Part shown: piece by piece, positions 1 through 64,000 of the stretch
How positions within the stretch are numbered: position 1 is the first letter of the stretch
Layout of the letters: every line of letters begins with the position of its first letter
Source: Lepisosteus oculatus
Lineage: Eukaryota; Chordata; Actinopteri; Semionotiformes; Lepisosteidae
Length of the DNA: 64,000 bases
NCBI RefSeq assembly: GCF_040954835.1
Contig: NC_090700.1
Location: 19,883,501 to 19,947,500 of the forward strand
Direction of reading: 5' to 3'
Translations under genes and position numbers: made by a program
The notes under the pieces: generated by a model
Databases searched by the model: none
What the model saw: the letters and a program-made list of their open reading frames with translations, nothing else
What the model was told of the DNA's origin: nothing

Positions 1-80
1 CCACAATGGAATTGTGGGGTGTCACATGGAATGAAAAAGGACATGGATGTGTTTAGCAGCAGGACTTTACCACCCCTTAC

Positions 81-3000
81 CAGCTCCTCCCTGGCCTGAG
101 GGGGTATCCAGAGCGAGTAGTAGCGGTAAAACTCCACGATGGCAGGAGGTGTGGCTGTTGAGTCTTCAGCGGACACCAGTTCTTTGTCATACTGCTGCAG
201 AGCCAGGCAGAGAGGCAGCGGGTCCCTCTGGGAGTGCAGCACATCCGACAGGACAGCAATGAGGAACTCGGGGACCACACCGTGCATACCTGGGGAGGGC
301 ACGAACAAGGAATCTCCTCAGCGGTCCTTGCTGACCCTTTTCATATTGGACTCAAAACCACAGGCACCAGACTCTCTCTAGGTGTGTGGCCGGAGGGTCA
401 CAATTACCAGTCTGAGAAATATTAAAGCAGAAGCCCAATTCTTTGTACACATTTGACTCAGAAAAGCTTGTGCATAGATGAATCAACATTATAAAACGGC
501 AAAAGACAGTAATGCATGAGGAACTAGGAATGACTGGGCAACATGGCTAGTTAAAGCTATTTTCTGTTTCTTTCAAATCAGGTTTCGGGGGAACCAGAGC
601 CTATCACAGCAGCTACGGTCAGCAGCCACCATACCAGTATGTTTTGGACTTTGGAGGAAACACAGGGAGAACATACATAGAACTCCACAGTCCAGAATTG
701 AACCCAGGGCCCAGCATTGTGAGGCAGCAATGCTAACCACTGCGACATTGTGCTGCCAATAGCAAGTTTGTGATTAAAATAATTAAAATGACTAAATAAC
801 AAGCAGTTTAAGAGATAGAACAAAGCAGACAATGTAATTTGTTGAGTCAAACGGGAAACTGGCGGGAAAGCTCAAAGCTTACGCTGAACTCTCTCTGCAT
901 TTACCTTATACAGAGGTTACATACATGCAGTCTTGCCAGTTGATGGTTAGCAGTCAGTGCAATGCATTTATCCATTGATAAATGGATAACAAACCTTACT
1001 GCAGTCTAGATATTGGATGCCAGCAAACAGTTAGCAAAACCAACGTCCTTATGAATTCCATCAAAATAAACCAGCAAATGTCTTGTGCGTTAACAGGTTT
1101 TCTACAAAAAGTCTTCTGATGAAAGCCCTGTAAAAGTGAGAGAATTTGATATCAACCCTCAAAGTCAACCCAGAAGTCTACTTATGGACAGATACTTCAG
1201 GGGACAAGTGGAAACTAAAGCAATGAGAAATCGGGAATGAAATCAGGAGAATTTTCAACCTTCAAGAAAAGGATGGAATAGATTCTTGGATCAATAAGCT
1301 AAGGTTGCTCTAAACAAATGTTAGTGGGACCAGTAGGGGGCGCTCAACCTGCAGTCTGTGTGGATCCTAATGCCCCAGTATAGTAACTGGGACACTATAC
1401 TGTAAAAAGGGACCATCCTTAAAATGAGAAGTAAAACAGAGCTCCTGACTCTCAGTGGTCATTAAAAATTCCAGGGTGTTTCTTGAAAAGAGGAAGGGTG
1501 TTAACCTTGAGTCCTGGTCAAATTTCCCCCTGGCCTTTACCAGTCATGGCCTCCTATTAATCCCCATCTATGAACTGGGTTCATCACTCTGCTCTCCTCC
1601 CCACTGAAAGCTTGTGTGTGGCGAGGGTACTGGTGCACCATGGCTGCCGCTGCACGATCCAGCTGGGGCTACAGACTGGTGGTAATAGAAGGGAGCCCCC
1701 ACTGCCTATAAAGCACTTTGAGCGGAGACTCCAGAAAAGCGTTATACAAGTATAAGGAATTATTATTTTACCATGTTCCTTTTCAGAGATTGCTGGCAAC
1801 CTGTTTCTGGCTTCCAGTGCTGCTGGGACCAGGGCACTGAAAGGGAAGGTTTGCAGGATGAGATCTTCATTAAGAGCTGACCCCAGCTCTTCACACTCCC
1901 CCTCACTGCCCTCCATTATCACGTCCACCATGTCCAGCACATCTGAAAAACAGGAGCAGGTGCTTAAAACCGCTGTCATCCTCCACATTTGCCAGCAGCT
2001 CAGAAAAACCAAGCCATGTGCCGTCACAATTTGACAACTGCCTCAGTCTCATTTTTTTTTAACAGGCCTCCCAGAGCAAGTAAAACAGAAACATCTGTAG
2101 CATTCCGAAGGGTTTCAATAAAATTGCATTACTGTTACTGTTTCTAATTACTGTTCCAAGGTATGGCCACTGTCATACAATGGCAATGCCAATGGCTGTC
2201 TTATTCACACAGAAACTGAATTCATTTCTGAAATGGGGTCTGGTGCACTAAAAGACTGTTAAATTCACCTAGGGGCAGGCTGTATTATGTACAAACTTTC
2301 TCCTGTACACCTCCTTCGTGGGGTATCTAAGACTCAACATACAGTACATAAAATTGACTTGACATAATAATCTCCCATACTGTAGGTCCCATAATCACAT
2401 TTTTTTTTAAGTTTAAGGAAAGTTTATGCTGCAGTAATGTGGTCCTCGCCAGCAACCACCTGGGCTCCATTTTGTGCTCAGTCTCTCTTTGTTCATTTGC
2501 ATCATCCCTCTCTCATTTCTTTTTCTCCAGCAATGCATTTATTATTTACTGTATATATTTAAGAGTAAGCTATATTTGGTGTGTATGTTAAAGGGTTTTT
2601 CATGAATGGCAATAATCTGTACATGCTCATGCAATGGCTAAGAAACGGTAACTTCAGACCCAAGAAAATTAGGGTTACATAAAGACTTGGCACAACAGAG
2701 TGGGTGTATTTACTAAGGTAATGATTATTCATAATATAATGTACAGTGCTTTATGAATGCAAGCAGTTATTATTACTGAACAGTATGTCCCCTGTTTCTT
2801 TTACCTTTATTCACTCTTTAACTGAAATATTCTCTCCTTGACCCTTTCTGTGACACAGTACTGTTGTTCCTACAGGCATCACTACTTGTTCCTACTTAAT
2901 CTATTGTCTTATCTATATACACTGCCTAGTGTCAGCATTCCTTATTTTTCTTTCCCACATGCTGAGACACCCAGTGAGGCAAATGCCATTTAGCCTCCAC

Positions 3001-6000
3001 AGAATAACCCTCATTTTAACTGAGAGATATTTGGCATTTGCCTGAATTAGTGGTCATTAAAATTACTGATGAGGTGGCACTGCATGATACTTTTGTTCAC
3101 CGTGCTCAAACCAGTAGGACATCAGCCACTAGCAGTACCTTTTGTAAATAATCTAGTAGGGCTATACAACGTGGGGCAAAGGCACTTACATCACACAAAG
3201 CATGGCTTCAGCTTGCACTAAATGAAGTGTGGTGAATGTCACAATTGTCCCTTCAGAGCTTCTTATTGGATTTGAAGTCTTGCTAAAAGAGTTGCATACA
3301 TTGAAAAATCACAAAAAAGTATTTGTCAAAGCCAGGCACCCGCCATTCACCAAAACCTTCTTGGCATATTTCTTAGTTCTTCATGTGCTTCCCAAGGCAA
3401 TAATGAAGCCTCTGGAAAGTCACAAATTCAAAATGTTGTTTTAAAACTAATCATGAGAACCACATGAAAACAGATCATTTTTTCCCAGCAGCTTGCCATT
3501 TGTTCCCCCCAAGACTGTGCTTTTAGATCAAAAGTGTGATAAGAGACCACTCCTGCAGACCCAGCTTATTTATTTACTGTTGTTCACTGCTTCACAGAAA
3601 TGCTCACCGTCAATGTGCGAAACAGGGATACTGGCGGCATCTCCTTCCTGGCCTGTCAGGTTGGCCTGCAGGTAACTTGCCTCCTGAACAAGACTTGCTG
3701 CCTTGTCCGTGTACAGGTAGGGGTTTGACACAAGCTTCACGAGAACCTGTGGCAACAGACAGCTGGCTCAGTAGTGCAAAGATAACTGTGGACACCAGCT
3801 ACAAATGAGACACGACCCATCTGTTTTGTACTTAGTAGCAAATTGATTGCAGGATCGATTTATTGTTTACTGTAGTCTACTGAAGAAGGCTCCACAGTTG
3901 AAATGTTGTGTTTCTTCTCTTTTCAACATTGTTTACTGTATATTTTTAAGAGGCATGCTATATTTGGTGTTTAATTATTCTAATTAAAGGGTTTTAAAAC
4001 ATGTCTTGAAAAACGCCAGGGTATATATGCACTGCCCACCACTGACTGAGATGGAACAAAACAGTTAACAACACTCTTCACCTCAGCGTATCAAACACCC
4101 ACTGATTCTACAAGTACTTTAATCATTTGTGGTCTCTTTTTCTTACCCATGGAAACCTATAACATTCAACTAAATAGAAGTGCACTTCAAAACAAGAACA
4201 GCAGGCACTTTATCCAGAGAGTTGTAGGTCTAAGGAAGAAGCTGCCCAGACATGTTGTTGGAAACCAATGTCCTGGATTCTTTGAAGAAACACTGAATGA
4301 GATACCTAGATCAATAAGCTTCTAAGTACCAGACAGTCTAGACTGGCTGAATGGCCTCCTCTTGTTTGCAACTTTTCTTATGCTCTTAATCTGCTACGTT
4401 GATACAAAACTATGATGTGATACTTACATATTTTTGCTACGAATTTCAAGTGAAGGTCTAAACAGTCTGCTGTACATTATTCACTTCTAGAAATAATTTT
4501 TCACAATGTGAAAAATGTATTAACAATCATTTGTGTCATGTGAAGAGATGAGAAGCCCGATTTGTAACTTTTATCTTTGCCCCAGAGATTGTTTTCCACC
4601 CAGAAAGAAAGAAAACAGGGATGAAATCATTAGCCTTGGGCTGCTGCTGGCAGCCAGAATGAGCCTCAGGCCAACACTTGAATTCAGCCTCCTCACCCTT
4701 TCCAGGAACTGGATCACTGTTTCCTGCTCAGACTGCTGCACAAGAGCGAGGTGATCCAGCCACAGCTCCAGCTCCTGCCATGTGTACTCAAACACACCGC
4801 TGTCCTTCAACACCTGCCGTTCACAAAGCGCAAAAGATACAAACAAGAAAACCATGTCAGAACACACTAAATATGGAAAGGACACACAAAAAGAACTGCT
4901 GAACAGAATCTGTCAGGATAGCTAAAGACATTCACACTGACTCATCAATGTCTTCTTTCAGACTGGTCATGCAGTAAGAGGTGCTGAATTAAGACTTATG
5001 CAATGGAAAGACTTAATTTAAAATACTATACCCAGTGGTCTGTAATCTTTATCCAAGACTATTGTAAAGTTTTTTACAGCAGCATGGTTGCTGCCCTTAA
5101 TGCTGTGAAGCGGTACTAGTAGACCAGCAGGTGACAATCTAAAGTCTACCACCCATCATTTGTTAAACCATACTTACAATGGCTATCAAAAATATTCACT
5201 CCCCTTGGACTTTTTAACATTTTATTGTGTTTCAATATGGAGTCATAATGTATTAAACTGGGAGGTTTTTGCCACTGATTGACAGAAAACATTGTATAAA
5301 GTGTCAAAGTGAAAACAGAATTCTACAGAGTCAATATTTGGTAGAGTCATGTTTGGCAGAAATTATAGTCATGAGTTTATTTGGATACATTTCTACCAGC
5401 TTTCCACATCTGGACACTGCAATATATGCCTATTCTTCTCTGCAAAATAGCTCAAACTCCCTCAGGTTGGATGGGAAAAGTTGAACAGACAGCAATTTTC
5501 ATCTCCCGAGACAGATTCTTAATTGGATTGAGGTCCAGGCTTTGATGGACCCCCTCCAGAACATTGACCGTTTTCTTTTTGAGTCACTCCAGTGTGGCTT
5601 CGCCTGTGTTTTGGGTCATTGTCCTGCTGGAAAATGAATCTTCTCCCTAATCCCATGTCTCTTGCCGACTGCAGCAGGTCTTCCTCCAGGATTTCTTTGT
5701 ACTTTCCTGCATTCATTTTTCCTTATATCTTCACAAGTCTTTCAGGCCCTGATGCAGCAAAGCATCTCCATAGCATGATACTGCCACTACCACGCTTCAC
5801 AGTAGTGCTCTCAGGATTATGTTCACGCTTGCACCAAACATAATGCTTACCTTTGGGAGAAAAAAGTTAATTTTGGTCTTATCAGACCATAGAATCCTCT
5901 TTCACTTTGGTCTCAGAGTTTCCCACATGCTTTCTGGCAAAGTATAGTTGAGATTTGATGTAAGTTTTTTTTGTCACTCTCCCAGAAGTACTTTGGAAGG

Positions 6001-9000
6001 TCCTTTGTTTTCATGATGTAGTTGTTGGTGTTGGGAGTTTTACTAATCAGCTGTAGGACCTCCCAGAGACTGGTATATTTATCCTGAACTCATGTGAAGC
6101 ACCCTTATTGCACACAGGTGGACTTCATTCAACAAATTATCTGACTTCTAAAAACATTTGGATGCATCAGAGCCTATTTAGGTGTGTCATAGTAAAAGGG
6201 GTGAATACTTATGCAATCACTTATTTTCTGTTTAATGTTTATTTTTAAAATTAGTTTTCAATTTGATATAATATAGAGTATTTGTGCTTATCAATGGCAA
6301 AAAAAAGTCTCAAATCAATACATTGTGATTCACAATTGTAACACAGTAAAACATGAAAAAGCCCAAAGGGGGTGAATACTTCTGATATCCCACTGCATCA
6401 CCTACATGTTTCTGAAGCTTACTGGCCACTTATTTGTCCTATTAGGTGGCACTAAAGACTCCAGGTAAATAAATGGAGTAGAAGACAATGGTGCCACTGC
6501 TGTTTTCTGCTTCTGTGTGCCTGAGCAACATCAGTGTAAGTGTGAAGTATCGGACAGTTACCTTCACTACCAGCATGCGTGTTGAGGTCTTCAGGTGAGT
6601 ATTACTACTGGTCACAAACATTTTCAGCAGCAAGTAAAATACAGATTTTTCTCCACTTGCTCTCCCTGGATCCACTGCTTCCTAAAAAGAAAGGAGTACA
6701 GGACTCAAGGCTGATAGATCAATAAGAACAACTCAGAGAAGGGAAGAAGGTTAACAAATATTCCAACACCCAGGATGAGACATAAAAAAGTGATCGTCTT
6801 TATCAGTACCTGGGCTCTGAACCATGAAAACTTGCTTGCAGGCAAATCCAGGGCCAGCTGTAGCATCTGGTACTGAAGGACTGGGGCTACTTCCTCTCTC
6901 ATGCCCTTCTCCGTCACGATACCTGGAAAGATTAGGAGGAAACACAGATGCTTCAAAGTCAGTCTTTGTTTCCCATCATTCCTCTACTTGCTCTGCAGGA
7001 AAGTCTTTCTACTATTTCTATCAAATAAAACGTAAAGCTGCCCTGCCAATTATCTAAAGCTCCTAGATCAATGGACTACGATGAGAAGAATATTGATCAT
7101 TTGAGAGACCGTGTGGCCGACAGCAGAGTAGGGATGTGATGGTTTTGACCTGTGGGAGAGCACAGGAGGTGGAGGCTCAAGCCTGAGCCATGTCACTGGG
7201 TGAGTGTGAGTGGGATTCTCTGTCCAGCAGAGCACAACGGCGAAGGGAGGATTTTCTCAGACATTCCTGCTTTGTGTAGGCAAGCCTGGGAGTGATTTTA
7301 AAGAGAGCAGCCGCTCTATCAATCTGTACTCCCTTGTATGACTCCAGGGACAAAAATGTCCTGACAGACGAGTGTGGTGGTGGGGGGGGTTGGGGGGAGG
7401 GGGGAGTCTGGGGCAAGCAAAAAACACAAAAATAACTGGTGAATTAATTTTAAAAAAGCTATTTCTTCACACTGACTGCATCTCTTTCTGTCACAGCATT
7501 TTAGTTTTTCCAGAACTGCAGACCTCCAAAACTGTTCTCATTTCATTCAGGCCACCCAGCAGCGTTAAAATCTCTGTTCAAACCAAACTCACCTTTTAAG
7601 AGTTTGCTAAAGTCGAAGGTGCTCTGACTGATCAGATGAGGCACGACCTTCTGATAAAGACAAATGACCTTGAGGATGACGGCTTTCAATATAGTGGTCT
7701 CTGGGTCATCAAAACCTACAAGGCAACACCCAAAAGTAAGGTTAAAAGTACTACTGCAGGAATCAGGAAAAGGAGGAGGTATCATAATTCAATTTCTGAG
7801 CCCCTGAGAAAACTACAAAACCAAGCACAAAAGCAGTGGCAGCCTCTTTTGGACTGCTGAGAGAGTTCTAATGGATTTTACGGTAAATCTGAACAAAGAC
7901 TAACAAATGTAAAGAGCTGTTTGTGTGTATAGCCAATAACCTAAAACAAATCAATGACATTATATAATTCAAATGCATTTAACAAAATGTGACATGTTCT
8001 TTTAAATACAGCATACATTATCGCCAAGGGCTTTTTTATTCAGTATTAAGATTATTTTATCTATCAAATCTCTTTCAAGACATCAAAAAGCTTTTTGAAG
8101 AAATGTTGAGATCTATCAAAAACAGCTTCATACGACCTTATAGAGTGCTCAATGACAATCACACTGTTATAAGAATATTAAAGTTTCTGTTGTTACTGTA
8201 CAACAATAATAATAAGATAATAACCAAGGGTTCACATATTTTTGTATTAGTTTAAGTGTGGCATCTTTCTTGTGGGCTCTTTGTGAACAGATGTGTTGAA
8301 TGACAATATAACATATTATCACTAATTATTTCCACCTTCCAGATTTTCAGATTCCTTCTTTCTCTCATCTTTCAGGTCTCCCTCTTCCCCCTTTTCTTTC
8401 TTGGTAAGGGACTGCCATGTTGCCACAATGTTGGTCAAGTCTGGCAAAACCTAGAAGCAAAGAATTAAAAGTCTCAATGTTTTTGTGTGAGCACATCAAA
8501 ACAAAAGAAGGACAAGTTGCCTGAATTTCAGTTTTGCTTGAGGTTAGTGGCACGTTTCCTTAAATTAAATTACATTTCCATAAATTAATGTCATGTAATT
8601 TCCATAACATTTTGTAAAAATCTAATTTCCATAAACTGTCTTTAAGCACCTAGTGGCACAGTTTTTATATCGCAAGTAGAAATGATATATTGACTGATCC
8701 ACAATGATGTACAGATATGGCCAGTCTGCAGGTACAAAAGAAACTCTTGTCTTTATTCATTCAAAAAATAAGTTACATTATACACTCAAGTGTTTAAGAA
8801 GTTACATATTACCCAATTTAATTACCGTTTTTAAAACATACACCTTTCAGTAGTACCCCAATTAAAAAAAATAAGTAATTCATCCCTTTTCTAACCGCTT
8901 CTTCCAATACAAGGTTGCAGGGAAGCCACAACCTATCCCAACAAGCAACTGGTGCACCCTGGCTTGGCTGCCAGTCCATCACAGGGCATAATTCAAACAA

Positions 9001-12000
9001 CAGACACACTCACTCACACCAGCTTCAGTTTTATCTGAAGCCAATTAACCTACCAGTATGGTTTTGGACTATAGGAGAAAACCAGAGCACCTGAAAAAAA
9101 ACCTTCGCAAACACGTGGACAGCACACAAACTCCACACAGACAGGACACCAGGTCAGGAAAAGAACCCAGGGCCCCAACAATGCTATCCACTGCCTGACT
9201 GTGCTGCCCTAAGACTACACAATAAATTATCTAAAGCATACCTACAAATCAACAAACCCATTATGCGTGTATTTGGAAAGCATAGTAAAGCTATAAAAAA
9301 AAGAATTTTACTAAAAATACCCAAAGAACTTTCCCTTGTTTCAGAGGATCCTGCAGTGATTTTAAGTACCCCAGGAGTTCCCCATATGCCCCTTTTAGGA
9401 AAGCAGCTTCGGCCATGAAAACAATGAGAGAACCTGCAAAGATAGTTCATTCACCTTGCTGAGGGCTTCCCTGTACTGTTGAACAAAGTCCTCCATCATG
9501 CTGACAGAATAGACATCAGAGTTCTGCCACACTGTCTTAAGCTGACAGTACTCAATGTTCTTCAAGGCTCTTTTCAGGATGAAGGAGACTAGGGAGAGAG
9601 TGGTGTGCTTCACAGCGTTGTTACCCATCTATGAAAAAAACACGCACACTCCAGTTAACAAAGCCTCCTGAACTTATTCTGCAATGTAGGATGCCTAGCT
9701 TTCACTGTAAAAGTTTCCAAACAGTGGTGAAAATATCGTGCTTAAACAACAAGATTTATACAGTCACAACATAATAATATACAACCTCCATCAAGAAGCT
9801 TATTTTTGCTTATTATTTCTATATAGGTTATAAACAAGGGGAAGACATTATTTTTATACTTCTCTCAATTCATCATTATGTTACCTTTTAAAAAATATTT
9901 TTAAATGAATGAAATTCACAAACGTCAAAATGTTAAGGTATTGTCATCATGCACAAACTGTCAAGGTCTACCTAATTTTGAAATTGATAGGTGTTTAAAA
10001 GCGAAAAATGGCCATAAGAAGAACTTTTCTTATGTGAAATTAAGAACATACTGTCTTATACTATGTGAGATTTGGGCTTTTCTAGGAATTGGAATCATTC
10101 TGCAGAAAATAAATTCCTGGGGGCAGTGTCAGAGGGGCCGCCGGTTAAAGGGTAACTCACGTTAAGCCCCTGGGTGAAAAAGGCTTTGTTGCAGATGAAA
10201 GGGAGGGATGTCACCATCACCATGGACAGGAGACGAGGCAGAGGAATGAACTCCTCGTTAGAGAAAGCCCTGGACACCTCTGGCTGGGCCTCGTAAATCT
10301 AGGGTCACAGAAAGGGCACACTTAATTCCTCCTCATCAGTGGGAATCAGGCAGGGTCAAATTAGAAAGCTTCCACAGAGGGAGAAGTTAATCCAATCTAT
10401 TGCGTTAGTCCCTATAAAACATATAATTACTGGTGAGTAGCAAATCTCAGCTGGAAAAGCTGGAGAGCTTCACAGTAATGGTGGATGGCTTCTCTATTCT
10501 AGCGTTAATCATATTCGGGAATCTGGGAATCACACACGAGCCTCATCTGTAATAAAAATTGATTAAGACATCTTTTTTTCACTGTAGAAATATTGTTTAT
10601 TAGGCCATTTCGATTAATGTCTGATGCTGAGTGCTTGATTCAATCATTTATAAAATTAAGGGTTTATTTCTGCAGCTCTTTGCTCTGTGGGCTCCCTAAT
10701 GCTCTTCTCAAAAAGCAGCAATATGTCCAAAACTCTGCGGCAAGACTTTAAACTCCAGACCCCGCAGTTAAATCTCTACAATGGTCATATACAGTGCCTT
10801 GCGAAAGTATTCGGCCCCCTTGAACTTTTCAACCTTTTGCCACATTTCAGGCTTCAAACATAAAGATATAATTTTTTTATTTTATGTGAAGAATCACCAA
10901 CAAGTGGGACACAATTGTGAAGTGGAACGAAATCTATTGGATTTTTGAAACTTTTTTAACTAATAAAAAAATGAAAAGTGGGGCGTGCAAAATTATTCGG
11001 CCCCTTTACTTTCAGTGCAGCAAACTCACTCCAGAAGTTCAGCGAGGATCTCTGAATGATCCAATGTTGTCCTAAATGACTGATGGTGATAAATAGAATC
11101 CACCTGTGTGTAATCAAGTCTCTGTATAAATGCACCTGCTCTGTGATAGTCTCAAGGTTCTGTTGAAAGCGCAGAGAGCATCATGAAGACCAAGGAACAC
11201 ACCAGGCAGGTCCGTAATACTGTTGTGGAGAAGTTTAAAGCCGGATTTGGATACAAAAAGATTTCCCAAGCTTCAAACATCCCAAGGAGCACTGTGCAAG
11301 CGATCATCTTGAAATGGAAGGAGTATCAGACCACTGCAAATCTACCAAGACCTGGCCGTCCCTCTAAATTTCAGCTCAGACAAGGAGAAGACTGATCAGA
11401 GATGCAGCCAAGAGGCCCATGATCACTCTGGATGAACTGCAGAGAACTACAGCTGAGGTGGGAGAGTCTGTCCATAGGACAACAATCAGTCTTACACTGC
11501 ACAAATCTGGCCTTTATGGAAGAGTGGCAAGAAGAAAGCCATTTCTCAAAGATATCCATAAAAAGTGTCGTCTAAAGTTTGCCACAAGCCACCTGGGAGA
11601 CACCCCAAACATGTGGAAGAAGGTGCTCTGGTCAGATGAAACCAAAATCGAACTTTTTGGCCACAATGCAAAACGATATGTTTGGCGTAAAAGCAACACA
11701 GCTCATCACCCTCAACACACCATCCCCACTGTCAAACATGGTGGTGGCAGCATCATGGTTTGGGCCTGCTTTTCTTCAGCAGGGACAGGGAAGATGGTTA
11801 AAATTGAGGGGAAGATGGATGCAGCCAAATACAGGACCATTCTGGATGAAAACCTGTTGGAGTCTGCAAAAGACCTGAAACTGGGACGGAGATTTATCTT
11901 CCAACAAGACAATGATCCCAAACATACAGCAAAATCTACAAAGGAATGGTTCACAAATAAACGTATCCAGGTGTTTGAATGGCCAAGTCAAAGTCCAGAC

Positions 12001-15000
12001 CTGAATCCAATCGAGAATCTGTGGAAAGAGCTGAAAACTGCTGTTCACAAACGCTCTCCATCCAACCTCACTGAGCTCGAGCTGTTTTGCAAGGAAGAAT
12101 GGGCAAGAATTTCAGTCTCTCGATGTGCAAAACTGATAGAGACATACCCCAAGCGACTTGCAGCTGTAATCGCAGCAAAAGGTGGCTCTACAAAGTATTA
12201 ACGCAAGGGGGCCGAATAATTTTGCACGCCCCACTTTTCATTTTTTTTATTAGTTAAAAAAGTTTCAAAAATCCAATAGATTTCGTTCCACTTCACAATT
12301 GTGTCCCACTTGTTGGTGATTCTTCACATAAAATAAAAAATTTATATCTTTATGTTTGAAGCCTGAAATGTGGCAAAAGGTTGAAAAGTTCAAGGGGGCC
12401 GAATACTTTCGCAAGGCACTGTATAAAGTCACTTATTCTATCATTTCTATGGTGACAATACTCAAATCTACATCCTTACTAAACCTGACATTGATGTGGC
12501 TCTCTTCTCTCTAATTGGATCTCCGACATAAAAACATGGATGGCTCAAAATTTTCTTTATCTAAGCTGACAAGACTGAAGTCATGCTTATTGGCACCCCC
12601 ATCAACTTTGTAAAGCCGATTCTGTAACCCTATCTGTGGATGGTACTGTACTTGAACTTCAGTCTAAAATGAAAAACTTAGGGGTGAATATTTGATTTAG
12701 CCTTGACATTCGACCCACATGTGCAACATATTGTCAAAACATCTTTCTTTGACCTCAGAAATATCGCTAGACTACTCCTATGTTATCACTAACTGAGGCT
12801 GAAAAGCTGATCACCAAATTTGTCTGCTGTAACGGTCCAGTCACTGGGGTTTCTAAATCCACATTGAACAAACTCCAGTATGTCCAAAGTTCTGCAGCCA
12901 CAAACCTGACCAGGTCTAGGGCAAGTGATCACATTACTCCTATCCTGGAGTCTTTGCACTGGCTTCCTGTCAAGTTTAGTGTCAACTTAAAAATCCTCAT
13001 GCTGACCTACAAGACTCTGCATGGGTTGACACCTCAGGACCTGTCTGAGCTACTATCATCCTACTCCTCACCTTGCCATCTTCGCTCTTCTAATTCTGGT
13101 CTCCTATCTGTCCCGTCTACACACTATGAGTGACAAGGCCTTCTCCTGTTATGCCCGAAAGCTTTGGAACTCTATCCCCAAGGATATCAGAGAATCACCT
13201 TCTCTAAACTCCTTCAAATCTAGACTCAAAACCTTCTTCTTTAGAAGTACCTTTACTTAACTGGTTCTGTTCTTTATCCCTCTGCTCCTACTATATTCAA
13301 TACCCCCCATCTACTCTTATGAATTTTTTTATTGTCTCTCTGTAAAGCACTTTGAGAAGACACATTTAAAGGCGCTATCTTATAATAAACTTTATTATTA
13401 TATTATTATTATTCAATATAAGATCTTATTATTGATTTTTAAGGCTATGAATAATCTGGCTCCCTCATATATGTTTGACTCCTTTGTGTTCACACCCCCT
13501 TCTGTTGGCTCTGCTCAGTTTTTAAGGTTGTTCATTTGCTCGCAGGACCTAGGATTAAATCTTTATTAAAGATTAGAGCTTTTTCTGTTGCTGCTCCATT
13601 GGTATGAAATGCCCTTCCACAGACTCTATGACAGACAAAGAATCAAAATTATTTGATTATTTTCAAACCTAAACTTAATTAATTAATGCTTTTACTAGGA
13701 CTTATATCCGATTATTTTACAGTTTCTGCAGTACGTTCTTATTTCATTTTATGTACTTTTGATATTTTTTTATTTTATTTTTTGTATATCTTATTACTAT
13801 GTACTGATTTGGAAAAGTAATTTATTAATAAAAGTTACCATTATTATTCATTTACACACATCAAATCATGGCCTGAAATTTCAACAACAAAATGGAAAGA
13901 AAATTTACATCTCAGTAAAAATAATTATATTCACTTTTACAATATCACATTTTATTATTCATTTTTAGTTCCCTGTTAGATGGATTCATGCATACTTCTT
14001 TTACATTCATAGAGATGTATGATTCATCTTAGATTACCCATTGTTTTCCACACAGCTCATGGACCCTGAGACAATAAAGAGAATATAATGTTTAAAAGAC
14101 TGACACGCTATCTCAAACCCCTTCATAGCTCTGTGTACCTTCTTGAGGAGGTTGATGTTGTCCTTCCACGCTGTCTTCTGTCTCGGTACAAAGGAATATT
14201 GAGTCTCTTTGAAGTACCTCTGCAGCAAATCAGGACAGACTTTCAGAATACTGACCACCAGCTCAGCCACGAGTTCATCTTCCGTGGCCTGCTTCAGTCC
14301 CACAATGAACTGCAGCAGGACAACATTCCCGGACCTGAAAGGAAAGAAGAAATAACGAAAGTGCCCAGAAAATGTCCCTGCTCTCAAACTGACAATACTG
14401 ACTAATCAATCAAGACTAATCAAAAGAGGCTTTTCAAGATCATCTTCTCCCTTTTCTTCCTCCTTTGTCACACCCCTGTATTTTATTCTGCCATGAAAAA
14501 GACAGGTATAACTACATAATTAAACTAACGACAGATGAAACACTTTTATAGTTTATAAAGTATATTTCAATTATCCAACTCTAAAAGCTAAGCACACCTA
14601 CCCTGTTTGGTAGTTAGTGGCTAATTAATCTAACGATTATATCCAGCATTTCTTGAAAGAAGGTATCAACATGGATGGGTAATGTGTTCCACACTCCTAC
14701 CACCTTTTGAGTAAAGAAGTACCTCATGCTCATGCTTTTCAGTGCAGTTTTATGTACTTTCCACTTGTTTCTTGTGGTTCGTGTGTCACTGTTGATTCTG
14801 AATAAATCCACTGATTTGACTTTACCTTTGTGGATTTTGAATGCTGGCTGAAGGTGATTAAAGACACAGATCTGTTTTCTGCCAGCTCCCTTACACAGTT
14901 CTGATTGGCATTGTGAAATCATAAGTGCAGTGATGGAGTTTCAGTTCTGTCTTTGGCAGCTTGTAAAAGCCTGCTGGCACTTCCAAGCCTGAAGCATAAC

Positions 15001-18000
15001 CAGCACTTAATAATACTATATACTTTGCAGGACAGAGATTTTCTTGTAAGGGATTTACGGAATCTTGATGTGTTTTCTTAAATACCTCATGGCTGCTGCA
15101 CACATTCCAGTGAAAACATTGGGTTTGCTTTGCATGGGCAATTCACATACAAAGGGATATATGAGAAACTTCACACTTCACCACTTTCCCATTTTCATGG
15201 CAAATAAGGGTTTTGTTTCCACACACATAATGTGCAAATTGCAAAAATTAAAAGTACAACTCCACCATAGAAGAAAAACAATCTTAACACAGTAGTTACC
15301 TCCCAGCTGTTCCTAGGCTTTGGTCATAGAAATTAATGCCATGATTAAGGGAACAGCAGAGATCCAGGAGGAAGTTGTGAGTCAGCTCTCGCACCACCAT
15401 CCTCCCAGCCTCACCAGGGTCCACAGCCATCTGAGGAAAAGAAACAAAACATAAATCCAGAAAAATGAAACAACACTTCTCTTTCTGTTGCTGGATGACA
15501 ATCTCTGCTGTTTTTAACATTTGTTCTATCTCCTTATACACCTATCCAATTTTTAATTGCCAGTTGTGTCACTTCATGTCCCGGTTCACACTTCCTCCAA
15601 TCTGCCCCACCTTCGAGTCACCCATCTTCACAGGGCTCAGGCTACACGGCACCTGCAGGAAGTGTCCCTTGCAGACAGGACCACAAGCCTGCTGGTGTCT
15701 GGGAAATCGTAGGGGTCATGTGTCATCGGAAGCCAAAATGCCCCTAGCTGAATTATACTGACCGCACTCCGAGTGTCAGTCCGCCAACTATGCTCCTCTC
15801 CTTGACAAATCCTGGTCACAGTCGGCTAGTGACTCAGGAGCCAATCCGCGACACCAGCATCACATTACTCAGACTGAGGGATAACTTTACTGACTGAGCC
15901 CTCCTCCATTAAAACTGAAAAACAACAGCAGGGACAAACCTTGGACTCCTCTGGGATGGCATCTGCTATTCCATTCCACTTGTACAGGGAGGCAATGTGA
16001 GCCAGCACTGCAGAACTGAAGAAGCGCACTTTTTGAGTCTTACTTATTGCTTTGTTTTGAACAACCTGAAAAGCAAAAATACAAAACCTCAGGAGAAATT
16101 GATTCAGAATGTACAATATGTTTTGCTTCAATTCCTCAATTCAATTTAGTGAACAGTGGGATGGCCATTCACAGTTTTATAGAGTATTTGTTGTCGAGGG
16201 GTTCTTGGGTTCAAACCCCAGCTCTGCCAGAGTTTTATAAAGCTCTGTTTTTCTGTTTAGATATAAAATAGAGGAGCAGCAGTCCTCCATTTCTGTAAGC
16301 ACTCTGTAAGTTGGATGGAAGCATTAGTATAAAGAAGACTATGTTTACTCTTTTACTTATTTTGCTAGAATTCAGACTTAAAATTCCAGTCAAACTCCAA
16401 GTCATTTGCAATCTGTTGGACGGTGCCAGATAAAATTTGGCAAAATCTTTTTAGGAATTACAAACTCTAAGTAACACAAAAAGTAATCTTAAAATAAGAT
16501 GCTAGAGTCACAGTCATAGAAACATGAGATCTCTTCCTTATTACCGAGGTGTTACCAGTAGTACTGGGAATCCACTAAACAATTCAGTTTCTATCATTTC
16601 ATGAGAACTAAAAAGAGATAAGAAGAAAAAGCAGGCATTACTTCCTTTTACTGTGCCTCTTTTACTGTGTGTAAAGAGCCTTAAGAAAAATCCTATGTCT
16701 GTCTAAAAAAAAAATGTCAATAGCTTAATCGCCACACAGAAAAAAACACAGAAGACATGACGCACATCTGGCACAGAGTTTGAGACTTCTGCCACAAGCC
16801 TTGACCATTCATCAGAGACCTCCATTACATTGGAAATGAACGAAAAATGTGAAAGCACAACAATATTATTGCGTAAAGCCTGTGTAGTCAGAAAAAATAC
16901 CTATTGGAATGAACTATCTGAAATAAAAATCACAGGCTTTTCTGCAAACAGTTTTTACACCACATATTACTCATCTATTCTAGAAATACAGAACGGTAAA
17001 TATGCACAAAAAAGAATCTAAAATGTTTAAATACATCAAAACTTACTTTAGTCTGTAGTGTAGACAACAGGAGATTGATAGAAGAAATTCTATCATCCTT
17101 CAGCCCCGTGCTTAAAATATCAGTAAGGAAATCTAGAGCAAAGAAAAATAAGGTTGTCTTTAATATTAAAGTCTATTTAAAGATGTCTGTCTGAGTTTTA
17201 ACCAAATATCAGTGGACATTACTGGTAGCATGACTTATGTGAACCTGAAAAATAATATATATATAAGAAAAACAAATATTACCCTTTGTCTCAAGAACTT
17301 GTCCTATTGTCTGGTTGTCACCGGAAATTAGAAATGAAACTGCAAACTGGATGTAAGCCAAGCGAATATCAGGCTTGCCCTGGTTTAATGAAAAAGGACA
17401 CTTATATCAGCAGAGCAAAAACAGTTTATTACCGATATAGTTATGCGCTGATCTGAATCCAAATAAAAAAGAAATGCCAGGGTTAAGCAACACAACTTTT
17501 ATTAACTACTCTATTTACTTCTTAGCACAAATATCCTTAAATATCCACAAATAACACCCGAAGAAGGCCCCAGAGCCAAAATGTTGCATTTCTTTTCTTC
17601 TCTTTTCAGCATGGAATAAACCTTTACTTGTCCCTTTGTAGCCTACGCAAGCTGACGCAGCTACCTACTTGCTGAAGTGGTAAATCTAATCTCAGGTGAC
17701 AAACAACACATAACAGATTCCACTATGTCATTATTTATTTAACAAAAAATAAGCCAACATGCAGAAGCCATGTGTGAAAAAGTAAGTACACCCCAGGATT
17801 CAGTAGAACCACCTTTAGCAGCAATAACTTGAAGTAATCGTTTTCTGTACGAGTTTATCAGTCTCTCACATGGTTTTGGAGGAATTTTGGCCCACTCTTC
17901 TTTACAACATTGCTTCAGTTCATTGATGTTTGAGGGCATTCGTTTATGCACAGCTCCCTTAAGGTCCCGCCACCACATTGTTTCAGAAATCTTGTGGTTT

Positions 18001-21000
18001 GTTCAGATGCAACTTTGCAAACCTAAGCCGTGCTGCCTCGTTCTTTTTGGAGAGAAGGGGCTTTTCCTGGCTACCCTTCCATGAAAGTCATACTGTACCT
18101 GTTCAGTCTTTTTCTGATCGCACTGTCATTAATATTTAACGTACAATCCCTAGATGTAGCTCTTGGGTTCTTTGCGATTTCTCTGAGCATTATGCGGTCT
18201 GACCTTGGGGTGAATTTGCGGGGACGCCCACTCCTGGGAAGATCGGCAACTGTATTGAATGTTCTCCATTTGTAAATAATCCTTCTCACTGTAGAAGGAT
18301 GGATTTCAAATTTTTTGGAAAAGGCCTTATAACCCTTCAAGTGCATTTGATTAGCAGCATCTGGTTGCTAATTACCTTCTTAATTCCTATGGGAGCAGTA
18401 AGGGTGTTCTTAATTTTGACCACATAGTTTCTGCATATTGGCTTACTTTTTGTTGAATAAATAATGACATAGCGAAATCTGTTATATGTTGCAAAGGAAC
18501 AAGTAATAGGTTTATTCCATGCTGAAAAAAAGAAGAAAGAGAACACAACGTTTCGGCCGTGGAGCCTTCTTCAGGTGTGAGAGAGACAGGGCAGTAGGCA
18601 AAGGTAAAGTAGCTGGAGAACAAAGGTTGGGAGGGAGGAGGAGTGAGAGGCGGGAGAGGGCCCCAATGGAGGGATCATCCTGTAGGATGGAAAAATTCTG
18701 GTTAATGGTCCTGGGGATAGGAAGTGTGTTAGGGTGGTAAGGAAGCACCAAGGGAATGCGGTTGTTACGGCGGGAGTTCCTGATCGGGTTGATGGTCCGG
18801 GGGGTGTTTTTGGCTCGGGCAAGGGCCCTGTCAATCACACTGCTGGGATATCCTCTGTTGATAAAAAATGAGTACATTTCGAGGGCTTGGTTCTTGAAGT
18901 CGATGTCGTCGCTGCATAGTCTTCGTAACCTAAGGAACTGTGAAAAAGGAAGAGAGTTTTTAGTGTGGTTGGGGTGAAATGAGCTGTACAGGAGGTAGCT
19001 GTGTGAATCCGTGGGTTTGTAATAAACTGAAGTGGAAAGTCGGGGGTAGTTGATAGACAAGTGGATGTCTAGAAACGGAAGAGTGGTGGAAGATATGTGA
19101 ACTGTATATTTGAGGGACGGGTGGAAGTTGGTGAAATGGTGCAGGAAGAACTCGAGCTGATCGTTGGAGCATGTGGCGGCACCGACGCAATCATCAATAT
19201 ATCGTTTGTAGAGGTCAGGGACATAGCCAGTGTAGGAGGCGAAGAAGCGTTCTTCTACCCAGCCGACAAAAATGTTGGCATAGCTGGGTCCCATTCTGGT
19301 GCCCATGGCAACTCCACTGACCTGTTGGTAAAAAAGATTATTGAAAGAGAATGCGTTCAGTGTGAGGACCAATTCTGCAAGGCGTACCAGGGTGTGGGTG
19401 GGTGGATCAAGCACTGTGCGTTTGTCCAGCGTGTGCTTGAGTGCTGTAAGGCCGTCATTATGGGGAATGACGGTGTACAGAGATGTGATGTCCATGGTAA
19501 AAATGTGGCATTCGGTACCCTGAAATTGGAAATCATTGAAAAGTTGGAGCGCGTGGTTGGTGTCTTTGATGTATGAGGGAAGATCTTCAACCAGCGGTCT
19601 CATGAGGCTGTCGAGAAAGGCTGAGATGTAAGTAGTTGGACAGTTACATGCTGATACGATGGGGCGTCCAGGGGTGTCCGGTTTGTGGATTTTGGGGAGG
19701 AGGTAAAATTGAGATACCTGTGGATGTTCCATGATGAGCCGGTTCGCCTCCTGGGGGAGCTCGTTACTGCTGATAAGAAGGGAAATGGTGGATACCACTC
19801 CCTTTTGGTAGTCAGTGGTAGGGTCCTGTTGGAGAGGGAGGTAGGCAGAAGTGTCAGTTAGTTGTCTAGAGGCTTCAAAGATATATAGATCCTTACGCCA
19901 CACCACAACAGCACCTCCTTTGTCCGCTGGTTTGATGACGATATCATCCCTGTTGCGGAGAGACTGGAGCGCCTGATTTTCTCCTCACCCCAGGAGAAAA
20001 TCAGGCGCTCCAGTCTCTCCGCAACAGGGATGATATCGTCATCAAACCAGCGGACAAAGGAGGTGCTGTTGTGGTGTGGCGTAAGGATCTATATATCTTT
20101 GAAGCCTCTAGACAACTAACTGACACTTCTGCCTACCTCCCTCTCCAACAGGACCCTACCACTGACTACCAAAAGGGAGTGGTATCCACCATTTCCCTTC
20201 TTATCAGCAGTAACGAGCTCCCCCAGGAGGCGAACCGGCTCATCATGGAACATCCACAGGTATCTCAATTTTACCTCCTCCCCAAAATCCACAAACCGGA
20301 CACCCCTGGACGCCCCATCGTATCAGCATGTAACTGTCCAACTACTTACATCTCAGCCTTTCTCGACAGCCTCATGAGACCGCTGGTTGAAGATCTTCCC
20401 TCATACATCAAAGACACCAACCACGCGCTCCAACTTTTCAATGATTTCCAATTTCAGGGTACCGAATGCCACATTTTTACCATGGACATCACATCTCTGT
20501 ACACCGTCATTCCCCATAATGACGGCCTTACAGCACTCAAGCACACGCTGGACAAACGCACAGTGCTTGATCCACCCACCCACACCCTGGTACGCCTTGC
20601 AGAATTGGTCCTCACACTGAACGCATTCTCTTTCAATAATCTTTTTTACCAACAGGTCAGTGGAGTTGCCATGGGCACCAGAATGGGACCCAGCTATGCC
20701 AACATTTTTGTCGGCTGGGTAGAAGAACGCTTCTTCGCCTCCTACACTGGCTATGTCCCTGACCTCTACAAACGATATATTGATGATTGCGTCGGTGCCG
20801 CCACATGCTCCAACGATCAGCTCGAGTTCTTCCTGCACCATTTCACCAACTTCCACCCGTCCCTCAAATATACAGTTCACATATCTTCCACCACTCTTCC
20901 GTTTCTAGACATCCACTTGTCTATCAACTACCCCCGACTTTCCACTTCAGTTTATTACAAACCCACGGATTCACACAGCTACCTCCTGTACAGCTCATTT

Positions 21001-24000
21001 CACCCCAACCACACTAAAAACTCTCTTCCTTTTTCACAGTTCCTTAGGTTACGAAGACTATGCAGCGACGACATCGACTTCGAGAACCAAGCCCTCGAAA
21101 TGTACTCATTTTTTATCAACAGAGGATATCCCAGCAGTGTGATTGACAGGGCCCTTGCCCGAGCCAAAAACACCCCCCGGACCATCAACCCGATCAGGAA
21201 CTCCCGCCGTAACAACCGCATTCCCTTGGTGCTTCCTTACCACCCTAACACACTTCCTATCCCCAGGACCATTAACCAGAATTTTTCCATCCTACAGGAT
21301 GATCCCTCCATTGGGGCCCTCTTTTCTGATCGCCCTATCATCTCATATCGCCGACCACCTAATCTGCGTAACCTCCTTGTTCACAGCTCCCTTGACCGCC
21401 CTCAACAACCATCCACACCAGGCACTTTCCCTTGCAACAGAGCTCGCTGTATCACCTGCAAGTATACAGCCACCACCACACTCATTCAAGGCCACTCAGG
21501 ACAATTCCGGATCACCCAGACAGCATCTTGTACCTCCAGCAACCTTATTTACTGTATCTCTTGCAGTAAATGCCCAGCCATCTACATTGGTGAAACAGGA
21601 AGGAGACTCGGAGACCGCTTCAGAGAACACGTCAGGGCTGTGAAAATTAAAGATCTCTCCAAGCCCATTGTTTCTCATTTCACCTCTGACGGCCACGACC
21701 ACACTAATCTCTCCGTCTGTGTTCTCAAAGACGGTTTTCCGAACTCATACATCAGAAAGACCACCGAAACCAAAATTATTCTGCAGCTAGGATCACACAT
21801 TCTCCCTTCTCTTCACGACAGACTACTGTTCTTTTAAATTTTCTCCATTCATTGGAAGTTTCATTTCACACCTCTGCACCCATTCTGACTTCACACCTCT
21901 TGATTGGCCCCTCTTTCTGTCCCCTGCTCCCGCCTCTCACTCCTCCTCCCTCCCAACCTTTGTTCTCCTGCTACATTACCTTTGCCTACTGCCCTGTCTC
22001 TCTCACACCTGAAGAAGGCTCCACGGCCGAAACGTTGTGTTCTCTTTCTTCTTTTTTTCAGCATGGAATAAACCTATTACTTGTTCCTTTGAAGCCTATG
22101 CATGCTGACGCAGCTACCCACCTGAACTACTATGGCATAATCTTTCCAGGTTAATCACATAAAATACAGTATCTTTGCAGGAAGTCAGTATACGGATCTC
22201 TCTCTCTAGCTCACGGGGCTAGGTCGCTGCAGAGAGACGCGGAAGTCCCGGGTTCGAGCCACCTATACTTTGGGCCGACCATGGTGGATGGCTTCTCTAT
22301 TCTAGCGTTAATCATATTCGGGAATCTGGGAATCACACACGAGCCTCATCTGTAATAAAAAATTGATTAAGACATCTTTTTTTCACTGTAGAAATATTGT
22401 TTATTAGGCCATTTCGATTAATGTCTGATGCTGAGTGCTTGATTCAATCATTTATAAAATTAAGGGTTTATTTCTGCAGCTCTTTGCTCTGTGGGCTCCC
22501 TAATGCTCTTCTCAAAAAGCAGCAATATGTCCAAAACTCTGCGGCAAGACTTTAAACTCCAGACCCCGCAGTTAAATCTCTACAATGGTCATATACAGTG
22601 CCTTGCGAAAGTATTCAACCCCCTTGAACTTTTCAACCTTTTGCCACATTTCAGGCTTCAAACATAAAGATATAAATTTTTTATTTTATGTGAAGAATCA
22701 CCAACAAGTGGGACACAATTGTGAAGTGGAACGAAATCTATTGGATTTTTGAAACTTTTTTAACTAATAAAAAAAATGAAAAGTGGGGCGTGCAAAATTA
22801 TTCGGCCCCTTTACTTTCAGTGCAGCAAACTCACTCCAGAAGTTCAGCGAGGATCTCTGAATGATCCAATGTTGTCCTAAATGACTGATGGTGATAAATA
22901 GAATCCACCTGTGTGTAATCAAGTCTCTGTATAAATGCACCTGCTCTGTGATAGTCTCAAGGTTCTGTTGAAAGCGCAGAGAGCATCATGAAGACCAAGG
23001 AACACACCAGGCAGGTCCGTAATACTGTTGTGGAGAAGTTTAAAGCCGGATTTGGATACAAAAAGATTTCCCAAGCTTCAAACATCCCAAGGAGCACTGT
23101 GCAAGCGATCATCTTGAAATGGAAGGAGTATCAGACCACTGCAAAGAGATGCAGCCAAGAGGCCCATGATCACTCTGGATGAACTGCAGAGAACTACAGC
23201 TGACGCAGCTACCCATCTGTTATATGTTGTCTGTTATCTGAGGCTAGATTTGTCTAATTACAGAAGTTGGTGAGGACCAGACGATTGTTACTTATGCCCT
23301 GATATGTAAAACCACTGAATTGAAAGAGGGTGTACTTTCTTTTTCACATGACTGTATACTTATACATCTTACAGTCTTATTGACTTCCTCTTCGTTAAAG
23401 TCTAATAATTAGATGGGTTTTGACTATTTCTAAGGACAATCTTAGAGTCAGCTGGAGTCTGTTTGTAGCAGGTCTGGCAGCTGACAGGTCTGTGATCTCA
23501 CCTGTTTGTCTCTTCTCCTTGCCAGTCCGGAAAGACTCTTGCCGAAGTTGAAGTTACTGAATACCTCTCTGGCAGAGTCTGGCCCTTGTGAAACCATAGC
23601 AGACAGGAGGCTAAGACACTGCCGCACATACCTGAGTGGGGCAGAAGAGAACATCCGAAATGAGGAGTTAGGCTTTATTATTGTGGTCCCTCTAATGACT
23701 TACAACTTAATAAAGAGTCCTAAGGTAATAATGCCTGTAGTGCAGACCTCTTTAAGAAACGATGCCGTGTCTTTTCTGGAATTAAACCACCAAAACATTA
23801 CAGGGAATGATGTGTTCCATATGAGTAACTCACTCATCATGACAACTGTAAAATAGTGGCAGACTGCGACTTTTCCTCAGTGTCCTTTGGTAGAAGAAAG
23901 AAAGCTAAAGTAGGTGGCATGGCTGTTGGTACATGTGCATTTATGAAAGCAACAGCAGACATGGCTAATGTGTATATTTTAAGATATACAAGCAATGGCT

Positions 24001-26367
24001 GACAGATAAAACACTAACAGGAAGCAAATTCAGACTGCAAGAAACTACAGAACGGCTAACGAAATCTCACTGTTGGAAGTGGACTGACCAATTATAGGAG
24101 CATTATCTAACATTTTTGTAAGTCAGTAGAGTTTTAACATTAATAGGATGATAGATCAGTGTAAAACAGTTGGGATGTTTACCTCACTGAAGAAGACTAT
24201 CTAGGGGGGAAGTTATATATTTTGATAAAAACTATAATTATGCGCAATTATATAATCAAACAACTGAGCAAAGCTATTAACGTAGACTCAACTACTTAAG
24301 ACTGGAGTGATCATATGACTCAGCTATCACACTTAGTACATACCTGTGATTTTCAGAATGCAACACAGAACAAATAATTTTCATAAAGCTGGAGACTATC
24401 TTCTTCACAATGGCAATGCCAGCCATGCTGAAGTGAGACAGGTCGCTGGCTGTTCGTAGCAGGATCATTTCCAAGCCCTGGAAGATCAACGCTGTCTGGA
24501 AGCAAAGAGATTGAGACATACTTATCACCCACTGGAAGTTATCTGTGGGATTCTGCTTCAAAAACAACAATAAACAAATCTTAATGCACATGAGCAACAG
24601 TAATCAATAATGTGCTCTAAATTCAAAGGCATTTATTCTCATTCCTTAAAACACCCAGGTCCTGAGTGTGATCTGTTCATAACAGGCTTGCGTAAAGGGT
24701 AGGTCAGGTCTCATGAAGAGCATACAGCAGCTAACTTATTTATATTTATATAATTTTAAATGTGTCTTTGGCATCACTATATAAATCTACCAAAACAAAT
24801 AACACACAACACAAAATAAATAAATTTTAATCAATAGCCCTAGCTGTACATATACACACACAACGCATTACACTATCATTACATTAATCTGTGAGCTTCA
24901 TACAAGAAGCAGTCACTTAACATACCTTGTGCTGACAAGCTCAAGAAACTGAAAATCTTGTATTCTGAACAAAGAATATGAAACAACACCATGATACAAA
25001 TATTCAAAACCCTGCAAGGCATTTAGAAGGTGATCCCAATGGGCTGCATAATGCTAAGATGTGAACTAAATAAAGTATCCTTGAACGACAAACAGAAATT
25101 GTGAGTGTGCATTACATTCATGCTGTTGAAGAAGCACGTCTAGAATCCCTCAAGACAAAGCTGGATGTGCATTCATATCACAAGCCACTGACATTTGAAA
25201 AAGCACGACAGGCCAGATAAGTTCCAACAACAGGGGGCTTTGCTATGTTTTACTTCAAAGGCGGGTGTATTTTACTACACCAACACTCATGCTAAGGCAG
25301 AAAATTATAAACAAAGACAAAAGAACATGATAGTGACATAGTTCCAATTCACAACCCAACCATCTGCTTAGGTTTTGCATGTAATTAAAATAAAACAATG
25401 GTACTGACTTCGCTCTCCAAACGTTTTTCTTCCTCCAGCAATTTCAGTATTTCAGCACAATCCATAGATATTTTTATATAGCCTTCAACCACATCATATA
25501 ATCCAGGGCAGGGCAATTGTTTAGCAACTGATATGAAGGTTTCCAAACCTACAAGTAATATAAGAGGAGGGAAAAATTGTTATAATTTATTGAAAAATCT
25601 CTACAGCTAATAGGTTACAAAGACTATCATGTGTCAGACACAACTTTAAATGATTATTTCCTACACATTAATGAGCTGTAACAGCAACGTCTACAGTTGC
25701 AGAATAGAACAGGTATAAACCATCCCTTAGGCATGAGCGGATTTCTGAGATTTACCTGCTACGTTCCAAAGCTCTGTAGACGAACACAAGTGACAGTCAG
25801 ACAAGGTCTTAAAAATGAGTATACTTGTTAGAAGCTTAAAGATAAAAACAAGATGTTCAGAGCCAAGTTTATTACCTAGAAATCATCCATGAGAGATAGT
25901 AGTACAATGTCCCATAAATAAAGTATTGTATATTGCTATTTAATAATAATGAAATAAGATGACAAGTCTTATGCACGACTGGTTTGTATGACAAAAAAAA
26001 AACAAGAACGACTGTTATTCCGACACAAATACGCCGGTTTGATACTTCTGAAACAGCTTGACAGTAGTGAGGAAAAAAAATTATGAGCTATCTGCTGCCG
26101 ACGTCTAATTTCAATTTAAAGAAGTACGATGATAAGAAAAAACATTACTTTGGATTATTTCGTTCATAATACAAGATATTCATGGATTTTATTTTAATTA
26201 AGCTACAGGGATGAACAAGTGACACGTACAGTACCTTTCTTTGCTTTGGTAGGCTCTTTTAACATGCTTTTAAATACAGTTCCGTTCAACTCAACTTCAG
26301 ATACTTTGGGTTTCTTTTCCTGTGTATCAGATTCCGTTGAATCTTCATTTTTGCGTTTTTTCGCCAT
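81..26367 (-). CDS. URB1: URB1, nucleolar pre-ribosomal-associated protein 1 (5' part; 19 exons, 3' part outside window)
   Basis: URB1 (yeast Urb1/Npa1) is a large helical-repeat nucleolar protein needed for early 60S pre-ribosome assembly. Coding exons in transcript order: 26367-26235, 25548-25409, 24495-24344, 23631-23502, 17379-17283, 17132-17047, 16065-15940, 15430-15300, 14334-14139, 10298-10161, 9628-9455, 8450-8336, 7715-7593, 6922-6810, 6681-6562, 4813-4697, 3746-3608, 1942-1772, 289-81. All have AG/GT borders and every junction keeps phase, giving 2,610 nt or 870 codons without a stop. Diagnostic stretches are YDVVEGYIKIS (exon 2), LLRTASDLSHF (exon 3), KTQKVRFF (exon 7), LVAELVVSILKVCPDLL (exon 9), EFIPLPRLLSMVMVT (exon 10) and FPFSALVPAALEARN (exon 18). 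The start was placed at MAKKRK, followed by a lysine-rich N-terminus like that of human URB1; an upstream in-frame ATG (26397) would add ten residues. The human protein is about 2,270 aa, so roughly 60% lies beyond base 1. Exon borders were read by eye. Confidence 0.93.
592..775 (-). repeat. Interspersed repeat family A (fragment)
   Basis: Reading the minus strand, the piece starts with the typical 'gtggttagcattgctgcctc' module, then 'gggccctgggttcaattc', a 'gttctccctgtgtttcctcc' module and 'ccaaaacatactgg'. Related copies in this window lie near 8878, 28585, 33485, 44605, 45635 and 58883. This is a very common fish repeat; I do not assign a formal family name. It lies in the URB1 intron between exons 18 and 19. 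Confidence 0.65.
1325..1765 (+). repeat. Interspersed repeat family B (L2-like 3' end)
   Basis: Recognisable modules in order: 'tcctaatgccccagtatag', 'ctcctgactctcagtggtca', 'cttgaaaagag', 'catggcctcctattaatccc', 'gctctcctccccactgaaag' and 'agcactttgagcggagactc'. The same modules recur at 30355-30700 and 45836-46325 (both minus) and 56995-57445 (plus). The 'aagcgctttgag...aaagcgctatataa' ending followed by ATT repeats is typical of fish L2-type LINE 3' ends and SINEs that share them. The copy stops just before URB1 exon 18. Confidence 0.65.
3874..3930 (+). repeat. Penelope-like element 3'-region relic
   Basis: A short decayed match to the 3' untranslated segment of the PLE copies at 22008 and 28206: 'ctgaagaaggctccacag' followed by 'ttgaaatgttgtgtttcttc'. 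No coding part remains. It lies in an intron of URB1. Confidence 0.5.
4190..4385 (+). repeat. LINE 3'-end relic
   Basis: Contains 'agagagttgtaggtctaagg', 'gaagctgcccagacatgttg' and the very common fish ending 'ctgaatggcctcctcttgtt'. The pieces resemble the decayed C-terminal end of a LINE reverse-transcriptase ORF plus tail. Similar material lies at 14600-14930 and 34560-34890. The formal family is not assigned. Confidence 0.5.
5176..6396 (-). mobile_element. Degenerate Tc1/mariner transposon
   Basis: The terminal inverted repeats are diverged: the left end reads 'ggctatcaaaaatattcact' and the right end, on the minus strand, 'tgggatatcagaagtattca'. On the minus strand 5716-5519 keeps transposase sequence, including GRRFIFQQDNDPKH, the second catalytic aspartate region of Tc1-like DDE enzymes. 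Reading frames upstream and downstream are broken by stops and shifts. This is an old, non-coding copy in the URB1 intron between exons 15 and 16 and belongs to a different family from the copy at 10792. Confidence 0.8.
8878..9215 (-). repeat. Interspersed repeat family A (long copy)
   Basis: Minus-oriented copy. It has the 'gggccctgggttc' module, the 'tgtgtggagtttgtgtgctg' module, 'gcctgtgatggactggcag' style sequence and an end near 'ttctaaccgcttcttccaat' as seen on the plus strand. It lies in the URB1 intron between exons 11 and 12. Confidence 0.65.
10479..10791 (+). repeat. Intron segment with L2-like LINE relic; duplicated at 22281-22595
   Basis: Two things overlap here. From about 10565 the plus strand reads as a decayed LINE C-terminus, with LLKKQQYVQNSAARL recognisable before a stop. 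The whole block from 'atggtggatggcttctctat' is also found almost base for base at 22281-22595, where it again leads straight into a Tc1 terminal repeat. The second copy therefore derives from this locus or a close relative of it. The segment sits in URB1 intron 9. Confidence 0.7.
10792..12421 (+). mobile_element. Tc1/mariner transposon, near-intact, about 214-bp terminal inverted repeats
   Basis: The ends are 'cagtgccttgcgaaagtatt' on the left and its reverse complement on the right, flanked by TA on both sides (10790-10791, 12422-12423), the normal Tc1/mariner target duplication. Both inverted repeats are about 214 bp (10792-11005, 12208-12421) and nearly identical, which points to a young insertion. 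One transposase gene lies between them. The element is in URB1 intron 9, in the opposite orientation to URB1. A truncated second copy is at 22596-23203. Confidence 0.92.
11183..12201 (+). pseudogene. Tc1-like transposase, single frameshift
   Basis: The cut-and-paste DDE transposase of the surrounding element. The first part (11183-11395) carries the paired-type helix-turn-helix DNA-binding region, with NIPRSTVQAIILKWKEY and the GRPSK motif before the second helix set. A one-base frame change between about 11375 and 11394 leads to a stop. The other frame continues to 12201, open from 11419 and visibly homologous from about 11390, with the catalytic core: VLWSDETK (first D), FQQDNDPKH (second D) and DLNPIENLWKELK (E). 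There are 34 residues between the second D and the E, so this is DD34E. Together the parts approach the usual length of about 340 aa. The frameshift makes this copy inactive unless it is a sequencing or assembly error. Confidence 0.88.
12424..13405 (+). mobile_element. L2-type LINE 3' fragment (decayed reverse transcriptase)
   Basis: Plus-strand frames show, in L2 order, a decayed YADD-like box (FYGDNTQIYI near 12450), KTEVMLIGTP, LTEAEKLITKFV (12780 on), YVQSSAATNLTRSRASDHI, LESLHWLPV and LLTYKTLHGL-like sequence. It ends with 'taaagcactttgagaagaca' and an ATT-rich tail. Frames are interrupted by stops and shifts; the longest open piece is 12780-13133. It directly follows the right end of the Tc1 at 12421, in URB1 intron 9. 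Confidence 0.8.
13410..13680 (+). repeat. Second LINE C-terminal relic
   Basis: A short decayed match to a LINE reverse-transcriptase C-terminus (FKAMNNLAPSYM followed by broken frames) just downstream of the L2 tail. Assigned by pattern only. Confidence 0.4.
14600..14930 (-). repeat. LINE 3'-end relic
   Basis: On the minus strand an open stretch includes TRTTRNKWKV and MRYFFTQKVVGVWNTLP, the typical end of a fish LINE ORF also seen at 34560-34890. No intact element is present. Confidence 0.5.
15560..15905 (-). repeat. Possible SINE-like repeat
   Basis: On the minus strand the sequence starts 'gggctcagtcagtaaagtta' and runs through 'gtgtcgcggattggctcc' and 'gcattttggcttccgatgac'. The opening resembles a tRNA-derived A box. 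I see no second copy in the window, so the call is weak. It overlaps the intron just downstream of URB1 exon 7. Confidence 0.3.
17544..17673 (+). repeat. Penelope-like element 3' tail (diverged subfamily)
   Basis: Matches the 3' untranslated region of the PLE copies: 'cccgaagaaggccccagagc', 'ttttcagcatggaataaacc', then 'gcctacgcaagctgacgcag'. It ends at 'ctacc', directly before the inner terminal-repeat sequence of the Tc1 that starts about 17683. No coding sequence is left. Confidence 0.7.
17683..18491 (-). mobile_element. Tc1/mariner transposon, 3' part (split by the PLE composite)
   Basis: Minus-strand transposase remains: the N-terminal helix-turn-helix part at 18346-18071 (HPSTVRRIIYKW, LPRSGRPRKFTPR) and the C-terminal part at 17978-17739 (MWWRDLKGAVHKRMPSN, VIAAKGGSTES). 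The DDE core between them is deleted. Terminal-repeat sequence at about 17683-17730 ('aaatctaatctcaggtgaca') matches, in inverted form, 23230-23265. The 5' terminus of this element therefore lies at 23215-23356, on the far side of the 4.7-kb insertion. The outermost bases of this left repeat are missing and PLE tail sequence abuts it. Confidence 0.82.
18492..19985 (-). mobile_element. Penelope-like element, left arm of palindrome, internally deleted
   Basis: This arm is the reverse complement of 19992-21322 joined to about 21930-22091. Position x here pairs with 39977-x for the coding part. Its ORF (19906-18512) gives 464 residues with the complete reverse transcriptase. It then runs into untranslated sequence, because about 607 bp holding the GIY-YIG endonuclease were lost near 18656 at a 2-bp 'ct' microhomology. 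It ends 28 bp short of the PLE 3' terminus, directly against a 15-bp target duplication (18477-18491). One residue difference was noticed relative to the right arm (DFKNQ against DFENQ). Confidence 0.9.
19986..22119 (+). mobile_element. Penelope-like retroelement (Neptune-type), right arm, 5'-truncated
   Basis: The coding sequence is open from the palindrome centre to 21837, followed by about 280 bp of 3' untranslated sequence ending 'gctgacgcagctaccc'. That terminus is also seen at 23214, 28317 and 17673. The N-terminal roughly 100 codons of a full PLE are missing; they survive in the copy at 26958-27280 (LSKGLSFVPVP). The 3' region has 'ctgaagaaggctccacggcc' then GAAACG, close to the core of hammerhead ribozymes reported from PLEs. 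Confidence 0.92.
19993..21837 (+). CDS. PLE polyprotein: reverse transcriptase + GIY-YIG endonuclease (5'-truncated)
   Basis: A Penelope-family enzyme that copies element RNA at a nicked target. The frame reads GENQALQSLRN, then IVIKPADKGGAVVVW (the PLE N-terminal RT signature) before the first GTG used as a start at 20071. In order: RPIVSACNCPTTYI, motif A FTMDITSLYTVIP, motif B GVAMGTRMGPSYANIF, motif C YIDD and motif D TLPFLDI. C-terminal of these are cysteine pairs (CITCKY, CISCSKC) and the GIY-YIG domain YIGETGRRLGDRFREH. From 20071 it is 588 residues without an internal stop, so all catalytic motifs are intact. It lacks a proper start and the N-terminal region, so autonomous activity is unlikely. 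It is transcribed opposite to URB1. Confidence 0.93.
   Translation, partial: GENQALQSLRNRDDIVIKPADKGGAVVVWRKDLYIFEASRQLTDTSAYLPLQQDPTTDYQKGVVSTISLLISSNELPQEANRLIMEHPQVSQFYLLPKIHKPDTPGRPIVSACNCPTTYISAFLDSLMRPLVEDLPSYIKDTNHALQLFNDFQFQGTECHIFTMDITSLYTVIPHNDGLTALKHTLDKRTVLDPPTHTLVRLAELVLTLNAFSFNNLFYQQVSGVAMGTRMGPSYANIFVGWVEERFFASYTGYVPDLYKRYIDDCVGAATCSNDQLEFFLHHFTNFHPSLKYTVHISSTTLPFLDIHLSINYPRLSTSVYYKPTDSHSYLLYSSFHPNHTKNSLPFSQFLRLRRLCSDDIDFENQALEMYSFFINRGYPSSVIDRALARAKNTPRTINPIRNSRRNNRIPLVLPYHPNTLPIPRTINQNFSILQDDPSIGALFSDRPIISYRRPPNLRNLLVHSSLDRPQQPSTPGTFPCNRARCITCKYTATTTLIQGHSGQFRITQTASCTSSNLIYCISCSKCPAIYIGETGRRLGDRFREHVRAVKIKDLSKPIVSHFTSDGHDHTNLSVCVLKDGFPNSYIRKTTETKIILQLGSHILPSLHDRLLFF
22120..22195 (+). 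repeat. PLE 3' flank shared with 28318-28393
   Basis: 76 bp starting 'acctgaactactatggcata' and ending 'aagtcagtatacgg' follow the PLE terminus here and also follow the PLE copy at 28317, with one mismatch noticed. The PLE tails at 17673 and 23214 are not followed by it. It is therefore flank carried along with the element rather than part of its normal terminus. Confidence 0.8.
22196..22280 (+). repeat. tRNA-derived SINE head (fragment)
   Basis: Contains an A-box-like 'tagctcacggg' (22207-22217) and a B box 'ggttcgagcc' (22251-22260) at tRNA-like spacing. The sequence between does not fold into a convincing full tRNA and there is no intact acceptor stem, so I call a SINE promoter fragment, not a tRNA gene. 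It lies between the PLE flank and the duplicated intron-9 block. Confidence 0.5.
22281..23203 (+). mobile_element. Duplicated URB1 intron-9 block with truncated Tc1 (Tc1 part 22596-23203)
   Basis: Almost identical to 10479-11456: host/LINE sequence first, then the left terminal repeat and the start of the Tc1 transposase ORF (22988-23182). Compared with the source, 58 bp (source 11341-11398) are deleted. The copy stops within the transposase at 'cagctga', where it fuses to a PLE tail through shared 'gctga'. The 3' half of the transposon is absent, so it cannot transpose. Confidence 0.88.
23199..23214 (+). repeat. PLE 3' terminal tail closing the composite insertion
   Basis: 'gctgacgcagctaccc' equals the last 16 bp of the PLE copies at 22119 and 28317. 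It is followed immediately by the right copy of the 15-bp direct repeat (23215-23229). Confidence 0.75.
23215..23356 (-). mobile_element. Tc1/mariner 5' terminus (other side of the split element)
   Basis: Read on the minus strand the end is 'tacagtcatgtgaaaaagaa', then a repeat whose inner part ('caaatctagcctcagataac') matches the left terminal repeat at about 17683-17730. With 17683-18491 it forms one Tc1 element interrupted between 18491 and 23215. URB1 exon 4 begins 146 bp further along (23502). Confidence 0.75.
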
Positions 26368-26500
26368 GATTTCTCGTAACCCGAAGTACTCAACCACTTT
26401 TCACCGCTACTTTACTAAGAGTACTAAACACACTGACACACGTGCGTCAACACTACCGGAAACCGGTCCGTCTCAATGAAGAGTCCCCACGGCAACACAG
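26368..26500 (-). promoter_or_regulatory. Probable URB1 promoter / 5' UTR region
   Basis: Immediately upstream of the URB1 start. 'ctaccggaaaccggt' (about 26452-26466) contains an ETS-type CCGGAA core, common in housekeeping promoters. No TATA box is obvious. The transcription start cannot be placed from sequence alone. Confidence 0.35.
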
Positions 26501-26949
26501 GTTGTGTAAATGAAAGTTGTGTAGAGTTTACAGCTCTGTTTCTGCTTCTTCCAGTTTGTTACTTTCCATTGTCACTCAGATGGTGCAATGTCTGAAAGGA
26601 AGAGATTTCATGCCTCTCTTTTTGCCTGCTGTACCGTGAAGGCTGGTTTACATAAGTTCTGAAATAGAACAGCACATAGTCCAGTAGACTAGAGAAGAGA
26701 TTTGTTTTACGTTTCTACGTGAGATTTAAGGGTTTATTTTTAAATTAATATTTTAATGCTGTTTACAATAGAAAAAAACAATTCAAACAATGTTCTTATG
26801 TACATGAAATTAATTACTAGTAATATGTTTACGTATGATAGCTTATGAATAAAGCATGGTTTAGCGTGTGAACAATAATTAAACCCTCCACAATAAACAT
26901 GATGCGTTTCATATTGCAACAACGTCAGTCCGGCTACCTATACATGGCG

Positions 26950-28317
26950 TAATCCCTCCTCAGCAAAGGGCTCAGTTTTGTACCAGTTCCCAGGAAGCTG
27001 GACATCCCCCAGACCAATGTTGACCTTAACCGCTTTTACCGCACGATCCGTCTCAGAGCACATTTTGCCGACGATTCCTCTTCACAGGCAGCTGATAACA
27101 ACCCGGTTATTGATGTCATTAACAACATTAATCCCAAACAGAGCTGTTGAACTCCCCCTCTGGCCGTTTTCCACCAGTTGATTATTTCATCAACCAATGC
27201 ACTAATCAAGCTCCCAAGGCACTCACCCAGTAAACACAGGTCTAACCTCACCCAAGTAGAAAATCAGGCACTCCAGTCTCTCCGCAAAAAAACAACAACA
27301 ACAAAAAAATAAAATAAAATAAAATAAAAGATTCATCAACAGAGGATACCCCAGCAGCGTGATTTACAGGGCCCTTGCCCGAGCCAAAAACACCCTCCGG
27401 ACCATCAACCCGATCAGGAACTCCCGCCGTAACAACTGCATTCCTTTGGTGCTTCCTTACCACCCTAACACATTTCCTATCCTCAGGACCATTAACCACA
27501 ACTTTTCCATCCTACAGGATGATCCCTCCATTGGGGCCCTCTTTTCTGATCGCCCTATCATCTCATATCGCCGACCACCTAATCTGCGTAACCTCCTTGT
27601 TCACAGCTCCCTTGACCACCCTCAACAACCATCCACACCAGGCACTTTCCCTTTTGACAGAGCTCGCTGTATCACCTGCAAGTACACATCCACCACCACA
27701 CTCATTCAAGGCCCCTCAGGACAATTCCGGATCAAGCAGACAGCATCTTGTACCTCCAGCAACCTTATTTACTGTATCTCTTGCAGTAAATGCCCTGCCA
27801 TCACATTGGAGAAACAGTAAGGAGACTCTGAGAACACGTCAGGGCTGTGAAAATTAAGGATCTCTCCAAGCCCATTGTTTCTCATTTCACCTCTGACGGC
27901 CACGACCACTCTAATCTCTCCGTCTGTGTTCTCAAAGACGGTTTTCCGAACTCATACATCAGAAAAACCAAAATTATTCTGCAGCTAGGATCACACATTC
28001 TCCCTTCTCTTCACGACAGACTACTGTTCTTTTAAATTTTCTCCATTCATTGGAAGTTTCATTTCACACCTCTGCACCCATTCTGACTTCACACCTCTTG
28101 ATTGGCCCCTCTTTCTGTCCCCTGCTCCCGCCTCTCACTCCTCCTCCCTCCCAACCTTTGTTCTCCCGCTACATTACCTTTGCCTACTGCCCTGTCTCTC
28201 TCACACCTGAAGAAGGCTCCACGGCCGAAACGTTGTGTTCTCTTTCTTCTTTTTTTCAGCATGGAATAAACCTATTACTTGTTCCTTTGAAGCCTACGCA
28301 TGCTGACGCAGCTACCC
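26950..28317 (+). mobile_element. Penelope-like element, copy 3, reverse-transcriptase core deleted
   Basis: The 5' part (26958-27280) encodes the PLE N-terminus absent from the other copies, beginning LSKGLSFVPVPRKLDIPQ, with a stop after NNINPKQSC. At 27286-27329 an A-rich stretch replaces the whole RT core. The element resumes at 27330 with the region before the endonuclease (RALARAKNT, CITCKY, CISCSKC). The GIY-YIG motif is broken by deletions near 27805-27830. The 3' untranslated region (28036-28317) is almost identical to 21838-22119. It lies between the divergent URB1 and EVA1C genes and shares its 3' flank with the URB1-intron copy. Confidence 0.9.
27286..27329 (+). repeat. A-rich simple sequence at PLE deletion junction
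   Basis: Runs of A with CAA and TAAAA units fill the gap where about 1.1 kb of reverse-transcriptase sequence is missing compared with the copy at 19986-22119. Confidence 0.8.
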
Positions 28318-28393
28318 ACCTGAACTACTATGGCATAATCTTTCCAGGTTAATCACATAAAATACAGTTTCTTTGCAGGAAGTCAGTATACGG
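28318..28393 (+). repeat. PLE 3' flank, copy shared with 22120-22195
   Basis: The 76 bp after the PLE terminus match the flank of the PLE at 22119 and then diverge ('tttttgaccattag' here). Confidence 0.8.
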
Positions 28394-28584
28394 TTTTTGA
28401 CCATTAGACGTAGTGCTAAGACAGGGTGCAGCTGTATTTTCTACAATAGCAATTCCAGGATCCCATGGAGTAAGTTGATGTGAAATATATAAAGTATGAC
28501 ACATTTAAATGCTGTTACCTAGTATGTACAAAATTTCTGACAATTCCTTCACAAAGGGCAAGCTACAGACGCAAGACACTGTAT

Positions 28585-28805
28585 ACCTTGGTCAGTGCAT
28601 CACAGGGCAGACATTTGCACCAGGGCCAATTATCTCAGAAGCCAAACAACTACCAATAGGCTTTTGGACTGTGGGAGGAAACCAAGCAGCCAGAGGAAAC
28701 CCAAGTGTAGCATGGGAGATACACGCAGATAGCACCCCAGCAATTGAATCCAGGGAGCCAGCTCTGAAAGGCAGCAATGCTAACCACTGTGCTACCTTGC
28801 AACCA
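28585..28805 (-). repeat. Interspersed repeat family A
   Basis: On the plus strand it has 'catcacagggcagacatttg', 'ttggactgtgggaggaaacc' and 'gcagcaatgctaaccactgt', i.e. a minus-oriented copy of the family seen at 592, 8878 and 44605. Confidence 0.65.
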
Positions 28806-30354
28806 TGGCGTCTTATAAATCCTGCTGTTTCACACATACTGTGAAATGTAATGCAATAAATGTAATGTAATTAATGCCCCTGGTGAACGGATTTTAGATC
28901 GCTAGTGACTATATGCTTGAGGCTCTCAGCGTTTGTAGCCGACTGGAGCTGCTGACTGTGCTTTCGTGGAGAGCGGTTTCTCCGATTTTTTAATTTTTTA
29001 AACGTATAATCTAAAAACGTATAAAATAAAAAGAGTTGTTCGAGGTGCGGCACATGACACAAGGTAATTTCACACATTCCTTGAAAGATCAGAATTTTAA
29101 TAATATTACTGGGCAGCTTTTTCCCAGTGGAGGCTTCAAAAGAAGCAGTAGACCAATTCTTTCCTAAAAGCATTTAGACAAATACAAATAATTGTGACTG
29201 TAGAAGATTATTATGCATTGTCATTATTGAATAAAATACAGATGGCTGCATAACGCGCCCTGTCGACGTTCTACAATACAGAGATAAACCCCTGTGCTTG
29301 TAAAGAGGCTGCATGAAGCTCTGGGATCTCCCTCCTATACAGTTTCACAGATAAGGCACTGCTTGATGTTGGATTTTCGTATCGGAGAAGCCGGAATGGT
29401 CCGAAGCACAATTCCTACTTATACAGGCAATACCTGTTTTGCTAGTGCGCATGTGCTGGACTCGGTCTCTATGTGACCATGGGGACGCGCTGGAAAACCC
29501 GAAAATCACGATACAAACAGCAAAACTAATTTTGGAGCCAATTTCTCGCTTTTCATTTTCTATACACATCGGACCCTCTCACACAGACTGCCATAATTTT
29601 CTTATACTTTGCACTATCTGTTATGTTCCAATTATCTACAAAATGTATTTAATTAATTGAAACAACACTATGGGTAAACAAAGCATAGCACTGACTCAAA
29701 TCAAGCAATTGAACTTAGTTATAACAATCAATAATCAACAACAAGCAACTCTCCTTAAACTACGTTAATTTCCATTGTTCGTTTCTTTGATCATGTTTCT
29801 AACAATATTACTTTCATTGCAGGTTATGGTTTTGGTGTCAGTAATCAAACTTTTTTGTCCATGTTTTTCAGTTCTGTGGTATACACACAGCCATGCAGTG
29901 TGGATTTATTTCTGTGCAACAAAAGCCAAGATTGTCCAGATTCTTGACGATGTTTTCTAAGATAGTGGGCAACCACTTGAGCAGAGTTTTTCAACTGCTA
30001 TATTAAGAATTTGTTTAAACTAGGTGTTCGGGTTAGGACAGATGCTTCAGAGATCCTCAATGCAGATGCAACAAGAAGAATTCCACTATCCCATATTCAA
30101 TAAAACTACTCAATAAATGAGTTGACAATAAATGTGTATTGGTTTATTGGGAAGTGCAATTAGGTGTAATGTTTGTACAATTAAGGACTATTGTGTAATT
30201 ATAGGGGCTTGGGGTGATTGTGGGAAAATAAACTTACAGGTTCTGGTAACCTGTGTGGATTTCAGTAAGTGTGCTGTGTAATGACTTTTTATGGGTTAAT
30301 ATCTTTTAAGTTATATTATATTTATTTTTCATATAATGTTTGAATGAAAACATA

Positions 30355-30700
30355 CAAAAGACACCAGCTATCAGTGGGGAGGAGAACAGAGTGATGAAGC
30401 CTATACTGTAAATGGGGATTATTAGGAGGCCATGATTGGTAAAGGTCAATGGGAAAATTGGCCGGGACACTGGAGTACCACCCCTACTCTTTTCAAGAAA
30501 TCCCCTAGGATTTTTATTGACCACAGAGAGTCAGGACCTCGGTTTTACGTCTCATCTGATGGATGGCACCTTTTTACAGTATAGTGTCCCATCACTATAC
30601 TGGGGCATTAGGACCCACACAAACTGCAGGATGAGCGCCCCCTACTAGCACCACTGACACTTGTTCCAGCAGCAATCTTTGCTTTCCCAAGAGGTTTCCC
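30355..30700 (-). repeat. Interspersed repeat family B
   Basis: Minus-oriented copy with 'agtggggaggagaacagagt', 'ttaggaggccatgattggta', 'agagtcaggacctcggtttt' and 'actggggcattaggaccc' on the plus strand. The full family tail is not present. Confidence 0.65.
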
Positions 30701-32079
30701 ATCCAGGCTCACACCAGTTTAGCTTCAGTTGCGAGTTGAAGGGTCATATAACTACTGTTCAAGTTTCTCATATATCAGACAATGATTATCGTAATCTACT
30801 GAGCCAATATTAGTTGAACCTACATACAGTATAAGATCTAACGACAATTAAGTGTTAAGGATAGAACTGTTACAACAGTAGTAGCATCAAAACGAGAGTG
30901 GCTGCAATACCGGATGTAGCCTGCAGTACTGTACAATTACTGTATTTCATGCCGACGAGTGACGGTGTGTTCTACCAGTATGAAGCGACAGAAGAATGAA
31001 TATTAACGCTGTTAGGCTCCATGAATACGAAAGAGTCTCTGGCAGCCATTTAAACACATGGTAGTAGCAAATTGTCATTGAGACCCGGGATCATTAATTT
31101 AAATAGCTGGCATGTACAGTTATTTTTTACTGTTTCACTGGATATATTTACCACACGAAAACAACAGCAAACGAAGTTAGTCAAGCGACGTAGAGAGAGA
31201 GTCAAGAATGCTATCCTGGGCACAACAGAAGCTTTAGCAGCAACCTTCACCCCAGCGAGGATAAATTAATGCCACGCCCACGGTGACGATTTCATCCAGC
31301 TGTTTTACGACTTCTTTTTTGCTAGAGTCAAATACGTCTACATTTGCACTACGCATTAGAGTGTGTATTTTTTTTATTTAAAGCATAACGGACCCAGGCA
31401 AGAACAACCGTGATAAATACGCGGTTCTCTTTTCTGCCTTTGCCTGGCTTGACTCCAGCGCAGCAGAAGATCGTGCTGTGTTTCGGGCGCTTTGACTTGT
31501 TGCGCATGTTGAATTTCAGCTCAACTGTGCCGAATCTCGCAGTGTTTTAGGTGCATCTCGTACTGCATTGAAATAATTACAATTCTAAAGCATAGAAGCG
31601 AGGACGACGTCGAGTGTATCCGTTTCCCTCCGTTTAACTGCAATGATTTTAACTCCTCTTTCTACTGCCTAGTGGAGAGTGATAACCTGATTCTTCCCGC
31701 TGTTGGTTTTTGGTAGTCTTATGCCTTTTCACCTTGCTGATACTCGTAAAAGAGTGTGAGAACGGTTGCTGTAGCCAGGTGTGATCATGATGTATCTAAA
31801 CTAATACAAGCGGAGAAGAATTCCCTGGAGTATGAGGTATGATATTAAAGTGAACTCATTCAAGACTTGTGGTACCGTATGCGGACGGTCAGTAAAGTGA
31901 ACCCACATCGGATATGAATAATCCAATACTTTCTGAAGTAGACCTATTGAGTCTATGGAGAAGTAGAACTGCGTGGGTGTTCGGCATCCGAGTCATTTTT
32001 TTTACTGGAGTCAGGATATTTCAGGCTTTGATAACCTCTGGAATTTGAATATGATCTCAGGGACTGAGAATTCACCATC

Positions 32080-35000
32080 ATGTACGGCTTTGATGGGGGC
32101 TCGTTTAAGATCCAGAAGGGGTCTTTCCTTAATATAGTTTATTACATCTTTCTCGTGTGGACCAAAGAAATGCACGCTTTAGCAGACTTTTCGGGTAAGT
32201 CTTTTTGTTTTCCCCGCTCCTAAGTGATCTCCTTTCCCTGTAGCAAAATTGGCGTACTTATTTTATTTTCAAGACATAAACTTTATTTTTCTGTATATTT
32301 AACATATAACCTTACTTTTCATAAGGTTACGGCATAGGAATGAATTGTCACTTTTGGTCGAAGAATGCATGAAAGAGACTTGCGTGTTGATCCAGGCTCG
32401 AATAGAATAAGGATAAAATAATGTGGGTATATAAGAATGAAATATAATATAATGTGTATTAAGAACGAAACAAGCGATTACTGATGTTTTTTTAGGAAAT
32501 GTCTGACATATCTAAGTTCCATCAGTATGGATTAAAAAAGACAATTGACAATTTGAAACAAAATACAGTAAAAACCTACAGTAAAATTCACATTCCCAAT
32601 TTTCGAAGAGTGGGAGATTACTCCATTTATTGAAATATTTTATGTTTGAATCGTGTGTTGTAGGTTACTTGTCTAGGATTATAAAAAGCCATTCAGTTTA
32701 CGCCTGCGATGGGGAGAGCCTGTATCTCCAATGTCCGAGACACTCCACCATCACGGTCCTGTCAGCATTATACGGACGCTCTGAACCCGAGCTTTGCCGA
32801 AGTCCTGCTTACTCTTTGGAGAGAGCAGGTAACCAAACCTGCTCATCGTTAACTGCTTTGCAGGTAACTATGCATTTTCTGAAATAAATACCACTACACC
32901 TGTACTTCACTCGCACAAATCTCATACGTGATTAGTATGAAAGAAAACGCACCTAAAAGCATTCAGACCACTTCTTACTCGAAGCATTTTTGTGTGCGCG
33001 CAGGTCTTTTAACACTTTCATTCCAAAATGTTGACGGAACAAGTCCCTGGCCAAGTGTGTGCTTAGCCACAACATTGACAGTCTGTTTCTGCCAGGTACC
33101 CACTGCCAGCCTTTGGTTCTGAGGCAAACAGACCAGCTCTGCTTTTCCTCTTTTCTGGCTGGTCAAATTACTTTCTTAATATAATTTCTAGTAGTACTCT
33201 GGTAACAGGTGCATGAAATTATTTGTTTTTTTTTATAAGTAAAAATGGCTGGTCAAAATGGAATATTTTGGCAAAATGTGTTTTAAACCAATCTGTCTTA
33301 CTCTTTAGAAGCTTCTGGATGAGTGTCAGGGATATCGTGCCTGTCAGCTTCTGGTCAGCAACCATGTTTTTGGACGTGACCCTTGTCCTGGGACACCCAA
33401 ATATCTTCTGGTGTCTTACAAATGCAAACCAAGTAAGTGATTCTTTCAAAACTGGTGAACGCACGTTTTAGGTTCAATTCTGTACTGTGGTGCCTTCTGT
33501 GAAGAGTTTGCGTGTTCACCCTGTGTTTCTGTGGGATTTTGCTGGGAGTTTTTTCCCATCTTTCAATGGCATGTTGGATAGGTTAATTATTGTCTCTAAA
33601 TTGAGTACACTCAGGGTCTTAAGACCAGGTATAGTCCTACCTTGCACTCTATGCTTACAGGATAGACGTGTGATTGCCATGACCTTTAACAGGAATAATA
33701 ATGATTATATCTATGACATAGATTATATCTATGACATTTATCTTTTAACTTAGAAATTAATGTTTTTATGTGTAGTACCCTGGCCTCTTTCAGGAAATGA
33801 CTGGATATCCTGAGATTAATTACCAAGTGAAAAACCAAAAAAGATAGATGGGCCATTCTTACATACTCTGTGTTTTTTCTTCTCCCAGCTGAGCACAAGG
33901 CCAAAATCGCATGTGAAAATGAGCAACTGAAACTCCACTGCAAATCCCCTCGTGTGATAAACATCTACTCTGCTGTCTATGGAAGGCAACTGGAAGAAGA
34001 CAACATCTGCTCTTCACAAGGAAATTCACCTCTTTTTGGTGAGGTCATAAAAGCAAACAGTAGGATACTGCAGAATGAAGGCATTTATCACAAAAAGCAA
34101 GACACTTTGCCACTAATTGGTGTCTCCTGTAATGTTTGGTCTAAGAAAGTTTACATTACTGCAGTAGAAAACATGTAGAAAACAAGGTCCTTCACTGTAA
34201 CACTGTCAGCTCATGTCTAATTTTTAAATGTTGTAGTAGTAGGCCGTCTTACTGCTTAAAGTGTTAACATCTTCCTTTATATTCTCTGCAGAATGTTTAG
34301 ACCACAGTGCCGTGCACTTCGTGTCGAAGATTTGCTACGCCAAACAGAAGTGCGTTATTTTGGTTGACGACAAACACTTCAGGAACCCATGCTTCCCAGG
34401 AACAAGAAAGTATCTCAGCATTGTGTATGCCTGTGGTATGAGTAATATCCCTTTCTTAACAAGAGAAAGAGAATAGTTACAGTGTTTACGTGAGGGATAC
34501 ACTGTGGGTTATTATTTGGTTATATAAAAGATCGTCGAAGGGAGGTTACAGACAAGAAGAGGGAATTTGGCTCATTTAGTAGTTAGAAGCTAAGTGAACT
34601 GAGGACCTCATCCATCCATTTCTTTAAAGAACCCAGGGTTTCAGCTTCAACCATATGGCTGGATAGCCTGTTCCCTACTCTCACGACCCTAAGTGTAAGG
34701 AAGTGCCTCCTTCTCTCAGATTTAAGTGAACTTGCACATAGTTTCCATTTTGTTGACTGCTAGTTTGGGTTCTACTGCTAATTCTGAAGAAGTTTACAGG
34801 GTTAATTGTGAATACCTTTGAGGATTTTGAATACTGGAATTGGGTACTTGCAGTCTTTCCCTCAAGCCTGGGTGTTCTTCTCTGGAAGAATATACAATAT
34901 TCTTAATGTGGGTTACTACTTTATTAAACAATTCTAACATAACACACATACGTAACTAAGGAAAAAAGTAGTTACATTACGCAGTTTGTGTGACTGAACT

Positions 35001-37521
35001 TTCAGGGTAGCTGATAAACTGAAGACAAAATACCACTTAACATATTGTATCAGAAAGCAAATATTTTCCTTCTGTGGGTCAGATGTAATAGCATATACAT
35101 TTGCCATTGTACTTTAACTACCATTGAGACTTCCTGTAAATCTTCCTGTAAGAGATGAAAATAGTCTACCTATTGTAATACTGTCAAAGTTTGAAGTAAA
35201 CATTTATAACTTGCTTTTAGTATCATGTTAAATATCAGCATAATAATACAACATGACCGTATTTGCTCCAAATTATAGTTTTATTAAAACAAATGAAAGT
35301 TTATGAAAACAGAACCAACGAGGAACAGGTACCCCTAGATGGTACCCAAGTACCCAAGAATTAACATAATGCACAATATTGGACTTGATTCTTGACCTAG
35401 ACTTTAAATGAAAACATGCTGCAGTAAATAATGTGTCACACTTTTTAACAGCAAAGCCACAAAAAGAACATATACAGTAATCACTCAATTTCTAATTAAA
35501 CTAATTCAAATTTCTGCCATGTTTTTTCCTTATGTCTTTACTAAAATTCACATTTGGTCTCTTATAAAACCTCTTCTGATAACATCGTCTGCATAGAGAA
35601 ATTTGCAAAAGTGCATTGCCTGAGTATAAACTACAACTATAAAGTATAGCATTAATAATTATTAATTATTTTGTATGGGTAACTCACAACTAAAATAATA
35701 AAATTAGGAAAAATTAAGGAATAAAGACCTCTGAATCTAAGGAATAAATGCTTTACATCAATATTTTCATACCACTATCCATGGTTATTCCTATCTAAAT
35801 ATACCCTATATCAAACAGCAGAAGCATGTTAGAAACTGCTGCTTTAAAAAAATCTTGAATCTGTGCCAGGCTCAGAAATGCATTGTGTTTTTCTGACAGT
35901 TCCTTGGATATTGCTTAGAGAAGCTGATCCAAGCGTGTTGAATCCTACCTCAGCTCCCAAAAAAAATGATGGAAAAGGTAAGCTTCTAACAGTAATCTGA
36001 GTATTGGTACACTAAGAAAAAACAACACTGAAGTGAAATATACAAATGAAATGGTTACATATTACTGCATTATATATATAGTGGTAAAAAATAATTAGTG
36101 CCCTACAATGGACTAGAGTGCTCTCAGGGTCTATGGATATGAATTAGTCATACTTATTTCAAAACACTACTTTTAATCATGCTTAGTATTGATTAGCTCA
36201 AGACAGCCAACCACCAAACAGCCATTTGGTCCTTATTACGGGGTCATCAGCATGGTAAAGCTAAATCTTGATCACTGAAACAGGATGAATGTGACCCTTA
36301 ATACAAAACAGCTTTTGCAGTTAGGGCAGATCAAAATTAGATGGTACTGAGCTGACATTCAGATGAGGTGTAACCTTTTAGTTTTAAAAGGAAAACATTC
36401 TTTGGCCAGGGCTATAACTTTTTGATCTAGTTAAGGATTGTACTCATATCTACTGTCATACTGTATCTGTACTTGTTTCTGAATGTGCGATCAGGCAGAT
36501 TGGATATTAGCACATATATATATGGAATATATATGGAATCTACTTAAGTGTATAAAAGCATTTTCAATTCTATGAGATAGAAAAAATAGAAACATTGAAT
36601 TAATCGAAAGTATATGGCACACATACGTCAGAGAAATGGAACCAAACTGAAGATCATAATACAAGGATTGGAAAATTGGAATAAAAGATATCAAAAGAAG
36701 CATATGCCAGACTTTTTCCATTGTTAGAACACGATCATTGTCAGTTGTGGGAGTTGTGCATTCTTTTCAAGAAAAACAAATTGTGCATCACTTTCTTTTA
36801 TTGTTTTGATGACAAATAGGGCTAATTCTAAAACCCAAAGGATCAAGGCACCCAGACAACAGCAACATTATTGTAAGCAACACTCTGATGACATACGGTT
36901 ACATAAAAGGTAGGGGCATGGTTTGATTGTGATTACATTGTGCAGGATAGTTGGTATTAAAAGAGTAAAAAAAGTAATATATAACTGATCTACTTTGTGC
37001 TTTGCTCTCCAGAATTTCATAAGCATAGTGTTTTAGATGTTTTTGAAATGATCCAAGTTCACATGCTGTAGATATAGATAAGATTGTGAAATACACCTTT
37101 ACAATAGTAATGGCTCAGTGCTCTCTTTTCTTCAGAGCATGCTGAAAGAGCTGCACTGCTGTTCATTTCCAGCGTGTGCCTGGGGCTGCTGTGTGCTCTC
37201 TGCGCCCTGGCAGTGCAGGTGTCCTGTCTGGGGGGCCCGAGAGCTCACCGGCAGCAGAAGAGCCTGGTTGCGGAGGAAGGAGGGAAGGATGAAGAAGAGT
37301 CTGAGGAAGACTCAGAGCACAACAGCTCTACGGTCTCCAGTGTGAGGAAGGGTCTCGGCCCCAGTGAAGCCCAGGACACTGCCGAAGCAGCTGACATGGC
37401 AGAGAGGATAGCGAGGCGCGACCGAATCCTGCTAGAGATCTGGATGAACACCTGCTTGAATGGGACCAAAGATTCAAGCCAGTATTCCACAGAAAACTGG
37501 ACACGTGCTCCATCTCATTAG
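32080..37521 (+). CDS. EVA1C: EVA1C, SUEL-lectin-domain single-pass membrane protein
   Basis: Coding exons: 32080-32194, 32664-32863, 33309-33432, 33889-34038, 34292-34435, 35900-35977, 36820-36909, 37136-37521. Together they are 1,287 nt and encode 428 aa, all junctions in phase. EVA1C is a heparin- and Slit-binding surface protein, a relative of C. elegans EVA-1. Exon 1 gives a hydrophobic signal segment (FLNIVYYIFLVW) before ADFSGYLSRI. Two galactose-binding-type (SUEL) lectin domains follow: YACDGESLYLQCP to KYLLVSYKC (exons 2-3), and IACENEQLKLHC to KYLSIVYAC (exons 4-5), with the family's cysteines and IYSAVYGR. Exon 8 encodes the membrane span (ALLFISSVCLGLLCALCALAVQ), an acidic patch (EEESEEDSE) and a C-terminal MAERIARRDRILLEIWMN that resembles the human tail. 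An in-frame stop precedes the ATG. The gene is complete, divergent from URB1 and convergent with CFAP298. Confidence 0.94.
33485..33600 (+). repeat. Interspersed repeat family A (decayed)
   Basis: Contains 'gaagagtttgcgtgttcacc' and 'ggataggttaattattgtc', a worn plus-oriented version of the family A middle module. It is in EVA1C intron 3. Confidence 0.45.
34560..34890 (-). repeat. LINE 3'-end relic
   Basis: Read on the minus strand it carries 'ggcacttccttacacttagg' and 'gaaatggatggatgaggtcc', the same kind of decayed LINE C-terminal sequence as 14600-14930. It lies in EVA1C intron 5. Confidence 0.45.
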
Positions 37522-40280
37522 ACAACATCTCACTGGCTGCATTCAGAATGAAATAAGAGCACCAGAGTACTCCAAAAGAATTTCCTTACTCCTCAAGAGA
37601 CTATAAATGCCATTGCAAAATCTGAAATACAGTGATTAAGAAGGTTATATTTTGACTGAACTTATGTCTGGGGCCACATCATATTGCATTAATCACTGTG
37701 TACTCTATCCACCAAAGACTGACTCAAAACAAATGTTTTTTTTCCAGATGTGTTTTTCTAAGTCCATGAAAGCCGAAAGATCTTTCTGTATGAGGAAGAG
37801 AAACTTTCTAATATCTGGGGGGGAGGGAGGAGGTTCTGTTCTGTCGTGGATGTTCTGCAGGAGACATTCAGAACATCCACAGGAAATCTGTCATTGGAAT
37901 GCTCCTTTCAGGGCCAGATTCAATACAGGTCAGCCTATGGCAGGAAGGCGGCGATAGCACACACACACAAGTAGCATTACTTAATGCTTGATAAAGTCTC
38001 TGCAAAAGCAGGCGGCCAGTGATCAAGCATGAACTATGTTAATCATTGTTAACCATATGAAACCAGCACAAATACTATCCTGCACTTCACTCACAGGGAT
38101 AGCAGGTTACGTGGCATTAAAGCTGAAAAGATTTATAACTACCTGGTATCTGTTGCTACTTTTTTTTCTCTTAAAGAATGTCAACAGAAATTAATTTCAC
38201 TCTTTTGCCTAAGTTGCCTTAGCTGTGCTGTCGAAATGAATTCTTCATATTCAGTAGCTTTCATCCCAGTATGTTTGGCTAACATCTTAATCTGGAAAAT
38301 AGGCACCAAAACCTGAAAAAAAAAACTTTTTAACTACAAATCAAAATGAGTTAAAGACAAAGTTACCGGCAAAATCAACTGTCCACTGCTTGAAGCTCTG
38401 AACAGATAGGAGGACAAGCTGATAAAGGATAGAGAACAGGAAGTGTTTATTTTTAAAAAATGTGTCTCTCCATTCCATGAGTTACTAGCAATCAGATGTC
38501 ATTTTAACTACATCTGTTTGGAACTTTTTTTTGATGTATGAATATATGAAATCGAACATAATGCATCTACACAATCTTGTAGCTTACAAATGGAATGGGC
38601 TTTAAAAACATTTGGGAGCCCTTTCAAAATTAAATGCTACTTCTAAAGGAATATACATGACATTCTCCATATTCTTGTAAATGTAATTAGCAGATACGGA
38701 GAGTATGGCGAAATTGATTAAAATGTTGGAGATGTAACACCATTCAATGAAACAGAAACAGTGACAAGAGGAAGTGAATCAGTATTTACATTTGTGTTTT
38801 CATTATGGTTCACTAATTTCCTGATCTCAGCAGCTTGTCATACCTTTATAACACTGTTTTTAAGTTTCTGCAGTGAAAAACAAAATACTGTAACATGGTG
38901 AAGGTTTGGATTCTTCAGCCTTATGCTTTGTAGAGTGAATGTCTTTCACCTACACTTACAGGGGGAGTGCATAATATGGCAATATCATTTGTATAAAGAG
39001 CTGAAGGGTTTTCTTATTGCGAGTGCCAAGAGTGCAGACAAAGAGAGGAAAGGTGTTGCATCCTACTCCCGGGTATTGAAGGAACTCAAATTCCAAATGA
39101 CAAAATACAGAAGACATTTAAAGCTGATTTCACAAACTGTGGTAGGCTGCTCTCCCATTGCCTGTCTGTCAGTATTTAAACAAAATAAAATACTCACCAC
39201 TTTTTAGTCACTTCCTTAAAACCAGCAAATAAATATATACAGCAAATTAACAATCGGAAGGGAGGCAACATTATGCATCATCCTCTCTTGGGGCCTCTAT
39301 TCAATTTTTAAAGAAGGAATTATTTTACCTTACTGAAAAGTACTACACATGACTTCACTTTTCCATGTTACCAACCCCAAATATTCTACCATTAATCTTG
39401 TATGTGCACAGAATCTATATGATTAGACTCCAACTTGGCCTTGAACTAAAACCGCATCTGTCATAAAGGGGTCAAAAAGCTAGATGTAAATATGTATGTA
39501 GATGTATATTGGCATGTTGCAAAATGAACAGAAGAAAAACATTTGTTTAAGTGGTACAGTAAATCCTTCAAGAAACATATTACTGGGCTGAGAAACCCCT
39601 ATCTCACCGTGCAACAAAACTTGCCTGTGTCAGTCTACTCCACATTACTGATTAAGAAACAGGATCCTACACTCTAGAATTTAGAGCATCAAAGAAATGT
39701 TTTTATGTGTCACGGTGTAGTGCTTTTACATTAAGGAAACCTTAGTTTTTATGTTGATATACTTGTATATACACACACCCATACAGCATACAGTTGTAGT
39801 AAATGGTACTCTCACTCTCTACAAAATACATATAGTAACAGCAGTTATGGATACAGAAGGATAACATATATAATGCTGGGGAAAATGGTATGAAGACTTA
39901 ATCCACATTATACTGCAGTTTTGGTAATATAATTCTTAAATCCTTATGTTTATTTTTAATAATAAAAGCATTCACAAATTTAGACATTGTTCCAACACAG
40001 CTGTTACTATATAAGTTAAGATTGCTAGGCAGCCAATACAGATATCTGTTTTTACCGATAAAAAGAATTATGCAAAAAATGATAAAAGTAATTTTTATAT
40101 ATAAGTTTTATTTCTATGCACCTCAGGAAAAATAAATAAGGGGTATTCACAGTTTAGGTTGATCGCTGGGAAATGTTATATAAAAACCTATATTAACAGA
40201 GTTGCAAAGCATTCAAGAAAAATCACTCCAAATGTCAGAGGTACTACGATGAAAGCGTGACTAAGCTGTAATTTTCTGAC
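37522..40280. other. Convergent intergenic DNA: 3' ends of EVA1C and CFAP298
   Basis: No supported coding exon. The first part is likely EVA1C 3' UTR; candidate AATAAA signals occur at 39184-39189 and further on, but none can be chosen from sequence alone. The right end carries the CFAP298 polyadenylation signal on the minus strand. No clear mobile element is visible. Confidence 0.45.
40107..40112 (-). other. Polyadenylation signal AATAAA for CFAP298
   Basis: TTTATT on the plus strand reads AATAAA on the minus strand, about 170 bp after the CFAP298 stop codon, a normal distance for a short 3' UTR. Confidence 0.5.
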
Positions 40281-43200
40281 TTATCGGGGCGCCCATCTGA
40301 TATTGGCGAGACCCTGAAACTGCCTCTTCAGCGCTTGTCTGTCTGCCCAGTCAGAGTTAAGGTGTGAATCATCATCAGCTTCTTCCAGTTTCTAGAATCA
40401 AAAGGAGTGTTCACAGAAGAATTTAAGGATCTTAAAATGCAAAAGCAATCTGAAAGTTTCAAAATGATATAGACTGCTTATTATAAAGTACAAGGAATGT
40501 AATAGCTGCAGATAATTAAATGTATCACCACATTGTGTGTTAAAAACACCATTAACAAGGCAGAAAGAGAACCTGCTTTCTACCTTTTGTTTTCTCAGGC
40601 CTACTCAACCTCTGGATTGCAGGAAAATCTTATCTGTGGTACACAGGATATTCATACAGTATAAGATAGATACTTTATTGATCCCGTGAGGGAAATTGCA
40701 GAAGGATATTCAAGGATAAGGATATTAAATAGATACAGAATATTAGATGTTTAAAAAAAAGATCATACAATTGTTGTGGCAAACTGATATTTCAGCATTT
40801 TTAGCCCAGAAACATTATCTGTTATTGTTGTGTTACTGTACTGTAACATTTTCAGTTCAGGGCGTGTGGTCTGTAAATATTGTGCACAGAGTTCAGAATA
40901 AATTTTGTTATGGGGAGATAAATGGGTTAAGCCAAAGAAATGTAAAAGAAACACCTACCTTTAGGTCCTCTTGACGCTTGTAGTAATGCAGCATCATCTG
41001 CTTCTGATCCTCTGCACTAATCACTGGCTCACGAGCAGGAGCTCCTTGTCCTCGCTTGTTCATATAGAATATGAGATTATACATCATTATTTTCCAAAGA
41101 TAATAACAATGTTCAAAATGTAAAACACTACTGGATAAAGACGTAGAGCACCACATCCATTATCACACAATTAGTCCATTTCCATTTCACCACCAATAAT
41201 TTTAGGACTCGTGTGCCAAATTAAAAACAACCAAAAGATCTCCTGTACCACAACTTATTAGGCAATAATGTGCCCGTCACAAAACTAAAACAAAAAACTT
41301 GATCTACCATGTCTTGTTGCCACAGCTTGTGAACAGGAGGCTTCCCAGACAAAATACAGGGTAAAGGGCATTTTATGCCTTTACCACACTCACTTCACAT
41401 TATGTGTGATACATTCTTCAATAATAGTACATGAATGAAAGAGGTATGTGTTACAGTTTACCATATACCTTCTGTATCTTCACCACAATTTTTGTCTTCT
41501 CATTTTTTCCCACATATTCTTGTAGTTTTTTCCCCCTTTGCAACTCCTTTGCTGCCCACCACAGTTGCGACTCTTCTGGAGGAATCACCTGCAATGCTGC
41601 CTTAAAGTACCAAAAAAAAAATAAAGTGATGTGGAAGTGTGATAGAGAACAAAATAAAATATATATATATGCATAAACAGAACTTAAAAGATATAATCTA
41701 CACTGAAATATGAAATAGTGCATTAATTTCCATGTTGTTACAGCTCTGTTTTCAGTGACATGAATGTAATCATTGTTTTCCCTGCTAAGGTCCAGAAAGT
41801 TTTTACTATGAAGTCCACCACACTCTGTTTCAGAGACCTTTTCGAGATCATTCCTCTTGGGCTGTGGCTTTGTGCAGATGTGCATGTTTGATTACTGTGG
41901 GGAAATATGTTCAAGTACATCCAACTGTTGTGGCCTGTGTGTTTATCATCATGTCAAATGTCCTTACTGTTCTATTGCTATTAGTGGTGGGTCCCAATCT
42001 TTATATTCATTTAATGAAGATTGCTAAATTAAATGGTTTGGAATTACACTACTTTAGTCATGTCTCAGCCTGGAGTGCCAGATCAATTTGCTGTCCTGGA
42101 TGTTACCAGTTTGACCAGTCCATGTCACTGATGGGCACTTACTGTGCACCAGCAGCCGGTATTGCAGGCACAGGGCTGAACAGGCTTGCCTGCAACTGGT
42201 GGCTCTTTGAGAAAATATATATATATACTAAGTATCACCTTTATCTTGCCAAGGCTAATCTAATGAAATGGATCACAGGGTATCTACCTGTGTGCCTGAG
42301 AGGTCTTCTTGATCTTCAAACTCCATCCTGATTGGGTCATGTGGAGGAAGCCCCATTGGATAAACTATCATAACTGCACCCCGGAGTTGATCAAGGGCAT
42401 CTTTTATCATCTCCAGAGTTACACATACATTGGCTTGAACTTGTTTCTGAAAAAGACATTTCAAACAGCTTTAGTACAAATCAGTCTAAAAAAACTACTA
42501 AAAGTTTCCACTTATTGAAATATAGTCCTGTACAACTGTCTGTATAACATTTGTACCAACTTCCCAATGTCTGTCATAGTTTACTCATCATCTTACACAT
42601 TTAAAAGCAGATATGTTGAAACAAGACTTCTTAATCAAAATAACCTGTAGAATGATACACACTTCATCTGACTGAGTAATTAGCAGTCAGAGGGAGATAA
42701 AAACCACGAGGAGGAAGAAAGCTGTCAGGATAAGCTGTTTGCATAGAATAAAACAGTCTTCTGGTTAATTGAGAGGCTTATAAGAACAGCAAAAAGGAAA
42801 ACTGTTACAGTCTGTGTCTAGACTCCAGGCTGTAAGGAGGTAGTGAATGAGAGCTGTGGTGCAGCTGTGGGAGAGCTGTGGAAGTTTTCTTTAGTAACGG
42901 ACTGAGGTGGCTTACAGGTCTGTGAGAAAATACAGGAAAACACCACCTGTCCAGCTCCTGTGATGCTTGTTTGGTAGTTTGTTAGCTAGGCTCCATGGGG
43001 TTGAAATGCCAAAAAAAAGAAAGGGCCAGCTGAACCAGATCTAACAGGATGTGTCAGTAGCTAGATGATTAAGGGATCACCTGGTACAGTAGGTAGCAGT
43101 GTATCTTCTCTCCACAGCTGAGAGAGGAGTCTAGATAGCACAAGATGAGTCTTGAATACTCCCTGGGCCTCACACCATCAGCAAACAGATGTAATCACAC

Positions 43201-45113
43201 AATCAGACCAGGTGTGTCTCACTCTACATTTTTTTTTCCTTTCAAAGCTATCTCCCACTACCTCACACATACTTTACATAGGTTAAATGCATACAACAAG
43301 GCAATGCCCAGAGGTAAACCAAAATATCTTGCTGAAGAAGCAAGGAGAGAAATTACACATCACTGTGTAATCAGTAAGGAGTTTTTTTTGCTGTCAGGAA
43401 CCATTAATCCACAACCATTTTGTTGTAAAATATAAAATTCTGTATATTTCAAAAGTTAATAAATACAGGTGTCAAAATATGGATTTTTAAAGAAAAACTC
43501 TTACCTTAGAAATTAATGCATTAGCTTCCTCTATTGTTTTTTTTAAAACTTGTTTCATTTTTTCATTTGGAGCTGGAACGAGAAAAGTCATCGTAAAAAT
43601 TACTAAGAAAAGAAGAGGAATATAATTTATAAAATCAAATAATGCTATGATATATAAAATATTGAACTGCAGTTGTATTATACATATTGACAACTATCGG
43701 CACCAGAAATGTCCCTATGTCCCAGTTTTAAAAAAATCCTATTCCAGCTGTGTTATTGGAAAATACTCGTTCTATAATAATTGCTAGGGTCAACCTTATT
43801 TCTTTCTTTCAACACCATGAATGGACCAATCAAACTGCTCCTTGTCTGCTTTTTATTTGGATGAGGCTAAAATATTTGGTGAGTCGTCAAAGTTTAAAAC
43901 CATTAGCCTCGCATGAAGTCTAATTGCCCTTGTTCTTCAGAAAAATATGATTCGTGTTGCTCGTTTTTGTTTTTACTGACATGTGGGCATTTCAAAGAGT
44001 GCATACTAAAAATACCCTCATGCCATCACAGAAATAACAGCCATCTGAGAAAAGACCTATGAGAAAAGACCTTGTTAGAAATGTCTAATTTTACAAGGGC
44101 ACGTCACCATGACAATAAGGAATCTACTCTATGGAATAAAACAGACTTCCCTGAATAAGGGACACTTTTTATGAATACAGAGTAGTTACACATTAGAGGA
44201 GGCCATTTATCCCACCTAGTCGGTTTGGCAGTAGTTAACTGATCCAGGGATCTAGTTCAGCCTTTCTTGAAAGAAACCGGAGGATCGGAAGAAACCGGAG
44301 GATCGGCTTTTTTCATACCCTGGCCATTCCTTCTTCCAATCTCATCCTTTTTTAACTCGGCTCCTCCACAAGGCACACACTTCTCTGCCCACTCATCCCG
44401 CAGCTTCAGGTCCTCGATCTGCTCGTCCGTCAAGCCTTGCATGTTTGGAGGGAGGGTAATCCCATGCTCTGCAAGCTCTTCCATTTCTTGTGACAGTAAA
44501 TATCGGAAAAGATTAGGATACCCACATGACATACCATCACATGAGAAAAACAAAATCACACATATACAACCAATGAGCACACAACAGACTTTTATCCATC
44601 TATCCATTTTCTAACCAATTCATTCAATCCTGGCAAGCAACCGGTGCAAGGCAGGATACACCCTGGACTTAACGCCAGTCCATTGCAGGGCACATACAGA
44701 CACACACACACTCACACCAGGGCCAGTTTTCTCAAAAGCCAATGAACCTTCCGGTATGTTCTTGGACTGTGGGAGGATACACACACAAACACAGAGAGAA
44801 CAAACAAGCTCCATACAGATTCAGAACTGAACCCAGGGCCCCAGCGCTGCGAGGCAGCAATGCACTGTGCTACCGTGCTTCCCAAAGAATATAAAAACAC
44901 AAAATAAAAATGGATGATGACTGGCCCTGACATGCAGCGTATTGCGTGTGTACACAGACAACACAGGGACGCACCTGAACAAATCCTGTCCACTTTGAGT
45001 CTCCCATTATAAATCGCTGTAACCTGGCTGATCAGCTCATCCACCGCAGTGTCAACGGTAGTGTTGAAGAGAAACTGGCTGTCGTCTCCGCGTTTCACGT
45101 GCAACTGGACCAT
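40281..45113 (-). CDS. CFAP298: CFAP298, cilia- and flagella-associated protein 298 (C21orf59/Kurly)
   Basis: Coding exons in transcript order: 45113-44975, 44486-44319, 43572-43505, 42446-42288, 41600-41469, 41054-40959, 40391-40281. They total 873 nt and encode 290 aa, the same length I recall for human. All junctions are in phase. The protein is needed for outer dynein-arm assembly, motile cilia and planar polarity, and acts largely in the cytoplasm. Diagnostic stretches: MVQLHVKRGD at the start, YNGRLKV, ITLPPNMQGLTDEQIEDLKL, KMKQVLKKTIEEA, QLRGAVMIVYPMGLPPHDP, QLWWAAKEL, YVGKNEKTKI and GQGAPAREPVIS. It ends NIRWAPR then TAA at 40283-40281. The gene is complete and convergent with EVA1C. 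Confidence 0.95.
40655..40715. repeat. Short fish repeat tail ('tactttattgatcccgtgag')
   Basis: 'gatactttattgatcccgtg' followed by 'agggaaattgcag' is a frequent 3' tail of fish interspersed repeats. Only this end is present, in CFAP298 intron 6. Confidence 0.45.
44273..44306. repeat. 18-bp tandem duplication next to CFAP298 exon 2 donor
   Basis: 'gaaaccggaggatcgg' occurs twice in tandem with an 18-bp period, 13 bp inside the intron from the exon 2 donor. On the minus strand it stays open as DPPVSS-DPPVS before a stop, so an intron-retaining transcript would gain a short in-frame tail. Confidence 0.7.
44605..44885 (-). repeat. Interspersed repeat family A (long copy)
   Basis: Contains 'gccagtccattgcagggcac', 'ttggactgtgggaggataca' and 'gcgctgcgaggcagcaatgc' on the plus strand, an oriented match to the copies at 8878 and 28585. 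It is in CFAP298 intron 1. Confidence 0.7.
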
Positions 45114-45530
45114 TGCTTAGAATACACTAAAAACAGGTCACGTTTCAGAAAGAACAATAACGAAGGGGGATCGATCTCACTGTAATAGACATTTTAGGCG
45201 TACTTAATCATCGTAAAATGCTGCAGTTATCAAATACACAGAAACATTGGTTACCATGGTTACAAAACACATTTTGTCAATCTTTTTTTTACTAAAAATA
45301 AAAGTACTCAGAATGATAACATTTTCTTTTTCAAACCACTCTTAAGTGTAACATTTACATTTTCATGGAAAAAAAACAAATTTCATTACCTCTTTCCGTA
45401 TTTTCGAAGAGCGAACAAGTAAAACTATCTCCACCAGTGTAACTACAACCAGCCAGTTCTGATGTAAAAACGCTAACGTACAAATACTACTTCCGGTAAA
45501 TTACAAAGTCGTTCCGGAAAATCATGGGGC
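45114..45530 (-). promoter_or_regulatory. Probable CFAP298 promoter / 5' UTR region
   Basis: Upstream of the CFAP298 ATG. Two ETS-type cores are visible, 'acttccggt' (about 45488) and 'ttccggaa' (about 45512), spaced as in many TATA-less promoters. The transcription start is not determined. Confidence 0.3.
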
Positions 45531-45634
45531 TTACCGTATTATCACTGGTATAAACGACAACCTTTGCACACCGTTTCAATAGTGTGGTCGATTTCTTCAA
45601 GCATAATCCAAAAATACAAAATTGAAAACAAATC

Positions 45635-46400
45635 AGGGCGGCACAGTGGTTAGCATTACTGCCATGCATTCCAGGGACCCTCGGTTCAAGTCTGGACCTG
45701 AGCTGCTATCTTTGTGGAGTCTGTATGGTATCCTAAATACTTCTAGGGGTTTCCTTCAACTGTCCAAAGACATCCTGATAGGTTAATTTGTTTCTACAAA
45801 ATTGGTCTTTTCTGGACACTCCACTCGAAGTGCTTTAGAGGTAATGGAGACTACCCTCCGTCGTGCAGCACCCACCTGGATGATGCAACAGCAGCCATAG
45901 TGTGCCAGCACGCTCACCACACATCAGCTATCAGTGGGGAGGAGAACAGAGTGATGAGGCCAGTTCATAGATGGGGATTTTTTAGGAGGCCATGATTGGT
46001 AAGGTTCAATGAGAAATCTGGCCAGGATGCCAGGGTGACACCCTTACTCTTTTCAAGAAACACCCTGGAATTTTTAATGACCCTAGAGAATCAGGACCTA
46101 GGTTTTTATGTCTCCTCCGAAGGATGTCGCTTTTTTTACAGTATAGTGTCTTTGTCAATAAACTGGGGCATTAGGACCTACACAAACTACAGGGTGAGCA
46201 CCCCCTACTGGTCACACTATCACCTCTTCCAGCAGTAACCTTAGTTTTTCCCAGGAGGTCTCCCATCCAGGCACTGGCCAGGCTCACACCTGCATAGCTT
46301 CAGTGGGTTTTGAGTTACAGGGTGGTCTGCAATGGACTGTGCATCCTGTCCACCCTTACACCCAGTGCTTCCTAGGATAGGCTCCAGGATACTGTGCCCC
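45635..46400. repeat. Nested repeats: family B inserted in family A
   Basis: Family A (plus) begins at 45635 with 'ggcggcacagtggttagcat' and breaks off near 45830. Family B (minus) follows to about 46325. The downstream half of family A then resumes: 'ggtctgcaatggactgtgca' and 'ggataggctccaggatac'. The order implies that B jumped into a pre-existing A copy. Confidence 0.6.
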
Positions 46401-49400
46401 TGAATTGGTTAAGCTGAAAAATTATGTGATGATCATGTGAAATCAAATTGAGTTTTTAAAAACTTCCCATATGAGATCACCAGTGAGATTAATTGACATT
46501 AAACCTGGTCTATGTAATGCTGGCAATATTATTTTCGATTGTGTAAATGCACGTGTTTGAACACTTTTGAAATTTACCAATAATGCGTTGAGTCAAAGGA
46601 GGGGTTAGAACATTTCAACATTTCGGATGTCTCTGAGGCCTTCTAACATGTACTGTAGTAAAATTTCACCTTTTAATTGCTTAAAGGTTTTACAGGCACT
46701 AAACTAGAGAATGCTGGCTACTGTGGCTGACTGGAAAACTATTCTTGCTGTCCGGGCTAAGGAAGATGAACCTGGCCCAACATCCAAATGTTAATTTCAA
46801 AACTCCATTTAAGAACATTTGCATATTTTCCTTGTCTTGTCATACAGGATTCTATCCTCAGTGAGGCACGCCGTCATTTTTCTTCAAGAATTACCTTGTG
46901 TTAGACATATAGCCTCAACACAGGTCGAATTTGGAGAGTGGAACCAGATTCGGTATGCCTCTCCAACAACTTTCAGGCTTTGTTTGCCAATTATAAAGAC
47001 AGCAAAACCTGAAAGACCAATAGTCAAGATTCCCAGATATATTCCAACACTCCAGAACCCTTTACTTAGTCCACACTGCCAGCACCATACTGTCTCCCAT
47101 AATATGCAAGACAAACAAGTTTTTATATCTTGATTTCCATTTATTATTGCATACATACAACACCAATTATCTCACCCATAATGCACAATTAACAATGCAC
47201 TTTATTGTGGTACTTTCACAATTGTTATCTTATGAATTGCAGCTTTTATTAGGTACAGAGAAGGAAAAACAGAACATGGTCAACAAAACACAGGACGTTC
47301 ACCGATTAGTAATTGAGGGACACAAATCTCACACAAAAGGAGGTTTTACCTCTAAAAAAATAAATTTAATAATGTTTATCACACGCAACGGAAACCTGAA
47401 GCGATTGCTAAAGTTCTAAAATGTATGCTTCGGCCATACTGCATTGACCTTCATAGCATAAATGAATTTAGTGGTTTATCACCAATAACCATAAAGAAAT
47501 CACCTTCTGCTTGACAGTATACTTTATCAGTGTTTAGTAATATATTAATCCAGAGTTTTGGATTGTACAGACGAAATTACTATTTAAAAGTGAAAAGAGA
47601 GCAATAAATATGAGAAGCATTTCTAGCTGGTTCAAAAGCCCCTGATTTACATTTTAATCTAAATATCCAGTCCCTTCAGTAAAATAGTGCAAGACGTGTA
47701 CTAATGGCCAAGTGGAATATTGTCTTACTCTTCAGCAGTGCTTGGAGAACATTTTGATCCTTTTGTGCAATCAATGTGAAGACAACACCATTATCTGGGA
47801 AACCGTGTTTTTTTTAAAGCATTGTATTATAAAGATTAATGACCCAAATCACAGACAGCAACCAAATTGGGTTCAACGTCAGGTCTGTAAAGATAGTGAT
47901 CAAGTTTGATTAACACTGGTAGCTTTAACACTAGTTTATGGGATTTAAAAGTTACATATATTACCACTAGGAAAACACTGTTGACTGTCCCAATTTACTG
48001 TACACAGTTCCAATTCAAGATTCTTGTCGACACACAACAGAAAACACTCATTTAACAAAACGATTTGGTAAAAGCTCCAGATTTTTTTCCTTTTTAGTTA
48101 ACTTAAAAATCTGCAGCCCTAAAATATTACAACTGTTTTTCGTAACAACTAAAAGTAAAAAATAGCAGGGTGTTACCAACTCAAGAGCACTTCTCCACAT
48201 ACTGTTAAGTATACAGAATAGAAGAATTCCAGACGTTTGCTTTGTGTGTCACGAAACACTATCAGATCATCACCAGAACTACAGAGCACCACAAGAATGA
48301 CATTAAGAGCCACCAGAGGGCTGGTTCATGGACAGAGCAGGGGTGCCTACACTACCTCAGTACACAGAATAATTAACATGCAATGCAAATATCTCAGAAA
48401 ATGGACATAATTGTGCAGATAAAGCAATTCATTATGAAATGTATTTCATGACAGGGGCATCGTTTCAGTGTCAAGAATAATCTGATTAATAGATCCATTA
48501 TTTAAGGGCTGGGAGCCTAGAAAAAAAGTCATAACCCAAAAATGTCACATCAGATGCAGACAACCCTGCCAAGTTGACTGTTACAGCTGTGAGGCGATGA
48601 AAGAGGCTAAGACAAGCTAGTTGTTGTCGTACATCACTTGGAAAAGACCCCTAAAGAACAACCCTTATTATACACTGAAGAGGCGCAGTTTGACTCATTG
48701 CCAACTGGCGGCACATTTTCCTTGAATATCATCCTTGATTTACTCTATAGTTTCCACAACTCCCCAGCACGGCTGCGGGATTTACTACAGTACACTTACT
48801 TATTAGACAATTACAGCGAACACTCACTGGCCAACATGCTGGAAACACACTGAAATATGTATTGGGTCGCGTGGAGCATCAAGAAAACTTGAAAATGAGT
48901 TGCATTCAGGATAACGCATCTGTAGGCCAATCCCATGTCATTGTTTTTGCAGGACTGCTTTCAGTTCCAGTTTGATGACAGTAATACTATGTGAGACTGA
49001 ACTGCTAATACTACCACCAGCTCCACCAGTTTTCAACAGGACTGGAACCTACTGACTGCAGGCAAGGTAATGGAAGTGTGTCTTATTAAAGCCACACCAA
49101 CTACAGTATACAATGTCTACCAATGACAGCGCCTTTACATGTGGAATTTCTAGCAATTTAGGCAATGAGTGTTCTTCCAAGTACTTATTTTAATGTAATA
49201 TCCACGATTTAGTGAAAAAAAGCTCTGTCATTCTAACTCTACATCCATACTTTTCTGCAGCAGTTACAGCACAAGGATCTTCACCAGTCTAACAGCACAG
49301 TACTTGTCATGATTATTTTAATTTTAGATCCAGTTCTAAATGTACCATCTCTACATGAAATGACTAGAAAAACAGAAAATGCACACATACAGCACACAAA

Positions 49401-51993
49401 GTACTTTTTTATAAATATATATGAACACAGGAAGTGCACATTAACCTGTTGTAGACAGATTAAAACAAAAAAATATATGCACATCAGATTCATTGAATAA
49501 ACAACAGCACTTTTAACAGCTTTGGATTAAATAAGGTAGCATGAAGTATAAAAGGAACTGTACAATCAGCTGTTGGTTCAGTCCAGATACCTCTGCAGAA
49601 GACACAGTTATTTATTTTTCTTTTTATATTTGGCTTCAGCACACACAATGTAGCCTATTGAAAACAAAGCTTCAGTTCAAAAGAGACTTTTTAAGATGAT
49701 TTTTATACCAATGCAGCAGAGCAACAAGGCTAAAACTGGTAGGTTGATAAAAAGTGTTTTTCTCCCCCAATTTATTATCTCTATCACTTTTAAAACCAAA
49801 AATGCAAAACAGAACTGGGTCAAAAGAATTCAATTCAATACCGACTAAAGCATGCCTTGTTCTGTAAGTCCAGTTTCATGTTGTGATCCTATATTTTTAA
49901 CAGATCAAATTGTGTTCAACAATACTGAACGTATGGGTTTAGAAAGAGGTGCTAAAGTGCTTAGAAAGCGTACATTTATCAGGTTCTTTTCTCTGTGACA
50001 CTGCTGCTCAGGTAGCTTAAAGAAATTATTTAGAATCTCAAAACAGCCAAAATACAACTAGTGGCTTTCCCAGTGGTTAATTCCATATGTTTTATCTTGC
50101 ATTTTGGTTTTCTTGTACAAATTCCAAAGTACTTTTGAATCTTTTGACAGAAGCTGAAACTAGAGTTTACACTCATTTTTAATAAACCAATGCATTGTGC
50201 TGGATGCTGCCTCAAACTGCACTCCAGGAAAGAAGAAATAGGAATCAGGACGTTAATATTTGAAATACATAAATAATGTCTAATGAGCAGCTAAAGATAA
50301 ACAATAGCATGTCCTCACAGAATTTCAATATAGTTCTATATACAAACACGTGCATATTTATACAGTACCATTCAAACATCTGGGAAATAAATACACGCAA
50401 ACCTTTTTGTTTTTTCACTGTAATCGCCATGATTCACAAATATATTTGCATTCTTGAACATATATATATATTACACACTGATATCTAAGAGTTAGGTTAG
50501 CCCAACATATCCTCCCTCTACTGAGACAATTAAAGACAATTAAAAATGAGACAACACACTCTGAGGGGTGTATGTGCTATCTGAAAAACCAGCTTTGAAT
50601 ACCTGAATATCAAAAACATTTTCTTTAAACACATAAGTACTTTCCTTACATTACTGAAAAGGATCTAGAACAAAATTTTTCCCAACATTTAAAATGCTGA
50701 TTAAATATGTAGCCCTACAATGATTAAACAGACGAGCGCTCTCTGTATAGCTTTCCCAAAATAAGGAGTAGAAGTTTGTCTGTTATTACAGTTATGAAAC
50801 ATTCTCCTCTTTAAAGTCACAAATACATTCTAAAGGGAAGACAGCCGTTCAAATGCTGTAAAGATATTAATAATACAGATTTAGAAGACGGACCCACTCT
50901 AATTCATCGGAACTAACACATTAAACTTCCAACTGCCCAAAATTTATATCAATTCAATTATACAACTTTCCTCGTAACAGGAAGATCACTCAGCTGCCAT
51001 CACAACAAAACAACATTCCCACCAGCATTTGTAGTACATTATAAAAGAGGCAATAGATGTCTGCTCAGGAATGCAAAGATATTAGTAAACATTGTTCAAC
51101 CCTCTTTATGTATTGTTTCCATAGAGAACTGCACATACACTTACACATATTAGGCTTGCTCCTTTTTAAACATTTATTTTTAAAAGTCCACAAATAAATT
51201 AATCTTTAATAATTTCCTGTTTTTCTTCTTTAACAGTTCTTTTAACCTCTGCAGCTTCAAATCACTATGCACAATTAAAGTTGTTAAAAGTATTCCCGAT
51301 TTAGATATGTATTTCACCAGAGACATGACTTTCAAATGTAAATCTTTTATTTCATTTTACTTTAATGTAATTTTTAATGTGACAGAGACTCATCTGTAGC
51401 ACTGCAGTTACCCAGCACCTGCTGGCCAATAAGCTGTAAACTGTTAGATACTAACTAAGCAGTTAGAAAAAGACAGGTTTAAATGAACTTAACAGAAACT
51501 ACCTGAATCAAAGTGCTTTTATTTTATTATGATAATGTCCATTCTTCAGAAATAAAAATGTCAAAAGGAACAAGCCTATAATTATATATACACACAAACT
51601 GTACAATTCCTGACAAAATTAAAATAAGACAGCAGAAATGCATATTTTTGACTAAAATGTTACATATTAAAATGGAAGAAATAATCAATTCCTCATCAAT
51701 GAGAATAGTGCTTTAAACCCAACTAGACATGGCAGCTGAGATTAACTGAAGGAAAGTTTACACAGCTACTGTACGGAAAAGAGTGAAAAAGGTTATGATT
51801 GAAAAATGACTATAAGTTGTTTTGGGTTAAGGCCGTACAAATTTATAAAAAGAAAATGTTTACTGTCTTTTTCCATGCTAATGTGTAGTATTGCTTAATC
51901 AATACTATGCATTTCTAAGATACGTAACATTTATATCAATCATAAACCCATATAAACACGTATTTACTTTTAAATGTTTACTCCTTTCTAAAT
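46401..51993. other. AT-rich DNA, probably including a long SYNJ1 3' UTR
   Basis: No supported exon; the short open frames here are chance. The SYNJ1 stop is at 51996-51994, so minus-strand sequence below it is 3' UTR for an unknown distance. TTTATT motifs (AATAAA on the minus strand) occur at 51518-51523 and 51523-51528, about 470 bp past the stop, and again further down, so alternative ends are possible. No clear mobile element is recognised. Confidence 0.45.
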
Positions 51994-54900
51994 CTACGTT
52001 TCTGTAAACTCTTTTGAAGTGAGAAAGCTGTTGGTTGAACCCGTGTCCATCTGTGGGCTGTGGGAATTTGGTCTTGTGAAGAGTGGAGGTGTGGGGCCTC
52101 GGAGTGCCGCGGCTGGGGGTGCCCCCCAGTTGCTGCCCAGGTCAAGCCCTGAACTGGGGAACAGGCTCTGTGTGTCGACAAAAGGGGCGCTCGAAACAGG
52201 GGGCGCCGCTGGCGGCATTCGTGCTGCCTGGCAGAAGTCGTTGTCATCGTCAAAGGTGACCCACTGCTTTTTCCGGGTCTCCTCAGCGTTGATCTTCTCT
52301 AGGATGGGGCCTACAGAAAGCTCGGCGTTCTGACCGAACCCAGACATCGTTCTGTGAGGGAAGGGCGGAGCTCCCGGAATGGAGATGGGAGGCGTAAGCT
52401 GGCTTCCCGAGGTGACGGGCTTTCCAGTGAACGGGTTGGAGCTGACGGCCTGGATGTCAGACAGAAAAGGGTTTGGAGACACGCGTAGGGTTTCTGTTGA
52501 TTTGCTGCGAGAGGGAATGGGGGGTAACTGCAGCATAGGGTTAGGGGCTTCCTTGCCATTCGCAGAGCTCTGTGATAAGGGAATTAAAAGGGAAAGCGAA
52601 TCTGGGAAAGTGGACACACGAGGCACTGGCCTTTGAGAACAACTTCTGGTCAAGGACTGGGTCTTTGGCCAGGGACTGGAAAGCAGATCAGATGAAAGCA
52701 GATTGAAGGGGTCGGTCTTCCATTGTGCTTCTTGGATGCCATTCACTCCATTGGTCTGCAGAAGGACAGAACACAGAAATGAATTTAACATCACTAATAA
52801 AACAGATTCACCTATTGACAGTTATCAACTTTGCCATGCTAGCCAACTGTTTGAGACACAATAAGGTAGGATTAACATTCTCCAAAAGTTTTCATTCTTT
52901 CCAGCGGAAATGGTTGACAGCATAGAATGCATTTTTGATTGAAGAGCTTTCTGTTTAATAGTATATAATAGTATTTTCGCTATTCTGTTAAGCCTCATTG
53001 TAGCAAATGAGAAGTCTCTCTTGATTACTTCCAACCTGCTGGCTTTCTGGTGACTGCAATACTTATTACTAAAAGAGGCAGCTAGATAATAATGAATAAA
53101 CCATCCTGTGTAATTATCATTATTGGCTCCTTGCCTATTGATCTTTAGATTCAAATTTAAACTTCTTCATATTTGCCCTTATGAATTTTTCTGAATTTGT
53201 GAATTATATTTTTTGTACTTTGTACGTCACTGCTCTCTGTACTTGTTTTAATTCCTTAAGAGGAACCTTAAGATCCTCAATGATCCTCAATCCTCAACAC
53301 CAAACTTCAGAAATGATCATTCTGCTGCTAACAAAATTGATGACAAAGCAGGTTGGATTCATTTTCACATCTCCCCCTGTAGCTTACTTCATTCAAAGGA
53401 AAAGATCAGAAACCACAGACTATCCTCTATTTCTGTCTGAATAACTTCTGAAATGTATGGGAACACAAAGGTGACTAAAAAGAGAGTGCCCTACAATCCC
53501 AGCAGTGCCCCATCTCTAGAAGCTCTCTACCTGAACCTACTGTACATTAGTATTGGCAGTTTGGCAGCACCATCACCTTCAGAATGCCAGCCAGGTCAGC
53601 TTGCTGCTGAACTCAATGCTTTAGTCTTTAGGCTCTTATGGAGGTCCTAACTAGAATCCTCCCCTGTGCCTTAAATGTCATGCTTATAAAGCTGGTCACG
53701 CAGCACAATTCAGCAAGAAAACAGATCTGGAAAAAGCAGTAATCATTCTCAAACTTTCTTAGCTCCAGGATATTGCCACATATTCTGAATTATTTTGGCA
53801 CAAATGAATGAATTTTGTTTTAATCTCAACTGTTACTAAGCCATTGCCATCTACTACTTATAGAGAACAGATTATCAGTTGAGTATCTGGTCTAACCTAA
53901 AGGCTACTGCAAACAGTACCATTTTATTAATAAATTCAACATAATTTGCTGTTAAAAGACTGTAAAACAAAGAACAAAAATAATATATCTTAATATATCT
54001 TATATATCGTAATATAAACAAGTTAAATCCATCAGGCAGAGTACAAAACATTGACAAAGCAATTATTGACTAATACATAAAAAGAGACATTAAAAAGGCA
54101 ACCAGTGCCATTCGTTCTTATACTCACATATTGTGTTTTTAGCGCCCCTTATTATTTTTAAACATTGTCAATACATATTACTTTTTTCTTTATGTTGTGC
54201 ACTAGAAAGAAGACTGTGTGTCTTATTTGCCTGGCAACAGAATATTTAAGTTATTGCACTGTGTGTCTATCACAGTATTCTTTTATATATTGAACATTTA
54301 TTTAAACACAGGCTGCTAACAAATTTAGCTTACAGCCTCACCCCTGCACCATGCAGGGAACATTTGCCTGTATTCCCACCTGTCAGAGACAGTCAGTATT
54401 TCACACACCAAGAGCTCCACTATGCCTTGCAGGTGAGTTAGCATTGGAGAAGTGGCCTGCCTCTCACTGTGGTCACTATAAGCTGGCAGGTGCCTTGCAG
54501 GTCCCAAAACGTATGTTAGCTTATCTTGGCTTAGCTCTTGACCTTGGCAGCGCTCAGGTCAGCCAATTAATCAACTGATCAGTCAATTTAGTTTCATCTT
54601 GTGCTTTTCAATTCAGAACATTATAAAGGCACATTACATACATGTTACATTAAAATGTACTGTAAACACACAATTAGGATCAGTGTGCTGCTCTTGACCC
54701 CCGGGCAATGACACAGTCCAGGGGTGAACCAAACCAGCCACATGGGAACACGGAATAAAAACAGGGTAACACACAACAATCAATGAGATCCCCTGCCTTC
54801 ATGTCTTTATATTTGAGTACCAGTTCTGCTTCACGACTAAGGCAAGCTCTTGTTTGTTCAAAACCAAGAAATCATTTCTTAAAGGCAACAGAAGTCTTTG

Positions 54901-57900
54901 AACAAAATAACACATTGATAGTTATGATGATTTCAGTAAAGCTCTCAGCAGTGAAATGATATGTTTGAGTTAGTTAAAAATAAAATCCACAGTTATAAAA
55001 GAAAAGATTACAGCAGTGCTGGGTGATAACCAGGCAACAATGGAAGAAGCCAAGTATCTGAAATGCCTTGAATCATGTAGGTGGATGGAAAATAAAAAAA
55101 GTAAAACAAAGCGAAATATGTAGGTCATGTCAATGTATGAAATCGAGTCATACATTGGTTTGCAACTAGAAAAGCTAACAGGGAGGTCACAATAAGGCTT
55201 AAAGAGTTAAATACCTGTCACCCTGAGGATTGCTCCTGCTTGTGAAAGAGAGAGATAGAAATCAGGTGAAGGAAATATATGAGAAGTAAGGATACAAAAT
55301 TTAAGGGCTGAAGTTCTCAGGGGAAATCTGGGCCGACCTAGAAGAGTGTATATTCCTACCAAAGGAGAACTTTAGATGTTTTAAGTCATAAGTGAAAGAA
55401 GTTAAAGTTCTTTTTTGCCATTTAAATTTATCAGGAAGTACCTATGTGGTTACAGGCAGCAATAGGAAAGGAGGCAGTTCCTATACCCTGTAAAGATGTG
55501 AACAGCATGCAAATAGCTTGAATGATAATTCACATCTAGGCTGTCTAGTGGCAGCAGAGAAAGTCTGTTAAATCTTGAAAAAATTCACCCTTCTCTGATA
55601 CAGAAATGTCTATGATTACGATTGTTCACATTTTCTGAATACTGAGGAGCCTGGAAGCTAATTCCTTCTGTAGTACTGGACACGGTTTTAGAAGCAACAG
55701 GTTTTGAATGAAAGCAGAAAGAAAAGTTTACTTTCTGTCCTTTCAACACATCCCTGAATTGCTAATGTCTTTTTCCCCCCAGTTAAGACTTGTATGTCAT
55801 ATTCATACACTGTTGTCAAAATCTACGGCCACAGGGATAATGTATGTAAATAAACTGGAGAAATTCACGCTGTATATGACAACACAGGGTCACATTCACG
55901 GAGTACTGATTTCAATTATCTATTTCACTGTTCACTAGATTTACCAAAGGAAAAAATGTGTAAAAAAATAAGCACTTAAACTGCTTTTTAGTATCCAGGC
56001 AGACTCCTGCACATTTACAACTGTATTGGGAGTTTATATTGTAGACGGAGTTAACACCTAGCATGGCAGGAAGGCAGGGTTAAACGGATCCCCAGAGCCA
56101 GTCCGGGGCTCTATGCCGAGTGCGCTGACCTGTGCGGGAGGCACGGCCTCAGGCAGGGTGTGGGAGGACCTGCTGCGAGGTGGGGGCTGTGGGGGGGGGT
56201 CCAAGGCCTGAGGGGCAGGGTGAGACATCGTGGGAACCAGAGGCTCTTGCAGGGCTCTGACGGGAGGAGGAGCAGCAGGCTGAGGCTGTATGGGAGAGGC
56301 CATCTGTGGCTTCAGTGGTTCGGGAAGTAAAGATGGCCCTAGAAGACATAAAAAAGAAAATCAGAAATGCAGGGATTCAGTTTTTTTCCCCCAAAGAACA
56401 CATACAATTATCACACAGTTCCTTTAAGCCTTCCCTTATGTGAAGTACACTTCATCTTATCTGGATCACTCTATTTCAGTTTGGATAAACTGCTGTGCCA
56501 TCATACTTTCTGAAAGGATAGGAAACATCTGAAGGTATCGAGAACATTTTTCTCTGATTGTCTGATTTTACTCCCTTCCCCCCCCCCCATTTGGGGATCC
56601 TTCAGGATTCAGCTGCATGAGATCCTTGGATCAAACATCTACTAGCAACCAGATGAGTTAAGACTGCTGAAATGGATTCCTTTCACTTACATTTGACTTG
56701 TAAGTTTTTTTTAAACTTTAAATGACAATGAAATAACAGATGGTACTGATGAACTATTTTGTCATGTCCCATTCCAGGTGGTCAGCCTCCAAGCTTTTCC
56801 CCTTGCGTGGACAGGGACTCACCCAGGGAGAGCTCCGTTGGCTTGCCCTGGACCTCAGGAGTGGGTCTGGAAGCATGGGGTCTGGGTTGGGATGTGATGC
56901 TGATGACACCCGCACGGGGAGGCACGGTCTGCAGACACAAAGAGTAAGACACTCTCTGAAAGCGAGTTTCTACCAACTACCTAGTGGAAGAGGTGTTAGT
57001 GGGGCCAGCAGGGGGCACTCACACTGCGGTCTATGTGGGTCCTAATGCCCCAGTATAGTGACAGGGACACTATACCGTAAACAGGTGCCGTCCTTCGGAT
57101 GAGATGTAAAACCGAGGTCCTGACTCTCTGTGGTCATTAAAAATCCCAGGGCGCTTCTCGAAAAGAGTAGGGGTATAACCCCGGCGTCCTGGCCACATTT
57201 CCCAATGGCCTTCACTAATCATGGTTTCCTAATAATCCCCATCTATGAATTGGCTTAATCACTCTGTTCTCCTCCCCACTAACAGCTAATGTGTGGTGAG
57301 CATACTGGTGCACTATGGCTGCCGTCACATCATCCAGGTGAGGCTGCACACTGGTGGTGGTGGAGGGGAGTCCCCATTACCTGTAAAGCGCTTTGAGTGG
57401 AGTGTCCAGAAAAGCGCTATATAAGTGAAAGCAATTATTATAATTATTATTAGTGAAAATACTGGCAGGAGAAATTGTTATTTACATATATTACATAAAG
57501 GAATGCACTCTTTTCTTCCTTATGAAAGACAACATCAGTAAATAAAGCTGTGGCTTTAAACCTTCACTTCAGAGGTTCTGACCAGAAGTGTCATTGATTG
57601 CTGCTGTTTAACTTCTGAAGAACATCTGTGTCTGCAGTTGAACTGGCATCACAGAAAAATAAGAAATGCCATACAAAAAAAACTAAAGTGGAGGATACAA
57701 CCTATTAGGAAAAGCATTTTTTTGCTGTAAGTGGGGTTGGAGGACCAGTAGGTGGCAATGATCTCCTTGGACTAGGTTTCAAAAACTCCTGCTGCAGTAT
57801 GGTGGCTGGAGACACAGTGCTGCAGGACATTTCACCCTTCAAAGAGATGTGAAACCTGTGCACACTGTAGGTCACATGGCACTGTTCTTAAGAGTAGGGG

Positions 57901-60900
57901 TGCTAACACCAGTGACCTGGTTAAATACTACTCCACGCAATCTATATTACTCCCATAATTCAAATAGTTCTGTAAATTCTCACTATTCCACCTCATTTAT
58001 TGTGTAGTGGGACTGCTGCCACCTGATGGGTGTCATGTGTCACGCAGGTGGGTGACAGACTTTAGTCGCTGCTTTGATATCCTTTTGAGATGAAAAGTAC
58101 AACACATAATGCAAAAATTACAAAATACATTCATTGTTCACTGCTTGAGGAAGTGGTTTCCTTTCGGTAACTTGATATACCACATCAACTGAAAAAGTAT
58201 TTGTACTAGTTTAGGGGAGATACATACTGGTTTCGGTGGTCCACCAGTTCCCTGGCCGGCTTGAGTCTGAGGTCGAACTGCAAAGACAAAATTAGTTTTT
58301 ATTTTTTACCAAAGCCATTACCCATCTCAGTACTACATTTACACGTCGAGAAGAATGAACACTTTCATTTCACGTCTCTTTAAAAAAAAATCTATTTATA
58401 GCAATATATACTAGAACTGAAAGTAGAACTGGTGCTCCTTAAACCAGATGCTTTTGTAGTCACAATATGTCCATGACTTCTATAGGTCCGTAACGCAATT
58501 GCTGAAGGAAAAATAAATACCTTTTTGGTAAAATAAGTCAAGGTGCATGAAGAAGGTTACTTGTGACTTTGTTAAATGACGGTCCACTTTAGGTAATGGA
58601 GAAGAGACAAGAGAGCACCCTCTCAATGCAATCCAATTTAGAAACATTTTTCCCACACAGCTAAAATGACACTGGAAGGAGTCCATATAAGGGTAACAAG
58701 AACATTCTTCTGAGGTATGCAACAGTGGGACAGGTTAAAAGAAAGTAATGTGTTTAGCTTGGACTACAGACAACTTTACAGGCTCTGTAGAATCTAATAC
58801 ACTAATGGCCCTTAAAGATGTGAAGATGCTTGGGTTACAGCCGTGTCTCTCAGTTCCTGGATTTAAAAATAAATAGGTGCTGGCGGGTATGGCATGGTGG
58901 TGCGGCGTTTAGCATTGGTGATTCGCAGTGCTGGGGCCCTGTGTTTTACTTCCCGAGTTGCTGTCTGTGTGGAGTTTGCATGTTCTCCCCCGGTGTGTGT
59001 GGCTTTGCTCTGAGTGCTCCGCTTTCCTCCTTCAGTAAGGAACACACACTGGTAGGTGAAATGGGTTCTGGCAACATCTGTGAATATGGTGTGAGTGTGT
59101 GTTAGATGTGTCTCACTGAGATGCGGCTGTGTGACCCCTGAGATGGTCTGGAAACCCATCCAGGGAGTATCCTGCTTTGCTCCCGTTGCTTGTTGGGATA
59201 GGCTCCAGCTCCCCCTTGACCCCGCATCAGATAAAGTTGTTGGATGGGTAAGTGCTGGGTGGGTGGATAGGTGCTGACTGGCCAAGAACGTAAGCTGCTT
59301 AGGAACTAAGAAGGATGGAGCTGGCAAACAGAGATATACTGTATAAGGATGTAAATGTGCTACAACAGCCACATTCTAACCATCCTGTGCTCTTGCAGTG
59401 GCAGCGCTACTGTACATTGTTGCACATTGGCGTCATCTCCCAAAAAGAAACTGAGTCCGTACAGGACAAACTTCATAAAAAATGGGGATTTGTCTCATCT
59501 AGTTTTCCATGTAATGCTCTAATTTCTCTCCATGAGGCTTTAAACAATGAACGTGAGAGCACAGATCTCGCCTGTGATCTTCAAGTTTGAGTGTGAGCAG
59601 GTAAGCTCTATTCCCTCCCTCTTACCTGACCCTACTCAAAAACAAAATGTTAAGCCAGGGATACTACTGTTACAGAACTGCTGGGGACAGTACTAAATTA
59701 ATTAGCAGTGATGCTCTTGCAACTGTGTTACTCTTCCAGAACAGTACCCAGTACGTGCTATCTATTTTGAGTCTATAATGTGCAAAGAAGATCCATGTAA
59801 GAACAACTGTGCTTTGGAAAAACACCTGCTTAGTAACAATTACATTATAGTATCATATATTTAACTTGGCACATTAGTGAGAAACGGCTGATGAAACGAA
59901 CTGAACTTTCACTGTAATGTTATACCTTTTTAGATGATTACATTAGGCCATTTGAATGAAAAGAAATGGTATTCAAATATATTTTCTGAGTTACTACATG
60001 CAAAAATTAATTTTCAATTACTAACTGAATTATTTTTGTTATTTCAAAGGTACTTTCCATAATATTCCACATGAAGGTGGTGTTTTTCTTTTATTATATT
60101 ACATCTTCTTAATCTTAACTGAAAATAATACAAGTACTGTACAGTATGTCCTCACTGGCATTTCTTCAAGCTTTACAAAAAGTGCTTTAAATAGCAGGCA
60201 CTTGAAGTCTATGCTGCACTAAACTAGAACTATCACTATATTTCAGTGATAACATGGTAGTATTACTCAGCTGTGTTGTTCTCCTAAGTACTAAGCTTCA
60301 CTACTAATTTTTCAGGAAAACAAATGCACACACACCCCACACCACCCAGCATGACTTACCTCCTAAATCCTTTCTAACTAATCCTGGGCTTTTTTGTCCT
60401 TTGCAGCATGAAAGAGGAATAAGAAAATATTAAGTTCACTTTGCTTTGTCTGAAAGATCCAGGTACCAGAAAAATGCTTGCAGTTATTTTTGGGAAATAT
60501 GATGTATAACTCTGCCAACAAGGTGTATGCATGCGTCTGTGCAACAGTTTACTGTATTGTTACACCTCAATAATCCATAATCAATCATTTTCTGATTCTT
60601 ACATATAGAAAATAATTTGACAGGAAATGGCAATCAAATTCTTTTGAGCAGTATAACTGACGTGGTCACATAAACATAAGCTCCACAGATTGTGCAGAGC
60701 AGATAAAGAAATGAAAGGACTCCTTCCTAAATTCTTTAAATCTTACAAATTGTTACTCTTAGGTAAAATATTACATAGATTACTTAAGCAATGAGTAGTT
60801 TAGAAACAGTAGCACTATGATGTGGAACATACAGTACTTAAATGCATTGTTTATATTGAATTTTATTCTTATTTCTTTTCTGCTGGTGAGACTTCCTGTT

Positions 60901-62968
60901 ACTGTATGTACGGATTCTGTATGACTGCTGTTTCTACTTCCTGTTTTATATTATTCAGACAAAAACAGCTATCAAAGCCGTTTCCAAAGCTGAATGATGG
61001 GAATGTGATCAGGAGGGATTTCAGTGCCGCACAATTAACAGAATGTTCATCGAAGCCACACTTCTCAGCACCTATTTTTCAAAAGTCTTCTTAGGTGGAC
61101 ACGCTTTTTAGCACTGGCCTATTCAGAGAACCTGTCCTCACACCTATTACAGCATATTAAAGAAACAGAAGAATAGCAGCACAATCAGAAAAGTTAAAAA
61201 ATACACGTTCTTTTGACACTACATAGAAAACAAATATTGTTGTCTTGCTTTCTTGTATGTTTTTACATTCATGTCTGTGCAAACCAACGCAGAAATAGTT
61301 TCTTCTCCCTTCACATGCCACTGTTCCTGCCATTTGCTATTTAATTTCAAATTGAAATGTATTTGAAAGCTTTCAGGGTTTTTGTGCTTAGTCAATGGTA
61401 ATTGTAGCAGTAAACCAACAGTAAATACGAGTCTTACTGTTAAGTTGTAAATGTATTACTGTATGTTCAATTTTTAAAGATTAGGCAACAACCTATGTAT
61501 AGTAAGTGTATCTGCAGTTTTATATGAATAATAAAATACACTTCTAAAGCGTGTTTCTGCTTTTCACAAAACTGGTGAAAATGAGGTGTTTAACCCAGGA
61601 ATGCTCAATGACAGGGCACTGTACTTCATGTATACAAAAGACATTACGTGTGCTTCTTCAAACTTATTCATTTGCAAAAGTAGAGTGTGACGATATTCTT
61701 CTGTTGTTAATGACAATGGTACTCTGTATGGGACAAAGTTATTGTATATATATTGATGGAAATAAGAAACGCAACATTTTCTATCAGTGACAGGACAGTG
61801 AGGCTCCATGCTGCTGGCCTTAGAGCAAGGCGACCTGTCAGAGGCCCTCTGCTCACACCTCCTAGACGTCACACCTGACTGGCTTGGGCTAGAAAGGGGC
61901 TGCGATGGACTCGTCAGCAGTGGCATCAGGTCCTCTTCACGGATGAGTCACTCTTCAGCCTGCTCCACGCAGACGCAAGGGCCAGAGTGTGGAGGAGGTG
62001 TTGCGTTTGTTTTTTCCATCAGTATATATTGCAATATATGAATGTTTTAGGCAATATTGTTTACAACGCAATTATCGCTTTTAGATGCAAAGTTATCTCA
62101 ATTAAAATAAATATGTTTTTCTAATAGGCTTTCATATGGTTATATATTATAAATATATAAAACCTTCAGATACACAAAATCTGAAGCAGGGGTTCTCATT
62201 CCCTTTATCAAGGGTTAGAAATGTTCCCTCTTCACATATAAAAATACAAAATAATATATAAATGTTTCTCACAATACTCAGTAGTCACTAGAATACAGCC
62301 ACAAAGTCACACTGTTGATAAGAATCCTTTGAGATCTTCCATGAAACAGCTAGGAAAGAATCTTTTGTGTTGATCCAATTAAGAAAGGCAGCACTCTAAT
62401 TATATGGAATGGTACATGTAATAGTACACAGTAACAATGCTGTAATCTATTGGTTACAAAGGGATGAATAATCCATCAAAACTATGTGATGAGTCTGAGT
62501 CACATCCACTCGTTGCTTTGCTTCCATCCAGAGCAGCACACAGATCATCTGCTTCCCGGCCACTTGCAGGTTTCATTCAGCAAAGTGGGGTGACCCAGCA
62601 CTTACAACACTAGGCAGTACATGAGCACACCAAGCATGATGGTCAAAAACCATTTACTAGCGGACAACAAACCAAAAGTATAGCACTTTGAGATGATGTA
62701 CCATGAAAGATGCAATAGAAAATAAAGGTTGATATCATTTGATTATGGAAACAAAAGCTAATTAAAGAAGAAATCTGTCATTTTAAACAGAATTGGTTAT
62801 GTAAAACTCAAACCAGCACTATGAAAACAGAAAGTTTACAGGCAAGCCCAAAACATGGTTTTCGTCTGCACTGCAATAGCAGAGAACAGCACAAAATGGT
62901 GACAGGGTTAAAAACATTACCTTCCAGGTCTCTCCTAGCTACCGCTGGGCTTGGTGGAGCTCCAAGGC
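51994..62968 (-). CDS. SYNJ1: SYNJ1, synaptojanin-1, C-terminal exons (5' part outside window)
   Basis: SYNJ1 is a presynaptic phosphoinositide phosphatase (Sac1 plus 5-phosphatase domains) that uncoats endocytic vesicles. Only the proline-rich tail is here. Exons in transcript order: 62968-62921, 60398-60360, 58277-58228, 56928-56823, 56338-56130, 52755-51994. All joins are in phase: 48, 39, 50, 106, 209 and 762 nt. Recognisable parts are [10 protein letters not shown] and [10 protein letters not shown] (two short paralogous exons), [35 protein letters not shown] and then [20 protein letters not shown]. The terminal exon has DPF, two NPF motifs ([14 protein letters not shown]) for EH domains and a WVTFDDD motif of the AP-2-binding WVxF type. 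This matches the long (170-kDa-type) isoform. The catalytic exons should lie beyond base 64000. The three small exons are the least certain. Confidence 0.88.
53000..56129. other. SYNJ1 last intron, no recognised feature
   Basis: Intron between 56130 and 52755. It is AT-rich with minor simple repeats (for example near 53985-54015) and no repeat family or exon that I can support. Reading through the 56130 donor gives a 23-residue alternative tail, [20 protein letters not shown] then LPC, before a stop. Confidence 0.4.
56995..57445 (+). repeat. Interspersed repeat family B (most complete copy)
   Basis: Starts 'gccagcagggggcactcaca', continues 'tcctaatgccccagtatagt' and 'aaccgaggtcctgactctct', and ends 'aagcgctttgagtggagtgt', 'aaagcgctatataagtg' and an ATT-rich tail, as in fish L2-type 3' ends. 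It is in the SYNJ1 intron just upstream of the 56928 exon. Confidence 0.7.
57725..58060 (+). repeat. Diverged repeat related to family B
   Basis: Shares the layout of family B ('ccagtaggtggcaatgatct', 'agacacagtgctgcaggaca', 'taagagtaggggtgctaaca') but is strongly diverged, so it is either an older copy or a sister family. Confidence 0.4.
58228..58277 (-). CDS. SYNJ1: SYNJ1 short proline-rich exon
   Basis: Fifty bases bounded by 'ctttgcag' and a gtatgt donor. Entered at phase 1 and left at phase 0, it reads (V)[16 protein letters not shown] and joins the next exon as KP-TVPPRAG. This corresponds to a glycine/proline-rich stretch before PRAGVIS in mammalian SYNJ1. Confidence 0.7.
58883..59265 (+). 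repeat. Interspersed repeat family A (full-length-like)
   Basis: Modules in order: 'ggtgcggcgtttagcattgg', 'ctgtgtggagtttgcatgtt', 'tgttgggataggctccagct' and a 'ggatgggtaagtg' end. This is the longest plus-oriented copy. It lies in an intron of SYNJ1. Confidence 0.65.
60360..60398 (-). CDS. SYNJ1: SYNJ1 microexon (39 nt, phase 1-1)
   Basis: Reads (G)[12 protein letters not shown], preceded by a pyrimidine stretch ending 'gcaaag' and followed by a gtaagt donor. Being symmetric and divisible by three, it can be skipped without a frameshift. Similar to the 62921-62968 exon in sequence and in its donor side. Confidence 0.68.
61745..62038 (+). mobile_element. Internally deleted Tc1-like transposon (MITE-like)
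   Basis: Inverted ends: left 'tatatattgatggaaataag', right (minus strand) 'tatatactgatggaaaaaac', each followed by 'aaacgcaac'. Inside, the plus strand reads [18 protein letters not shown], the first-aspartate region of a Tc1-like transposase. The remainder of the transposase gene is gone, leaving under 300 bp. It lies in an intron of SYNJ1. Confidence 0.75.
62921..62968 (-). CDS. SYNJ1: SYNJ1 short exon (48 nt, phase 1-1)
   Basis: Reads (G)[15 protein letters not shown], bounded by 'cccaaag' and a gtaatg donor. It corresponds to the mammalian SPAPTRKEFG-type stretch and is the most 5' SYNJ1 exon I can support. The acceptor lacks a strong pyrimidine tract. Confidence 0.65.
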
Positions 62969-64000
62969 CTTTGGGCAAGAGCAAACAGGGGGCATTGTTT
63001 TGCATATAAAACACAAGACAAAGCCGTAAAGCACAAACCAGAAAGAAACAAAACTGCCATTGTATTATTTTAAAGAAAAATTTAATCTAAATCTAAAAGA
63101 GGAAGTAAATCTTTGCAGGGAAAAAAGAAAAACCTAGCTGCTCTCTCTACTGTCTTGCTGCTAAGAACAAGTCTTTCACATCAGCTTTAACTAGGAGGAG
63201 CAGGAAACCCAACACTGGCAATCAATTTTATGGAGGCAGTATCAGATACATTAGGAGGTTTGAATGTTAAAGACTTCAAGGACATAAACCACAAATCCGT
63301 TTAGACACCTGCGTTCAAAGACAAAATGGACTGTTGCATGAGAGGAGCAGACAAAACTTAGTGACTGAATCCAATTTTGAATTAGATGTTCACTTGCTAT
63401 CAGTCACAATGCAAGGACAGATTTCCTCATTTGTTTCTTAATTCTGGAAGCAGGGGAACTACAATTGAATAACGCTACATCCCTACTACTTCCCATTGGA
63501 GCTTTGTAGGAAATTATTAAACATCTAAGAGCTTGAGAGCTTAAATCAGGCCACACTGTCTGCCATCCCAAGTTTAAGCAGCTGTCTACACCTGAAATAA
63601 AATCTACCTAAATTGATGTACAGTATTAGAATATGTAGACAAGGATCATGCTTTTGATGTTTGCAACTTTTTAATCAAAATTCACTTACAGATTTCAGTT
63701 TCTCCATATCTCCATTTGGACGTTTTGTCATCTGCTATGCTCATTCACACGTTTCTTTCTTTATTCTCCATTGGTTTATACTCCCTCACCCTTTTCCTTT
63801 AATCCTCACACTTAAAAAAGACTAAAAAACACAAGTGTATTCGCTCTTCCTACTTTACAGCATGCAATTAACTTCCTGGACACGTGGTGCTGTATTCAGG
63901 CTACACCTGAATCCCGTGTTCGGGATTGACTGGTCTCAACCTAGGCTGTTCTTAAAGAATTCTACATTTTTAGCTTTGGTAGAGATGATAAATATTTATT
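62969..64000. other. SYNJ1 intron to window end, nothing recognised
   Basis: No exon, repeat family or RNA gene that I can support. The next upstream SYNJ1 exons are expected beyond the window. Confidence 0.4.

Follow-up and report, generated by a model that had tools for sequence, protein, structure and literature searches.

How Penelope-like elements (PLEs) finish their insertions is unsettled. The closest described systems are Pen1, Pen2, and Pen3a of the rotifer Adineta vaga, PLEs with inverted pseudo-LTRs, a layout that is reported also in fruit flies and fish (PMC3846280). Rotifer Pen1 carries a 0.9-1.5-kb spacer of captured host DNA before its 3′-terminal repeat, and Pen3a holds a host gene between its repeats (PMC3846280). 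For the anole Poseidon element PAc, an internal start of reverse transcription and the cutting and extension of both strands are reported (PMC11167929). In vertebrates, Pace et al. 2009 described repair-mediated SDSA duplications with proximal donors within 5 kb and copies of at most 619 bp (PMC2671141).

Here, we discuss an insertion that can be read base by base, in a 64,000-nucleotide stretch of Lepisosteus oculatus DNA (the window). Its readable parts are a probable templating of one arm on the other, or conversion between them (suggested by a shared base), the join of old and new element (through diagnostic sites), and two captured pieces with addresses. Like Adineta vaga Pen1/Pen2/Pen3a, the element combines RT and GIY-YIG with head-to-head copies, a central palindrome, a tail at one end, and a short target duplication (PMC3846280). 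In contrast to Pen1 and Pen3a, the captured DNA has two traced donors, 4.7 and 7 kb away, plus a SINE head of unfound source, and an old copy nearby has taken the place of part of the element, which also sets it apart from the rotifer PLEs (PMC3846280).

The target is a Tc1-like element, and the insertion is bounded by two copies of ATCTGTTATATGTTG:

17682..18491, minus strand: left part of the hit Tc1-like element, which resumes at 23230 and runs to about 23350; boundaries approximate
18477..18491, no strand: left copy of the target site duplication, 15/15 identical to 23215-23229 and flush with the tailless PLE end
23215..23229, no strand: right copy of the target site duplication, from the repeat identity and the genome flank matches

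In the genome, 37 of the 39 other scored matches to the right flank start exactly at 23215, the remaining two at 23217 and 23225. The opposite terminal repeat of the hit Tc1-like element itself, which is intact, served as a stand-in for the empty site; when the flanks are joined and one repeat copy is kept, they align with it across the joint without gaps. The perfect repeat and this alignment bear out the initial annotation, which had described a 15-bp duplication around a block inside a Tc1 element, and they support the reading of the approximately 4.7-kb block as one integration unit with one target duplication. Both outer ends had also been taken for PLE 3′ ends, and they are: the left lies at U2110 and the right at U2136, or at about U2141 if one mismatch is permitted. 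The ATCTG following the 16-bp tail is one base off the tail's ACCTG, so that synthesis may have started within the usual range. SINE, LINE, and Tc1 are what we take these repeats to be, judging by their sequence.

Successive parts of the Pfam Npa1 domain are matched by six of the ten minus-strand ORFs tested, and the PLE insertion is therefore placed in an intron of an Npa1-domain (URB1-like) gene on the minus strand. The profile search gave only the Npa1 domain; we presume the gene to be URB1, a vertebrate ribosome-assembly gene.

Judged from its sequence, the inserted element is a PLE of a young family. Its ORF matches RVT_1 with E 2.6e-05, at a score (24.5) below the Pfam cut-off of 29.6, and its C-terminal part matches GIY-YIG (PF01541) with E 1.6e-04, at a score (22.3) just short of the cut-off of 22.6. 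The protein gave no match in the PDB up to E 0.01. A hammerhead ribozyme is present in some PLE clades and is not required in all. In the window's family, the two loci searched (L015 and L027) gave no Rfam match to it up to E 0.5, a difference from PAc (PMC11167929).

A survey covered 20 of the 31 other locus clusters, namely those with the highest scores, which are probably also the youngest copies. The head-to-head layout was found at 11 of these 20 loci, each with one end at U2140-2150 and the other at U2094-2110; overall, 18 ends are tailed (U2140-2150) and 13 tailless (U2094-2111). This spread of the tailed ends is comparable with the internal start reported for PAc (PMC11167929). Target duplications measure 11-15 bp at 19 of the 20 loci, the twentieth (L021) being weaker, at 9 bp. 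Non-PLE sequence longer than 30 bp inside the insertion was found at none of the 20. Compared with the survey, the extra DNA in the window's PLE is exceptional; the capture is thus a single case, which counts against the explanation favoured below.

The PLE parts of the insertion up to the point where the family sequence changes are as follows:

18492..18660, minus strand: distal left PLE piece, about U1939-2110, with the tailless end and young-family alleles
18655..19985, minus strand: inner left PLE arm, U7-1337, with 1 difference in 1331 against the right arm
19986..19991, no strand: palindrome centre, 6 bp, from the arm comparison
19992..21766, plus strand: right PLE arm of young-family sequence, carrying part of the RT and GIY-YIG open frame (19939-21834)

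The single difference between the arms is a mismatch in the comparison of 18655-19985 with 19992-21322. The left arm lacks about 606 bp, corresponding to 21323-21928 of the right arm, and is rejoined at two shared bases (by eye); among the matches scored in the genome search, this deletion junction is spanned by this locus only. The left arm retains young-family tail alleles. Moreover, both arms have a G at U192, where 14 of 14 other copies read have an A. With a 201-bp query, only the two arms reached the top score, the other 38 of the 40 scored (from 526 candidates) being one mismatch lower. Because the arms share a private base absent from all copies read, one of them probably served as template for the other; alternatively, the base could reflect later conversion between the arms or a source copy outside the assembly. 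Palindrome centres in the family carry fold-back and partial repeats, which suggest template jumping. Rfam matches raised a microRNA as a candidate at the centre, which was rejected with scores below the gathering thresholds.

Further right, the young-family sequence gives way to that of an old PLE lying nearby:

21767..21770, plus strand: interval of the change from young to old PLE (AAAC), bordering 9 bp that are deleted from the old copy
21771..22132, plus strand: PLE 3′ part from old PLE 27969-28330
22133..22195, plus strand: 3′ flank of the old PLE (28331-28393); two genome occurrences found, both in the window
26952..28393, plus strand: right donor, an old internally deleted PLE (26952-28330) and its 3′ flank, from the genome search and markers

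Across 21114-21766, 25 substitutions and three indels distinguish the old PLE from the family, and the right arm shows the family state at 24 of the former and all three of the latter. The exception, site 21645, interrupts an otherwise clean switch and sits uneasily with the explanation favoured below. Between 21771 and 22099, by contrast, the right arm is old-type at nine of ten diagnostic events and of neither type at one (21969). The old PLE and the right arm thus show 29 differing events over the 653 positions that precede the switch and two over the 362 that follow it (p 0.0002), and the diagnostic sites narrow the change to 4 bp. In total, the last 425 bp of the right arm match the old PLE and then its 3′ flank, a donor that lies 4.7 kb rightward (4.7-5.2 kb from the target). 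The copy from this 28-kb locus had been thought to start at 22120, with 76 bp of flank as at 28318. It begins instead inside the PLE, at 21767-21771; the PLE tail reaches 22132, 13 bp further, which leaves 63 bp of non-PLE flank and removes 22120-22132, which is PLE tail, as captured flank. A query over 22116-22198, covering the 22119/22120 and 22195/22196 junctions, found two places in the 1.2-Gb genome, both in the window, the other copy ending at 22195. The genome searches skip very common words and score about 40 candidates. The old PLE apparently has an imperfect duplication of its own, ATGGC(G/A)TAATC, seen by eye; a script listed only an unrelated 6-bp repeat there.

Beyond the flank of the old PLE follow three more pieces, with a second donor to the left of the target:

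22196..22280, plus strand: tRNA-like SINE head, 85 bp, so labelled from its sequence
22281..22591, plus strand: copy of a LINE fragment (10478-10788), from alignment and genome search
22592..23203, plus strand: Tc1 part that corresponds to 10789-11456 except for 57 bp deleted at 23144/23145; its last 5 bp (gctga) are also in the PLE tail
23199..23214, plus strand: last 16 bp of the PLE tail before the duplication, from tail alignment
10478..11456, plus strand: left donor, a LINE fragment with a Tc1 element inside, from alignment and genome search

The order of segments in the initial annotation stands with these refined boundaries. Neither the window nor the fetched loci gave a match to the SINE head other than this locus, and a tRNA scan of the window returned none. 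The following 923 bp (22281-23203) match the LINE/Tc1 locus 7 kb leftward (7.0-8.0 kb from the target). A copy of 10479-11456 had been reported here; the copy is real, starts at 10478, and has five further differences besides the 57-bp deletion. For LINE part 22283-22590, the 10-kb locus is the one near-identical partner, the other 38 of 40 scored (from 206 candidates) showing 71-82% identity. In five of the six LINE-family members shown, the upstream sequence resembles the 10-kb locus and is unlike the block (by eye), which argues that copying ran from the 10-kb locus to the block and that 22280/22281 is a true break. For the same reason, the SINE head and LINE body were rejected as a single repeat family. 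The Tc1 part is taken as continuous with the LINE part, which is the part traced. It could come from another Tc1 copy, since Tc1 itself is repeated elsewhere: positions 22676 and 22769 agree with the opposite terminal repeat of the donor Tc1 and not with the copied one, and the GG-to-AA change at 22617-22618 occurs in none of four Tc1 stretches compared. The unfound SINE donor and the possible other source of the Tc1 part both count against the explanation we favour.

The Tc1-to-PLE-tail join shares gctga, as noted earlier, over 23199-23203, and among 40 scored of 98 candidates this right junction is spanned here only. At the two joins where both sources are traced, microhomology thus comprises gctga (5 bp) and the AAAC at 21767-21770. 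These searches bear on whether a composite element was inserted whole, insertions nested stepwise, or the assembly is wrong. The target Tc1, LINE, and SINE families are repetitive and long palindromes can be misassembled; however, the junctions are unique where tested, which led us to reject a composite element elsewhere in the genome, the outer ends are flush with one duplication, and misassembly would not give head-to-head pairs at 11 of 20 loci, each with its own duplications. We regard such origins as highly improbable.

The two traceable donors, the old-PLE flank and the LINE part, lie on opposite sides of the target and within 8 kb of it in a 1.2-Gb genome. This placement bears on a rather unlikely scenario in which target-primed reverse transcription by the PLE enzyme switched among RNA templates, namely PLE tail, Tc1/LINE RNA, SINE RNA, read-through RNA of the old PLE, and young PLE RNA. 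The PLE's reverse transcriptase signal, the template jumping suggested at palindrome centres, the uptake of host DNA between terminal repeats in rotifer Penelope elements (PMC3846280), and the plausibility of SINE RNA as a template are in keeping with it, as is the related anole enzyme, which is reported to cut and extend both strands and to start internally (PMC11167929). The joins, however, show no poly(A) or splice signature (by eye), and both traceable donors are local. Moreover, the gene runs along the minus strand. It probably contains the left donor, although this donor sits past the final ORF that matches Npa1, whereas the right donor lies outside it, beyond its inferred start; hence, a single host transcript is unlikely to have provided both in the same sense. 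LINE-1 chimeric insertions likewise show several templates within one target duplication, but the chimeras described there join small RNAs, Alu, and mRNA fragments, whereas the window's traceable donors are both local DNA (PMC13174262). The initial annotation had proposed one reverse-transcription event that switched templates, including templates from this locus. The single unit, single duplication, unique tested junctions, and same-locus templates hold; reverse transcription for all the switching is weakened by the nearby donors on opposite sides of the target.

Local donors would also fit two steps, in which a complete PLE palindrome came first and its tailed end later broke and was rebuilt by strand invasion into the old PLE, with switches to the SINE and the 10-kb locus and rejoining at gctga. 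The young/old change is in homologous register and stops at the 9-bp heterology, and the left arm keeps its young-family tail alleles, as if only the right end had been rebuilt. Such a break must spare no more than 16-21 bp of tail next to the duplication, an interval that chance would seldom hit, and nothing marks the captured parts as younger than the arms. Of 1348 positions compared, 8 differ between these parts and their donors, while the arms have four unshared private changes in 3278 bp (p 0.008, the measures not being like for like; p 0.07 without two Tc1 sites, and 0.24 if half of the differences arose in the donors). We consider the two-step course unlikely.

By a slight lean, we favour a single PLE insertion in which the tailed end stalled and repair synthesis (SDSA/MMBIR-like) then finished it with neighbouring DNA as template, since local donors, microhomology at the joins, and a chimeric acceptor together match the published repair signature (PMC2671141). 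A young PLE would have integrated once into the Tc1-like element in the intron of the URB1-like gene, with target-primed synthesis on the right side halting after about 16-21 nt. The open end would then pair through gctga with the Tc1/LINE locus, 7 kb away, and be extended there by repair-type DNA synthesis; synthesis would next take the SINE head, followed by the flank and tail of the old PLE 4.7 kb away. Annealing of the new strand, by PLE homology, to the young PLE strand would close the gap (SDSA or microhomology-mediated break-induced replication). Synthesis may have run in this direction or in the opposite one. The gap of about 606 bp in the left arm may have arisen when the fold-back strand was end-joined to a short left cDNA that had been primed on its own.

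As in the SDSA duplications, there is a near donor, microhomology at the join, and a chimeric acceptor from two donors; those duplications are interruptions of transposable elements, whereas the capture here is at the end of a retrotransposon insertion (PMC2671141). The sizes also differ. One captured piece is longer (923 bp) and the other similar (425 bp), and the donors, at 4.7-8.0 kb, lie mostly past the 5-kb limit published together with the 619-bp maximum, a departure that counts against the favoured explanation.

More broadly, and only tentatively, PLE integration may itself use neighbouring chromosomal DNA as a template, duplicating local sequence and recombining old and new copies in one event, given that a related element opens both target strands. 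If true, this would be a route of local capture distinct from LINE-type 3′ transduction and from RNA chimeras. If it recurs, PLEs would make extra copies of the host DNA around them, a role already proposed in rotifers, and the positions of donors would be useful for separating DNA from RNA templates. At ten survey joins, a search for local templates of the fillers gave five matches that do not clearly beat shuffles. The four longest matches (L013, L016 twice, and L022) lie within PLE parts of those same insertions, and the L025 filler has a 10-base match inside L025's own arm.

The block at 18492-23214 is bounded on both sides by a perfect 15-bp repeat (18477-18491 and 23215-23229), for which a chance origin is negligible (computed as ~1e-7 even allowing slack at both ends). 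When the flanks are joined with a single repeat copy, they align without gaps to the other terminal repeat of the Tc1-like element they belong to; hence, the repeat is a target duplication inside a Tc1 element, as the initial annotation had claimed. Among the best 40 of 98 candidates scored in the genome (1.2 Gb, 813 contigs), 37 of the 39 right-flank matches elsewhere have 23215 as their first base, and the remaining two begin slightly further on, by a few bases. A 120-bp older Penelope-like element (PLE) tail fragment (17554-17671, ~84% identical) directly adjoins the Tc1-like element that was hit.

The right arm of the insertion (19992 onward, plus strand) lies within a 632-codon open frame with RVT_1 and GIY-YIG signals, both slightly below the Pfam cut-offs. 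Combined with the paired-end layout, these signals identify the inserted element as Penelope-like. We surveyed 20 other PLE loci, drawn from the best genome-search matches, using unit (U) coordinates from the genomic unit of one of them, L015. A target duplication of 11-15 bp is present at 19 loci, while at L021 it is just 9 bp and set off from the element end. Head-to-head pairs occur at 11 of the 20, and in each of these one end lies within U2140-2150 and its partner within U2094-2110. The left end of the window insertion, U2110, falls in this range; on the right the insertion ends at U2136 and continues with ATCTG in place of the tail's ACCTG, and given this one-base mismatch the start point may be about U2141. 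A comparable mismatch at the overlap is seen at L018. At its ends the insertion fits the family. Non-PLE sequence longer than 30 bp between PLE pieces is absent from all 20 surveyed loci (maximum 30 bp, L022). Two single-arm insertions (L011 and L023) have the tailless end only (U2110 and U2111), yet carry target duplications of 14 and 12 bp. More than one near-identical PLE unit lies inside one target duplication at L015 (2064-7418; 3037-bp units in tandem) and L027 (972-8974; tandem plus inverted).

The right arm changes identity along its length. In 21114-21766, an old PLE at 26952-28330 differs from the young family by 25 substitutions and three indels, and the right arm agrees with the family at 24 substitutions (the exception is 21645) and all three indels. 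In 21771-22099, it agrees with the old PLE at nine of ten distinguishing events and with neither at 21969. Before the switch, 29 events separate the old PLE from the right arm over 653 positions; past it, the count falls to 2 over 362. The copied stretch continues past the old PLE end into 63 bp of flank, as far as 22195; the initial annotation had recognized this flank copy but gave its length as 76 bp. A query spanning the 22195 end finds two genomic places, both inside the window, supporting the proposed origin within the same locus. Because the old PLE is apparently bounded by a separate, imperfect duplication (seen by eye; an exact-match scan did not list one), its flank seems native and copying seems to have run from this locus to the block.

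After 22195 come an 85-bp SINE head and 923 bp matching 10478-11456, a LINE fragment containing Tc1, with a 57-bp deletion and five small differences. This copy ends in gctga, common to the PLE tail. The segment order first described holds. Apart from this 10-kb donor, the LINE part has no match above 82% among the matches scored. Since the Tc1 part is repeated elsewhere, its 10-kb origin would follow from continuity with the LINE part. Upstream LINE-family sequence continues at the 10-kb locus and in five of the six members shown, and stops in the block. At two small differences from its donor (22592-22812 versus 12205-12425), the captured Tc1 part agrees with the other terminal repeat of the donor element; copying or conversion may have crossed between the two inverted repeats.

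Six of ten tested minus-strand ORFs (24.3 to 14.0 kb) correspond to consecutive portions of Npa1, which on this evidence places the insertion within an intron of a gene that we take to be URB1-like:

14034-24603, minus strand: exons of the URB1-like gene (Npa1 domain) with transposons in its introns, from ORF matches to Npa1

The 10-kb donor is probably inside this gene, past the last Npa1-matching ORF. An ORF at 26.2-26.4 kb looks like the gene start, with the old PLE to its right.

Both traceable donors lie within 8 kb of the target (4.7-5.2 kb and 7.0-8.0 kb), which argues for DNA templates. PMC2671141 describes 824 of 1136 repair captures ≤5 kb from the donor, and reports joins with microhomology, 20 acceptors that are chimeric and 80 zebrafish cases; donors are near both there and in the window block. 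We lean toward a PLE insertion that stalled and was completed by repair synthesis. PLE synthesis would have stalled soon after its start on the right side, as the tail preceding the duplication is just 16-21 bp long, and repair synthesis would have followed. One template-switching reverse-transcription event, as first read, remains apt in its same-locus templates, but switching between RNA templates is less likely given such local donors. Moreover, with this gene layout, the old-PLE flank would be missing from a single minus-strand pre-mRNA, and any plus-strand transcript of the 10-kb donor would be antisense. Repair of an already complete PLE at a later time is slightly less probable again, since the captured parts do not look younger than the arms and, if anything, have more changes (8 in 1348 versus 4 in 3278; p 0.008), an excess that drops to p 0.07 or 0.24 under stricter counts. 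PLE palindromes, rotifer host captures and vertebrate repair captures are each already known singly; a literature search, with most subscription journals outside its reach, found no PLE insertion with traced local donors.

The two arms (the inner left arm being 18655-19985, minus strand) differ at one of 1331 positions. Both have G at 20177 and its mirror site, a position at which all 14 family copies read carry A. Among the matches scored for a 201-bp query around 20177, only the two window arms reach the top score, and the remaining 38 of the best 40 (526 candidates) fall one mismatch below it, presumably the 20177 base. This common private G and the search result suggest that one arm was probably templated on the other, or later converted by it. 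Arms end ≤50 nt apart in 5 of 12 head-to-head pairs, the window pair included (~1e-4 under uniform ends), and self-priming has been inferred from such palindromes in rotifers (PMC3846280). The left arm lacks ~606 bp, and its terminal 169 bp carry young-family alleles where the right arm has those of the old PLE, so it was not made as a full copy of the completed right arm. Both the gap and the young alleles would be expected if the fold-back strand was joined to a short cDNA primed on the left. At L016 (3875-3976), the palindrome centre has an 82-bp PLE piece repeated, with the short filler GTTACATG common to both joins, and looks like repeated template slippage.
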